A DNA stretch of 46,722 bases, taken from assembly GCA_902766045.1 (NCBI GenBank), contig CACXCA010000079.1, positions 1-46,722 on the forward strand, in the 5' to 3' direction. Below the pieces are notes generated by a model that worked only from the letters and a program-made list of their open reading frames with translations, was not told where the DNA came from and searched no databases. Positions 1 to 46,722 of the stretch are shown one piece after another. Positions within the stretch are counted from its first letter, which is position 1. The number at the start of each line of letters is the position of its first letter. This DNA comes from an uncultured Bacteroidales bacterium. Its GTDB lineage: Bacteria; Bacteroidota; Bacteroidia; Bacteroidales; Paludibacteraceae. Made by a program: the position numbers and the translations under genes.

Positions 1-33
1 AAACTTTACCGTGTTATTTTCACGGATGTTTTT

Positions 34-522
34 TCATGGTTGAAAAAATTTTATGCCCTTAATTTTGAAAGTCCGAACATATGACATCTCCTTATCGTTA
101 TCTGATGCGTTTTCCTCTATATAATGTACTTTTAACCTACAATACACAACATTATCACCTTGAGGAAGGAAAAGCACATATATCTTACACTCTACAGTTT
201 CAGTCGGCGTGATTTTCCTCGCAAGTTGAAGTTTTCTATATTCATAAGGACTCCAAATATCATTAATTCTAAGATACAAAGAGTCTCCTCCCGACATAAC
301 TTCCAGTTCTCCTGCACAAAAAATACTATTTTGAGTCCCGTTTTCTATTTTAATCTTTATTGTATCACCATATTGATACAAATCCTTCAATCCCGTGATT
401 TCCACACCGCCTGATGCATCTGCGTCCAAATGATTTAAAATGAACACAATGAATACAATTATGGATGTAGTCTTTTTAAACACTTTGGTTAGTTTTCTCA
501 TAAATAGTACGATTTGAATCAT
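34..522 (-). CDS. Secreted hypothetical protein, 162 aa
   Basis: I do not recognise this family. The N-terminus has a basic stretch followed by a hydrophobic segment (about residues 16-32, SIIVFIVFIL core), which reads as a signal peptide or single membrane anchor. The rest is beta-rich and hydrophilic with no obvious catalytic motif. The start at 522 is favoured because its ATG overlaps the TGA stop of the upstream 240-aa gene (ATGA overlap), which implies translational coupling; an in-frame ATG at 501 is the alternative. The two genes form a small operon of envelope proteins. A short GC-rich hairpin (CCGTG/CACGG, 9-25) lies just downstream and could end the transcript, but its T-tract is weak. 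Confidence 0.7.
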   Translation of the reverse strand: MIQIVLFMRKLTKVFKKTTSIIVFIVFILNHLDADASGGVEITGLKDLYQYGDTIKIKIENGTQNSIFCAGELEVMSGGDSLYLRINDIWSPYEYRKLQLARKITPTETVECKIYVLFLPQGDNVVYCRLKVHYIEENASDNDKEMSYVRTFKIKGIKFFQP

Positions 523-1241
523 TTTTTCGGAAAATTAGGGAAAGGATAACAACTTTGAAAGGGATGTGTTCCGTTATAATAGTAAATTAAATGATTTCGG
601 CAAATACCATGAGACTCTTTCTGTACCTTATACTCATTCAATTTCAAGAAAAAAAGGTCTTTTAATCTCAAATATTCTAAACCATACTTGTTTAGCTTCT
701 TCTGCCATTTCTTTATCTTACCCTCTATAGCGGTGGGAGACATTTCAAAAACAACATCTTTTTTCCCATATGTTATAATCATACTGATGTCCGATAGTTT
801 TTTATGTTTTTCATAAAATTCACATATTGTACCATTGACATAATCTAACTTATAAAATAAAACAATTATCCAATATGCCGATTTTAATTTTAATGACTCA
901 CCACGAATGTATACGGATTCTCCATATCCTGTGCAATATAATGTATCTGAGTTATACTTAAAACTCATTAAACAACCTGAACTTATGTTCCCAAATGAAA
1001 ACCAGAAATTGTAAGCACCCAATTGAGCATCCATTTCGTATGAACACAAAGACATTATTGCCTTCTCTTCATCATGATTGAAATATGAAAGTAAAGAGTC
1101 CAAATCATCTTGTATTAAACAATATTCCACAACGACATTAGACAGAGAATCTAATGACAGAATATTCTCCTTGCCTTGTCTCGCCCAACAAGAATATATA
1201 CAACCCATCAGAAAAGCTAAAGTACAAATTAGCTGTTTCAT
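519..1241 (-). CDS. Secreted hypothetical protein, 240 aa
   Basis: Unrecognised family. Residues 1-20 form a signal peptide (Met-Lys start, hydrophobic core TLAFLMGCIYSC); the Cys at about residue 18 could be a lipobox residue, although the following Trp is not typical. The mature part has a DxLxSYFNHDEE segment and many aromatic residues but no known active-site motif. It is the first gene of a two-gene unit with the downstream 162-aa secreted protein, overlapping it by 4 bases. No TAnnTTTG promoter box is evident in the 250 bases upstream, so it may be transcribed from a nonstandard promoter or by read-through from ribE. Confidence 0.7.
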   Translation of the reverse strand: MKQLICTLAFLMGCIYSCWARQGKENILSLDSLSNVVVEYCLIQDDLDSLLSYFNHDEEKAIMSLCSYEMDAQLGAYNFWFSFGNISSGCLMSFKYNSDTLYCTGYGESVYIRGESLKLKSAYWIIVLFYKLDYVNGTICEFYEKHKKLSDISMIITYGKKDVVFEMSPTAIEGKIKKWQKKLNKYGLEYLRLKDLFFLKLNEYKVQKESHGICRNHLIYYYNGTHPFQSCYPFPNFPKK

Positions 1242-1391
1242 ACAAACATGAGATATATAAATTTAATGCTTCAGGATTAAAACCCCATTAAGAAAAGAAT
1301 GTTATTCCCCTTTAAAATCTTGTCCACCGAACCCTCTAACAGGTAACACCAAATAAAGCTTCGCCTTTGTCAGTCACATAACTGACAATAA

Positions 1392-1481
1392 AAGGAGGAA
1401 GTATATTCGCAAATATATTTATAATTAATTAAAATCATTATTTTCTTCATAATTAATCTCTTTAAAATATACTTCCTCCTT
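1392..1481. repeat. 16-bp inverted repeat in ribE downstream gap
   Basis: Arms at 1392-1407 (AAGGAGGAAGTATATT) and 1466-1481 are perfect reverse complements separated by 58 AT-rich bases. They lie between the ribE stop and the 240-aa gene. A second smaller inverted repeat (TGTCAGT/ACTGACA, 1368-1387) sits just to the left. The pair could be the ends of a tiny miniature element or a long-stem terminator; nothing else is seen in the gap 1242-1491. Confidence 0.6.
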
Positions 1482-1491
1482 ACCTTTTGAA

Positions 1492-2091
1492 TCAGATAGC
1501 CATCATTCGACTAAGATATTTACCAATAATATCAAACTCTATATTCACGACTGTGCCTACTTCAATCTGACAAAAATTGGTATGTTCATACGTATAAGGG
1601 ATGATTGCAACAGAAAAACGGTCTAGCTGAGAATCGCAAACAGTCAGACTTGTACCATTTACCGTAACAGACCCTTTTTCCACCGTCACATATCCTTTTT
1701 TAGCCATAACAGGATCTGACTCATATTGGAAAGTAAAATACCAACTACCGTCTTCCGATTTTTTCTCTATACATCGAGCCACGGTATCAACATGTCCCTG
1801 AACAATATGGCCATCCAACCGACCGTTCATCACCATGCTTCTCTCTAAATTCACCAGACTCCCCTCTTTAAGCAATCCTAAATTAGATCTTCTTAACGTC
1901 TCCTGAATGGCTGTCACAGTATAGGTGTCATTATCCTTGCTAACCACAGTCAAGCAAACACCATTATGTGCTACACTCTGATCAATCTTCAATTCATTTA
2001 CAAAAGGACAAGACATCGTAATATGAACGTTCTCCTCCTCTTTCCTTATGTTTACCACCTTTCCGGTTGCTTCTACGATTCCTGAAAACAT
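1492..2091 (-). CDS. ribE: Riboflavin synthase, alpha subunit
   Basis: Catalyses the last step of riboflavin synthesis, dismutating two 6,7-dimethyl-8-ribityllumazines to riboflavin and the pyrimidinedione. The N-terminus MFSGIVEATGKV is the family signature. The protein holds the expected two lumazine-binding repeats: residues about 1-96 with VAHNGVCLTV, and about 97-199 with GHIVQGHVDTV and VTVNGTSLTV. The length of 199 aa is standard. It lies 32 bases downstream of the RelA-type gene on the same strand and is probably the last gene of that operon. No FMN riboswitch is visible upstream. The cytoplasmic homotrimer is known from the family. Confidence 0.97.
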   Translation of the reverse strand: MFSGIVEATGKVVNIRKEEENVHITMSCPFVNELKIDQSVAHNGVCLTVVSKDNDTYTVTAIQETLRRSNLGLLKEGSLVNLERSMVMNGRLDGHIVQGHVDTVARCIEKKSEDGSWYFTFQYESDPVMAKKGYVTVEKGSVTVNGTSLTVCDSQLDRFSVAIIPYTYEHTNFCQIEVGTVVNIEFDIIGKYLSRMMAI

Positions 2092-2123
2092 ATGATTTAT
2101 GATTTAATACGATTATACTATAC

Positions 2124-4289
2124 TTAATTACGACTAACTGATTTCACGCCTTTTATCGTTTTTATCTTGTTAATGATCTGCTCCAGCTGTTTCATGTCCG
2201 AGACATTTACGGTTAAGTTACCTTGAAACAGTCCATCGACTGAATTAACTGAAATAGAACGCAACGACACATTCGTCTCCTTTTGGATCAACGACGTGAT
2301 ATTTGTCACAATTCCTATATCATCATTTCCAATAACACGTAACGTGCAGGCATACAGCTTATCCGATGATTTTCCTGCCCAACGAGCTTTGATAAATCGA
2401 TAGCCAAAACGAGACATCATCTGTGGAGCATTCGGACAATCCGTCCGATGTATTTTTATACCATTATGAATAGATACGAATCCAAATATATCATCACCAT
2501 AAATAGGATTACAACACTTAGACAATGTATATTCAATACCTTTCAAATGATTATCGATCACCAACACATCCTCTTTCGAAGAGATGGTTTGTAATTCTGT
2601 CATCTGAGTAAAGTTCTCGGCTCCTTTCTGCGTCTCTGTGATAGCGTCCTTCTCTTGACAAGAGACATACATATCCTTCAGCTTCGACACATCCAATTTA
2701 TCCTCAGCCAGAGCTTGATAAAAATCCTGAATGGCTTTATAGCCACATTTTTGAGCCAAGCGGAAGACAACACTCTCGTCATAGACTAATTTCCAATTCT
2801 TCAATCTTCTCTTAATCAACTCCTTGCCTTCTTCCATATTGACAGCCTCTTGCTGACGAATAAACTGTTTAATACGTGTTTTGGCTTTGGATGTTTGAAC
2901 AAAAGAGAGCCACTCCTTATGAGGTTCCTGACTATTATTGGTAAAAATCTCTACCTGATCACCATTATGCAGTTCTGTACGGATAGTAACACTTTTACCA
3001 TTCACTTTACCACCTACGCAATGGCATCCCAAACCAGAATGGATATCAAACGCAAAATCCAAGATGGTCGCACCTTTTGGCAACTTCCTCAAATCACCTG
3101 TTGGTGTAAATACAAAGATCTCCTTTTTGTACAGACTCAATTTGAAGTCATCCATATATTCAGTCGAATCCGATTGAGGATTCTCCAACAGTTCCCTAAC
3201 ATTGGACAACCACGAATCAAAATTGGCTTCTCCCTTGATACCTTTGTATTTAAAATGAGCAGCAAAACCCTTCTCTGCAATCTCATCCATCCGTTCCGTA
3301 CGGATCTGCACCTCTACCCATTTTCCTTCTGGTCCCATCACCGTGGTATGCAAAGACTCATATCCGTTTGATTTAGGAATAGACAACCAGTCCCTTAATC
3401 GTTTAGGATTGGGCTGATATTTATCCGTCACCAATGAATAGACCTGCCAACAATCAGCCTTCTCTCTTTCTAACGGAGAAGAGAGGATGACACGGATGGC
3501 AAATATATCATATATATTCTCAAAGGCAGTGTTCTGCTTCTTCATCTTATTCCAGATAGAATAAATGGACTTCGTACGTCCCTTGATAGAAAAAGTAAAA
3601 CCAGCTTTCTCCAATTCTGTTTTTAATGGAGCAATAAACGCATCAATATATCGCTCACGCTCACTCTTCGTCTCATGCAATTTCATTGCAATCTCCTTGT
3701 AAATCGGATAATTAGTATATTTCAAAGAGAGATCTTCTAATTCTGACTTAATACGATATAAGCCTAAACGATGAGCCAATGGTGCATATAAGTAAGAAGC
3801 TTCCTGTGCAATACGATCTTTACGTTCTTTGTCATATTGCTCAATCGTCCGCATCAAATACAACTGCTCACAAATTAAGATGATGACAACACGGATATCC
3901 TCCACGATTGTCAACAATAACTTACGGAAATTCTCCGACTCAACAGATGGATTTTTCTTATATAACTCTCTCGATTTCAGCAAACCAGACAAGATAGAAT
4001 TCACTTGCTCACCAAATTTCTCTTTCACCTCCTCCTGCGGAAGCAAATTCTCCTTTACGGCCCGATAAACTAAAATACTTTCCACCGGTATCTTACCTAT
4101 ATTTGCCTCTTCCATCAGAATATAGGCGACATCTAACGACTGATGATAATGAGCCGTTTTTTCTTCGTCTAACTCTTCCTCAAAAACAGGTTGATAGATG
4201 GCAATTAAAGATAACTTCTCCGAATCTGTCAAAGACAGTTCCGGAGAAGCTACTAAATTATTGAATCTTTCTATTACTATTTTTTCCAT
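2124..4289 (-). CDS. relA: RelA/SpoT-family (p)ppGpp synthetase with degenerate HD domain
   Basis: Long RSH protein of 721 aa that makes the stringent-response alarmone (p)ppGpp. The order is: N-terminal HD-like domain (about 1-170), synthetase domain (about 215-350, with GRTKSIYSIWNKMKK, YDIFAIRVI, SNGYESLHT and EVQIRTERMDEIAEKG), TGS (about 390-450), a Cys-containing region (KCCNP, 591-595; HRTDCPN, 614-620) and a C-terminal ACT domain (about 647-721). The hydrolase residues are gone: the usual HD and ED motifs are replaced by LVYRAVKEN (73-81), and RLHNMRTL reads QLYLMRTI (142-149). I infer a synthetase-only enzyme, with a SpoT-like hydrolase elsewhere. It lies 10 bases downstream of the 203-aa hypothetical gene. 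Confidence 0.93.
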   Translation of the reverse strand: MEKIVIERFNNLVASPELSLTDSEKLSLIAIYQPVFEEELDEEKTAHYHQSLDVAYILMEEANIGKIPVESILVYRAVKENLLPQEEVKEKFGEQVNSILSGLLKSRELYKKNPSVESENFRKLLLTIVEDIRVVIILICEQLYLMRTIEQYDKERKDRIAQEASYLYAPLAHRLGLYRIKSELEDLSLKYTNYPIYKEIAMKLHETKSERERYIDAFIAPLKTELEKAGFTFSIKGRTKSIYSIWNKMKKQNTAFENIYDIFAIRVILSSPLEREKADCWQVYSLVTDKYQPNPKRLRDWLSIPKSNGYESLHTTVMGPEGKWVEVQIRTERMDEIAEKGFAAHFKYKGIKGEANFDSWLSNVRELLENPQSDSTEYMDDFKLSLYKKEIFVFTPTGDLRKLPKGATILDFAFDIHSGLGCHCVGGKVNGKSVTIRTELHNGDQVEIFTNNSQEPHKEWLSFVQTSKAKTRIKQFIRQQEAVNMEEGKELIKRRLKNWKLVYDESVVFRLAQKCGYKAIQDFYQALAEDKLDVSKLKDMYVSCQEKDAITETQKGAENFTQMTELQTISSKEDVLVIDNHLKGIEYTLSKCCNPIYGDDIFGFVSIHNGIKIHRTDCPNAPQMMSRFGYRFIKARWAGKSSDKLYACTLRVIGNDDIGIVTNITSLIQKETNVSLRSISVNSVDGLFQGNLTVNVSDMKQLEQIINKIKTIKGVKSVSRN

Positions 4290-4299
4290 TCAAATCGTA

Positions 4300-4911
4300 T
4301 CATTTCACCTTAGCACCTTTTGAGATCATCAAAACAGGGAAGGCATATTGCACCATCCAATCCTCTGAAAATCCCAATTTTTCTTTTAATGCACGCACAT
4401 CCACGGCTGCACGCCTTGCATCTGCTGCTTTGAAGTCATTCGACGTCAAAATCTTATGAATTGCATCCTTGGTCGAAGATTTTATCAACTTACGGAAAAA
4501 GCCTGGCAAACGAAGCGACATACCCATTTCCGATGATAAAGCCATGAACAGCTGTTGGAAGAAAGCTTGCAACATGCTGAAATAAGACTGCATATCTTGT
4601 ACCTTTTTACAATTCTTTTTGGCAGAAGAATCTATCCCTTTAAAAAAGGATTCATCCATTCCATATTCATTCATCATCAATTCACTTACAAAAGCTTTTT
4701 CCGCAACGCCTAAACGTCCTTGTGTAGGGATTTTAAACTTCTGTTTCATCAATTTTAAATCAGGCAACATACGCAAATCAACAATTCCTAGATTTACAGC
4801 CATCGTCGCTTGTAAATAAACACCGAACAACGAGTTGAAATCTTGTACTCTGTTCTGTGCCTCCTCTTGCATGGCAGCCTGCTTTTTCTGTAATTTCTCT
4901 GTCAATCCCAT
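4300..4911 (-). CDS. Conserved hypothetical protein, 203 aa
   Basis: I do not recognise a named domain. The protein is soluble-looking, without a signal peptide, rich in Met, Lys and Phe, and largely predicted helical. Its first 25 residues (LQKKQAAMQEEAQNRVQD) look like a short coiled coil. It lies between the YugP-like peptidase (14 bases upstream) and relA (10 bases downstream) on the same strand, so it very likely shares their transcript. That placement beside relA and ribE suggests a housekeeping role but does not identify one. Confidence 0.75.
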   Translation of the reverse strand: MGLTEKLQKKQAAMQEEAQNRVQDFNSLFGVYLQATMAVNLGIVDLRMLPDLKLMKQKFKIPTQGRLGVAEKAFVSELMMNEYGMDESFFKGIDSSAKKNCKKVQDMQSYFSMLQAFFQQLFMALSSEMGMSLRLPGFFRKLIKSSTKDAIHKILTSNDFKAADARRAAVDVRALKEKLGFSEDWMVQYAFPVLMISKGAKVK

Positions 4912-4925
4912 CTTTTATGTATTTT

Positions 4926-5597
4926 TTAGTTTCTTCTTCCCATATAAATTAATATGTAATAGATCAATGAGGCCAAAGAACTTAATGCAGCTACAACATA
5001 CGTATATGCTGCAGAACGCAATGCCTTCTTAGCCATGTCATGATTAGAAAAATCACTTACTCCTGAATTTTTCAACCAAGCCAAAGCACGTGAACTAGCA
5101 TCTATTTCTACTGGCAATGTTACAAAACTGAAAAGTGTAGTCACTGCAAATAAACAAATACCGATCAATAACAACTGAGGGAATATGTTGATTAAAATGA
5201 TTCCTCCCAAGATGATCCATGTCACCCACTTACTTGCAAAGCTTACAGCAGGCACCATAGCGGAACGCATTTTCAAGAATGCGTAGCCTCTTGCATGTTG
5301 TACCGCATGACCACATTCATGTGCAGCCACAGCCGCTGCCGCAATATTTGCACAATCATAAACACTTTCACTCAAATTCAATGTTTTATCCACTGGATTA
5401 TAATGATCTGTCAATTTGCCGGATGTGGAACATACTTTCACATCGTCAATACCATTATCTCTCAACATCTTTTCTGCCACCTCTCTACCTGTCATAGAAA
5501 TAGCTGACTTTGAATATTCGTCGAATCGATGCGTTAATACTTTCTGTACAATCCAACTCATGAGAGCAATGAGTCCAAATAATACCCAATAATACAT
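4926..5597 (-). CDS. YugP-like zinc metallopeptidase, membrane-bound
   Basis: A 223-aa protein of the neutral zinc metallopeptidase (YugP/Zn_peptidase_2) family. An N-terminal membrane segment (about 3-20) is followed by the zinc motif AHECGHAVQHA (HExxH form, about residues 93-103). Hydrophobic helices then follow (about 123-160 and 195-220), typical of this membrane family. The segment GREVAEKMLRDNGI is a typical family N-terminal region. Substrates are not known for the family. It is the probable first gene of a unit with the 203-aa protein, relA and ribE, with 14 bases to the next gene. The 119-base gap upstream shows no exact TAnnTTTG box. Confidence 0.9.
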   Translation of the reverse strand: MYYWVLFGLIALMSWIVQKVLTHRFDEYSKSAISMTGREVAEKMLRDNGIDDVKVCSTSGKLTDHYNPVDKTLNLSESVYDCANIAAAAVAAHECGHAVQHARGYAFLKMRSAMVPAVSFASKWVTWIILGGIILINIFPQLLLIGICLFAVTTLFSFVTLPVEIDASSRALAWLKNSGVSDFSNHDMAKKALRSAAYTYVVAALSSLASLIYYILIYMGRRN

Positions 5598-5716
5598 ATT
5601 ATTTCTGCTATTTTAATTAAACAATAAGTTATTTCATTCTATTTAATCTACCTCAAAAAATTTGCCAAAATGCTTTTTTCAAAAAAATATGTCAAAATGG
5701 CACAATTCCAATGTAG

Positions 5717-7846
5717 TTACTCTGTTACGACACTGCATCTTTTTAACAACGGTTCTATGGTTGGCTCATGTCCGCTAAACCGTTTGTACAGTTTCATAGG
5801 ATGTTCACTACCACCCTTCTCCAGCACCTCTCTACGGAAACGTTCTGCAGTCTTTCGGTTAAATATACCCTCTTTCTTAAATACTGCAAACGCATCTGCA
5901 TCCAACACTTCTGCCCACTTATAACTGTAATATCCTGCTGAATAACCTCCTGAGAAAATATGATTGAACTGTGCACTCATCAAGGTGCCTTCTACCGATG
6001 GTAATGTCTGAGCCGCTTTCCATGCCTCTTTTTCAAAAGCCATCACATCTCCTTCAAATGGTTCCTCAAGAGTGTGCCATGCCATATCCAATAAGCCAAA
6101 GCTTAACTGCCTTAGCGTTGCATAACCAGTATTAAAATTCGCCGACCGACGTATCTTCTCTATCAAAGCGGCAGGAATAGGTTCCCCTGTTTGATAATGA
6201 ACAGCGAATCCATCCAAATACTCCTTTTCAAATGCCCAATTCTCCATCATCTGAGAAGGTAACTCCACAAAGTCACGATAGACATTTGTACCAGCCAGAC
6301 TTGCATACGTCGTATTAGCCACCATTCCATGAATAGAGTGTCCAAACTCATGAATAAACGTAGTTAACTCATCAAAAGTCAACAATGATGGCGTACTATC
6401 CGTTGGTCGGGTGAAATTAGTTACAATCGATATATGAGGTCGTATATTAACACCTTTCTCATCAACATGCTGACACAAGAACTCTGTCATCCATGCACCA
6501 CCTCGTTTCCCTTCTCTTGGATAGAAATCAACATAAAACACAGCCAAGAAACTACCATCTTCATCATACACTTCATACGCCTCCACCTCAGGATGATAAA
6601 CAGGAATGGATGGATTCTTTTTGAATGTTAACCCATACATCTTCGTGGCCAATCCTAGAACGCCCGACTTCACTCTTTCCAACTCAAAATACGGACGTAA
6701 CTGCTCATCATTCACACTATATTTTTCATCCTTTAATTTTTCCGAGTAATAAGACCAGTCCCATGGCATAATCGTAAAATCAGCACCATGCTCTTTTGCA
6801 TATTGCTGTACCTCTTCAATCTCTTTCTGAGAAACAGGTTTGAAGGCTGTAAGTAACTCATTCAATAATTTATATACATTCTCCTTATTCTCAGCCATAC
6901 GATTCTTCAATCTGTATTCTGCATAGCTTTTGTAGCCCAGCAAGCGTGCGATTTGCAACCGACAATTCACCAATTCCTTAACCACCGGACGGTTGTCCAA
7001 ATCTCCATTCAATGCCTTCGTATTGTATGCCATATACAATTGTTTGCGCAACTCACGGTTGTTCGCATACTTCATAAATGGAACATAACTAGGAGCCGTA
7101 AGATCAAAGCACCACCCTTCTACACCTTTCTTCTTTGCTCTCTCCTTCGCAGCCTCAAGAATGGATACTGGCAAGCCTTCCAGCTGTTTTTCATCCGTCA
7201 CCACCATCTTATACTGGTTCGTAGCCCCCAACACGTTCTGTCCGTATTGAAGTTCCAAAAGAGACAGTTTTTGACTCAGTTCTCTGTACTTATTTCGATC
7301 CTCCCCTTGCAGGTTTGCACCATGATCTACAAAGGAATCATAACTCTTTTGTAGCAATGTCTTCTGTTCTTCGGTCAGATTCAAAGAATCTTTTCGGTCA
7401 TAAACATACTTCACTCTCTGAAACAAAGCTTCATTCAAAGAGATATTATTGCTATGCTCCGTTTCTTCTGGAGATATCTCATTTGCGATACTGTCCATCT
7501 GGTCACAAGTCTCCGCTTCCAAAAGATTATAAAACGTATATTGCACACGAGACAAGAACTCGCCCGACCGCTCCAACGCTACAATCGTATTCTCGAAAGT
7601 AGGTGTCTCAGGATTATTGACAATCGCATCAATCTCTGCATCATGTCTTTTTATACCTTCTCTAAATGCAGGACAGTAATCAGACAATTTTATCTTATCA
7701 AACGGAATCGTCTGATGGGGGGTATTAAACTCTTGAAAAAAAATATTTTCACTTTCCATATTACTTTTATTATCATTACAAGAAAAGAGACACAAACTGC
7801 CCAATAACAACAGTTGTCCCAACCTATGGTTCGACTGAATATTCAT
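5717..7846 (-). CDS. dcp: M3 family peptidyl-dipeptidase (Dcp-like) lipoprotein
   Basis: Zinc peptidase of family M3 (thimet oligopeptidase clan), 709 aa. The catalytic motif HEFGH lies at residues 499-503, with a glutamate-containing helix downstream (SQMMENWAFE). The C-terminal signature SGGYSAGYYSYKWAEVLDADAF is characteristic of Dcp. The N-terminus reads as a lipoprotein signal, LLLLGSLCLFSC, with the putative lipidated Cys at residue 23, so it should work in the periplasm releasing C-terminal dipeptides from peptides. The start overlaps the end of the BrkB-like gene by 23 bases, so the two are cotranscribed. Length is normal for the family. Confidence 0.94.
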   Translation of the reverse strand: MNIQSNHRLGQLLLLGSLCLFSCNDNKSNMESENIFFQEFNTPHQTIPFDKIKLSDYCPAFREGIKRHDAEIDAIVNNPETPTFENTIVALERSGEFLSRVQYTFYNLLEAETCDQMDSIANEISPEETEHSNNISLNEALFQRVKYVYDRKDSLNLTEEQKTLLQKSYDSFVDHGANLQGEDRNKYRELSQKLSLLELQYGQNVLGATNQYKMVVTDEKQLEGLPVSILEAAKERAKKKGVEGWCFDLTAPSYVPFMKYANNRELRKQLYMAYNTKALNGDLDNRPVVKELVNCRLQIARLLGYKSYAEYRLKNRMAENKENVYKLLNELLTAFKPVSQKEIEEVQQYAKEHGADFTIMPWDWSYYSEKLKDEKYSVNDEQLRPYFELERVKSGVLGLATKMYGLTFKKNPSIPVYHPEVEAYEVYDEDGSFLAVFYVDFYPREGKRGGAWMTEFLCQHVDEKGVNIRPHISIVTNFTRPTDSTPSLLTFDELTTFIHEFGHSIHGMVANTTYASLAGTNVYRDFVELPSQMMENWAFEKEYLDGFAVHYQTGEPIPAALIEKIRRSANFNTGYATLRQLSFGLLDMAWHTLEEPFEGDVMAFEKEAWKAAQTLPSVEGTLMSAQFNHIFSGGYSAGYYSYKWAEVLDADAFAVFKKEGIFNRKTAERFRREVLEKGGSEHPMKLYKRFSGHEPTIEPLLKRCSVVTE

Positions 7847-9167
7847 TTCCTAAATATTTAAGCAATCTATCATCTTTTTTTAACATATTCTCTCTTAACT
7901 CTTCCACATACGTCCACAAATAAGCATAGGGAGATGATTGATGAAGGGTGAATTTCTCTATCGGGGTTCCTGCATCATCTAATTTCTGATAGAACTTGGA
8001 TATCGTCAGCTCCCGAATATCATCTGCCGGACGATAAGCCGTCAGAATCTGCGTCCTATTATCGACCACTTTTTCCAATATGTTTCCTGATGTCAGGCGT
8101 TCCAAACAGGTCATTGCCATCTTATAAGGCATCACATTAGAGATCTCTGAAAGCGTCAGGTTTTCTTTCTGCTGCACACGTTTATCCACACACATCTTTA
8201 CGATGACCAATGAAGCAAACTCAAAATATTTATGACTCATCATACGTATATCATCCTCGCTTTCAAATCGTTTCAGACACTGCATGGTAAAGCAAAATGA
8301 ACATCCCACCAAGACTAATATCCACGAGAACTGCAGGAAGAGCAACAAGAATGGAATGGCCGCCAATGCACCATACACGGTATTGTATGTTGTCATCCAC
8401 GACTGAGAATGAACATATAAGAACTTGAAAAACATCAATGCCGAACCAAATAACAAACCTGATAAGGCGGCATACTTAAATTTAACCTCAGTAAACGGAA
8501 TAAACCAGTAAAACAACGTAAGCACGAGCCACGCAATGAAATACGGGAAAATCTTCAATGTCAATGCCAACGAAGGACTGATAAAAAATGATCCTTGGAA
8601 ATATTGAATTGCATATTTAAAATAGAAGGATATCGCACTACTGAAAAGAATCAATAGCGGGACAAAGAAGACAATCGCAATATAATTAGGGATTTTATAT
8701 TTCCATGGCCTTTTTGCTCGAATAGACCAGATGTCATTAAACACTCTCTCTATCTGATTAAACATACGGAAGATAGACCATAGCAACATCACGATACCGA
8801 TTCCCACGATGGCACCACCGCGAACATGATTCAAATAATTATCAACAAACTCCATCACAAGGCTTAACATCAAAGCATGATCCTTATAACGAGAAATCAA
8901 ATACTCTTCGATGTATGAGTCAAAACCGAAACCCCTTGCAATTCCCATCACAAAAGCAGCAATAGGTATCAAGGCAAACGCTGTATAATAGGTTAAGGCA
9001 GCGGCACGGACATGAATTCGTTTCTCAATAAAATAACGAGAAATAAGTTTGATTAAACGAAATAGATAAACGGTTAGATGCACCACTTTCGATTCGCTAT
9101 TCACATGAACAGGTATCGAATCCATTGCACCTTTCAACCAATTTAAAAAATTTCTATTCACAATCAT
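7824..9167 (-). CDS. YihY/BrkB-family inner-membrane protein
   Basis: A 447-aa protein with the UPF0761/BrkB domain in the first about 300 residues: RAAALTYYTAFALIPIAAF near residue 56, then WSIFRMFNQIERVFNDIW, and about six membrane helices. The last about 140 residues are soluble and look like a winged helix (LTLSEISNVMPYKMAMTCLERL). The family was once called RNase BN, but that assignment is obsolete and its role remains open. The gene lies 40 bases downstream of the rnpB 3' end and overlaps dcp. No clean -7 box is seen between rnpB and this gene; TATTTTTTG (9201-9209 region) is one base off. Confidence 0.9.
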   Translation of the reverse strand: MIVNRNFLNWLKGAMDSIPVHVNSESKVVHLTVYLFRLIKLISRYFIEKRIHVRAAALTYYTAFALIPIAAFVMGIARGFGFDSYIEEYLISRYKDHALMLSLVMEFVDNYLNHVRGGAIVGIGIVMLLWSIFRMFNQIERVFNDIWSIRAKRPWKYKIPNYIAIVFFVPLLILFSSAISFYFKYAIQYFQGSFFISPSLALTLKIFPYFIAWLVLTLFYWFIPFTEVKFKYAALSGLLFGSALMFFKFLYVHSQSWMTTYNTVYGALAAIPFLLLFLQFSWILVLVGCSFCFTMQCLKRFESEDDIRMMSHKYFEFASLVIVKMCVDKRVQQKENLTLSEISNVMPYKMAMTCLERLTSGNILEKVVDNRTQILTAYRPADDIRELTISKFYQKLDDAGTPIEKFTLHQSSPYAYLWTYVEELRENMLKKDDRLLKYLGNEYSVEP

Positions 9168-9207
9168 TCTTATTTTTCAGAAAATGCTATACTTTCAGAA
9201 ACAAAAA

Positions 9208-9557
9208 ATAGTAGGTGTATAAGCCGAGTTCTGTAATCTCTAAAGAGACCGTCTGTCATTTATCTAGGACTTATGTCACCATAAGCCTCAAGCAATCTAC
9301 CCCCCGACATCGGACGAGCAACCCTACATACGTCGGTATATTTGATCTTACAACCCATGACACGCACAGCAACGATATCACTACCGTCCTGGTAAGCTCT
9401 TACCTTACCTTCTCACCCTTACCAAGCCGAAGCCGGCGGTTATTTTCTTCTGCGTACGTTCACCCTCACGAGCGACTTCCCGTTAGGAAGCATGGTGCTC
9501 TATGTTGCCCGGACTTTCCTCTGACAACCGAGTGCCAGCGACAAACCCACCTACTAT
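9208..9557 (-). ncRNA. rnpB: RNase P RNA, bacterial class A
   Basis: The minus strand carries the conserved 5' block GAGGAAAGTCCGGGC (about 9507-9521) and the conserved 3' end ACAGAACTCGGCTT (about 9221-9234). The outer ends pair perfectly as helix P1: CACCTACTAT (9548-9557) with ATAGTAGGTG (9208-9217). This gives an RNA of about 350 nt. It is the catalytic subunit of RNase P, which matures tRNA 5' ends. A TATCTTTG box sits 6 bases upstream of the inferred 5' end, in exact agreement with P1. No encoded Rho-independent terminator is obvious at the 3' end. Confidence 0.95.
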
Positions 9558-9562
9558 CTTTG

Positions 9563-9570
9563 CAAAGATA
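9563..9570 (-). promoter_or_regulatory. rnpB promoter -7 box (TATCTTTG)
   Basis: Exact match to the Bacteroidota -7 consensus TAnnTTTG. Its downstream spacing puts the transcription start at about 9557, the 5' base of helix P1. A -33 TTTG is not clear. Confidence 0.8.
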
Positions 9571-9765
9571 ACGACAATTTTATGAAAAAGGTATATTCCT
9601 TCTATTTTTCTTTTCTGATTTTCTACGTTTTAGACGAATTATTTGTAGTCATTATCGTACATCTTACATTAGAATCATTCTAATAGTTAATTTAACTATC
9701 GGAAAAATAGCGAGTGAAAACACGTTTTTACGACCAATTTTATTTAAAATGATTCATGAATAAAC

Positions 9766-9773
9766 TATCTTTG
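9766..9773 (+). promoter_or_regulatory. Promoter -7 box of universal stress protein gene
   Basis: TATCTTTG matches TAnnTTTG and lies 29 bases before the ATG at 9803, giving a short leader of about 22 bases. The divergent rnpB promoter lies 200 bases to the left. Confidence 0.7.
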
Positions 9774-9802
9774 CGCATAAAAACAGTTTAGTTTCTTATA
9801 CC

Positions 9803-10606
9803 ATGATTGAAGACAATTCAACAAAAGAACAAATATATGTGGCAACAGACGCCCACTTCTTCCCGACCAAAGGATTTGAGTTAGCTTGTAAAATAGCCAA
9901 TGCTCACGAAAAAAGCATTTGCTTTCTACTTTTAGCAGAGGATGATACCAACCTTGAATCCTCAGAAGCGACACTCTCCACCTGGTGCCAACAGAATCAA
10001 ACGGAGGCAGTTTGCGAAATACGGTTCCATATCCTTTCTGTTGAAGATGACTTCACAGATTTCATGGAACGGAACGAAGCTGTAAACATCATATTTGAAC
10101 TCAATGAGCAAAGTGAATACAGAAACTGTAAAAAGGCACTCAGATTATGTCGGGAACTACGTATTCCTTATTACTTCATAAAGAGTGACCAGCAGGTTGA
10201 TTTCAATAAAGTCTTAGTTCCCATCGGATTCTTAGTTGAAGAACGTGAGAAAGGTGTATTTTGTAGCGGTATGGGAAGAATCTATCACTCTGAAATCTTA
10301 CTTATGCCAGCGAAGGATTATGGTTCAAGAGCTAAGCAAAATACTGAGAGCATTCAAAAACTGATGGATAAATTTTCTCTTCCTTATCATATCATTTCAG
10401 CAGAAAAAGATAGTTTCAAGATTGAGAAAGAAGCTATGAAGAAAGCTGTCGAACTACAAGCAGGACTCTTAATGATCTCTGCTTCACGCGATTATGGCAT
10501 GGATGATATTCTGTTTGGTCCCAAGGAACAAAAGGTTATTTCAAAAAGCACGGTTCCTGTCATGGTGATCAATCCTAGAAAAGATTTATACACATTATGC
10601 ACATAA
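9803..10606 (+). CDS. Universal stress protein family (UspA-like), 267 aa
   Basis: The protein has two Usp-like halves. The N-terminal half (about 1-130) begins IYVATDAHFFPTKGFELACK. The C-terminal half (about 135-267) contains VLVPIGFLVEEREKGVF and ends KSTVPVMVINPRKD, the typical last strand of Usp domains (SxxPVLVV). The usual GxxGx9GS ATP loop is not seen; the matching segment is FGPKEQKVISKSTVPV. I infer a cytoplasmic stress protein of the type common in Bacteroidales. It is monocistronic, with its own -7 box and a hairpin terminator at 10653-10676. Confidence 0.8.
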   Translation: MIEDNSTKEQIYVATDAHFFPTKGFELACKIANAHEKSICFLLLAEDDTNLESSEATLSTWCQQNQTEAVCEIRFHILSVEDDFTDFMERNEAVNIIFELNEQSEYRNCKKALRLCRELRIPYYFIKSDQQVDFNKVLVPIGFLVEEREKGVFCSGMGRIYHSEILLMPAKDYGSRAKQNTESIQKLMDKFSLPYHIISAEKDSFKIEKEAMKKAVELQAGLLMISASRDYGMDDILFGPKEQKVISKSTVPVMVINPRKDLYTLCT

Positions 10607-10652
10607 ACGAAGACTATTCACTTTTTCCATCTGTGATTTTTTTCCTATTTAA

Positions 10653-10676
10653 GGAGATTCTCATCTCCAATTTTTA
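10653..10676 (+). terminator. Rho-independent terminator of stress-protein gene
   Basis: Stem GGAGAT (10653-10658), loop TCTC, stem ATCTCC (10663-10668), then AATTTTTAT. It lies 47 bases after the stop codon. Confidence 0.7.
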
Positions 10677-10891
10677 TATCATATTACTAAGCGATTTCCT
10701 AAAAATAGTGTAAATTCGCAATCAATTATGATGGATTTAAGATGTTATTTTCGATAAAAACACCCAATGCAACATAGTATCATGGCATTTTTCTGATACA
10801 CTATAGAACGCATCCGTCGATAGAATAACAACATTTGTCATTGAAAAGTTCCAATCCGTACCTAACCGTAGTGAAATAAGGATTTTATCTA

Positions 10892-10899
10892 TATTTTTG
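10892..10899 (+). promoter_or_regulatory. Promoter -7 box of DUF6515 gene
   Basis: TATTTTTG matches TAnnTTTG; it is 83 bases before the ATG at 10983, so the transcript has an untranslated leader of about 76 bases. No TTTG is found at the proper -33 distance. Confidence 0.5.
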
Positions 10900-10982
10900 G
10901 CACAGGATTTGAACTATTTTTAACAGGAAAGCAATAAACGAGCTGACCCTTATTAATGTCGAACAAATAAATACTTACAGAT

Positions 10983-12368
10983 ATGAAAGCAAATAAGATT
11001 TTAGCATTTCTCATTACCATGTCAGTAATGGTATGCATACCAGCAAATGCGCAAAGAAGTGGCGGTTCTCGTGACGGAGGTGTTCGCACCGAGTCGAGCA
11101 ACCAGCGTAGTGGAGGCACAAGAAGCTCTAGTGTTTCAAGTTCGAGCAGCTCGTCTTCCCGTGGAAGTTATGCAGCTCCATCCAGCTCAACAAGAAGTTC
11201 TAGCAGCAGCTCTTCCCGCAGCAGCTACTCTGCGCCATCTAGTTCTACAAGAAGTTCTAGCAGTAGTTACTCATCTCGCAGCGGCTACTCTTCACCTTCA
11301 AGTTCAACAAGAAGCAGTTCAAGCAGCAGTTCTTCTCGCAGCAGCTACTCTGCTCCATCCAGCTCTACTAGAAGCTCAAGCAGCAGTTCATCTTCACGCA
11401 GCAGCTACTCTTCACCGTCTAGCTCTACTAGAAGTTCCAGCGCAACAAGAAATTCTAGTGCAACAAGAAGTTCCAGCAGCAGCTCTTCTCGCAGCCAAGC
11501 CGCTCCTTCTAGTTCATCAAGAAGCAGCAACTCTGGATTACGCTCATCAGGTGGTTCAAAGACAAGTCCTGCACCTTCCTCTTCAGTAAGAAACAGCAGC
11601 CGTCCTTCAGCACAGACTGCACCTAACTCAGGAGCACGTACTCAAGTAAGACAAGGAGGCACAAGACCTGAACCATCAGTAAAGCCAGGTCCAACCCCTG
11701 CTCACAGAAACGAAGGTTCTTTCCGTAACCATACAGCTCCTCGTCCTCACGACTACGTAAGATTACATCCTGTAGGTCATGTTGGACACCCAAGAGTTGT
11801 CAACGGACACAAATATTATGATAGAATCCATGTAGATGCTCATCATTTCTATCACGGACATGATCGCTACTATGTACACAACGGTTGTTTCTATCATTGG
11901 CATGCAACATTAGGATACGAATTAATAGCTCGTCCTATTGGATTATACTTCACTACACTTCCTTTCACATGTGTAAAAGTATATGTTAATTCAACTCCTT
12001 ACTGGTATAGTGATGGTGTATGGTTCGGTGCTCAAAGAGGTGGATATGTTATCATCAATCGACCAATGCCTGCAAGAACAGAAATCTTCATTCAGACATT
12101 GCCTTACACCTGCAAAAAAGTTGTGATCGACAACACTGTATATTACCAAGGTGAGAACAATACTTTCTTACCAGTAGAAGGTGGTTATATATTAGTAGAT
12201 AATGCAGAAAGCTACGATGAAGACATTGCACTCAACTTCGTAAAAGAGTTACCTGCAGGCAGCAAACGTGTCATCTACGACGGAAAGCTTTACTGGTTCG
12301 GTGCTGACACGTGGTTTGAGCCAGTGAATGGAGGTTATGTCATCATTAACGAACCATACAAAAGATAA
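10983..12368 (+). CDS. Secreted Ser/Arg-rich protein with DUF6515 repeats
   Basis: A 461-aa exported protein. Residues 1-23 are a signal peptide ending in PANAQ. Residues about 25-205 are low complexity, with around six copies of a near 18-20-residue unit of the kind SSYSAPSSSTRSSSSSSSR. A His/Pro-rich linker follows (about 215-305), with HHFYHGHDRYYVHNGCFYHWH near residue 295. The C-terminal about 150 residues hold three related modules with LPxxxKxVxxxxxxYWxxxxxWFxxxxGGYVIIN, the DUF6515 pattern. I infer a cell-surface or periplasmic wall-associated protein with a flexible stalk. A long open frame at 11047-11589 in another frame is an artefact of the repeats. Confidence 0.85.
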   Translation: MKANKILAFLITMSVMVCIPANAQRSGGSRDGGVRTESSNQRSGGTRSSSVSSSSSSSSRGSYAAPSSSTRSSSSSSSRSSYSAPSSSTRSSSSSYSSRSGYSSPSSSTRSSSSSSSSRSSYSAPSSSTRSSSSSSSSRSSYSSPSSSTRSSSATRNSSATRSSSSSSSRSQAAPSSSSRSSNSGLRSSGGSKTSPAPSSSVRNSSRPSAQTAPNSGARTQVRQGGTRPEPSVKPGPTPAHRNEGSFRNHTAPRPHDYVRLHPVGHVGHPRVVNGHKYYDRIHVDAHHFYHGHDRYYVHNGCFYHWHATLGYELIARPIGLYFTTLPFTCVKVYVNSTPYWYSDGVWFGAQRGGYVIINRPMPARTEIFIQTLPYTCKKVVIDNTVYYQGENNTFLPVEGGYILVDNAESYDEDIALNFVKELPAGSKRVIYDGKLYWFGADTWFEPVNGGYVIINEPYKR

Positions 12369-12395
12369 GAAGTATAGATATAAATAAAATATCGA

Positions 12396-14513
12396 ATGGA
12401 ATTCAGTGCTATTATAGCCAAGAATCTTAATCTCAGAGAGCAGCAGGTGGGCAATACCCTCAGGTTGCTCTCTGATGGTGCTACAATACCCTTCATCAGC
12501 CGCTATAGGAAAGAAATGACGGGTGAATTAAATGAAGTGGTCATTCAAGAGATTCAACTGCAATATGAAAAGCTAACAGAACTAGAGAAAAGGAAAGAGT
12601 TCATTCTGAAAAGTATTGAAGAGCAAGGAAGTCTAACTCCTGAGCTCAAGAAAAGAATTCAAGAGTGTCAAACTCCAACTGAACTAGAGGATCTATACCT
12701 CCCATATAAACCGAAAAGAAAGACGCGTGCAGAGATTGCCAAGTCCAGAGGGTTGGAACCATTAGCTAAAATCATCATGAAACAGATGGAACGGGATCCA
12801 GAAACGAAAGCTATCGCTTTTGTGAAAGGAGAAGTGGGATCTGTTGACGAAGCACTGCAAGGAGCAAAGGACATCATAGCCGAATGGATAAATGAAAACG
12901 AACAAACACGGGAACGTGTGCGTAAATGTTTCCAACATGAGGCTATGATATCCTCCAAACTAATCAAAAGCAAAGAAAAAGAAGCCGAGAAATATCAAAA
13001 CTACTTCGATTTAACCGAACCGCTGCGCCGCTGTTCTTCCCACAGACTATTAGCAATGCGAAGAGGTGAAAAAGAGGGATTCCTACGCATAAACATTGCA
13101 CCGGATGAGGAAAACGTCCTTGACCGGATCAAACCCTACTACGTGAAAGGTCAAACACTCTCCTCTCGATTGGTTGAAGAAGCGGTAGAAGATGCGTATA
13201 AACGGTTGCTTAAACCCTCTATTGAAACTGAATTTGCTAATTCCAGCAAAGAAAAAGCTGACGATGAAGCAATCAAGGTATTCTCAGAGAATCTTCGTCA
13301 ACTGCTACTCTCTGCTCCATTAGGGGAAAAGCGTGTATTAGCCATTGACCCTGGATTCAGAACAGGCTGCAAAGTGGTATGTCTTGACGACCAAGGAAAT
13401 CTACTCCACAACGAAACGATTTATCCTCATCCGCCACAGAATGAGTGGAGCAAAGCGCAAAGCAAAATAGCCAAGCTGGTAGAAGCTTATAAAATAGAAG
13501 CAATCGCCATTGGTAATGGTACAGCCGGACGAGAAACTGAGAATTTTATCCAAAGCATACATTTTGACCATAACATACAAGTGTTTGTTGTAAGTGAAAG
13601 CGGTGCCTCCATCTATTCAGCCTCAGCCATTGCCAGAGAAGAGTTCCCCGATTACGACGTTACCGTTCGAGGTGCAGTCTCTATCGGCAGGAGACTCATG
13701 GATCCGTTATCTGAACTGGTGAAGATTGATCCCAAATCCATCGGTGTAGGACAATATCAACATGATGTGGATCAAACAAAACTGAAAAAATCATTGGATC
13801 AAACAGTCATCAACAGTGTCAACCTTGTAGGTGTCAATCTCAATACGGCAAGTAAACATCTACTTACGTATATCTCTGGTTTAGGTCCTCAACTCGCCCA
13901 AAACATCATTAACTATCGAGCAGAAAAAGGTCCTTTCAAGAATCGGGAAGAACTGAAAAAAGTACCTCGATTGGGAGATAAGGCATACGAACAATGTGCA
14001 GGATTCCTACGCATCTCAAACGCAGAGAATCCGTTAGACAATACAGCTGTTCATCCAGAGAGCTACCCTATCGTCCAACAAATGGCCAAAGATCTGCATT
14101 GTACAGTCTTCGACCTGCTGAAAGACAAAGAGCAACGAAAGAAGATAGACCTAACCCACTACATAACAAATAAAGTCGGCATACCAACACTTAAGGATAT
14201 CTTAGAAGAGCTGGAAAAACCAGGAAGAGACCGACGAGAAAAGATCAAAGTTTTTGAATTTGACCCTTCTCTACGAACCATAGAAGATGTAAAAATAGGC
14301 ATTGAATATCCAGCCATAGTAACCAATATCACCAACTTTGGCGTATTTGTTGACTTAGGCATCAAAATCAATGGACTTATACATGTCTCTCAATTGTCTG
14401 ATACATTTGTAAGCAATCCAGCCGATGTTGTCTCTCTTCATCAGCAAATCATTGCACGTGTATTGGAAGTAGATCTAGAACGGAAAAGAATTCAGTTAAA
14501 ACTTGTCAAATAA
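12396..14513 (+). CDS. tex: Tex family RNA-binding transcription accessory protein
   Basis: Full-length Tex, 705 aa. It starts at MEFSAIIAKNLNLREQQV with the Tex N-terminal helical region (TIPFISRYRKEMTGELNE). A YqgF/RNase H-like fold begins at about residue 313 (RVLAIDPGFRTGCKVV). The helix-hairpin-helix region contains VNLNTASKHLLTYISGLGPQLAQNIINYR, and the C-terminus is an S1 domain (about 635-705, NFGVFVDLGIKINGLIHVS). Family members bind nucleic acid and associate with transcription. The gene begins 27 bases after the DUF6515 gene, so it may share that transcript. It ends at a clear hairpin terminator. Confidence 0.97.
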   Translation: MEFSAIIAKNLNLREQQVGNTLRLLSDGATIPFISRYRKEMTGELNEVVIQEIQLQYEKLTELEKRKEFILKSIEEQGSLTPELKKRIQECQTPTELEDLYLPYKPKRKTRAEIAKSRGLEPLAKIIMKQMERDPETKAIAFVKGEVGSVDEALQGAKDIIAEWINENEQTRERVRKCFQHEAMISSKLIKSKEKEAEKYQNYFDLTEPLRRCSSHRLLAMRRGEKEGFLRINIAPDEENVLDRIKPYYVKGQTLSSRLVEEAVEDAYKRLLKPSIETEFANSSKEKADDEAIKVFSENLRQLLLSAPLGEKRVLAIDPGFRTGCKVVCLDDQGNLLHNETIYPHPPQNEWSKAQSKIAKLVEAYKIEAIAIGNGTAGRETENFIQSIHFDHNIQVFVVSESGASIYSASAIAREEFPDYDVTVRGAVSIGRRLMDPLSELVKIDPKSIGVGQYQHDVDQTKLKKSLDQTVINSVNLVGVNLNTASKHLLTYISGLGPQLAQNIINYRAEKGPFKNREELKKVPRLGDKAYEQCAGFLRISNAENPLDNTAVHPESYPIVQQMAKDLHCTVFDLLKDKEQRKKIDLTHYITNKVGIPTLKDILEELEKPGRDRREKIKVFEFDPSLRTIEDVKIGIEYPAIVTNITNFGVFVDLGIKINGLIHVSQLSDTFVSNPADVVSLHQQIIARVLEVDLERKRIQLKLVK

Positions 14514-14538
14514 GTACTTGTCAACTAATCTATAAGTG

Positions 14539-14568
14539 AAGAGGACAGATTTTCAAGTCCTCTTTTTA
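14539..14568 (+). terminator. Rho-independent terminator of tex
   Basis: Stem AAGAGGAC (14539-14546), 10-base loop, stem GTCCTCTT (14557-14564), then TTTATT. It lies between convergent tex and the TPR gene and overlaps the end of the latter by a few bases. Confidence 0.85.
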
Positions 14569-15177
14569 TTTACATGCTTTAATTCCTTGCATTGCAGACT
14601 CACTACTTGGTTGTATAATCAACGCCTGATTAAACAACTGTTTGGCTTTTTCTATTTTCTTTAAGTAATAAGAATTCCAAGCAGAAAGTATAACAATATC
14701 GTAATCAAAAGGATACAAAGATTCGATACGATCAAAATAAGGAGCTGCCTTTGCATATTCTCCAATATTATAATACATCAACCCTCTATAATAATTAGCT
14801 TTACTATTGTTTGGGTCTTGTTTTAATATAGCTTCGTACTGAGCGGCAACCTTATCCCATGCTTTCATTTTTGCAGCTGGCAGGACATATCCGAAGCGAG
14901 CTTCGATAGAAGTAGGTCTTGATTGAATGCTTCGTGAATAATAAAACAAAGAGTTTTTATAATCGCCATTGATATAATAAAGCCACCCCAATCTTAAATT
15001 GACCGCATAGGTGTCCATTCTTAATGACAACAATTCACTGATAGCATTTGCATATTGTTTGGATTCCTCATAAGCATAACTTTTTCGAAATGCCTCTCTT
15101 TTTATATCTTGAGCCATTACCCCAACAGACAGAGTCATCACAACAATTGTAAAAAAAAGTTTCTTTAAAATTCCCAT
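14566..15177 (-). CDS. Exported TPR-repeat protein, last gene of the PqqD/ATP-grasp operon
   Basis: A 203-aa protein with a signal peptide (about 1-22, LFFTIVVMTLSVGVMAQ) and four to five tetratricopeptide-like repeats. Examples are VNLRLGWLYYINGDYKNSLFYYSRSI, NSKANYYRGLMYYNIGEYAKAAPYFDRI and AWNSYYLKKIEKAKQLFNQALIIQPSSESA. It should sit in the periplasm as a protein-interaction adaptor. Its start overlaps the end of the barrel gene by 13 bases, so the two are translationally coupled, and the product probably partners with that barrel. No catalytic motif is seen. Confidence 0.85.
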   Translation of the reverse strand: MGILKKLFFTIVVMTLSVGVMAQDIKREAFRKSYAYEESKQYANAISELLSLRMDTYAVNLRLGWLYYINGDYKNSLFYYSRSIQSRPTSIEARFGYVLPAAKMKAWDKVAAQYEAILKQDPNNSKANYYRGLMYYNIGEYAKAAPYFDRIESLYPFDYDIVILSAWNSYYLKKIEKAKQLFNQALIIQPSSESAMQGIKACK

Positions 15178-16673
15178 TTTACGCCCATTGATAAAACATG
15201 ATCATATACATTCTCTGAGGCTAAATAAAAAGCATTTACATCAAAACTTGATACTGTAGCCATTCTATTTGTTATGCGATAAGTCACATATACATTCCAA
15301 CTATTTTGCAATGGAACAATCACTTGTGCAGAACATCGAAAACGTGTTCCATCGCTTAGCAAATATACAACATTTACTCCACAATCCTCACTTCCTCTTA
15401 AATCTCCATACAAAAAAGATCCTTTCAGCCACAAATAAGGCAACATCCTTCGTCCAACGGAAGCCTCAAATATAGGGCATTTCGAGATCTTTTTATTTCG
15501 CAGATCTTCTAAACCTATAGTTTCTGTTTTATTCTTTTCTTTTCGCCACAAATAAATGATTTTCCCTTGTACATAAAGACTCAAATCCCCTTTTGGATAC
15601 CATACATAATATGCTCCGATCTGTACAACATTATACATGGGTGATCTCATGAAAGAGCTACGGAACAGAAAATCATGGTGTTTATAATACTTTCCTACAG
15701 AAGCACCCAATATAAAAGAAAACCTTTTATCTGATTTTTTTTCGTTGGTATAATACTTTAACAATTGTTCCCGATAGTCTTTTTCATTATATTGTTGACT
15801 CTGATAATACTTCATATATTCCCTGTAGAAATAATCATAATAACTATTCCAATATCCAAACCCATACGAATAAGGATTATAAGACCATCCGTTATAAAAA
15901 TTATTGTACCAGTTGTTGTTATAGAATCCGCCCCACGGATTATTATTTCCATTATTATACCACGGATTCCATATTGGCATTGGATCTACCGCACTATTAT
16001 TGTGCTGGTCATTGGCATACGCTATCGAATCAAAATCATAAACGCTCACCTCCTGCTTCGAAACCATGATCTTACCGAACACTGAAAAACGCCAGCCATT
16101 TCTGTGCAACAGATTCGCTTCGGCTCCATAATCGAACGTATGAGCATCTAATTCATCTGAAAACAGATTCTCCTCCCCTACATCAAATAGACTGATATAC
16201 CCTTGTTTTGTGAAACCAATGGACTGACTTACCGATAGGCGTTGGTTGATATTTCTATCATATGCCCCACGAAGCGAAATACCATCTTTCAAATTATATC
16301 CACCTGACGATATATAATCTGCATTACCCGAACATTCATGCGATTGATGAAGCCAAGAACACTCTACATACACCGACTGCTTCTTCTGAAATGTACTCAC
16401 AAAACTCTTTCGATTCATGTAAAAAGATGCCTTATCCAACCCTGTACGTACATCTGCATCAGCTCCATCCTGATCATAGGCACTAGTCAGATAGTAATAA
16501 GCATTTGCATAATCTCCGAAATCCAACCATGTGAGACCGATTCTTTTGGACTCTTCAAACTTCAGATTCCACGGAGCAATGCTATCAATAGAATAATACG
16601 AATCTTTATTCTCTGCCATCGCTGACAAAGAACAAATCATACAAAAAAGATATGTTCGTATTATTCTACTCAT
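15165..16673 (-). CDS. Outer-membrane beta-barrel protein with Asn/Tyr-rich insert
   Basis: A 502-aa protein with signal peptide (about 1-20, LFCMICSLSAMAE). A short TPR-like helical region follows (about 35-90, RIGLTWLDFGDYANAYYYLTSAY), then alternating amphipathic strands that end in a C-terminal aromatic residue (SMGVKWEF), as expected for an outer-membrane barrel. Residues about 235-305 form a striking low-complexity insert of Asn, Tyr, Trp and Gly (for example NNNPWGGFYNNNWYNNFYNG), probably a surface or periplasmic loop. It starts one base from the end of the transporter-peptidase gene and overlaps the downstream TPR gene, so it belongs to the operon. I infer an export or surface-anchoring pore; the substrate is unknown. 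Confidence 0.8.
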   Translation of the reverse strand: MSRIIRTYLFCMICSLSAMAENKDSYYSIDSIAPWNLKFEESKRIGLTWLDFGDYANAYYYLTSAYDQDGADADVRTGLDKASFYMNRKSFVSTFQKKQSVYVECSWLHQSHECSGNADYISSGGYNLKDGISLRGAYDRNINQRLSVSQSIGFTKQGYISLFDVGEENLFSDELDAHTFDYGAEANLLHRNGWRFSVFGKIMVSKQEVSVYDFDSIAYANDQHNNSAVDPMPIWNPWYNNGNNNPWGGFYNNNWYNNFYNGWSYNPYSYGFGYWNSYYDYFYREYMKYYQSQQYNEKDYREQLLKYYTNEKKSDKRFSFILGASVGKYYKHHDFLFRSSFMRSPMYNVVQIGAYYVWYPKGDLSLYVQGKIIYLWRKEKNKTETIGLEDLRNKKISKCPIFEASVGRRMLPYLWLKGSFLYGDLRGSEDCGVNVVYLLSDGTRFRCSAQVIVPLQNSWNVYVTYRITNRMATVSSFDVNAFYLASENVYDHVLSMGVKWEF

Positions 16674-18818
16674 TCATTTATTAATTTGTATGTTCCATAC
16701 AGACTGCTTGTCGGATACCTTCACATTTTTTATCTGATTAGACTGATATACCGTCTCAAAAGAGACATTGGATATCTCCTTTTTACATATTTTTTTGATC
16801 CATTTTGTCCGCAATACACCTCCGTCCATCGAATCCACCCTATAATTGTAATCCATAAAGAAAAATACGGGCGAACAGATATCCTGAATCCACCCTAATG
16901 GGGTATTCGCCTTCAAAGTCAGCGGATATTTCTCTTCCAATTGATATTTTTCCGAAACGAAATAGACTCTGTAATTAGACAAGAAGAAATAAAATAAATT
17001 GGAGCGTTTTTCACCTTCATATCGTTGGAAACAGAAATCTTCTTCTCGATACGCATACCATGCTTTTGCTCCCGTCTGATGACAATACAAATAATTATAT
17101 CCGTACTGCATGCAGACCTCCCACGTCTCTTCTCCAAATTTATCTGAATAGGCAGTCATGCGATTGCCGACAATAAACTTATATCGATCAGCCATGGCAG
17201 AATCGAATATCATATTCGAGACGATATCATTGTCTTTTGGGATACCTGCGGAAACAGGATGAGATAAGTTCAACTCATTTTTACAGAAATAAGAAGATAA
17301 CTTATACTCCAACGTAGGGGCACCCACATACGATGAAGATTGGAACTGGAAGTGCAAATGAGGATAAGGAGAGAGTCCTGAGTTTCCACATAAGCCAAGC
17401 ACATCACCTTTTCGAACCGTATCTCCAATCTTATATCGAACAGAATCCGTTTTCAGATGAGCCACCAAGGAATACAATGTATCTGTATGTTTTATCAACA
17501 CATAATTACCCCAATTCTGTTCAACATTCTTCTGCCCTATCGGATTATCGACCACATTGTTTCGCAGATCCACAATACTACCAGATGAGACTGCAATAAC
17601 AGGCTTACCATAACAATAATAATCGGTCAACATATATCCATCATCCTTATAGACCGCCCCATCTATTTCCAATTGGAAATCCAAGGCATGTCGCCACAAA
17701 CCTTGATGTGTATATTCGCCATCATACGCCTGGGTTACCTTCCATTCTCCCATAAACGGAAGTGAAAATGGATAATAGTTTAGATAATCAAACCGCTCCT
17801 TATTGACCGAATGATAATAAATATTATCTTCTGGTGTAGCTTCCAAGAAATAAGAGAAATAGGGACTTGTCAGCACCTCTCTTCGTTTCATCAAGTACAA
17901 GAACAAAACGCTCACAAGACAGAACGTCAGAGAGAAGGTTGGCAACATAAAATAAGACAACAGACGTGTCGATGAAAAGACTACAAGGTATTGTGCTGGA
18001 ATCAATAACAATATCCAGGCATACGTTGATTTAGATGGCACCAAATAACATCCCCCCAGAGCCAGAGAGGTAAATATAAAGTTAAAGCCAAAATACATAA
18101 ATGGGATATGGAAGATGTCAAACTCAAACCATCCATAGCAGAAATAAGCCATGACAAAACCTAAGAATGTTGAGCAAAAAGCTATACGAGAGAAGCACAG
18201 CAGAGCCAACATCAATAATGTTCCTGAAAGGATATCGGACTGAAAAAAGACATAGCCTAAACTCTTTAAATAAAACAGTATCGGTTGTGGAAGATATTGA
18301 CAAAAAGAGAGTCCCTCAACCGACTCGACAGAGAAAGCACCGATCGAGAGTGCGTGCTGAGTCGTCATCGGGAAGACATTCACATCCACATATCCATCAG
18401 TTTGTTGGAACACCAATAAAACAAGCCAGAGACAAAACAAGAACGGGAAGGCTAAAAAAGGCAATCCATATTTTTGCAACCATCCATCCATAGCAATCGT
18501 CAGCAATAGCACCAACACAGACAAAGCAAAAATAAGAGCAATCAGCAACGCATCGTAAGTAAAAAATGCGCCTAAGGCTATGCCTACCAACACAGCATTG
18601 AATCCATATAATCCTGTCTCTATCTTATATTTATTCAGATTGAGCATGATCGACATGGAGTTAACCATCATACAACAGAACAACCCACATACACCCTGCG
18701 CTGGATATAACATAGTAAGCGAAAGCAATAATATTCCAAACCATCTGCTTCGTGAAAAGAAGATGGCCGAATAGCTATATACTATACTTTTAAGAAAAAG
18801 ATTCAATGCCTCTTTCAT
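16674..18818 (-). CDS. Urea-transporter-like membrane domain fused to M23 peptidase
   Basis: A 714-aa fusion. Residues about 20-310 are a polytopic membrane domain resembling the urea transporter family, with GLYGFNAVLVGIALGAFF (69-86), YCYGWFEFDIFHIPFMYFGFNF and the repeat-like duplication expected of that fold. Residues about 355-510 are an M23 (LytM-type) metallopeptidase: HQGLWRHALDF with H377 and D380, VAHLK with H454, and PYPHLHFQF with H487 and H489, so the zinc residues look intact. A C-terminal about 200-residue soluble region is unrecognised. The peptidase would face the periplasm. In this operon it could transport or process the product made by the ATP-grasp and decarboxylase enzymes; that is inference. 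The gene lies 20 bases after the decarboxylase gene and directly abuts the barrel gene. Confidence 0.85.
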   Translation of the reverse strand: MKEALNLFLKSIVYSYSAIFFSRSRWFGILLLSLTMLYPAQGVCGLFCCMMVNSMSIMLNLNKYKIETGLYGFNAVLVGIALGAFFTYDALLIALIFALSVLVLLLTIAMDGWLQKYGLPFLAFPFLFCLWLVLLVFQQTDGYVDVNVFPMTTQHALSIGAFSVESVEGLSFCQYLPQPILFYLKSLGYVFFQSDILSGTLLMLALLCFSRIAFCSTFLGFVMAYFCYGWFEFDIFHIPFMYFGFNFIFTSLALGGCYLVPSKSTYAWILLLIPAQYLVVFSSTRLLSYFMLPTFSLTFCLVSVLFLYLMKRREVLTSPYFSYFLEATPEDNIYYHSVNKERFDYLNYYPFSLPFMGEWKVTQAYDGEYTHQGLWRHALDFQLEIDGAVYKDDGYMLTDYYCYGKPVIAVSSGSIVDLRNNVVDNPIGQKNVEQNWGNYVLIKHTDTLYSLVAHLKTDSVRYKIGDTVRKGDVLGLCGNSGLSPYPHLHFQFQSSSYVGAPTLEYKLSSYFCKNELNLSHPVSAGIPKDNDIVSNMIFDSAMADRYKFIVGNRMTAYSDKFGEETWEVCMQYGYNYLYCHQTGAKAWYAYREEDFCFQRYEGEKRSNLFYFFLSNYRVYFVSEKYQLEEKYPLTLKANTPLGWIQDICSPVFFFMDYNYRVDSMDGGVLRTKWIKKICKKEISNVSFETVYQSNQIKNVKVSDKQSVWNIQINK

Positions 18819-18838
18819 ACGATTTCATTATCATTTTT

Positions 18839-20182
18839 TCATTCTTCCAATGCCGTCACATAGTCATAATCTTCTGGACGGCGTATTGTTTTCACCTCTC
18901 CTTTTTCTTTTATCATAACAATCGATGGTCTGTATTCTATAAACTGCATCCATTGCGTCACATTGTATGCTCCCACATAATGGAATAACAGCATCTGACC
19001 AGGATTTAACAATGGCAAAGAGACACGATCACGTAGCACATCGATATTCATACACAAAGGCCCTGTCAAGCGTGTTTCTTCGATACAGGTTGTTGGAGCC
19101 TGCACAACCGACACTTTATGATTATACCAAAACGAGGTGAATAACAGATTCACACCCGCATCTATCACCACATTCGACCGGCCATCTGCCAAGCGTTTCG
19201 TTGTCAGCACAGATGACAATAAATAGCCTGCATCGTCAATCAAGGCTCTGCCCGTCTCCAGAATCAGCATAGGCATCTGTCTGGAAGGGAACGGAGTATT
19301 CATCAACACAGAAGTAATCGCTTCCGCATACTCATCCATGGAAGGAGCCAACTCAGCGCCATTCTCATAGGATCCCTTTAACGTGTTTTTAGAAGCAAAT
19401 CCACCTCCCATATCAATGTACGAAAGTGAATGAGTATATTCACGTTCTATACGGCATGCAAGATCAGCCATCTTATGGGTGGCCTTCCGATATATATCTG
19501 TCGAAAGAATGAAAGTCCCCACATGACAATGCAGTCCCACCAACTCCAAGCACTCCTCTTTCATCACCTGAGCAATGGCTTGCCAAGCTGAACCATTCTC
19601 ATAATTAAAACCAAAGCGATCCCAGCGAGGATAGGTGCCAACATCCATATTCACACGAACAGCCACCCTTGCTTTACGGTTCTGCGCCTTAGCAATCGAT
19701 ACAAGCAGGCATAATTCTCGGCTATTATCGATATGTACCAAAGAATCATTCTGTACAGCTCGAATCAAATCGGCTTCTGATTTTGCTGCCCCATTAAATA
19801 TAATCTTTGTCGGGTCACATCCATTATCAATAGCCTTCTGATATTCCATACCCGAAACCACTTCCGCCCAACTACCCTCTTCATGAAACAGGCGACATAT
19901 AGACGATAAATAGTTAGTCTTGTATGACCATGCAAATGCGACCGACTTATACCTTGTCAAGAAAGCCTGACGAGCTTTCCTAATATTAGAGCGTATCTGC
20001 ATTTCTGAAAAAACAAATAACGGTGTACCATTCTTAGAGGCTAATAACTTCAAAGAGACACCATCTATTTCCGAAACAACAGAAACAGATGCCGGCATAC
20101 CTGCCTTCCCTGGCATCGAAGATTCAATACTCTTCAACAAAGGTCTTTCATATACTTTCTTTTCTCTCATATCAATCAGCAT
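18839..20182 (-). CDS. DapDC-type (fold III) PLP-dependent decarboxylase
   Basis: A 447-aa alanine-racemase-fold decarboxylase of the diaminopimelate/ornithine decarboxylase group. The PLP lysine is in AWSYKTNYL (about residue 88). HCHVGT, the glycine-rich MGGGFASK, the phosphate-site ETGRAL and the C-terminal GAYN are all present. The usual GPxCESxD motif reads GPLCMNIDVL, keeping the catalytic Cys but losing the Glu-Ser, so the substrate probably differs from meso-diaminopimelate. An alternative ATG at 20170 lies one base after the ATP-grasp stop; the longer start overlaps it by 11 bases. Set between an ATP-grasp ligase and a membrane-peptidase fusion, it is likely a pathway-specific enzyme and not the housekeeping lysA. 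Confidence 0.88.
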   Translation of the reverse strand: MLIDMREKKVYERPLLKSIESSMPGKAGMPASVSVVSEIDGVSLKLLASKNGTPLFVFSEMQIRSNIRKARQAFLTRYKSVAFAWSYKTNYLSSICRLFHEEGSWAEVVSGMEYQKAIDNGCDPTKIIFNGAAKSEADLIRAVQNDSLVHIDNSRELCLLVSIAKAQNRKARVAVRVNMDVGTYPRWDRFGFNYENGSAWQAIAQVMKEECLELVGLHCHVGTFILSTDIYRKATHKMADLACRIEREYTHSLSYIDMGGGFASKNTLKGSYENGAELAPSMDEYAEAITSVLMNTPFPSRQMPMLILETGRALIDDAGYLLSSVLTTKRLADGRSNVVIDAGVNLLFTSFWYNHKVSVVQAPTTCIEETRLTGPLCMNIDVLRDRVSLPLLNPGQMLLFHYVGAYNVTQWMQFIEYRPSIVMIKEKGEVKTIRRPEDYDYVTALEE

Positions 20183-21248
20183 TCACTTTTTCATGATCAT
20201 AAGACAACTCACTTTTTACTGAAAAGGTTCCGAAATCCGAATAATCAACAATCATATCCCACGAATATCGTATAAACAATTTTCCCACCTGATAGGACTG
20301 ATACGGCAACACTTCTTGCTCGAGCGCCATCTTCACAATCAACTCAGGGATATTCTGTCCTGCTGCTGTAGCCAAATAACACCAAGCTGGAATCCTAGGA
20401 TTCACCTCCAACAGATGATACTCCCCATCATTGGATTTCATCAACTCCAACTCAAAGGAGCCCATCCATTGAGTGGCAGCCACAAACCGTCGGGCAACCT
20501 CCATCAAGGGTTTATCATCGATGGTAATTCCAGACCATGCCTTCCCTTTATCCGTGATAAACATCTTTCGCATGGATACAGCCGACAACAACTCGCCTCG
20601 TCCATCACCCACGCCTATAAGATTGTATTCTGTACCCGACACATATTTTTGTACGATGATTGGGAATCCCCATGACAAAGATATCTTATGGAATGCAGAG
20701 TACATCTGTTCTTTATCATACACTATCGATGCTTCATAATAACGTCCCTTCACCACCAATGGATATTCCATCTTCTCCTTCTCCATTAAGAGTTCGTCTA
20801 TCGAATAATAGTTCTTACTGGACGGCACCGCAATATGAGCTTTTTCACCCAACTCAGGCAATGAACTTTTCTGTCTCATATCAAACTGCTCCGGTGTCGG
20901 GATGACCAGACGAATACCCAACTCCGTTCGTAATCGGCTCTGCAACTTGATATAGGGATGCAGTTCCGAATCAAAATTAGGGATGATAACATCAATCGGA
21001 TCCTTCGAATGAATATACATCAATCGATTCCAAAGCACATCCGCACCTTCACTTGGATAAGGCATCTCATAACAGACATCCACCAGATCTTTCATATAGA
21101 CACCTGGTTCCAACGGACTATAACAGAGTCCCACCAATCGTGCATCTTTGAAAGACGACTCACGTAAACTTCGAAGAACAGAGACACCAGGACCTGGATT
21201 ATCTATTGCATTAAGTCCGCTCACCGCTATAGTTAACTGCCTACTCAT
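20172..21248 (-). CDS. ATP-grasp ligase (carboxylate-amine ligase type)
   Basis: A 358-aa ATP-grasp enzyme. The N-terminal region is Rossmann-like (LTIAVSGLNAIDNPGPGVSVLRSLRE, then VDVIIPNFDSELH). The ATP lysines are in YPLVVKGRYYEA and IIVQKYVSGTEYN, and the magnesium motif is HLLEVNPRIPAW. The resemblance is to CarB- or PylC-like ATP-grasp proteins that join a carboxylate to an amine. I chose the ATG at 21248 (MSRQLTIAV) over the upstream alternative at 21287 because it gives an 8-base overlap with the PqqD-like gene stop (ATGAGTAG). The overlap implies coupled expression. The substrate is not predictable; a carrier-linked amino acid or peptide is an inference from the neighbours. Confidence 0.88.
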   Translation of the reverse strand: MSRQLTIAVSGLNAIDNPGPGVSVLRSLRESSFKDARLVGLCYSPLEPGVYMKDLVDVCYEMPYPSEGADVLWNRLMYIHSKDPIDVIIPNFDSELHPYIKLQSRLRTELGIRLVIPTPEQFDMRQKSSLPELGEKAHIAVPSSKNYYSIDELLMEKEKMEYPLVVKGRYYEASIVYDKEQMYSAFHKISLSWGFPIIVQKYVSGTEYNLIGVGDGRGELLSAVSMRKMFITDKGKAWSGITIDDKPLMEVARRFVAATQWMGSFELELMKSNDGEYHLLEVNPRIPAWCYLATAAGQNIPELIVKMALEQEVLPYQSYQVGKLFIRYSWDMIVDYSDFGTFSVKSELSYDHEKVNAD

Positions 21249-21483
21249 CCAATAACTCTTTATATCGTAAAAGAAATAGAAAATCACTTAAATCTGCCTG
21301 CAAAGTAGGAAGGTCAACATCATACATCTCCTGAAGATACAAAAGTAAACTCTCCTCTGTCTGTTCTGTTTTCAACAGAGAAAAAAGATCCATCGCTGAC
21401 GCATTAAGAGAGAAACTCTCCCCACTACGCGGATTCAACAAAAAGCCCTCCGGACTAACGATACAATCACTTTTTATCTTCAT
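21241..21483 (-). CDS. PqqD-like small carrier/chaperone, first gene of operon
   Basis: An 80-aa protein matching the PqqD fold pattern: SPEGFLLNPRSGESFSLNASAMDLFSLL is the characteristic two-strand and helix start, followed by a helical C-terminus (LPTLQADLSDFLFLLRYKELL). PqqD-family proteins bind precursor peptides (RiPP recognition element) in peptide-modifying pathways. The start at 21483 is chosen because a longer TTG start at 21507 lies inside the promoter -7 box (21505-21512) and would precede the transcript. The neighbours are an ATP-grasp ligase (8-base overlap) and a PLP decarboxylase. No short precursor peptide gene is visible next to it, so the client may be encoded elsewhere or be one of the operon proteins. 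Confidence 0.85.
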   Translation of the reverse strand: MKIKSDCIVSPEGFLLNPRSGESFSLNASAMDLFSLLKTEQTEESLLLYLQEMYDVDLPTLQADLSDFLFLLRYKELLDE

Positions 21484-21504
21484 ACACTCACGTTTTATTA
21501 TTAG

Positions 21505-21512
21505 CAAAGATA
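21505..21512 (-). promoter_or_regulatory. Promoter -7 box of PqqD/ATP-grasp operon
   Basis: TATCTTTG on the minus strand matches TAnnTTTG. The start of transcription is predicted near 21498, giving a very short leader of about 15 bases before ATG 21483. It lies only 22 bases from the end of the upstream aldo/keto reductase gene, showing that the operon has its own promoter. Confidence 0.75.
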
Positions 21513-21533
21513 AATATAAATGAAATACTCACT

Positions 21534-22571
21534 TTATTTTTCCAAAACATTTTCAATCATTTGCAATTCATCTTCTGAAAATTCTAAATGATTCAATGCT
21601 TTTAAACTATCTAATAACTGATTAACAGAGCTGGCTCCTACAATCACACTTGTCACCCGTTCATCTTTCAACAACCAAGCCAACGCCATCTCTGCCAATG
21701 TCTGTCCCCGTTGCAAAGCTATATCATTCAAAGCTTGTATTTTAGCTACCAATTCTGGTGTGATTGTTGATTTTTGCAGAAAGAAATTCTTCGCTGCTCG
21801 TGAATCTGCAGGTATTCCATTCAAATAACGATTGGTCAACAGTCCCTGTGCTAAAGGTGAATAGGCAACCATTCCGACACCTTTCTCTTTCAATAAAGGC
21901 AACAAGGCAGGCTCCGTCCATCGATCAAACATGGAATAACGAGCCTGATGAACCAAACATGGCACCTTATACGCTGCCAAGATCTCAACAGCTTCCTTCG
22001 TCTGCTTCGCATCATAATTCGATATACCCACATACAATGCCTTTCCTTGTCGTACAATGTCTGCCAATGCACCCATCGTTTCTTCCAAAGGCGTATTAGG
22101 ATCAGGCCTGTGAGAATAAAATATATCAACATACTCCAAGCCCATTCGTTTCAAACTCTGATTCAAACTGGCCATCAGATACTTACGACTACCCCACTCA
22201 CCATACGGACCTGGCCACATATCATACCCCGCCTTCGTGGTGATAATCATCTCATCTCGATATACGCCTAAACCATGCTTCAAGATACGTCCAAAGTTCT
22301 CTTCTGCAGAACCTGCTACCGGACCATAATTATTTGCCAAATCAAAATGTGTTATACCATTATCGAATGCACTATACGCAATCTTTTCAAAGTTCTCAAA
22401 ACAATCCACACTGCCGAAATTATGCCACAATCCAAGGGATATTGCAGGAAGCAACAATCCGCTCCTTCCACAACGTCTATACACCATGTTTGAATATCGT
22501 TCATCTTTTGCTACATACGGAAGTGCAGCGTGTAAATTAGGCGTTCCCACCTTAACATTTATAGATTCCAT
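21534..22571 (-). CDS. Aldo/keto reductase, YghZ-like
   Basis: A 345-aa NADPH-dependent reductase of the aldo/keto reductase superfamily, close to the L-glyceraldehyde-3-phosphate reductase (YghZ) group. The sequence carries YRRCGRSGLLLPAISLGLWHNFG at the start, the catalytic set FDLANNYGP (Asp and Tyr), ITTKAGYDMWPGPYGEWGSRKYL (Lys), FYSHRPDP (His), and the cofactor site VIVGASSVNQLLDSLKAL. Length and motifs are complete. It is cytosolic and probably detoxifies or reduces sugar-derived aldehydes. It lies 22 bases upstream of the PqqD-operon promoter on the same strand; I see no reason beyond proximity to link it to that pathway. Confidence 0.93.
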   Translation of the reverse strand: MESINVKVGTPNLHAALPYVAKDERYSNMVYRRCGRSGLLLPAISLGLWHNFGSVDCFENFEKIAYSAFDNGITHFDLANNYGPVAGSAEENFGRILKHGLGVYRDEMIITTKAGYDMWPGPYGEWGSRKYLMASLNQSLKRMGLEYVDIFYSHRPDPNTPLEETMGALADIVRQGKALYVGISNYDAKQTKEAVEILAAYKVPCLVHQARYSMFDRWTEPALLPLLKEKGVGMVAYSPLAQGLLTNRYLNGIPADSRAAKNFFLQKSTITPELVAKIQALNDIALQRGQTLAEMALAWLLKDERVTSVIVGASSVNQLLDSLKALNHLEFSEDELQMIENVLEK

Positions 22572-22743
22572 ATACTTTAAAATTTTTTGTTTGTTAAATC
22601 TGTTTTTCTCTATTTCTTACTAACTCAAACCTTAAAAAAGGAAAGGTATCGTTTTTTTTTCAGATGGACAAAAAAAACGTCAATAAACTGTCATCAACAC
22701 TTTCTTCCACCTCCTATTCTCAGCAGATATCAAATAATGTTTA

Positions 22744-22751
22744 TATCTTTG
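22744..22751 (+). promoter_or_regulatory. Promoter -7 box of dprA-like gene
   Basis: TATCTTTG matches TAnnTTTG, 28 bases before the ATG at 22780. The 208-base gap from 22572 holds nothing else that I recognise. Confidence 0.7.
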
Positions 22752-22779
22752 GGAAAAATTTCAGTTAAACTCATGAATC

Positions 22780-23694
22780 ATGTCTCTATCTGTAAAAGAA
22801 ATCATAACACTCAACACCCTATTTGGCGTGGGAAGTAAACATATCTACCCAATAGCATTTCAACCATGCAATGCGCCGCTTCTAGAACGGATTCGCCAGA
22901 ACAATATTCCATTTAAAATCGATGGAAAAAGAACATCTATCACAGCACAGCATATCCTTGAGGCGGAACAAACAGCAGACAGAATCATCACAGATAGTAT
23001 CCAGTCAAAGATTGGACTACTGTCCTTCTTTGATGACAACTATCCTGACAAACTTCGTCGCACAATCGATGAGAAAGGGAATGCCACGCCTCCGCTTCTT
23101 CTGTACTACAAAGGGGATCTTTCTCTTCTACACATGCCATGCGCCACCATTGTCGGCACCCGACAACCCTCAGTCGCAGGCGTCAAAGCAAGTAGTTACT
23201 TGTCTCAACAACTCGCAAGACAAGGATTCTGTATCGTTTCGGGATTAGCCTTAGGATGTGACACAGCCGCTCATAAGAGTGCATTAAACGAAAATGGGAA
23301 AACGATCGCTATACTAGCTCATGGTCTGGATATCATCACGCCCTATAGCAATAAAGCATTAGCCCATGAGATAGTGACAAAGGGAGGATTGTTACTTTCT
23401 GAATATCCGATACACACCTCATTCTCCAAATACAGTTTCATCTCAAGAGACCGACTCCAAGCCAGTCTTTCGAATCTATGCATTGTCGTACAAACAGGTA
23501 TCAATGGAGGATGCATGCATGTGTCAAACGCCACACTACTTTCTCACAAGCCTCTCTACACTGTATATTTCAAAGATGAAGCAACCCGAAATCTTGACAT
23601 AACAGCAGGGAATGACTACTTAGTAAAGAAAGGAGCCACCTACCTGACAGGGAATGATAATCTAGACGAATTATTCTTACGATTCAAAAACTAA
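22780..23694 (+). CDS. dprA: DprA/Smf-like DNA-processing protein, atypical
   Basis: A 304-aa protein with the DprA Rossmann domain: IVGTRQPSVAGVKASSYLSQQL, then GFCIVSGLALGCDTAAHKSAL, TIAILAHGLDIITPYSNKAL and GGLLLSEYP. DprA loads RecA on incoming single-stranded DNA. The usual RNRIIAGLS and SGSLITA motifs are changed to RDRLQASLS and GGCMHVSN, and the usual C-terminal winged helix is missing, since the protein ends soon after the Rossmann domain. It therefore belongs to a divergent DprA-like branch. It is followed after 92 bases by a UvrD-family helicase on the same strand. The symbol is given for the family, not for proven transformation activity. Confidence 0.82.
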   Translation: MSLSVKEIITLNTLFGVGSKHIYPIAFQPCNAPLLERIRQNNIPFKIDGKRTSITAQHILEAEQTADRIITDSIQSKIGLLSFFDDNYPDKLRRTIDEKGNATPPLLLYYKGDLSLLHMPCATIVGTRQPSVAGVKASSYLSQQLARQGFCIVSGLALGCDTAAHKSALNENGKTIAILAHGLDIITPYSNKALAHEIVTKGGLLLSEYPIHTSFSKYSFISRDRLQASLSNLCIVVQTGINGGCMHVSNATLLSHKPLYTVYFKDEATRNLDITAGNDYLVKKGATYLTGNDNLDELFLRFKN

Positions 23695-23722
23695 TTTACT
23701 ATAAAATACAACTGCTTTTTCG

Positions 23723-23730
23723 TATTTTTG
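23723..23730 (+). promoter_or_regulatory. Promoter -7 box of UvrD-like helicase gene
   Basis: TATTTTTG matches TAnnTTTG and lies 56 bases before the ATG, so the helicase can be expressed independently of the dprA-like gene. Confidence 0.55.
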
Positions 23731-23786
23731 CATTCTATAATGCCTAAGGGAAAAAATAGTATAACAGGATACTCAACAATAAAAAT

Positions 23787-25802
23787 ATGACTGAGAAACT
23801 CAACGAGCAGCAGCAACAAGCTGTCGAATACAAAGGGAAACACCTGCTTGTGATTGCAGGCGCAGGAACTGGAAAAACAAGAACGATCATTGCGAGAGCC
23901 AAACACCTCATTCAACAAGGAGTCCCTGCCAGCCGTATATTGATTCTCAGTTTCACTCGAAAATCTGCACGAGAGATTGTTGAACGTATCAAATCAGAGA
24001 TTGGCGGTCTCTCAATCGAAGGTCTTCGTGGACAAACATTCCACTCCTGGTGTATGGACATCATCATGAACAATCCCAAAGTCTTTATGCATCACGAATA
24101 TACATTGTTAGACGAGGATGATCGCGAAAGCTGCATTAAACTGCTTTGCGGAAAAGGATTAAAAGACAAAGAGAACCATGCCATCAAACCTACAAATGTT
24201 CTCGATGTTTACTCTTATGCAATCAATGCTCGTTGCAATCTATCGGATGCTATGAGGATGAAACTTTACGACAATGCATCCAGCAATGACGATAAAGTCA
24301 ACAAAAGCATTGAGTTAAACAAACCCATCTATACTGAAATAATCAAACGATATCTTGCCTACAAAACGGTCCATAAATACATGGACTATGACGATATATT
24401 AAACGTAGTGGCAAAAGGTCTGCTTAAGAACGAGACGGCTCGTAAATATATCGCGAACCGTTACGATCACATCCTAGTGGATGAGATGCAAGACACCAAT
24501 CCTTTGCAGTATGAACTGCTCAGTTCATTTTACGAAACGAGTCATCTCTTCTGTGTAGGTGATGATGCACAAAGCATCTATGCCTTTCGTGGGGCGGATT
24601 TCAAAACCATGCACCGATTCACTGAAGTGGTACCCAACTCCGAACGAATGGACCTCACCATCAACTACCGTTCGACTCAAGAGATACTTGATCTATCCAA
24701 TTGGATTCTTAATCAATCCAAACTAGATTACAAAAAAGAGCTCTCTGCCGCAAAAGGTCATGGGAAGAAACCCGTATTCATCACCTGTGAAAGCGAATGG
24801 GACGAAGCCAATGATGTGACCGATAAGATTCTACAGAGCCTCAACGTGAAAGGATACAAATACGAAGACAACATGGTTCTCTCCCGATCCCTATATGGAC
24901 TTCGAACCGTTGAATCTCAATGCATCTCCAAACATATCCCCTACATCATCTTTGGTGGAACCAGTCTGATGCAATCCAAGCATGTTCGTGATGTAGTCTC
25001 TCCCATGCGCATCGTTGCCAATTACAAAGATGAACTAGCATGGATGCGCTATCTACTCCTCTGGAAAGGCATAGGGGAAGTAACCGCCTCTCGTATCATC
25101 AACAATGTGATTGAAGAAGAAACACTGGATCAATGTCTCGACAAATTATCCGGACAAGGATTGCAAGAAGAGATCACACAAACGCTAAAAAACATCAGTC
25201 AAATGCAATTCGACCCTGCTCAAGCCATCACGAGAACACTTGAAAGCATGGAGAAAAGATTGAAGGAACTGTACAAAGAGGAATGGAACTGGAGAAAGCA
25301 AGACTTTGATATATTAAAGGAAGTGGCAATCGGTACAGGCGGAATCCAAGAGTTCGTCTCAGAATATGTTTTAGACCCCAAATTAGAAACCACTGTCAAA
25401 CAAGCGGAAAACGGCAATTCAGATGCTTGCATCCTGACCACCATTCACTCAGCCAAAGGTCTAGAAGCCTCCATCTGTTATCTACTAAAAGCCTCTCCCG
25501 CCTCCTATCCTACACCTCGTGCGGTGGAAAACGGAGAAGATGCCATTGAGGAAGAACGCAGATGTCTATATGTCGCCCTTACCCGGGCAAAAGATGAACT
25601 TTACATCTACAGGAACGTACACTCTATACATGTTGACGAAAACAGTGATGACCCGTGCGAAACACTCTACTTCTTCAACCATACACCCGAATCCTTGACC
25701 GATAAGGAAGAGACATTCACATTCCGCAAAAGCGGTAAAAATGCAGAATACAACGGAGAAGTCATTGGGACAGATATCATCGGAGACTTTGATTTTGAAT
25801 AA
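23787..25802 (+). CDS. UvrD/Rep-family SF1 DNA helicase
   Basis: A 671-aa ATP-dependent 3'-5' helicase. Motifs in order: Q motif region LNEQQQQAVEY, Walker A IAGAGTGKT (23-31), motif Ia ILSFTRKSAREIVERI, motif II ILVDEMQDTNPLQ (about 229-241), motif III FCVGDDAQSIYAFRGAD, motif IV NYRSTQEIL, motif V TTIHSAKGLEAS and motif VI EEERRCLYVALTRAKDELYIY. It is slightly shorter than UvrD or PcrA and lacks their long C-terminal tail. The neighbouring divergent DprA-like gene suggests shared DNA-processing work; repair is equally possible. Confidence 0.92.
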   Translation: MTEKLNEQQQQAVEYKGKHLLVIAGAGTGKTRTIIARAKHLIQQGVPASRILILSFTRKSAREIVERIKSEIGGLSIEGLRGQTFHSWCMDIIMNNPKVFMHHEYTLLDEDDRESCIKLLCGKGLKDKENHAIKPTNVLDVYSYAINARCNLSDAMRMKLYDNASSNDDKVNKSIELNKPIYTEIIKRYLAYKTVHKYMDYDDILNVVAKGLLKNETARKYIANRYDHILVDEMQDTNPLQYELLSSFYETSHLFCVGDDAQSIYAFRGADFKTMHRFTEVVPNSERMDLTINYRSTQEILDLSNWILNQSKLDYKKELSAAKGHGKKPVFITCESEWDEANDVTDKILQSLNVKGYKYEDNMVLSRSLYGLRTVESQCISKHIPYIIFGGTSLMQSKHVRDVVSPMRIVANYKDELAWMRYLLLWKGIGEVTASRIINNVIEEETLDQCLDKLSGQGLQEEITQTLKNISQMQFDPAQAITRTLESMEKRLKELYKEEWNWRKQDFDILKEVAIGTGGIQEFVSEYVLDPKLETTVKQAENGNSDACILTTIHSAKGLEASICYLLKASPASYPTPRAVENGEDAIEEERRCLYVALTRAKDELYIYRNVHSIHVDENSDDPCETLYFFNHTPESLTDKEETFTFRKSGKNAEYNGEVIGTDIIGDFDFE

Positions 25803-25903
25803 ACACCACCAACATTCCTTTAATTGACAAAAAAGCGGTTATAAAAATAAAAAAGCACAACAGGCAAGAAAATTCACATCAACATAGAAGAATTTTACAA
25901 TAT

Positions 25904-25932
25904 AAAAAAGGGACTATTTTTGTCCCTTTTCT
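25904..25932. terminator. Bidirectional terminator between helicase and 64-aa gene
   Basis: Stem AAAAGGGAC (25906-25914), 7-base loop, stem GTCCCTTTT (25922-25930). T-tracts occur on both strands, so it can end both the plus-strand helicase transcript and the minus-strand 64-aa gene, whose stop codon lies in the stem-loop. Confidence 0.8.
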
Positions 25933-26108
25933 CGTTCATTTTTCTCCAAAATTGCTTGAATGATGAAATCTGTCTTGTTAGGTACATTCTCAAGGATTTC
26001 AACCACCGATTCAGGAGCATTGAATCCATACGTCTTACTGGTTGTTTTCTTACGTCCAGAACCTTCTCTTTTTCCACCTCTTTGTGGCTTTTGTTCTTGA
26101 TTTTCCAT
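25914..26108 (-). CDS. Small basic protein, RHH-like, 64 aa
   Basis: The N-terminus is a basic tail (KPQRGGKREGSGRKKTTSK), followed by a short strand-helix-helix pattern (TYGFNAPESVVEILENVPNKTDFIIQAILEK) compatible with a ribbon-helix-helix DNA-binding domain. Family members of this kind are common small regulators in Bacteroidota. It ends inside a bidirectional terminator and begins 27 bases downstream of the tRNA-Thr terminator. I see no clear -7 box in that short gap. DNA binding is inferred only from basic charge and predicted fold. Confidence 0.65.
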   Translation of the reverse strand: MENQEQKPQRGGKREGSGRKKTTSKTYGFNAPESVVEILENVPNKTDFIIQAILEKNEREKGQK

Positions 26109-26134
26109 TATTTATACTAGATTACACAACATAA

Positions 26135-26165
26135 ACAAAAAAGGGCATATCATTTAGATATGCCC
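26135..26165 (-). terminator. Terminator of the ffs-tRNA-Thr unit
   Basis: Minus-strand stem GGGCATATC (26157-26165), 5-base loop, stem GATATGCCC (26143-26151), then TTTTTTG. A textbook Rho-independent terminator 12 bases after the tRNA. Confidence 0.92.
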
Positions 26166-26176
26166 TCATCTTTTTG

Positions 26177-26250
26177 AGCCTCTTGTCGGATTCGAACCAA
26201 CGACCCCGAGATTACAAATCACGTGCTCTGGCCAACTGAGCTAAAGAGGC
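26177..26250 (-). tRNA. tRNA-Thr (anticodon UGU)
   Basis: The 74-nt cloverleaf has acceptor stem GCCTCTT/AAGAGGC, D arm GCTC-AGTTGGCCA-GAGC, and anticodon loop TTTGTAA with anticodon TGT reading ACA (Thr). The T arm is GTTGG-TTCGAAT-CCGAC. The anticodon stem has one T-T mismatch. CCA is not encoded, as is common in this phylum. It lies four bases downstream of the SRP RNA on the same strand. Confidence 0.95.
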
Positions 26251-26254
26251 AAGT

Positions 26255-26351
26255 AGGTAAGCGATCTACATCGCACCGCTACAACCGACGTACCCTTGCT
26301 GCGGTCAAGCCCTGGGGGATTAGAAGGGAGCTGGTCGTATAGGACTTACCC
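26255..26351 (-). ncRNA. ffs: Signal recognition particle RNA, small bacterial type
   Basis: About 97 nt on the minus strand. The ends pair (GGTAAG at 26345-26350 with CTTACC at 26256-26261). The middle holds the helix 8 motif CCCCCAGGGC plus GCAGCAAGGG, matching the conserved CAGG and AGCA internal loops that bind Ffh; the apical loop UUGACC replaces the common GGAA tetraloop. A TACCTTTG promoter box sits six bases upstream of the inferred 5' end. The RNA ends 4 nt before tRNA-Thr, so the tRNA 5' processing by RNase P would also release the SRP RNA 3' end. Confidence 0.87.
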
Positions 26352-26355
26352 GATG

Positions 26356-26363
26356 CAAAGGTA
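26356..26363 (-). promoter_or_regulatory. Promoter -7 box of ffs-tRNA-Thr
   Basis: TACCTTTG on the minus strand matches TAnnTTTG; start of transcription falls at about 26350, the first base of the SRP RNA terminal stem. Confidence 0.8.
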
Positions 26364-26485
26364 CATCTTTTTTTTAAAATGCCAATCGTTTTCTGAATTT
26401 TTATTTGAATTTTTTCCCATTTCATCACGAAACAACTGGTTTACAAAACATTGCTCAACCGCCTTATTTATTCTTTCCTCTGTAT

Positions 26486-27118
26486 CTAGCCCTTCTTGTT
26501 CCGTTTTTTCCATTTGTTGAACAGAATTCGACGTTTCTTTCGTCGATTTAGTGATATCTCTTTGTAATAACTCACGCTTTTTCGATATCCTTGAAAATAT
26601 TCTCCATCCATATCGTAGAATTCGACTTCGTATCGCTTCTTAAGCATATAAATTCCGATAATGATAAAAGCAAGAGCAAAAGGAATGCACATAAGATAAG
26701 TCACTACTGTCTTCTCCGTACCCAGTTCTGCCAACACCCCATCCAAAGACAAAACGATCGGGATTGCAGCAGAGACGAGACCTATGAGTATGAAAATCAC
26801 TCCAGTAGAAATACCATAAGAGCAATTCGACAGATATTCTTCTTCCAATGCCTTCTTCATTCTAGAACGTAAAAATTTCACCCCTACGAAAATGAATGCC
26901 GCAGTAGCCAGTCCCCAAAATGTCAATAGCAATATAACAATTCCTGGACGATAGGCTCTTTTTGTCACACCTTCCACGGTCTCATTCATATAGAAAAAAT
27001 CATCACTACCTACTCCATTGTAGATAACAATAGCCATTGCAACGAGCGATACCAATCCTAAGATTGAGAAAACTATCCCCATCACAAAAGGATTCGTCAC
27101 TATCACTTGTGTTTTCAT
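26486..27118 (-). CDS. Four-helix membrane protein, unknown, 210 aa
   Basis: Unrecognised family. Four hydrophobic segments at about residues 9-36, 58-83, 103-126 and 141-160 indicate an integral inner-membrane protein. The last about 45 residues are cytoplasmic and very basic, ending RRKKRRILFNKWKKRNKKG, which suggests contact with nucleic acid or acidic lipid, although this is speculative. It begins 52 bases after the TfoX-N gene and shares its strand, so the TfoX-N gene, this gene and possibly EFR1 form one transcript. No promoter box is apparent in the short gap. Confidence 0.7.
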   Translation of the reverse strand: MKTQVIVTNPFVMGIVFSILGLVSLVAMAIVIYNGVGSDDFFYMNETVEGVTKRAYRPGIVILLLTFWGLATAAFIFVGVKFLRSRMKKALEEEYLSNCSYGISTGVIFILIGLVSAAIPIVLSLDGVLAELGTEKTVVTYLMCIPFALAFIIIGIYMLKKRYEVEFYDMDGEYFQGYRKSVSYYKEISLNRRKKRRILFNKWKKRNKKG

Positions 27119-27170
27119 ATACTCATCTATTAGATTACATTAACCCAAACATTTTCATTCCAACCCATTG

Positions 27171-27491
27171 TTATGCTTTCTTCTTTTTCTTCAACTCTGG
27201 CAGTTCGTCATACATGGACGTAATCAGCTCTGCAAGAAAATCACGATTATCAACGTTATCTACCAAAAGCATCTCCTTAGCCCCTTCGTAAGGCAACTGC
27301 ATAGGAGCCTCCGGCATCTTTTCTCGTGCTGATTTCACCGGTTTCACCAAGAACCGATTATCATATATTCCTCCGATAACTTTATCACGATAATAAAGAA
27401 TGTATTCGCCCATCATTTGTCGGGAAGTGATTTCTGGTAGTCCCGAGAGCTGCTCAAGAATAAATTCTGCGTAAGATTTTGAAGTTGGCAT
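27171..27491 (-). CDS. TfoX/Sxy N-terminal domain protein
   Basis: A 106-aa single-domain protein with the TfoX-N pattern: YAEFILEQLSGLPEITSRQMMGEYILYYRDKVIGGIYDNRFLVKPV, then AREKMPEAPMQLPYEGAKEMLLV. The C-terminus is Lys-rich. TfoX/Sxy regulates competence in gamma-proteobacteria, but stand-alone N-domain proteins are widespread in Bacteroidota with no defined function. The gene is 33 bases downstream of the EFR1 ferredoxin gene on the same strand. The DprA-like gene 3.5 kb away is an intriguing but weak competence link. Confidence 0.88.
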   Translation of the reverse strand: MPTSKSYAEFILEQLSGLPEITSRQMMGEYILYYRDKVIGGIYDNRFLVKPVKSAREKMPEAPMQLPYEGAKEMLLVDNVDNRDFLAELITSMYDELPELKKKKKA

Positions 27492-27524
27492 ATCTTTCTA
27501 TTATTATTAATCTAAATTGTAAAA

Positions 27525-28283
27525 TCACCTTCGTATCAAATCGTGCATCTCAATAGATGGATGATGATATTGTCGTTCGGCTAACGTAGTTTTCCCTGCC
27601 ACCTCGACAGCCTGATGCGGACAAAAATGAACACAAGACAAACACATGGTACACCGGTCGCCGATACAAGCTTTTCCTGTGCTAAGATGGATATTTGTCT
27701 GCGGACAAACTTTTGTACAGATCTGACATCCCACACACTTATCCGGATTCACCACTGGCAACGTAAACCGATACACCTTCCGAGAAACTGCTGAAGTATT
27801 CAGAAGCCAGCCAAACGGGTCGAAGCCACTAAAATGCAATCGTTGTTTCTCATTAAGTATCTCACTGGCTATCAAATCAATGCGAGAAGCATACTTATCA
27901 AATTTCCATGCTTGTGCATTAGGATTACGTCCAAACGCAAGTGCACTGCTATCGGGAACACGAATTTTATGAGAATAAGAAACTTGTATATCTTTCTGTT
28001 TAAGTAATTTACGAACAGACCATATCGCATTGTTAGTCAAAGCGCCGCAAGTGATGACGATGAATGTATAGGCCTTTTTCGGCAATGTCAGTTGTGCCAC
28101 GAGTTGTTTCACAGCCATTGGTGCGTCCAACCAGTAAGTGGGATAAACCAATCCAATACGTTTTTCATCCAGCAGATCAGCATCAAGTGCATCATAGAGC
28201 GACATTGTTCGCTCATCCAGTTTCTCTGCCAACTGACGTGCTATGGCAAGACTATTACCCGAACCTGAAAAGTAAAGTATCAT
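27525..28283 (-). CDS. EFR1-family ferredoxin (flavodoxin-ferredoxin fusion)
   Basis: A 252-aa redox protein. The N-terminal flavodoxin-like domain starts MILYFSGSGNSLAIARQLAEKL with the FMN phosphate loop SGSGNS. The C-terminal part (about 180-235) holds two 4Fe-4S clusters, CVGCQICTKVCP and CTMCLSCVHFCP. Its architecture is typical of the EFR1 group in anaerobes. The partner enzyme is unknown. Two possible -7 boxes lie 80-130 bases upstream. It is the likely lead gene of a unit with TfoX-N and the 210-aa membrane protein. Confidence 0.92.
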   Translation of the reverse strand: MILYFSGSGNSLAIARQLAEKLDERTMSLYDALDADLLDEKRIGLVYPTYWLDAPMAVKQLVAQLTLPKKAYTFIVITCGALTNNAIWSVRKLLKQKDIQVSYSHKIRVPDSSALAFGRNPNAQAWKFDKYASRIDLIASEILNEKQRLHFSGFDPFGWLLNTSAVSRKVYRFTLPVVNPDKCVGCQICTKVCPQTNIHLSTGKACIGDRCTMCLSCVHFCPHQAVEVAGKTTLAERQYHHPSIEMHDLIRR

Positions 28284-28363
28284 AAGAAATAAAACGACTG
28301 ATTCTTTATAATGATCTAATCACATGGGAAACCGAGGATAAGGAGCAAAACTTTGTATTGTGA

Positions 28364-28412
28364 CAAATCTACTACTCCACCCTTCTTGTTTAAATCTTTA
28401 AATTCAAATATA
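28364..28412 (-). promoter_or_regulatory. Two candidate -7 boxes upstream of EFR1 gene
   Basis: Minus-strand TAGATTTG (28364-28371) and TATATTTG (28405-28412) both match TAnnTTTG. They predict starts near 28357 and 28398 and leaders of about 75 or 115 bases. I cannot tell which is used. Confidence 0.45.
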
Positions 28413-28490
28413 GTTTCCATCTGTTTTTATTTTGATGTAAATATAATGATTTTCTGCTAAGAGAAACGCATTTTATTCTTTTTTTGAGAA

Positions 28491-29642
28491 TCATTTAATT
28501 TGAATATTCGACACAATGACCGACACCCCTCCTAACGTGCGCAGTTCTTGCCCTATCCTACTCGCATTTCTCTGATATTCAGTGTTGTTGATAATCTGTA
28601 AAGCCACACGTTTAATCTCCTCCGAGGTGAAATCGGCGACGGACAACTCCTCGCCTGCTCCCACCTTCACGACACTCTGTGCATTGTACTTCCGCTCGAA
28701 CACCTTACCTGCGCAAACGAGGAGCGGAACGCCATAGAGCAGTCCGTCCGCAATGCTGTTTTGCCCTCCGTGGTTGATGAACAGCACAGACTCCGGCAGG
28801 TATGCGTCGAAGTTGAAGAACGGTGCGATATGTATGTTGTTGAAGGATTGCTCCTTTAACCCTTGTCCTGCGATATAGACTTGGTATTCAGTGTTTTCGA
28901 ATGCGCGGGAGACCTCCTTCACCATCTTGCGTTGTGAGATGGTTCCATTGCCCATGTAAACGAGTACCTTGTCGCGAACGGCAGATGCAGCCGTGACATT
29001 GCTCTTGAACGTGCCGCAGAACGAGACCTTCGGGTCCTGCATCGGCTCCAACTCCTTGCAGCTCGGTATGAATTTCTTCTCCGCGAAATCAAACAGTTCG
29101 AGACATGAGGTTAATGGTGGCAAGCCATATTCACGAAGCAGTTTGTTTAAGCCCTTAGCATATTTCGGGTTATGACTGTATTTGTGTTGTGTCGGGTAAC
29201 TGGCGGAAATATACAAGGTCACCTTCTCCAGCTTTGCCGCCAGCATGGCAGAGATGTTGAACTCAGAATAGACGATGTCAGGCTGAAATGCCTTGATGGC
29301 TTTTCTGATATCCTCCACACTCTGCTTGAGGTAGGCGTAGTCGGTGTTCCCCGTCAGGTGGAGCACCTCATCGAAGCTATCGACGCTCCTGAAACGGTTT
29401 ACGCCTAACTTTTGGACAATAGGGAATATATGTGTGCCGACGAACGAGGGCATACCCATAGGCGAAGGCACTGTCAGGTGATAATTCTCGATGTCTTCAA
29501 TCGGCTTATAGTTAACATCTTGTGCTTGGCAGGTAGCAACCACCAGACCCTCTTTCTGCATTTCTCTTGCGATGCACCGAGTTCGATATGATGGACCAGC
29601 CGTCGGTGCCATGGCTGCCATTGGAACGATTAATACTCTCAT
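28491..29642 (-). CDS. GT1-type glycosyltransferase
   Basis: A 383-aa GT-B glycosyltransferase of the UDP-glucuronosyl/macrolide transferase type. The N-terminus reads LIVPMAAMAPTAGPSYRTRCIAREM with the acceptor-side glycine/proline loop. The C-terminal donor site has VLVYMGNGTISQR and LFINHGGQNSIADGLLYGVPLLVCAG, which is the GT1 signature (HGGxxS, GVP). The acceptor could be a lipid or a small hydrophobic compound. Its ATG overlaps the stop of the DUF3781 gene (ATGA), so the pair is coupled. It is GC-richer than the AT-rich DNA around 30 kb, suggesting acquisition. Confidence 0.87.
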   Translation of the reverse strand: MRVLIVPMAAMAPTAGPSYRTRCIAREMQKEGLVVATCQAQDVNYKPIEDIENYHLTVPSPMGMPSFVGTHIFPIVQKLGVNRFRSVDSFDEVLHLTGNTDYAYLKQSVEDIRKAIKAFQPDIVYSEFNISAMLAAKLEKVTLYISASYPTQHKYSHNPKYAKGLNKLLREYGLPPLTSCLELFDFAEKKFIPSCKELEPMQDPKVSFCGTFKSNVTAASAVRDKVLVYMGNGTISQRKMVKEVSRAFENTEYQVYIAGQGLKEQSFNNIHIAPFFNFDAYLPESVLFINHGGQNSIADGLLYGVPLLVCAGKVFERKYNAQSVVKVGAGEELSVADFTSEEIKRVALQIINNTEYQRNASRIGQELRTLGGVSVIVSNIQIK

Positions 29643-29914
29643 ATCTGTTTGTTTATGTGAGCCGTTATGATGGTGAAACTGAACGAGTTGACCGTAATGA
29701 TGATATCATCTATTTTGCAATAGTAGTTCTTCCCTTGCTTGGTGATTTCACAATTCGGGGAAGCGATTTTCTCCTTGCAATAGGTCACCACATCCCCCTC
29801 CGACAAGCGTAGATTTCTCTTTATCCTCTCAACACCCATGGGGGTGGTGTGGATCTGCGAGAGGGATTGAAGGAGGGTTTGGCGAGGTGAATGAGATGAG
29901 TCTAAATCCATCAT
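29639..29914 (-). CDS. DUF3781 family protein
   Basis: A 91-aa protein with the DUF3781 pattern: IHTTPMGVERIKRNLRL near residue 21, VVTYCKEKI, and GKNYYCKIDDIIITVNSFSFTIITAH near the C-terminus. Function is unknown for the family. It overlaps the start of the glycosyltransferase gene by four bases and is preceded by a strong -7 box (29940-29947), giving a short leader. The coupling suggests the two act together, but nothing in the sequence shows how. Confidence 0.85.
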   Translation of the reverse strand: MMDLDSSHSPRQTLLQSLSQIHTTPMGVERIKRNLRLSEGDVVTYCKEKIASPNCEITKQGKNYYCKIDDIIITVNSFSFTIITAHINKQI

Positions 29915-29939
29915 ATTGGGTGATTAAATGTTCATGTAA

Positions 29940-29947
29940 CAAAGATA
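29940..29947 (-). promoter_or_regulatory. Promoter -7 box of DUF3781-glycosyltransferase pair
   Basis: TATCTTTG on the minus strand; predicted start near 29933, 19 bases before the first ATG at 29914. Confidence 0.7.
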
Positions 29948-30050
29948 TAAAATATTATGGGAATGGTTGAAAGCCTAACGTAAATAGTATTTTTCTTTCG
30001 AAATGATTTTAATTTAACATAAAATTCAGTCATATTGCCGTAAAATAATA

Positions 30051-30058
30051 TATATTTG
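30051..30058 (+). promoter_or_regulatory. Promoter -7 box of toxin-antitoxin pair
   Basis: TATATTTG matches TAnnTTTG, 24 bases before the antitoxin ATG. It is embedded in AT-rich DNA, where autoregulatory operators would be expected. Confidence 0.65.
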
Positions 30059-30082
30059 CATTAAATAATAAAACGAAATATT

Positions 30083-30397
30083 ATGGCACAAGTATCTATG
30101 ACCATCCGTCTAGACTCGGAGTTGAAAGCAAAATTTGACGAACTTTGTGCGCAATTTGGCATGAGCGCCAATACTGCGATGAACATCTTCGCCAATGCTG
30201 TTGTACGTAAGCGCAAGATACCATTTGAGGTGGAAGCTGCGCCAATAGAGGAAACACGTAGCAAAGGTTGGGAAGCGTTTTGGAAACTACGGGAGGAAGC
30301 TCAAAAACAAGGTCTTCCTGAAATGACGCTTGATGAGATTAACGAAGAGATTCGATTGACTCGATTGGGAAAGAATGCAAAAACAGTTGCTCCATGA
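30083..30397 (+). CDS. RelB/DinJ-family antitoxin
   Basis: A 104-aa antitoxin. Residues about 4-50 form the ribbon-helix-helix DNA-binding domain (VSMTIRLDSELKAKFDELCAQFGMSANTAMNIFANAVVRKRKIPF), the hallmark of RelB/DinJ proteins. The C-terminal half, with EEINEEIRLTRLGK-like character, should wrap and inhibit the toxin. The stop overlaps the toxin start (ATGA), a typical antitoxin-toxin arrangement. The operon is likely self-repressed through the N-terminal domain. The toxin partner is a PIN nuclease and not the RelE/YafQ fold usually paired with this antitoxin family. Confidence 0.9.
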   Translation: MAQVSMTIRLDSELKAKFDELCAQFGMSANTAMNIFANAVVRKRKIPFEVEAAPIEETRSKGWEAFWKLREEAQKQGLPEMTLDEINEEIRLTRLGKNAKTVAP

Positions 30398-30807
30398 TAC
30401 ATGCTGTGATTGATACAAATGTGATTGTTTCTGCGTTGCTCACTCATAACGCACAATCGGCAACCATTAAAGTGATTGAGGCAATCGAAAAAGGTTGGAT
30501 TATTCCTCTCTATAACGACGAGATTCTTGAGGAGTATATTGATGTTTTAAGTCGTTCTAAATTCAATTTTTCGAAGGATTTAGTCAAGCAACTCATCGGA
30601 CTGTTTTACGAACAAGGTGTTAGAGCAGAGCGTGTTTGCAGTAATGAATTCTTCCCCGACGCAAAGGATGTGGTTTTCTACGAGGTGGCTATATCGAAAG
30701 ACGATGCTTATCTTGTAACGGGTAATATCAAACATTTTCCCAAGAAGCCGATTGTTGTCACTCCTGCTGAGATGTTGGAGATACTGATGATGGATAAAGG
30801 AAAATAG
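30394..30807 (+). CDS. PIN-domain toxin (putative TA toxin component)
   Basis: A 137-aa PIN nuclease of the COG1569 type. Acidic metal-binding residues appear in order: D7 in AVIDTNVIVSALL, Glu in NDEILEEYIDVL (about 45), Asp in FFPDAKDVVFYEVAI (about 95), and Asp in SKDDAYLVTGNIKHFP (about 107). The toxin would cut RNA, as in VapC. It overlaps the RelB/DinJ-type antitoxin by four bases. The end lies 18 bases from the convergent agmatine-deiminase-like gene. Confidence 0.9.
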   Translation: MIHAVIDTNVIVSALLTHNAQSATIKVIEAIEKGWIIPLYNDEILEEYIDVLSRSKFNFSKDLVKQLIGLFYEQGVRAERVCSNEFFPDAKDVVFYEVAISKDDAYLVTGNIKHFPKKPIVVTPAEMLEILMMDKGK

Positions 30808-30825
30808 TTCGGCACAAAAATAAAC

Positions 30826-31656
30826 CTACCCCTTCACATTCCACGATATGCAGTTGAGCGCACCTCCTTTTCGGACAGCTTCCAATGCCTGTACACCCAT
30901 CACTTCGCATTGCGGCAATGCATTGGCTATCTGTTGCAATGCTTGTTCGTCTTCGGGAATGCCTAATTGAGGAACAAGTATCAGATTGCTAATCTGCAGA
31001 AAATTGATGTACGCCCAGCTGCGTCTGTGCTTACGTTTCACATTGTATTCCAGATGAATGACCTCAAAATGTTTGTCCAAAATCCTTGTAAACTTACGGG
31101 CCATGTCAGCGTCGGAATCCGCATAGTTGGTCATTAGTACACGATTGCCTCCCGCATAGTGGATAATGCCATCGCTGTGCCCGTATGTCTCAACCTTATC
31201 CCATGGCAAGAAAACTATGTCGCAAAGGAAAGCCTCTTCGAGTAATCGTCTAACTTCATCTCTCGATTTATCCCTGTTCTCAAAAAAGACCTTCTCTGTC
31301 ATCACGATTTTGTCGCCACACTTCACCACATTGCCTCCATCAACCACCAAGTCTAAGGTTACCGCTTCAACCTGTCGCAGACAATCCACCTCTCCTATCT
31401 GCGTCACATCCGTAATCGTTCGCTTTAGATGAGGCTTTTGCAAGTAGTTTGGGTTGTATTTATAAAACACGAACCGCTTCTCATTTGTTTGAATAGGCAT
31501 GTAGTCGCGGCACCAGATGTCCCGTGTGTTGGGCAAGAGGTGATACTCCACTTGCTTCTCCCGCAGGATAGTGTCAAGGCTTTGATAGAGCGTAGGGCAC
31601 TTCTTGAGGAGAAGATTGGAGAAGTATGCGGTGGTGGTTTGGGGGGCGGTGATCAT
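30826..31656 (-). CDS. Agmatine deiminase family (guanidino-modifying) enzyme, short form
   Basis: A 276-aa member of the agmatine/peptidylarginine deiminase family. The features seen are TRDIWCRDYMP (substrate Asp region, about 44-54), LVVDGGNVVKCGDKIVMTEKVF, the His motif VETYGHSDGIIHYAGGNRVLM, and the C-terminal nucleophile in GGALNCISW (Cys269; usually GGxxHC). Typical agmatine deiminases have about 340-370 residues, so this form is about 80 shorter, missing part of the N-terminal repeat. The Asn in place of His before the Cys may alter specificity. The gene upstream on the same strand is 10 bases away. Confidence 0.85.
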   Translation of the reverse strand: MITAPQTTTAYFSNLLLKKCPTLYQSLDTILREKQVEYHLLPNTRDIWCRDYMPIQTNEKRFVFYKYNPNYLQKPHLKRTITDVTQIGEVDCLRQVEAVTLDLVVDGGNVVKCGDKIVMTEKVFFENRDKSRDEVRRLLEEAFLCDIVFLPWDKVETYGHSDGIIHYAGGNRVLMTNYADSDADMARKFTRILDKHFEVIHLEYNVKRKHRRSWAYINFLQISNLILVPQLGIPEDEQALQQIANALPQCEVMGVQALEAVRKGGALNCISWNVKG

Positions 31657-31666
31657 AAGATAATTT

Positions 31667-32350
31667 TTATTTGCATTTCTCTTTTATCACTGTTGGTATA
31701 TACCCTAGTTTCTCTTTTGCATAGACTTTTGCCTCTTCTTTAGAAACCTCTCCCGATTTTATTTTTTCTAAAAGGAAATCGACAATCATTCGTTCTTTAG
31801 CAGGGTATTTACTTCCCTTATAGTATTCATCGCATAGTACAGCTCTTAACTTATAACTAATGTAATCTTTTGCATTTTCGCCAAGATTGATTCTCTCTGA
31901 AAATAAGACATTATCAAGTTTATTGTCAGATATTAAATCCACCTTCGCTTTTTCTATGTCCGCTGGTTCTAGTCCGCTAATTTCTATAATCTTCTTCAAT
32001 ACTTTATTGGGTCCGATAACAAGTTCCCCACCATTAATTACTGCACTTCTTATCAAATATGAATAAAAAATGTTCTCTTCATCACTGAGTACAAAATCTA
32101 ATCCAGGACGATTTCCCCCTTTATATGGATCTGTTTGTTTTAATCCCCATCTATGTACATAAAAATGATTCTTGTTTTTCTGTTGTAATTCATTCCCATG
32201 AACAGATTTGTCTGTAAAACCTTCTTTTTCATTGTAATAATACACTTCTATCTCTTTTGGTAAGATAGTTACACCCTTTAATACTAATTTCTTCCCAGTA
32301 AGAAATTCTTTTGCTTCATTCTGAAGTCGATCAACTATTTTTTTAGTCAT
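31667..32350 (-). CDS. Hypothetical soluble protein, 227 aa
   Basis: I do not recognise this protein. It is Lys/Glu-rich and soluble, with conserved-looking blocks NHFYVHRWGLKQTDPYKGG, NRPGLDFVLSDEENIFYSYLIRSAVI and LVIGPNKVLKKIIEISGL. The segments around RPGLDFVLS and YSYLIRSAVI faintly recall DNA-glycosylase-like folds, but I would not assign them. The start at 32350 (MTKKIVDRL) is preferred to the longer reading from 32425, whose first 25 residues look like untranslated DNA. It lies 10 bases upstream of the deiminase gene, so the two may be cotranscribed. Confidence 0.65.
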   Translation of the reverse strand: MTKKIVDRLQNEAKEFLTGKKLVLKGVTILPKEIEVYYYNEKEGFTDKSVHGNELQQKNKNHFYVHRWGLKQTDPYKGGNRPGLDFVLSDEENIFYSYLIRSAVINGGELVIGPNKVLKKIIEISGLEPADIEKAKVDLISDNKLDNVLFSERINLGENAKDYISYKLRAVLCDEYYKGSKYPAKERMIVDFLLEKIKSGEVSKEEAKVYAKEKLGYIPTVIKEKCK

Positions 32351-32633
32351 AATCATATATTTTAAATATTTATAATAGTGATTTCCATTGTGTAAAAACA
32401 ACTTTCGAGTGCAAAAATGTACCATCCATTCGACAAAACCAAAAATTTCCCGTTAAAACTTTTTGAATAGTTATTATATTGATTTATAATATTTTATATA
32501 TAATTTTTAAATAGAATTTTATTCTAAATGCAAGACTTTTTCCATCCTATTTTTTTGCGTTGAAAGGAAGAAACAGTGGAAAAAACTTTTTTCACCTTCC
32601 TAAAAATTATGCACTTTTTTTCACCCTATTTCT

Positions 32634-32641
32634 TAATTTTG
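32634..32641 (+). promoter_or_regulatory. Promoter -7 box of HEAT-repeat gene
   Basis: TAATTTTG matches TAnnTTTG. The predicted start near 32648 lies downstream of a longer in-frame start at 32560, which decides for the ATG at 32677. Confidence 0.6.
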
Positions 32642-32676
32642 TTGAACCAAATTGTAGAAGAGAGATAACTCAAGTT

Positions 32677-33309
32677 ATGACCCCCACAAACACCCCAAAT
32701 AACTCCTCCGAAAAGACCTTGTACAGCAAACTGACAGCCCTGACCAAGGACAAAACCGTTTGGCAGGAAAGCATCCCCTATGTCGGTTCACTGCTTGAAA
32801 ACCAATCGCCGAAGATTACTGCCAAGGCACTCTGGCTCTTGGGGGAGATGGGACTGCAATATCCGGAGACAATTGCGCCATACGTCGGCAAGATCGCTTC
32901 GTTCATGGATTCACCCAATGAGCTCTTTCGTGAACGGGCACTGAATGCGTTGGGCAGAATCGGACGGGCTCGCTTTGAACTCGTACAGCCCCATTGGGAA
33001 AAGATGTTTAGTCTAGCTTCGGATAGTGTCCCTCAAGTCCGCCTGAGTTTCATCTGGGCGTCGGAGAATATTGCCACCAATACGCCGGACCCGTACGAGA
33101 CACACATGCCCCTGTTCGCCAACTTGTTGAACGACAACGATGACAAGGTGCGAATGGAGGCTCCAGAGATGTTTCGTGTGATAGGCAAACGTCGCCCGAT
33201 GATGGTCAAACCCTATCTGGAACGCTTGCGATGGCTGGCTGAAAACGATGCGAATCCTATCGTACGGATTCATAGTGCGGGGGCGGTTCGGGTTGTAAAA
33301 CAAGGGTGA
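32677..33309 (+). CDS. HEAT-repeat protein, 210 aa
   Basis: The protein is built of helical HEAT-like repeats, for example SPKITAKALWLLGEMGLQYP, NELFRERALNALGRIGRAR, VPQVRLSFIWASENIAT, DKVRMEAPEMFRVIGKRRP and NPIVRIHSAGAVRVV. No catalytic motif is seen, so it is probably a protein- or nucleic-acid-binding scaffold. The start at 32677 fits the -7 box at 32634; an upstream extension to 32560 would precede transcription. GC content is higher than in the surrounding gaps. The 3' end lies 9 bases from the first 90-bp repeat. Confidence 0.75.
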   Translation: MTPTNTPNNSSEKTLYSKLTALTKDKTVWQESIPYVGSLLENQSPKITAKALWLLGEMGLQYPETIAPYVGKIASFMDSPNELFRERALNALGRIGRARFELVQPHWEKMFSLASDSVPQVRLSFIWASENIATNTPDPYETHMPLFANLLNDNDDKVRMEAPEMFRVIGKRRPMMVKPYLERLRWLAENDANPIVRIHSAGAVRVVKQG

Positions 33310-33317
33310 TTATAAAA

Positions 33318-33407
33318 ATTATTACCCATCCACAACTCACTATTTTTTCGAGTTATGGCAACTTATAAAAATTATTATCCGTCCACAACTCGATATTTTT
33401 TCGAGTT
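33318..33407. repeat. 90-bp direct repeat, left copy (two 53-bp palindromic units)
   Basis: The copy at 33318-33407 matches 34919-35008 over 90 positions with one mismatch (33340 C versus 34941 A), an offset of 1601 bases. Each copy contains two units at a 53-base period, with cores at 33330 and 33383 (CCACAACTC) facing GAGTTATGG or GAGTTGTGG. The two copies bracket the ATPase gene at 33451-34878. Confidence 0.85.
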
Positions 33408-33415
33408 GTGGACGG
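33379..33415. terminator. Perfect 15-bp hairpin, possible bidirectional terminator
   Basis: Arms CCGTCCACAACTCGA (33379-33393) and its exact complement (33401-33415) flank a 7-base T-rich loop. It lies between the convergent HEAT and ATPase genes. It is the version of the 53-bp unit with a fully matched stem; T-tracts after the stem are poor, so termination is plausible but unproven. Confidence 0.5.
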
Positions 33416-33450
33416 TCTATTTGTTATCAATATTTAACTCATCAACCCTA

Positions 33451-34878
33451 CTAATCTTCAAACAAATCGTCCATAACAACCTCATTATTAACGATTCCCG
33501 AGTGAATACCTTGTAGAACACCATACGTTGTGATCATTGTCAGAGCAAGCGTCTTACGCGTTTTAGTTTCTTCGATAAAACATGCCATCTTCATACGGAG
33601 ATTATTCTCGTAATTCTTTGAAATGGAATAGGGCACTTGAGAAAACTTCATTTCGCAAATAGTAATGACTCGGTCGGCTCGATCAATAAGCAAGTCTATT
33701 TGAGTGCCTTGAGAATCAGAATCGCCCTTTTTTCGCCACGAACTCGAACTTGTAGCTATTCCACTGATTCCAAGCTTCTTTTTGATCTGTGAGAGATGTT
33801 GAAGACACACCGTCTCGAAACTAAAACCTTGCCATGCAATCACTGCCGATGTTGTTAGATTGTTCGTCCAATAATGACTATCCTTTGAATTGTTTCCTCG
33901 TATAAATTTAAAATAAAAGAGCAGGTAATTATCAGATATTCTGTAAAATGAATCTCTTGTAGTTTTCTTGAATTTCGAATAGGTTGTTATAAAATCGCAA
34001 CGCTCAAGGTTGTCAAGGATTTTTGATAGTCCCCCACCCGACAACGATGTCTCTGCAATAATTTCAGACCGCTGTAATCCTTCTCGTTTTTTGGCAAGAG
34101 CCGAAACAACCTCAATATATTTGTCAGCTTGATTGAAAAGCGCATTGAAAAGCTCGTTAAACTCGTTTCCCATCACAGCATTTTTCTCAAAAAAGAGACG
34201 ATCGATATTTTGAGCAAGACTTTCTTTTGGATTTAAAAGACTCAAATAGAAAGGTACACCACCCAAAATCATATAACATTGTAAAATTGTGTATCTGTCC
34301 CATACACATTTATTTGCTGCAAGCATCTGTTCGCACTCACCAAGCGAAAAAGGACGTAAGTAGATTTGTGCGGTTATACGATTATGCAGTCCGCCTTTGT
34401 TTTCTATAAGTTTATCCACCATCCACGATGTCGATGAACCACAAGCAATAAATAGAATGTCGTTTCGCTGAGCCGCCCAAGCATTCCAAAAATATTCTAA
34501 TGCAGCCACAAAACTACTCTTGGGAGTATCAATCCACGGCATCTCATCAAAAAATATCACTTTGCGTTTTGTCGTAGGAAGCGAAATAATCAACTCTTTC
34601 AGCTGACTAAAAGCCTCTTCCCAATTTTTCAGTTCTGGTGCATAACTTGACTTTGAATATAGTTTCAATTGCTCAGCAAAATGTTGTAGCTGAATCTTCT
34701 GAGATTGATTCCGAGCACCCGTGTACGCAAATGTCATTCGCTTTTCAAACAAAGAGTTTATCAGAAACGTTTTACCAATACGTCGCCGTCCATACACTAT
34801 AACAAACTCAGAACGCTTTGATTTATAAAGTGTTTCCAAACTTTCTATTTCTTTATTTCTGCCAACGATACTACCCAT
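33451..34878 (-). CDS. P-loop ATPase with C-terminal PD-(D/E)XK-like domain (ATPase_2/DUF234 type)
   Basis: A 475-aa STAND-like/AAA ATPase of the archaeal-type family. Walker A is GRRRIGKT (30-37) and Walker B is VIFFDEMPWID (about 108-118). A winged-helix-like region follows (RSEIIAETSLSGGGLSKILDNLERCDFI). The C-terminal domain has a nuclease-like IDLLIDRADRVITICEMKFS pattern (Asp, then E-x-K). Such ATPases occur in lineage-specific expansions in prokaryotes, and their cellular role is unsettled. The start at 34878 is chosen because the promoter box at 34900-34907 lies inside the longer reading from 34941. The gene is bracketed by near-identical 90-bp repeats, and the right copy abuts its promoter. 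Confidence 0.88.
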   Translation of the reverse strand: MGSIVGRNKEIESLETLYKSKRSEFVIVYGRRRIGKTFLINSLFEKRMTFAYTGARNQSQKIQLQHFAEQLKLYSKSSYAPELKNWEEAFSQLKELIISLPTTKRKVIFFDEMPWIDTPKSSFVAALEYFWNAWAAQRNDILFIACGSSTSWMVDKLIENKGGLHNRITAQIYLRPFSLGECEQMLAANKCVWDRYTILQCYMILGGVPFYLSLLNPKESLAQNIDRLFFEKNAVMGNEFNELFNALFNQADKYIEVVSALAKKREGLQRSEIIAETSLSGGGLSKILDNLERCDFITTYSKFKKTTRDSFYRISDNYLLFYFKFIRGNNSKDSHYWTNNLTTSAVIAWQGFSFETVCLQHLSQIKKKLGISGIATSSSSWRKKGDSDSQGTQIDLLIDRADRVITICEMKFSQVPYSISKNYENNLRMKMACFIEETKTRKTLALTMITTYGVLQGIHSGIVNNEVVMDDLFED

Positions 34879-34899
34879 ATTGCTATTTTTTTTATTGCA

Positions 34900-34907
34900 C
34901 AAATATA
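34900..34907 (-). promoter_or_regulatory. Promoter -7 box of repeat-flanked ATPase
   Basis: TATATTTG on the minus strand, start predicted near 34893, 15 bases before the ATG. The first upstream palindrome (34931-34959) would cover the -33 region, an operator-like position. Confidence 0.7.
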
Positions 34908-34918
34908 AATAATAATTC

Positions 34919-35021
34919 ATTATTACCCATCCACAACTCAATATTTTTTCGAGTTATGGCAACTTATAAAAATTATTATCCGTCCACAACTCGATATTTT
35001 TTCGAGTTATGGCAACTTATA
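34919..35021. repeat. 90-bp direct repeat, right copy, with third palindrome arm extension
   Basis: Bases 34919-35008 are the partner of 33318-33407 (one mismatch). Palindrome cores begin at 34931 and 34984, period 53. This copy continues with ATGGCAACTTATA to about 35021, the same linker found between units, so it may retain the start of a further unit. Confidence 0.85.
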
Positions 35022-35141
35022 ATCGCATTTTCAGTTCGTATATGAGGATGTGATTTTAAGCAAATTATATCCTATCGGATGTAAAATCACATGGTTATAT
35101 ATTTTTTATATGCGATATGATATAAAATGAAGTGATTTGTA

Positions 35142-35149
35142 TAGATTTG
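35142..35149 (+). promoter_or_regulatory. Promoter -7 box of alpha/beta hydrolase gene
   Basis: TAGATTTG matches TAnnTTTG, 33 bases before the ATG at 35182. The region 35030-35170 also contains loosely repeated ATATGAT and GATGTAA motifs. Confidence 0.6.
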
Positions 35150-35181
35150 CATTCGATATGATGTAATTTAATCCTAGTTCT

Positions 35182-35916
35182 ATGCTATTCCACACATACG
35201 GAAATAAAGAGAAACGAAGTCTGCTCCTGATCCACGGATTGGGAGTCTCTCATGAGATATTCCTGCCACTGATAGATTTGTTGAAGGACGACTTCTACAT
35301 CGTCGCAGTGGGAATCGACGGATTCCTGTTGGGACAGACCTCGCAATATACCTCTATCGATGACCAAGCCATGCAGGCGGCTCGGTATGTTCGAGAGAAC
35401 TTGGACGGACATCTGGACGTTGCCTACGGTCTCTCCTTGGGTGGAAAGATTCTGTCCCGAATCTTGGAACGGAATGAGATAGTAATCGACCATGCCATCA
35501 TGGATGCGGCGCCATTGTTGCCTCTTCCCAAGTGGTGCGTGGATCCCCTTCGGTATTACCAGAGTTTCAACGTGTGGACCTGCTATCACTGCACGGGCTT
35601 TTGGAAGTTCATCTTCCATTCCCACTATTTCGACGTGTTGTTGAACGAATGTAAGAAGGTGTGGCCTTATGGAAAGGGCAAATCGGTGCGCGACGGCTAC
35701 AAGGATGTCTATACCCATAAGCTAGAATCGATTCACGGGGCGGATATCCATTTCTGGTATGGTACCAAAGAGGCTTTCGTGGCGAAACCACAGGCGAAGC
35801 ATCTATGCGAAATCCAGCCAGATACACACGTCGAGATCTTCCCCGGTATGAATCACGGGCAACTATTGGTTGACCATCCGGAAGATGTGGCCAAGAGGAT
35901 TCTTGGTATGGTGTAA
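35182..35916 (+). CDS. Alpha/beta hydrolase
   Basis: A 244-aa hydrolase. The oxyanion strand is LLLIHGLGVSHEIFLPL (about 14-30), the nucleophile elbow is VAYGLSLGGKIL (GxSxG, Ser at about 86), and the catalytic His is in FPGMNHGQLLVDHPEDVA near residue 225; the acid is probably in the strand before IHFWYGTKE. There is no signal peptide, so it is cytoplasmic. The substrate is unknown; similar small hydrolases act on esters. The GC-rich coding sequence contrasts with the AT-rich upstream gap. The GNAT gene starts 20 bases downstream, so the two probably share a transcript. Confidence 0.88.
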   Translation: MLFHTYGNKEKRSLLLIHGLGVSHEIFLPLIDLLKDDFYIVAVGIDGFLLGQTSQYTSIDDQAMQAARYVRENLDGHLDVAYGLSLGGKILSRILERNEIVIDHAIMDAAPLLPLPKWCVDPLRYYQSFNVWTCYHCTGFWKFIFHSHYFDVLLNECKKVWPYGKGKSVRDGYKDVYTHKLESIHGADIHFWYGTKEAFVAKPQAKHLCEIQPDTHVEIFPGMNHGQLLVDHPEDVAKRILGMV

Positions 35917-35935
35917 ACGTTTAATTATATGTGAT

Positions 35936-36436
35936 ATGAATATACAACTTCGCAAGTGGACCTTGTTCGACAAAGAGAGCCTGAAAGCCTTGTGCAATGC
36001 GGTTGACAGGCAATATCTCTCCGACCGTCTGCCTTCCCCCTACACCGATTCCGATGCGGAATGGTGGCTGAACATGGTGACGGAGGCAGAGGGCAAGACC
36101 GGTCTATTCCGTGCTGTAACGGTGAACGGGCAGGTGGTGGGTAGCATTTCGGTGGAGCGTAAAGAGGATGTCTATCGCATAGACGGAGAATTGGGCTATA
36201 TGCTACAGACGGACCATTGGTCGAAAGGCATCATGACGCAGGCCGTGGCGCAAATCACTCGCCTAGCTTTCGAACTGCTTGATATCCAACGCATCAGCGC
36301 ACATGTATTCGCCCCTAACATCGCCTCCGCCAAGGTGCTGGAAAAGAACGGATATGAACTGGAGGCTACCATACGCAAAGGAGCCATCAAGGATGGGAAG
36401 GTCTATACGGTGGTGAGGTATGGGGTTGTGAGGTGA
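35936..36436 (+). CDS. GNAT-family N-acetyltransferase (RimJ/RimL type)
   Basis: A 166-aa acetyltransferase. It begins MNIQLRKWTLFDKESLKAL and carries ELGYMLQTDHWSKGIMTQAVAQITRLAFELLDIQRISAHVFAPNIASAKVLEKNGYELEATIRKGAIKDGK, the complete GNAT core with the acetyl-CoA loop (Q/RxxGxxG/A reduced to HWSKGIMTQA) and the typical AsnxxSxxVLEKxGF segment. It probably acetylates an amino group of a protein N-terminus or small molecule. The start at 35936 is 20 bases after the hydrolase stop; longer readings into the hydrolase gene are unsupported. Confidence 0.92.
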   Translation: MNIQLRKWTLFDKESLKALCNAVDRQYLSDRLPSPYTDSDAEWWLNMVTEAEGKTGLFRAVTVNGQVVGSISVERKEDVYRIDGELGYMLQTDHWSKGIMTQAVAQITRLAFELLDIQRISAHVFAPNIASAKVLEKNGYELEATIRKGAIKDGKVYTVVRYGVVR

Positions 36437-36466
36437 ATAAAAAATAATAAATAAAATGATAATAGC

Positions 36467-37093
36467 ATGAAACTATCTAAAACACTCATATTCGCAATTA
36501 TATTGTTCGTTGTTGTAAACACGCAGTTCCTTTGGGAAGGGGAATTGGGATTTTTAACCTTTCTAATTGACTTCATATTATTTGTGTGTGTGGTTGTGCT
36601 TTTCGTACTTTTTGTTAAAAAGGGGTATAAACTCGTGAGAGAAAAAGTTCGGAATAGACGGGATGTGGTTGAATTAGTGGCATACATACGTGTAAGAGGG
36701 CTGTTGCCTGTGAACTGGAATAGACGGGATGTGGTTGAATTAGTGGCCATTTTCGGGATATTATGCATAATAGCAGTTTGGCCGTATGGAATTATACAAA
36801 GGACTGACATAGAGTCACCCGCCATCATGAAGGCATCTCGCAGAGGCGTTGCGGGAAGTAGCTATGCCCTTTATCTGAAAGAAGATGGCACCTTCCGTGA
36901 CAGACAAATATGTTTTGGAGTTTATGATGAAACAGGTACTTACCGCATCTCAAATGACACTATCTATTTTTTCAGTGATGATTATCAGTTTGATTATGCG
37001 GTGATGGATTCCACCACCATAAGAGTTCATATGAAGCGTGCAAAAGATAAAAATGCATTATCGAATGCTGTTTATTATATACATAACGATTAA
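36467..37093 (+). CDS. Membrane protein of unknown function, paralogue A
   Basis: A 208-aa protein with a hydrophobic N-terminus (about 5-55, two helices, including NTQFLWEGELG) and a third helix at about 88-103. A beta-rich periplasmic or extracytoplasmic domain follows (YALYLKEDGTFRDRQICFGVYDETGTYRISNDTIYFFSDDYQFDYAVMDSTTIRVHMK). It is clearly paralogous to the next gene. Relative to that paralogue it has an extra 22-residue segment produced by a 66-bp in-frame duplication (NRRDVVELVA twice). Function is not recognised. It follows the GNAT gene by 30 bases. Confidence 0.75.
   Translation: MKLSKTLIFAIILFVVVNTQFLWEGELGFLTFLIDFILFVCVVVLFVLFVKKGYKLVREKVRNRRDVVELVAYIRVRGLLPVNWNRRDVVELVAIFGILCIIAVWPYGIIQRTDIESPAIMKASRRGVAGSSYALYLKEDGTFRDRQICFGVYDETGTYRISNDTIYFFSDDYQFDYAVMDSTTIRVHMKRAKDKNALSNAVYYIHND
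36651..36747 (+). repeat. 66-bp in-frame duplication inside paralogue A
   Basis: A 31-bp block starting GGAATAGACGGGATGTGG occurs at 36651-36681 and again at 36717-36747, exactly 66 bases (22 codons) apart and identical. The reading frame is preserved. Confidence 0.85.
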
Positions 37094-37120
37094 TTGATTG
37101 TCATTCAATTATATAGATTT

Positions 37121-37681
37121 ATGAAATTATCCAAGCCCCTCATATTCACCATTCTGTTGCTTCTGGCGGTAAACACGCAATTCCTGTGGGAAGGGAAATT
37201 AGGGGTGTTTATTATACTTGTTTATTTGCTATTGTTTGTCTGTTCTATAGTCCTTTACGTCAGACTAATCAAAAAAGTATATCGATTGATAAAGGGGACG
37301 GATCGAACAAGACAGAATGTGATTGAATGCGTGGTGATGGGCGTATCGCTCTGCCTAATCATCGCTTTTCCGATGGGGATCGTCAGGTTTCCCAATGTGG
37401 GGGCACCCATTAAATTAATGGCCTTTCATGAAGGGGGAGGCGGATGTGGTAGTACACTATATTTCAGGGAGGATGGCAGTTTCGTGGTTCGATACGTATG
37501 TTTCGGGATAGAAGAAAAAAAAGGGTCGTATCGCATCTCCAATGACACGATATATTTTTCCTGTGATGATTTTGCGTTTGACTATGCGGTGATGGATTCT
37601 GTAACTATCAGTGTGCATTTAAAAACTGCAACGGGTGATCGTTTATTGCCCCTCTTTAACATATGCAAAGAGGAGCAATAG
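37121..37681 (+). CDS. Membrane protein of unknown function, paralogue B
   Basis: A 186-aa protein, the tandem paralogue of the preceding gene: both start MKLSKxLIF, share NTQFLWEGxLG, and end with the same type of domain (LYFREDGSFVVRYVCFGIEEKKGSYRISNDTIYFSCDDFAFDYAVMDS). The membrane topology is the same. The start at 37121 is chosen by alignment with paralogue A; a longer reading from 37094 has no counterpart. Gene duplication followed by divergence is evident. No function is assigned. Confidence 0.75.
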   Translation: MKLSKPLIFTILLLLAVNTQFLWEGKLGVFIILVYLLLFVCSIVLYVRLIKKVYRLIKGTDRTRQNVIECVVMGVSLCLIIAFPMGIVRFPNVGAPIKLMAFHEGGGGCGSTLYFREDGSFVVRYVCFGIEEKKGSYRISNDTIYFSCDDFAFDYAVMDSVTISVHLKTATGDRLLPLFNICKEEQ

Positions 37682-37723
37682 ATGGAAATGTTTGTGGGGA
37701 GTTCTCCTACGTTAGTTTTTGTC

Positions 37724-37731
37724 TATATTTG
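37724..37731 (+). promoter_or_regulatory. Promoter -7 box of secreted 307-aa protein gene
   Basis: TATATTTG matches TAnnTTTG, 30 bases before ATG 37761. The longer start at 37719 would lie upstream of transcription. Confidence 0.65.
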
Positions 37732-37760
37732 TTGGGTTTTCATCAAAAAATATTTTAGGA

Positions 37761-38684
37761 ATGATGGGGTTGCTTATATATCATAAATGCTCAGGTAAAT
37801 ATCTGTGCTACATCGGTGCGGTACTCGCTTTTTTACTTATGTCCGCTTCTGCGGATGCACAAAACAATGCAAATAGTGAACCGATAAATGTGGATTGCAC
37901 GTGTCATAGGTATATTTCCGACTTGCCGCCTATGTACTTTATGGAAGATTCATGTGAATATGAGTTTAGCCGTTCCAATGTGCTGAAATTATGCTATAAG
38001 ACGCTTGACTACAAAGATTCTTTGCGGATAGGCAACCATTGGTTCTTTTTTACTGTCAAATGCACTTTCCCATATTCATCATACTCTTGCATGAAGTCGG
38101 AATTGACGGTTCATAAGTCAATTCGTGATTACATCTATCGGGACACTGCACATATATACAATTACACGCGCTACTCTGATGAACGGGCAATGAACCTTTA
38201 TGCCAAACGAGAGTTTGACAAATTCGTATCAGAGATCAAAGATTTCTGCGAAAATACCGAGAATTGTCCGAAGGCAGACTGGGTGGTGACCATAACGACG
38301 CACCCCATCTACGAAAACGACTCAATCGTGACAATGAGCATTCAAACGTACTATTACTTATACGATGCGGCATATAGCACTTGTGTCAACGAAGCGGCTT
38401 CATTCAACAAAAAAATAGGGTTTCAATATGGCTTTGACTTGCTCTCCAAGTACAGTACCTCTGAAATAAATACCCTGCTAAAAGAGGGGTTAAAATCCTA
38501 TCTTGGAATCACTTCGGATGAAGAATTGAAAAATGAGTTGCCAAACTTCATAGATATAAATAATATTCCTCTTCCTCGCTATTGTCCATTTATAACCCGC
38601 AAAGGGGTTCGTTTGGTCTATCAAAATCATGAGATATGGGGCCATGCTGGCGGATTCCCCAATTTTTTCATACCGTTAAAATAA
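37761..38684 (+). CDS. Secreted hypothetical protein, 307 aa
   Basis: Unrecognised protein with a signal peptide (about 12-34, YLCYIGAVLAFLLMSASADAQ). The mature part is Cys-rich for an extracellular protein (VDCTCHRYIS, CYKTLDYKD, CTFPYSSYSCMKS, CENTENCPKADW) and has a region resembling RsiV/PdaC-like domains in its pattern of YYYLYDAAYSTCVNEAASFNKKIG followed by LLKEGLKSYLGI near 245-270. I do not rely on that resemblance. The start at 37761 fits the -7 box at 37724. It follows the paralogous pair on the same strand but has its own promoter. Confidence 0.7.
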   Translation: MMGLLIYHKCSGKYLCYIGAVLAFLLMSASADAQNNANSEPINVDCTCHRYISDLPPMYFMEDSCEYEFSRSNVLKLCYKTLDYKDSLRIGNHWFFFTVKCTFPYSSYSCMKSELTVHKSIRDYIYRDTAHIYNYTRYSDERAMNLYAKREFDKFVSEIKDFCENTENCPKADWVVTITTHPIYENDSIVTMSIQTYYYLYDAAYSTCVNEAASFNKKIGFQYGFDLLSKYSTSEINTLLKEGLKSYLGITSDEELKNELPNFIDINNIPLPRYCPFITRKGVRLVYQNHEIWGHAGGFPNFFIPLK

Positions 38685-38737
38685 ACAAAATCCTCTGGTC
38701 CTGAACGGTTCAAACATAATGTGGTAACATCGTGGAC

Positions 38738-39271
38738 CTACAATCCCTCCCCCAAATCATAAGCCCGCCGCAATGCGTCAGTCGAAGTGATGTCCCCCTT
38801 CTCCTTCACACCCCGCACCAAAATGCGTCCCGCATCCTCTAAGTGGAAAAAGTTGAGACAAAGCTGATACTGTGCAAGAATGCTATCGAAGAGTTCGGGA
38901 AGCGTGGCGGCACCTACCAAGAGGAGTGCCATCTTCTTGATGTTGAAGGTATCCCGAATCGGGTTGTGGCAACGGTCGATAATCGCCTTCAACTGCGCAC
39001 TCAAACCGTAGAAATAGACGGGTGAGGCGATCACCAGCATATCCGCCTGCTTCATTTTGTTGTAGATATCTATCATCTCGTCTTTCTGCACACAGACGTG
39101 CTCTTCGCTCTTGAAACAGGCGTTGCAACCCATGCAGGGCGCCACCTTGTGGTCGTGGACAGAGACGACCTCCACCGTGTGTTTTTGCGATGCACCCCTG
39201 ACGAATGCCTCCACCAATTGATCTGTATTGCCACCCTTCCGTGGACTTCCTGATAGGATTAGTATGTTCAT
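38738..39271 (-). CDS. Flavodoxin-family NAD(P)H-dependent oxidoreductase (Isf-like)
   Basis: A 177-aa FMN protein of the NADPH-dependent FMN reductase/iron-sulfur flavoprotein group. It starts MNILILSGSPRKGGNTDQLVEAF (FMN phosphate loop). It contains APCMGCNACFKSEEHVCVQKDEM, the Cys motif found in Isf-type proteins, and ADMLVIASPVYFYGLSAQLKAIIDRC. The start at 39271 matches the family N-terminus; the longer reading adds an unlikely tail. A second protein of the same family is encoded at 43169-43741. The electron partner is not evident. Confidence 0.9.
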   Translation of the reverse strand: MNILILSGSPRKGGNTDQLVEAFVRGASQKHTVEVVSVHDHKVAPCMGCNACFKSEEHVCVQKDEMIDIYNKMKQADMLVIASPVYFYGLSAQLKAIIDRCHNPIRDTFNIKKMALLLVGAATLPELFDSILAQYQLCLNFFHLEDAGRILVRGVKEKGDITSTDALRRAYDLGEGL

Positions 39272-39383
39272 GACTTTTTTACTTTTTTCTCTTCCGATGA
39301 CCTGCTCTGACAATGGTTTAAAATTAAAATTTTTACGCTGCTTGATCTATGTGAATTGTATTGGCTCATAATTTGTTTTAAAG

Positions 39384-40493
39384 TTATTCCTGTTTTTTTA
39401 ATTCACATTCAATTTCTTCGATTGTCGGCAATGCAGATTTCCATTTGTCGGTCATTTCGGTATTTAATCCTGTTTCCCACGAAGCAACTCCAATAGGTTT
39501 ATTTACCGAATCCAATGAATATCTGACAATAATCTCTTTTTTACTTTTTACAAGTAGCAAACCGATTGTTGGAGTGTCGGAAGGATGTTTTAGTACAACA
39601 TCAACAATGTTTTGATACATCACTAATTGCCCCATCATGCCCGGTTCAAAGTCAACAGCCTTTAACTCAACCACAACAAAGCAACGTAATTTAAGATGAT
39701 AAAAAAGCATGTCAATGTAAAAATCTTCTCCGCCTAGTTCCAAATGAATCTGCCTGCCAACATACGAAAATCCTTGACCAAGTTCAAGTAAGAATTTCTC
39801 GACATGGGAAGACAGAGCGTCTTCAATATCTTTTTCCCTGCTATTGGCGTCAGCACCAGTGAAATCTAACAAAAAAGGGTCTTTGAAAAGATATCGCATC
39901 ATATCCGAATCAATGTCAGGCAACGTCGCATCGAAATTGTTCGGGAGTTTGCCTTCTCTCTCTAATGTGTATGCCTGCTGTTGTAAATCCAAAATATTAT
40001 GACTCCAACCGTATTTCAAAGACGCCGCTGCATATAAAAGACGTCTGTTCGGTTCTTTTATCTTTTCCATCAGACAAATGTTGTGCCGCCACGATAATTG
40101 TGCAACGGTGCGTTGCACAATTTCCTCATCAGACCAAATTTCAGCAAATTTACGCATATATTTCAGATTACGGGGAGAGAACCCTTTCAACTCAGGATAC
40201 GCAGTTTTAATATCCGCCGAAAGTTTGTCTATGATTTTGGCACCCCATCCTTCGGATGCTTGCTGTTGCAATATGTTTTTGCCAATTCGGTAGTACATCA
40301 TCATCATCTGAGAATTGGCACTAACCATCACTTTACGACGAGAATTGGAAATCTCAGCCTTAATGGAATTAAAGAACTCTCCATACCACGCTGGCAATTC
40401 TGCATCAGATATGGCAACAGGGAAGAAAACACCCTTTTCCTCAGGTTTGAATCCCTTTCTAGATTCATCATGGTCAATTTTTTCTTTTTTCAT
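39384..40493 (-). CDS. YhcG-type PD-(D/E)XK nuclease protein (DUF1016)
   Basis: A 369-aa protein with the DUF1016 N-terminal domain (SRRKVMVSANSQMMMMYYRIGKNIL, FSPRNLKYMRKFAEIW, VAQLSWRHNICLMEKI). The C-terminal YhcG nuclease domain has GFSYVGRQIHLELGGEDFYIDMLFYHLKLRCFVVVELKAVDFEPGMMGQLVMY, including the D and ExK residues (FYIDML, VVVELK). These proteins are found near mobile and restriction loci; their role is unresolved. A -7 box lies 155 bases upstream, leaving a long leader in which a 38-codon frame (40517-40633) begins 8 bases after the predicted start. Confidence 0.92.
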   Translation of the reverse strand: MKKEKIDHDESRKGFKPEEKGVFFPVAISDAELPAWYGEFFNSIKAEISNSRRKVMVSANSQMMMMYYRIGKNILQQQASEGWGAKIIDKLSADIKTAYPELKGFSPRNLKYMRKFAEIWSDEEIVQRTVAQLSWRHNICLMEKIKEPNRRLLYAAASLKYGWSHNILDLQQQAYTLEREGKLPNNFDATLPDIDSDMMRYLFKDPFLLDFTGADANSREKDIEDALSSHVEKFLLELGQGFSYVGRQIHLELGGEDFYIDMLFYHLKLRCFVVVELKAVDFEPGMMGQLVMYQNIVDVVLKHPSDTPTIGLLLVKSKKEIIVRYSLDSVNKPIGVASWETGLNTEMTDKWKSALPTIEEIECELKKQE

Positions 40494-40647
40494 TTCTGCC
40501 TAACTTTTAGATTTTTTCAAACATCAACTAAATGTGTCCTTGACTCTCTTGATTGAGACGAGGATGTCGCACTCGTTTCCTTCAAAAAGGTGGGGACTTG
40601 TAGAATATAGCCATGATTATTTAAACATGACATTTTATTCCTTATTG

Positions 40648-40655
40648 CAAAGATA
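40648..40655 (-). promoter_or_regulatory. Promoter -7 box upstream of YhcG-type gene
   Basis: TATCTTTG on the minus strand, start predicted near 40641, leaving a leader of about 148 bases before the ATG at 40493. Confidence 0.6.
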
Positions 40656-40724
40656 GAAATTGTCGTCAATATTTTACTGAAAAGAACAGAATTGTTGTGC
40701 ATATTAATACAATCGTATCTCAGC

Positions 40725-41348
40725 CTATCTCCCTCCCTCATTAATACACCATTGCAACTCCTCCAGAAACCGTGCAGCATCCCCACCGTCCATCTGCGTG
40801 TGATGGAACTGGAACGAGATGGGTAATGTGGTCTTAAACCATCCCTTGCGGTATTTCCCCCACATCACCATCGGGTTGTTGAAGACGCCACTGTACTGGT
40901 TGACGATGCTGTCGAGCTCCGTCTCCACCATGGCGGAGGTGCCGATTACCATGGCATCCTCTATGGTGATGCTCTCGCAGGATGTGCTTACCGATTGAGT
41001 CCGTGAGAGATAGTCTGCATTGAACTGCTGCAAATCATCCGTGTAGGGGATGCTGCAGGAGTTGATGCCTCCCGCATGGTTATTCACGATCACGTCGATG
41101 GCAAGTTGGTCGTATCGGTACAGCTTATCACCTTCGGGCAGCATCCGAAACTCTTCGATGCGGCTGGCCGCCTTACCGATGCACCAGCATAGGAGCATGG
41201 TGAACTTCCACCCTCCCCTCTTGCTTTGCTTGAGGAGACGGGTCACGTCGAAGGTCTTGGTGAGTGTCACCATTGGCATGGGCGACTTCATCCACATCTC
41301 GAAGGCATACGCCCGATTGGTCTCTTGAGGGTTGATTTCCTGTTTCAT
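40725..41348 (-). CDS. CAT-family O-acetyltransferase
   Basis: A 207-aa member of the chloramphenicol acetyltransferase (CatA-type) family. The catalytic motif HHTQMDG is at residues 182-188 (HHxxxDG; catalytic His183). TMLLCWCIGKAASRIEEFRML and PISFQFHHTQ match family blocks. Whether it acetylates chloramphenicol cannot be told; many chromosomal Bacteroidota members act on unknown hydroxyl substrates, and the acyl donor is presumed to be acetyl-CoA. It starts 2 bases after the HEAT-like gene stop, so the two are cotranscribed. GC content is higher than that of its neighbours. Confidence 0.88.
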   Translation of the reverse strand: MKQEINPQETNRAYAFEMWMKSPMPMVTLTKTFDVTRLLKQSKRGGWKFTMLLCWCIGKAASRIEEFRMLPEGDKLYRYDQLAIDVIVNNHAGGINSCSIPYTDDLQQFNADYLSRTQSVSTSCESITIEDAMVIGTSAMVETELDSIVNQYSGVFNNPMVMWGKYRKGWFKTTLPISFQFHHTQMDGGDAARFLEELQWCINEGGR

Positions 41349-41350
41349 AC

Positions 41351-41899
41351 TTACTTCATTTTCCCACTTAATATCTTATTCCTGACACATTTGATGGCAG
41401 GTGTATAGTAGTCCATCTCCATTGCTTCCAGGGTGCGTTTCAGTTCCTCCATCAGTTCGGGGTAGAATTGACACATACGGAAGGCGAGTTTCAGGCAAAG
41501 GGACTGGATACCAGGGAGCTCCCGAACATCCATCATGTGTTCCAAGCAGAAGTCGAGGAAGTCGGTCCGAAGATCATCCTCCTCCATCTTAAGGCGCAAC
41601 ACAATGTTCAGGGAGAGGCGTCTTACCGCAGAGTCGCTCGTATGCATGGCAAGGGCGGTCAGTTCATGTAGCATTCCCTGTAGTTGCGAGAGTTCTTTGT
41701 CACTTGCCTTGGTAAGCACCCACAGGGCATTGCGTGCCACACGGTGCTCTGAACTGAAGATGAATTGTCTCGCAAACCCAACAAAATCATTCGATTGTTT
41801 CACCTCGTGATATACCGCTTGCGCTGCCAACTCGCTGTTGGTGCCTTCCAAGCGTTCTTCTGTCAAAGCCATCTGTATCCAGCGTTTATATGATGCCAA
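41351..41899 (-). CDS. HEAT-like repeat protein, 182 aa
   Basis: A helical repeat protein without a signal peptide. Repeats appear as HRVARNALWVLTKASDKELSQLQ, AVRRLSLNIVLRLKMEEDDLRTDFLDFCLEHM and GIQSLCLKLAFRMCQFYPELMEELKRTLEAM. No catalytic residues are recognisable. The 5' end is uncertain: the long reading starts at a TTG (41899), and an ATG at 41872 (MALTEERLEG) gives 173 aa. It is followed directly by the CAT-family gene. Together they could be an enzyme with its binding partner, which is inference. Confidence 0.72.
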   Translation of the reverse strand: MASYKRWIQMALTEERLEGTNSELAAQAVYHEVKQSNDFVGFARQFIFSSEHRVARNALWVLTKASDKELSQLQGMLHELTALAMHTSDSAVRRLSLNIVLRLKMEEDDLRTDFLDFCLEHMMDVRELPGIQSLCLKLAFRMCQFYPELMEELKRTLEAMEMDYYTPAIKCVRNKILSGKMK

Positions 41900-41945
41900 A
41901 CAATTGAACTGTTTGAATGATCAATCAAAATCTCTTCTTCAGTAA

Positions 41946-43073
41946 TTATTTCTCTTCTGTAGAAGCTTCATCGCCTCCATCTTTGTCCTCACCCTGATCC
42001 TTACCATTGAATATCGTAGCAGAACCCACCTTCAATTTATCATCAATGATTTGATTCGCATAATTGATCCACTTTTCATATGGGGTACTTTTCAATTCAC
42101 TAAATGTTTCCCAGTACGTTCTGAATCCATCCTGACTAAGTTTTGCCATAACAGCCATCTGTGATTTATACTGACCAAAATAATCCGCAACATACTCCAC
42201 ACGAATATTGTACATCCACTCGTATGTTTGATTATCAAACACTCTAAACACATACTGGATAGACATGCCTCTCGCCTCCTTAGGATCAAAATATTCATAA
42301 ACCTGAACAATAGCATTAGAATGCCTATATTCATCTATGAACATCGTTTTATCTTCGATCTTGTTTTTCTCACGTAATTCGAAAGCTATCTTCTTATATT
42401 TATCTCCCTTCTTATAAAGAGAACGCGAGTTATATTCTTTTGTGACAAATGCTGCCGTACGATAATCCGATGCACCCATATCCTTCACCATGTTCTTTAC
42501 GGCTTTGTCCAATGATGAGGCAGAGGAGCATTTAACAATCAGCGAGTGTGCTTGAAAACGGTCTCCATCTTCTATCTTTTTAAGTTTTAGGAGTGTCTCA
42601 CACACAGCTATTGCATTAGCTGGATCTTTAGCCGAAGCATACGTTTGAGCTTTTTCGAGATAAAGACGTGGATCTTCTGGGGACTTTTCCAACGCATCAT
42701 TTAGTAGCTTCAATGCTTCTTCATAACGAGATAAATTTCCCAAAATAGTGCTTTGTCTGACAATAATAAAGCTATTGTTTGAATCAAGGTTCAAAGCTTT
42801 TGTATTGACTTCCAATGCCTCTTCATAACGATACATTTCATTCAAAACGGCAGCCTTTAATGTATATCCCTTGGTATCTGTACTATCAAGTAAGATCAGA
42901 TTGTTCGTACAAACCAACGCACTATCAAATTGGCCTTTATTCCAATATTCATTCAAACGACTAAGCCAATCTTCTTTCACGAGAGAAACGGCTGATACTG
43001 AAGCTTTACTTGCAACTGCAGGCATACAATTCAATAAGATGCCAAATAATAAATATCCGATTTTTTTGCTCAT
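41946..43073 (-). CDS. Exported TPR protein, 375 aa
   Basis: A periplasmic or lipid-associated protein with a signal peptide (about 1-21, GYLLFGILLNCMPAVASKA). TPR repeats occur at about residues 35-170, for example YWNKGQFDSALVCTNNLILLDSTDTKGYTLKAAVL, YEEALEVNTKALNLDSNNSFIIVRQS and YEEALKLLNDALEKSPEDPRLYLEKAQTYA. The C-terminal about 170 residues form an unrecognised beta-rich domain, then an acidic tail (GEDKDGGDEASTEEK). A strong -7 box lies 27 bases upstream, so it is its own unit. Confidence 0.82.
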   Translation of the reverse strand: MSKKIGYLLFGILLNCMPAVASKASVSAVSLVKEDWLSRLNEYWNKGQFDSALVCTNNLILLDSTDTKGYTLKAAVLNEMYRYEEALEVNTKALNLDSNNSFIIVRQSTILGNLSRYEEALKLLNDALEKSPEDPRLYLEKAQTYASAKDPANAIAVCETLLKLKKIEDGDRFQAHSLIVKCSSASSLDKAVKNMVKDMGASDYRTAAFVTKEYNSRSLYKKGDKYKKIAFELREKNKIEDKTMFIDEYRHSNAIVQVYEYFDPKEARGMSIQYVFRVFDNQTYEWMYNIRVEYVADYFGQYKSQMAVMAKLSQDGFRTYWETFSELKSTPYEKWINYANQIIDDKLKVGSATIFNGKDQGEDKDGGDEASTEEK

Positions 43074-43099
43074 ATGTTCCTTATTAATTGGTTAGAGGT

Positions 43100-43107
43100 C
43101 AAATATA
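43100..43107 (-). promoter_or_regulatory. Promoter -7 box of exported TPR protein gene
   Basis: TATATTTG on the minus strand; start predicted near 43093, 20 bases before the ATG at 43073. Confidence 0.65.
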
Positions 43108-43168
43108 TAAAAAAATCAACACAAATGGGTTCTCTATATTAAATTCGTTAGATTCTTAATAAACCCTA

Positions 43169-43741
43169 TCACTTCACCTTATCAATCGCCTTAATGCACT
43201 TCTGTCTGTCCTTGTCCGTCAGTTGGGGTTTCATTGCTGTTCCACCCCGCTCTATTTCCTTGACAATCTTGAAGCCTGCGTAGCGACAAATCTCACGCAT
43301 GGCACGGATGGCGCCTCGTGATTGCTTGAACCAGATGTTGAACGGCCAAGGTGTGGTGCAAGTGCTGACGAGGATACATTTCTTCCCCTTCATCAGTGGC
43401 TCAGGAAAGCGAGGAGTATCTCGCATCATGCCATAGACCAAACGATCGAATAGCACCTTCATCTGTCCGGGGATATTGCCCCAGTAGCACGGCGCTCCCA
43501 TAATGATGGTATCTGCCCAACGTAGTTTCTCCAACACCTTCAGCGTGTCATCCTCTGGCAGCACACATTTCTCCTTGGTTCGGCAGACCATGCAACCGAT
43601 GCAGGGTTTCATCTCGAGGTCCATGATATTGACCATCTCCACTGTCATATTGTTCGACTGAGCCTCTTCCTGCATGATGCCCAGCATTTGTGATACAAGT
43701 CCCTTTTTGCGCGGACTTCCATTGATAATCAGTATGTTCAT
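43169..43741 (-). CDS. Flavodoxin-family NAD(P)H oxidoreductase (Isf-like), second copy
   Basis: A 190-aa FMN protein. The N-terminus is MNILIINGSPRKKGLVSQML, with the FMN loop. It continues MKPCIGCMVCRTKEKCVLPEDD, a CxxCxxC-like motif as in Isf proteins, then ADTIIMGAPCYWGNIPGQMKVLFDRLVYG. The start at 43741 is chosen over an upstream extension to 43834 that would overlap the ATPase gene by 77 bases. It lies 16 bases downstream of the DUF4143-type ATPase on the same strand, so read-through transcription from the palindrome-controlled promoter is likely. It is distinct from the flavoprotein at 38738. Confidence 0.9.
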   Translation of the reverse strand: MNILIINGSPRKKGLVSQMLGIMQEEAQSNNMTVEMVNIMDLEMKPCIGCMVCRTKEKCVLPEDDTLKVLEKLRWADTIIMGAPCYWGNIPGQMKVLFDRLVYGMMRDTPRFPEPLMKGKKCILVSTCTTPWPFNIWFKQSRGAIRAMREICRYAGFKIVKEIERGGTAMKPQLTDKDRQKCIKAIDKVK

Positions 43742-43757
43742 ATTGTCGTTGTTATTT

Positions 43758-44972
43758 TCAGAAATCTTTTCTTGAACAGAATTGGCGAACGGAAAGTTCC
43801 TCAATTCCCTCGTATGTATTGCCTTCGAAGCCATTCCATGTGACGACGTACTTAGGATAGTTATCTTTGATTTTCAATAGGTTGCCAAATTCACGGTTCT
43901 CCGTCTCTTCATCATTTATGGCAAGGGCAGCCTGTATATAGATGCGCTCATTGTTCTTTTCAGCGACGAAATCGATTTCCTGTCCATTCATATTTCCCAC
44001 CTTTATACCATATCCTAAATATTTCAAATGCTTGAAAATCAGATTCTCAAGTATCTTCCCTTTATCTTTGGACCGGTATCCCACCAACACGTTACGTATC
44101 CCTAGGTCTTCAAAATAGTATTTCTCTCCTACTTCAAACATCCGTTTGCCTGCCAAATCATATCGTTTCACGTTATGAAGCATAAATGCATTGCATAGAT
44201 AACCTGCGTATGCTTGTATTTGGTTGACTGACAATGTTGAAAACTGCGATTTCAGATAATCACTGATGTTTTTTGCCGAAAAAAGTGAACCAACATTATC
44301 CGCAAGAAATTTCACTAAGTTTTCTAAAAACAAAGTGTTACGGATTTGATACCGTTCGGTTATGTCATGGAATAAGATGGAGGAATAAACCGATTTCAGA
44401 TAATCAGTGACGATTAACTCTTCAAGAGGAAGATGACGAAGGAAAGGCAGTCCACCGAATCGTGCATACTTTTCAAAGCTTTGATCAGAATCGGCAATGT
44501 TGTTAAATTCTATGAATTCGGGATACGAAAGGCCATAAACAGGTATTTCTATGTAACGACCACTCAGGTAAGTTGCCAACTCACTTGAGAGCATTTTGGC
44601 ATTGCTACCTGTCACATAGATATCGAAAGATTCGTTAAGTAAAAGTGAACGGAGGACTTTCTCGAAGCCATTGACATTCTGTATTTCATCAATGAACAAT
44701 GCCGTTTTTTTATCAGGAGATGTGTGTGTGGTGATATATTGATGCAAATGCTCATCAGTTCTGATTTTTGAGAGTTCGTATTCCTCTAAGTTGATATAGA
44801 CTAATGCTGTGTCAGGTTGTGTGAGACTGATTTTGTTCATGATTTGTTGAAGCAAACAACTCTTACCCACACGACGTTGCCCTGTGAACACTTTTATAAT
44901 CTGCTTGCCTATAAATGGCTGTATGCGAGATGTATATTCGTTCCGTTCTATAATTTCCCTTCTTTTGCTCAT
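43758..44972 (-). CDS. P-loop ATPase with DUF4143 C-terminal domain
   Basis: A 404-aa AAA-type ATPase. Walker A is GQRRVGKS (31-38), followed by LVYINLEEYE; Walker B is ALFIDEIQNVNG (91-102); sensor I-like YVTGSNAKMLSSELATYLSGRYIEIPVYGLSYPEFIEF follows. The DUF4143 C-terminal part has the nuclease-like fold pattern GNMNGQEIDFVAEKNNERIYIQAALAI, in which the expected E-x-K reads Q-A-A, so cleavage activity is unlikely. Proteins of this family are abundant in Bacteroidota, and no clear role is known. The upstream region has a remarkable palindrome array with a promoter in it. Confidence 0.9.
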   Translation of the reverse strand: MSKRREIIERNEYTSRIQPFIGKQIIKVFTGQRRVGKSCLLQQIMNKISLTQPDTALVYINLEEYELSKIRTDEHLHQYITTHTSPDKKTALFIDEIQNVNGFEKVLRSLLLNESFDIYVTGSNAKMLSSELATYLSGRYIEIPVYGLSYPEFIEFNNIADSDQSFEKYARFGGLPFLRHLPLEELIVTDYLKSVYSSILFHDITERYQIRNTLFLENLVKFLADNVGSLFSAKNISDYLKSQFSTLSVNQIQAYAGYLCNAFMLHNVKRYDLAGKRMFEVGEKYYFEDLGIRNVLVGYRSKDKGKILENLIFKHLKYLGYGIKVGNMNGQEIDFVAEKNNERIYIQAALAINDEETENREFGNLLKIKDNYPKYVVTWNGFEGNTYEGIEELSVRQFCSRKDF

Positions 44973-44980
44973 TGTCGAAT

Positions 44981-45080
44981 GTTTTAAATGTACTTAAAAC
45001 TTTTGCGCAAATATATGAAAGTTTTAAATACAATTAAAACTTTTGTAAAAATTTGGAAGAGTTTTAAGTATGATTAAAAC
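44981..45080. repeat. Three 20-bp palindromes at exact 40-bp spacing (operator-like array)
   Basis: Copies at 44981-45000, 45021-45040 and 45061-45080 have the form GTTTTAA-N6-TTAAAAC, with 7-bp arms identical in all three and 6-base centres that differ. The copies start exactly 40 bases apart. The promoter -7 box of the ATPase gene (45008-45015) sits between copies one and two. This puts the first copy just after the predicted transcription start and the second over the -33 region. I see the arrangement directly; binding by a repressor, or by the ATPase itself, is inference. Confidence 0.85.
45008..45015 (-). promoter_or_regulatory. Promoter -7 box of DUF4143 ATPase
   Basis: TATATTTG on the minus strand; predicted start near 45001, about 28 bases before ATG 44972. 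It lies between two palindromes of the array. Confidence 0.7.
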
Positions 45081-45111
45081 TTTTTGTACAATGTTGCAGG
45101 GGGTGCGGACG

Positions 45112-45169
45112 AAAAATCCCTCTTACAGTGCTTTTTTTGTAAAAAATCTCCCTCTTGCAGTGCTTTTTT
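45112..45169. repeat. Imperfect tandem repeat in the 45.1-kb gap
   Basis: Two copies of AAAAATC(TC)CCTCTT-CAGTGCTTTTTT are at 45112-45138 and 45141-45169. A shorter AAAAAATCCCTCT recurs at about 45258. The 313-base gap 44973-45285 otherwise holds the palindrome array, the ATPase promoter and the first 28-bp direct repeat. Confidence 0.55.
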
Positions 45170-45187
45170 GATATTTGAACCAAAAAA

Positions 45188-45215
45188 CCTGTTGGTTGAA
45201 TTAAATTTATAATAA
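45188..45215. repeat. 28-bp direct repeat, left copy
   Basis: Begins CCTGTTGGTTGAATTAAA; the identical 28 bases recur at 46385-46412, so the pair brackets the IS5-like remnant and the acidic lipoprotein gene. The homology stops abruptly at both ends. Confidence 0.8.
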
Positions 45216-45285
45216 GAATTTGTTTGAATTTAATTCAAAACTAATTTGAGAGACCTAAAAAATCCCTCTAAAATAAATTTAAATA

Positions 45286-45531
45286 TTGATTATCAGTTTG
45301 ATAAGATTTTTCGCTTGGTTAGAAAACTTCAGAAGGTTGGTTATCGACTACGAGTTTCATGCAGAAACCGCAGTGGCTATGATTCAATTAGCCTTCTGTT
45401 TTCTGATGCTTAACAAAATATTTCAATATAATTTAAACAGATTCTTAAAATTCAGTATAGAGTGCTTGCCGTGGAATGAAATTCGCCACCAAAAGCGACC
45501 TAATTATGCCCGTAGTTATTGCTCTTTCTAA
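45286..45531 (+). pseudogene. C-terminal remnant of IS5-family transposase
   Basis: An 81-codon frame reading FFAWLENFRRLVIDYEFHAETAVAMIQLAFCFLMLNKIF. This matches the extreme C-terminus of IS5-family transposases (WVxERTFAWLxxFRRLxxDYE...A...LAF...ML). The N-terminal about 250 residues and the DDE catalytic region are missing, and no right-end inverted repeat is recognisable. It is therefore a relic. The last four bases overlap the stop region of the convergent lipoprotein gene. Confidence 0.75.
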
Positions 45532-46370
45532 AAATCATAATCCAATTCTCCGTCGCCAAGCTCTCTTAGTGGACTATTCCAATCACTCCACGTTGTCTCT
45601 CTATTTTCGTTTTCAAAAGCGTTGAATGAGGTTGACTTCATCTTCTTTGTTAGATAGTTGATGCTAACGTCGGAACCTTCTCCAGTGGCTCTGTGGAACG
45701 TTTGGCTGTCATACCCTATTCTGTAGAGTTTGCCGTCTTGAAAACGATATTTAACGGAAAAGTTTGGGTTGGTCCAGCTCCCGCATGCAAGGAAAATTCT
45801 AACGTACATTGTGAGGATATGCCTGTCTGATATTGATACGTCTAAATCTTCGTAAGATAGGCAGACATCTTGAGGACTAACTAAGCCAGCATATACTCTA
45901 TATTTTGTAAAAACGTCATCTCTGTCTCCCCAATAGATGGCGAAGTAAATATTGTGATAATTTTTTTCCTTGTCTTCCTGTTTTGATGTGTTTTTCCTGC
46001 AGAAGAAGGCAAGGTCATCGTATCCGTCTTGATTGAGGTCTCCCGTGGCCTTGCTTATTATCTCCCAATTTTCTGGAGTTACATCTTTGGGGCTATCCCC
46101 CTTTTCTTTAAAACTATCAATAACTCTTTGTGCAATCTCATCTTCATCTTCATAGTCATCATAGTCATCAAGGTCTTCTTCCTCCTCCTCCTCTTCTTCC
46201 TCCTCATATTCCTCTTTCACATCTTCTTCCACCTCCTCGTTTTCTTCTATTGCTTCTACAGGAGAATAATCAGCTCCACTACCCTCGAAGGATTCATTTT
46301 GCTGACTTTGATTTGAGCAAGAATAAAAGAGAAAACACATTGCGGTGCATAGAGCTATATATGACTTCAT
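45528..46370 (-). CDS. Acidic lipoprotein with EF-hand-like (FG-GAP type) calcium motif
   Basis: A 280-aa lipoprotein. The signal region ends in a lipobox-like LFYSC with Cys at about residue 18. Residues about 44-78 are almost continuously Glu and Asp, including a run of Glu and DLDDYDDYEDEDE. The domain after it has GDLNQDGYDDLAFFC (about 109-123), the Asp-x-Asn-x-Asp-Gly calcium loop typical of VCBS/FG-GAP-like repeat proteins. A C-terminal beta-rich region ends ELGDGELDYDF. It should sit on the outer membrane or periplasmic face. The acidic tract could bind metal. The gene is flanked by the 28-bp direct repeats, which suggests it moved or was captured with insertion sequences. Confidence 0.8.
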   Translation of the reverse strand: MKSYIALCTAMCFLFYSCSNQSQQNESFEGSGADYSPVEAIEENEEVEEDVKEEYEEEEEEEEEEDLDDYDDYEDEDEIAQRVIDSFKEKGDSPKDVTPENWEIISKATGDLNQDGYDDLAFFCRKNTSKQEDKEKNYHNIYFAIYWGDRDDVFTKYRVYAGLVSPQDVCLSYEDLDVSISDRHILTMYVRIFLACGSWTNPNFSVKYRFQDGKLYRIGYDSQTFHRATGEGSDVSINYLTKKMKSTSFNAFENENRETTWSDWNSPLRELGDGELDYDF

Positions 46371-46384
46371 AATATTTCAGTATA

Positions 46385-46412
46385 CCTGTTGGTTGAATTA
46401 AATTTATAATAA
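46385..46412. repeat. 28-bp direct repeat, right copy
   Basis: Identical to 45188-45215. It lies 64 bases before the IS982-like transposase gene, so it may be that element's left end; the left copy would then be an orphan end. I could not find the complementary right end. Confidence 0.7.
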
Positions 46413-46476
46413 AAAATATAAAAAAGTTGCGTATTTTCTTAATTTTTAGCATTTTAGTAGTGCGAAAACAAAACAA

Positions 46477-46722
46477 ATGCCATTCATTGTCTTAGATATG
46501 CGCAACCTCATTACAAATTTTAGAGAAATTCTTGGAATTTGCAAACAATTCGTAGGAAATCGAGTAAATGAGAAGGGAAATGTAGCGAGATGTGGTGTTG
46601 TGCCGACCTTCTCTGATTTAGAGGTGATTGCACTCTCCATCACCGCAGAGGCATTCAGCATCGATAGTGAGAATTATCTTTTTAAAAGGCTGAATGCGGA
46701 GTGTCCCGAAGCCATTCCCAAT
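46477..46722 (+). CDS. IS982-like transposase, N-terminal part (truncated by window end)
   Basis: Eighty-two codons remain open at the right edge. The sequence MRNLITNFREILGICKQFVGNRVNEKGN..., with FSDLEVIALSITAEAFSIDSENYLFKRLNAECPEAIPN, resembles the N-terminus of IS982-family transposases of Bacteroidota (SDLEVIALSI region). The first possible ATG is 46477; the ATG at 46498 (MRNLITNF) fits the family start better. The catalytic core lies beyond the window, so I cannot say whether the gene is intact. The 28-bp repeat upstream may be its terminal sequence. Confidence 0.75.
   Translation, partial: MPFIVLDMRNLITNFREILGICKQFVGNRVNEKGNVARCGVVPTFSDLEVIALSITAEAFSIDSENYLFKRLNAECPEAIPN

Follow-up and report, generated by a model that had tools for sequence, protein, structure and literature searches.

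Which pathway is encoded by the six-gene operon of an uncultured Paludibacteraceae bacterium that joins a PqqD-like protein to an ATP-grasp ligase, a PLP decarboxylase and three predicted envelope proteins, and what would the PqqD-like protein bind there? The window, i.e. the whole stretch of 46,722 nucleotides that was analyzed, is part of a 3.35-Mb genome (G000).

Layout and conservation of the operon

The six ORFs all lie on the - strand, span positions 21483 down to 14566 and follow in the order PqqD-like, ATP-grasp, PLP decarboxylase, UT-M23 fusion (a urea-transporter-family domain with an M23 peptidase), barrel and TPR. The features are as follows:

21241..21483, - strand: PqqD-like protein, lasso-type RRE by profile comparison, 80 aa, ATG start (PF05402; profile against PDB)
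20172..21248, - strand: ATP-grasp ligase, 358 aa (PF15632, 2.6e-11; 2pn1; 16-row alignment A1)
18839..20182, - strand: alanine-racemase-fold PLP decarboxylase, 447 aa (PF02784/PF00278; 7kh2)
20099..20152, - strand: leader-like decarboxylase tail Y11-G28, YERPLLKSIESSMPGKAG (conserved spacing; tag profile)
20107-20105, - strand: K26 codon of the decarboxylase tail
16674..18818, - strand: urea-transporter-family domain, M23 metallopeptidase and C-terminal region (PF03253, PF01551)
about 17892-18791, - strand: UT membrane domain within UT-M23
about 17319-17759, - strand: M23 domain within UT-M23
15165..16673, - strand: predicted outer-membrane 14-strand beta-barrel, N-terminal helices with a weak TPR match
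14566..15177, - strand: TPR protein, probably exported (TPR_2, 1e-16; N-terminal signal-like sequence by eye)

The ORF map agreed with an earlier sequence-only reading of this DNA, which had described six same-strand genes with overlaps or gaps of 20 bases or less: three neighboring pairs overlap (by 8, 11, and 13 bases), two are separated by 0 and 20 bases, and the ATP-grasp gene begins within the last bases of the PqqD-like gene. Two starts were revised, the ATP-grasp GTG at 21287 being replaced by the ATG at 21248 on the basis of alignment A1 and the PqqD-like TTG at 21507 by the ATG at 21483. The private promoter assigned to TATCTTTG (21505-21512) was not borne out, because TAnnTTTG occurs 57 times in the window (45.5 expected, sd 6.3) and the upstream gene stops only 50 bases before the PqqD-like start. 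At the operon end, claimed to be bounded by a terminator, a perfect 8-bp hairpin was seen by eye at 14564-14539; it has no T-run and the terminator scan returned nothing there, which makes this a weak detail. An upstream aldo-keto reductase gene was rejected as an operon member, being present at 2 of 137 loci by tblastn (the window and L031). PHROGs gave no match for three proteins, and the plasmid records gave one match, to the M23 part only.

The ATP-grasp protein was found at E <1e-100 in 24 of 120 family genomes, the window's own included, and the PqqD-like and decarboxylase genes adjoin it in all 24. Its closest named relative, 76% identical, comes from a Paludibacteraceae metagenome assembly (L051). 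Within the phylum, 34 of 395 genomes (again with the window's own) carry the ATP-grasp gene, and the UT-M23 fusion was found in the identical 34, hence only in genomes with the core genes; the remaining UT-M23 matches in the 395 genomes, among those listed, covered the M23 part alone. The named loci are the best 80 of at least 566 confirmed relatives, and the titles of these 80 were mainly Bacteroidales, Flavobacteriales, Chitinophagales, and other Bacteroidota. Three of them duplicate family loci at the DNA level, so the named set adds 77 contigs. A few named relatives bear odd titles as recorded, such as Chlorobiota (L090) and Bifidobacterium breve (L097).

For the phylum, profiles trained on other loci were applied to 33 loci, that of the window being left aside. 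Each of the PqqD-like, ATP-grasp, decarboxylase, and UT-M23 genes was present at all 33, the barrel and TPR genes at 30 each. All six genes were found at 30 of 33 phylum, 17 of 20 family, and 58 of 80 named loci. Because many incomplete loci run off the contig end, a recount took in only those followed by at least 8 kb of sequence. On this basis the 18 family loci all have UT-M23 and 15 of them the full set of six; the corresponding figures are 56 and 52 for the 57 named loci and 30 and 28 for the 30 phylum loci. The one locus of the recount without the fusion, L094, carries the RRE, the ATP-grasp, and a tagged decarboxylase, but UT-M23, barrel, and TPR are all lacking over the following 10 kb, which indicates that the fusion is sometimes absent beside the core. 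The barrel and TPR genes were jointly absent, with at least 8 kb downstream, from L032, L033, L036, L054, L166, and L182 (L059 repeats L033). This joint loss at several loci favors a four-gene core (PqqD-like, ATP-grasp, decarboxylase, UT-M23), to which the barrel and TPR genes look accessory.

Of 105 complete loci, two of which duplicate contigs counted elsewhere, 103 share the gene order and strand, which excludes a chance arrangement; in the two that deviate, the TPR gene lies upstream. The six-gene operon is real, and the claim of a single conserved unit passed the co-occurrence test.

A leader-like tail on the decarboxylase

The PqqD-like protein of the window matched PF05402 (E 4.6e-11 to 6.2e-11), as did 37 of 37 homologues tested, which upheld the PqqD fold as family membership. 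Compared with PDB, the family profile placed TbiB1 (5v1u/5v1v, E 9.4e-14) and TfuB1 (6.6e-8) before PqqC/D (0.0019), and among curated models the window protein scored best with a lasso PqqD chaperone, though under the cut-off. Judged by these comparisons, the protein is a lasso-type RRE; of the PqqD-like carrier proposed earlier, the family stands and the carrier role does not, since it resembles a recognition domain. In the available part of PMC7470986, matches to lasso-type discrete RREs are said to include false positives and perhaps helix-turn-helix regulators, and the available part of PMC12710340 describes some RRE groups as binding W/Y/LxxP/L/I motifs.

The decarboxylase gene was found at 136 of the 137 loci, the sequence of L076 stopping short of it, and each product has an N-terminal tail, with the consensus KxxYERPxIxKLxxGMPNKFG over the 136 loci, that includes the lasso-leader motif YxxPx(L/I). 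For the tail statistics, 131 decarboxylases were kept and positions were numbered from the Tyr/Phe, which is Tyr in 122 and Phe in 9 of them. Pro at +3, Ile/Leu/Val at +5, and Lys at +15 (K26 of the window) were found in 131 of 131, and Gly at +17 (G28) in 130. There are no indels between the Tyr and Gly +17, and the distance from the Tyr to the catalytic domain equals 41 residues in 126 of 130. Apart from the window, the 33 phylum loci all have the tail motif, with Ala for the last Gly in L182. The commonest tail glycine is at +11 (87/131); lasso leaders carry a glycine near +9. In lasso precursors, according to the available part of PMC10368454, YxxPxL occupies positions -17 to -12, Gly is residue +1, and position -2 holds a special residue; in one lasso system, phosphorylation did not respond to single changes at -17 and -12. 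Placed in this register, a match noticed post hoc and at odds with the +11 glycine, the invariant Lys of the tail falls at -2 and the Gly at +1.

The tag profile A2, 6 of whose 32 rows come from the 34 operon genomes searched, had the operon decarboxylase as its best match in 34 of 34, and the window's genome gave no second match at E<=10. The weak matches in G347 (E 0.054) and G374 (E 0.87) correspond to diverged tails in which the lysine is kept (L182, L185). The best stray match, a 47-aa ORF in G153 (E 0.0078), was rejected as a second tag carrier, as it lies antisense inside a 416-aa ORF. The decarboxylase profile yielded at least 150 matches in the 395 genomes; among those listed, the alignment begins at profile position 1-3 in 35, which come from the 34 operon genomes, and the 115 others all begin at position 11 or beyond, after the tag's Y and P. 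The YxxPx(L/I) motif was absent from six early-starting non-operon decarboxylases read. Distant ATP-grasp-decarboxylase pairs at L026, L027, and L029 had no tail and no PqqD match in the approximately 4 kb fetched. At the sequence level, the tag was shown to be carried by the operon decarboxylases and not by the others among the matches listed.

No convincing separate precursor peptide was detected with profile A2 in the 34 operon genomes, and there is no room for a precursor gene inside the operon because its internal gaps do not exceed 20 bases. The sequence-only reading had seen a RiPP-like or carrier-linked ligation signature; in place of a peptide precursor, a tag of the kind that an RRE would recognize was found on the decarboxylase. 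Pfam domains of a lasso cyclase (Asn-synthetase-like) and of a leader peptidase were absent from the six genes and two neighbors, and no carrier protein was among the six genes, nor was one noticed by eye in 17 neighbor-cluster representatives. On the grounds of family and motif, the PqqD-like RRE probably pairs with the decarboxylase tail.

Possible roles of the tail

The decarboxylase has both Orn/DAP/Arg decarboxylase domains, and its nearest solved structure, by sequence (9.6e-56) and by predicted fold (4.2e-40), is N-citrylornithine decarboxylase 7kh2. BtrK (7ru7) was among the predicted-fold matches, and a GPxCM..D stretch is shared with FslC-like enzymes. Scores remained under the cut-offs of both diaminopimelate decarboxylase TIGR01048 (237.1 bits, cut-off 297.9) and FslC NF041039 (205.2 bits, cut-off 500); by domains and nearest structure the enzyme is of the DapDC/FslC type, in line with the DapDC-type decarboxylase named earlier. 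The available part of PMC7857480 groups FigC, SbnH, AcsE, MccE, and BtrK with DapDC and D-ornithine decarboxylase in a single clade; the substrates of the former five are amino acids linked to citrate, to a peptide-nucleotide, or to a carrier protein, those of the latter two free amino acids. Since conjugated substrates are used by several members of the clade, the invariant lysine may serve as an acceptor that the enzyme itself provides. The ATP-grasp ligase, correctly named from the start, is of the PRK12767/ATPgrasp_Ter type, with 2pn1 as its nearest solved structure (2.3e-13), and reached 11 bits with the graspetide-type rimK_fam model, under the cut-off of 143.4.

The UT-M23 protein matched PF03253 (1.1e-47, 163 bits against a cut-off of 25) and Peptidase_M23 PF01551 (7e-15). 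The fusion of a polytopic transporter with an M23 peptidase was therefore confirmed as a fusion, but its transporter belongs to the urea-channel family and is not as first written. The UT domain scored 96.8 bits with the urea transporter Yut model TIGR03441, under the equivalog cut-off of 274.6. Its two Phe gate positions are kept in 112 and 113 of 117 sequences; the position of Glu187 is mostly Ala/Ser/Leu among the 117, and the window copy is also without equivalents of Gln24 and Thr130, these three being urea-site positions of the UT family. Residues H371, D380, H454, H487, and H489, which we take to be the M23 zinc and catalytic His/Asp, are present in 117 of 117. Three phylum UT-M23 matches stop near residue 515-540, and the G124 copy is broken into two parts and contains a stop. 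The barrel had no Pfam match above cut-off and a Foldseek match to FadL with an rmsd near 8; it is predicted as 14 strands, in agreement with the outer-membrane barrel of the sequence-only reading.

We propose an RRE-guided pathway whose leader would be the N-terminal tail of its own decarboxylase, and we regard the chances of this whole reading as evenly balanced. The PqqD-like protein would grip YxxPx(I/L) of the tail; its binding would join the ATP-grasp and the decarboxylase, present the tail to the ATP-grasp, and hold K26 at a fixed distance, equivalent to leader position -2. The ATP-grasp might then ligate an amino acid through its side-chain carboxylate onto K26, and the decarboxylase domain might remove the alpha-carboxylate from the tethered substrate, the tail thereby filling the role of BtrI, the carrier in butirosin synthesis. 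The UT channel and M23 domain would serve to release the product or hand it on, and the barrel and TPR protein would form an accessory envelope part. The route across both membranes that the sequence-only reading proposed for export of a conjugate is conjectural. The covalent use of K26 is possible rather than probable, and this residue could equally be a cleavage-site mark or a docking contact. A decarboxylase serving as its own carrier, with a lasso-type leader and acceptor lysine, a stand-alone RRE, ATP-grasp loading, a small-molecule amine pathway driven by ribosomal leader recognition in place of a peptide natural product, and a coupled UT-peptidase fusion in Bacteroidota, is a tentative and somewhat unlikely combination.

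An alternative that we consider unlikely leaves the tail unmodified: the RRE would dock the tagged decarboxylase to the ATP-grasp, both enzymes would use free small molecules, and an amino acid would be ligated and then decarboxylated, as with N-citrylornithine. The FslC-like sequence and fold of the decarboxylase, with the common GPxCM..D stretch, and the end-to-start overlaps of the PqqD-like, ATP-grasp, and decarboxylase genes argue for it, but docking leaves unexplained the fixed K26 and G28, 10-12 residues past the motif Ile/Leu.

It is improbable that the RRE presents the tail to a protease that cuts between residue 27 and G28 and matures the decarboxylase, K26 being the peptidase recognition residue, like Thr(-2) of lasso precursors. 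The core operon does encode an M23 domain with five conserved active-site residues, and the fixed -2 and +1 positions around a more variable -1 (F in 102 of 131) resemble lasso cleavage sites (available part of PMC10368454). Lys/Arg residues just after the last membrane helix (position 311 in 71 and position 313 in 104 of 117) weakly suggest that the C-terminal part of UT-M23 faces the cytosol. However, signal-like starts, seen by eye in 9 of 11 M23 relatives read, suggest a periplasmic M23, which would not act on the decarboxylase tail; moreover, a lasso-type leader peptidase is absent from the six genes, and the ATP-grasp is left without a role. A cysteine pattern (C402 and C477 singly lost in 29 of 117 and never both; 1.3 cysteines per 100 residues in the M23 part, 0.25 in TPR, and 0.26 in the barrel) was discarded as a hint of a cytosolic M23, since among the same 11 relatives nine have the signal-like starts and most carry one or the other of C402 and C477, L205 both.

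A point against the proposed pairing is that residues 16-18 form a short strand in the predicted structure, where the tail may thus be packed against the decarboxylase itself. It is very improbable that the tail folds into its own or a partner-subunit active site, where K26 would block or complete the site and PqqD-like binding would open the decarboxylase when the ATP-grasp product is present: the fixed length from the Tyr to the catalytic domain and the predicted strand fit such a gate, but residues 21-30 are of low confidence in the model (mean pLDDT 56).

Comparison with known systems

In the open-licence PMC literature searched, we found no paper on the operon gene set, on an enzyme with a lasso-type leader encoded next to a stand-alone RRE, or on a urea-channel domain joined to an M23 peptidase in such a setting. 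RREs serve as markers for peptide natural products, and a leader that is part of an enzyme would widen their roles; it could explain PqqD-like genes without an adjoining precursor and offers a testable rule for other genomes, namely YxxPxL tails on partner enzymes. The tagged decarboxylase and matching RRE hint at a new kind of enzyme-guided pathway, which the proposed use of the tail as a leader would represent.

The lasso B1 proteins (TbiB1, TfuB1, PadeB1) are alike in the RRE family by profile, the YxxPx(L/I) motif, the fixed -2 residue, and Gly at +1, whereas here the motif is on a 447-aa enzyme instead of a short precursor and the six genes include neither a lasso cyclase nor a leader peptidase. 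In the butirosin pathway, BtrJ is the ATP-grasp loader. The BtrI/BtrJ/BtrK set likewise combines an ATP-grasp with an alanine-racemase-fold decarboxylase, BtrK acting on a carrier-bound amino acid (available part of PMC7857480), but the operon has an RRE and a tagged decarboxylase in place of the carrier protein gene. FslC/FigC provide the closest solved structure to the decarboxylase by sequence and fold; the decarboxylase differs in scoring 205 bits, far under the family cut-off of 500, in an alignment that begins after the tail. The PEARLs and TglA (3-thiaglutamate) also build small molecules on a ribosomal peptide, but, as far as the accessible accounts go, amino acids are appended there from tRNA to separate peptides, whereas the operon has an ATP-grasp and an enzyme tail. 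The urea transporters dvUT and Yut share the PF03253 family and both Phe gate positions with the operon protein, which differs in its fusion to M23 and in keeping the urea-site residues only partly. The parts are thus known individually, and the operon is filed as a variant of RRE-dependent systems because membership in the lasso and in the BtrI/J/K systems each fails on a defining feature.

A three-gene form and a variant with an insertion

The RRE, the ATP-grasp ligase and the tagged decarboxylase (with a lasso-leader-like N-terminal tail) were all present at L094, a relative's locus, and the UT-M23, barrel and TPR genes were not found within 10 kb downstream. L094 is a natural three-gene form of the operon.

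At L035 and L037-L039, a gene for a WG-repeat protein separates the decarboxylase from UT-M23, the fusion of a urea-transporter-family domain with an M23 peptidase. The cluster of this protein comprises six loci, two of which duplicate contigs already counted.

Genome G243 carries the ATP-grasp gene twice with equal scores (contig 1, 3928-4959 and 3735344-3736375), near the opposite ends of a single contig; the pair is perhaps an assembly overlap.

Flanking regulators and other genes of the window

Regulator genes recurred in the operon flanks. Scanning one representative per neighbour cluster revealed an AraC-type HTH protein (cluster in 32 of the 100 loci), a LytTR regulator (19 of 100), a LytS-like histidine kinase (10 of 100) and a sigma-70 region 2 protein (3 of 100). 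Regulators adjoining the operon lie at:

L082, 8851-9492
L099, 8925-9626
L106, 7835-8893
L093, 12559-13134

Elsewhere in the window are:

39384-40493, YhcG-type PDDEXK nuclease gene
40725-41348, chloramphenicol-acetyltransferase family gene (PF00302, 6e-17)
36467-37093 and 37719-38684, + strand, ORFs with no Pfam match at 1e-5, close to the alpha/beta hydrolase at 35182

Distant ATP-grasp–decarboxylase pairs

Remote pairs of ATP-grasp and decarboxylase (22-27% identity) occur at L026, L027 and L029, where no PqqD match was found in the searched stretches of roughly 4 kb. Judged by eye, the genes adjoining the L026 and L029 pairs resemble glycosyltransferase or surface-sugar genes.
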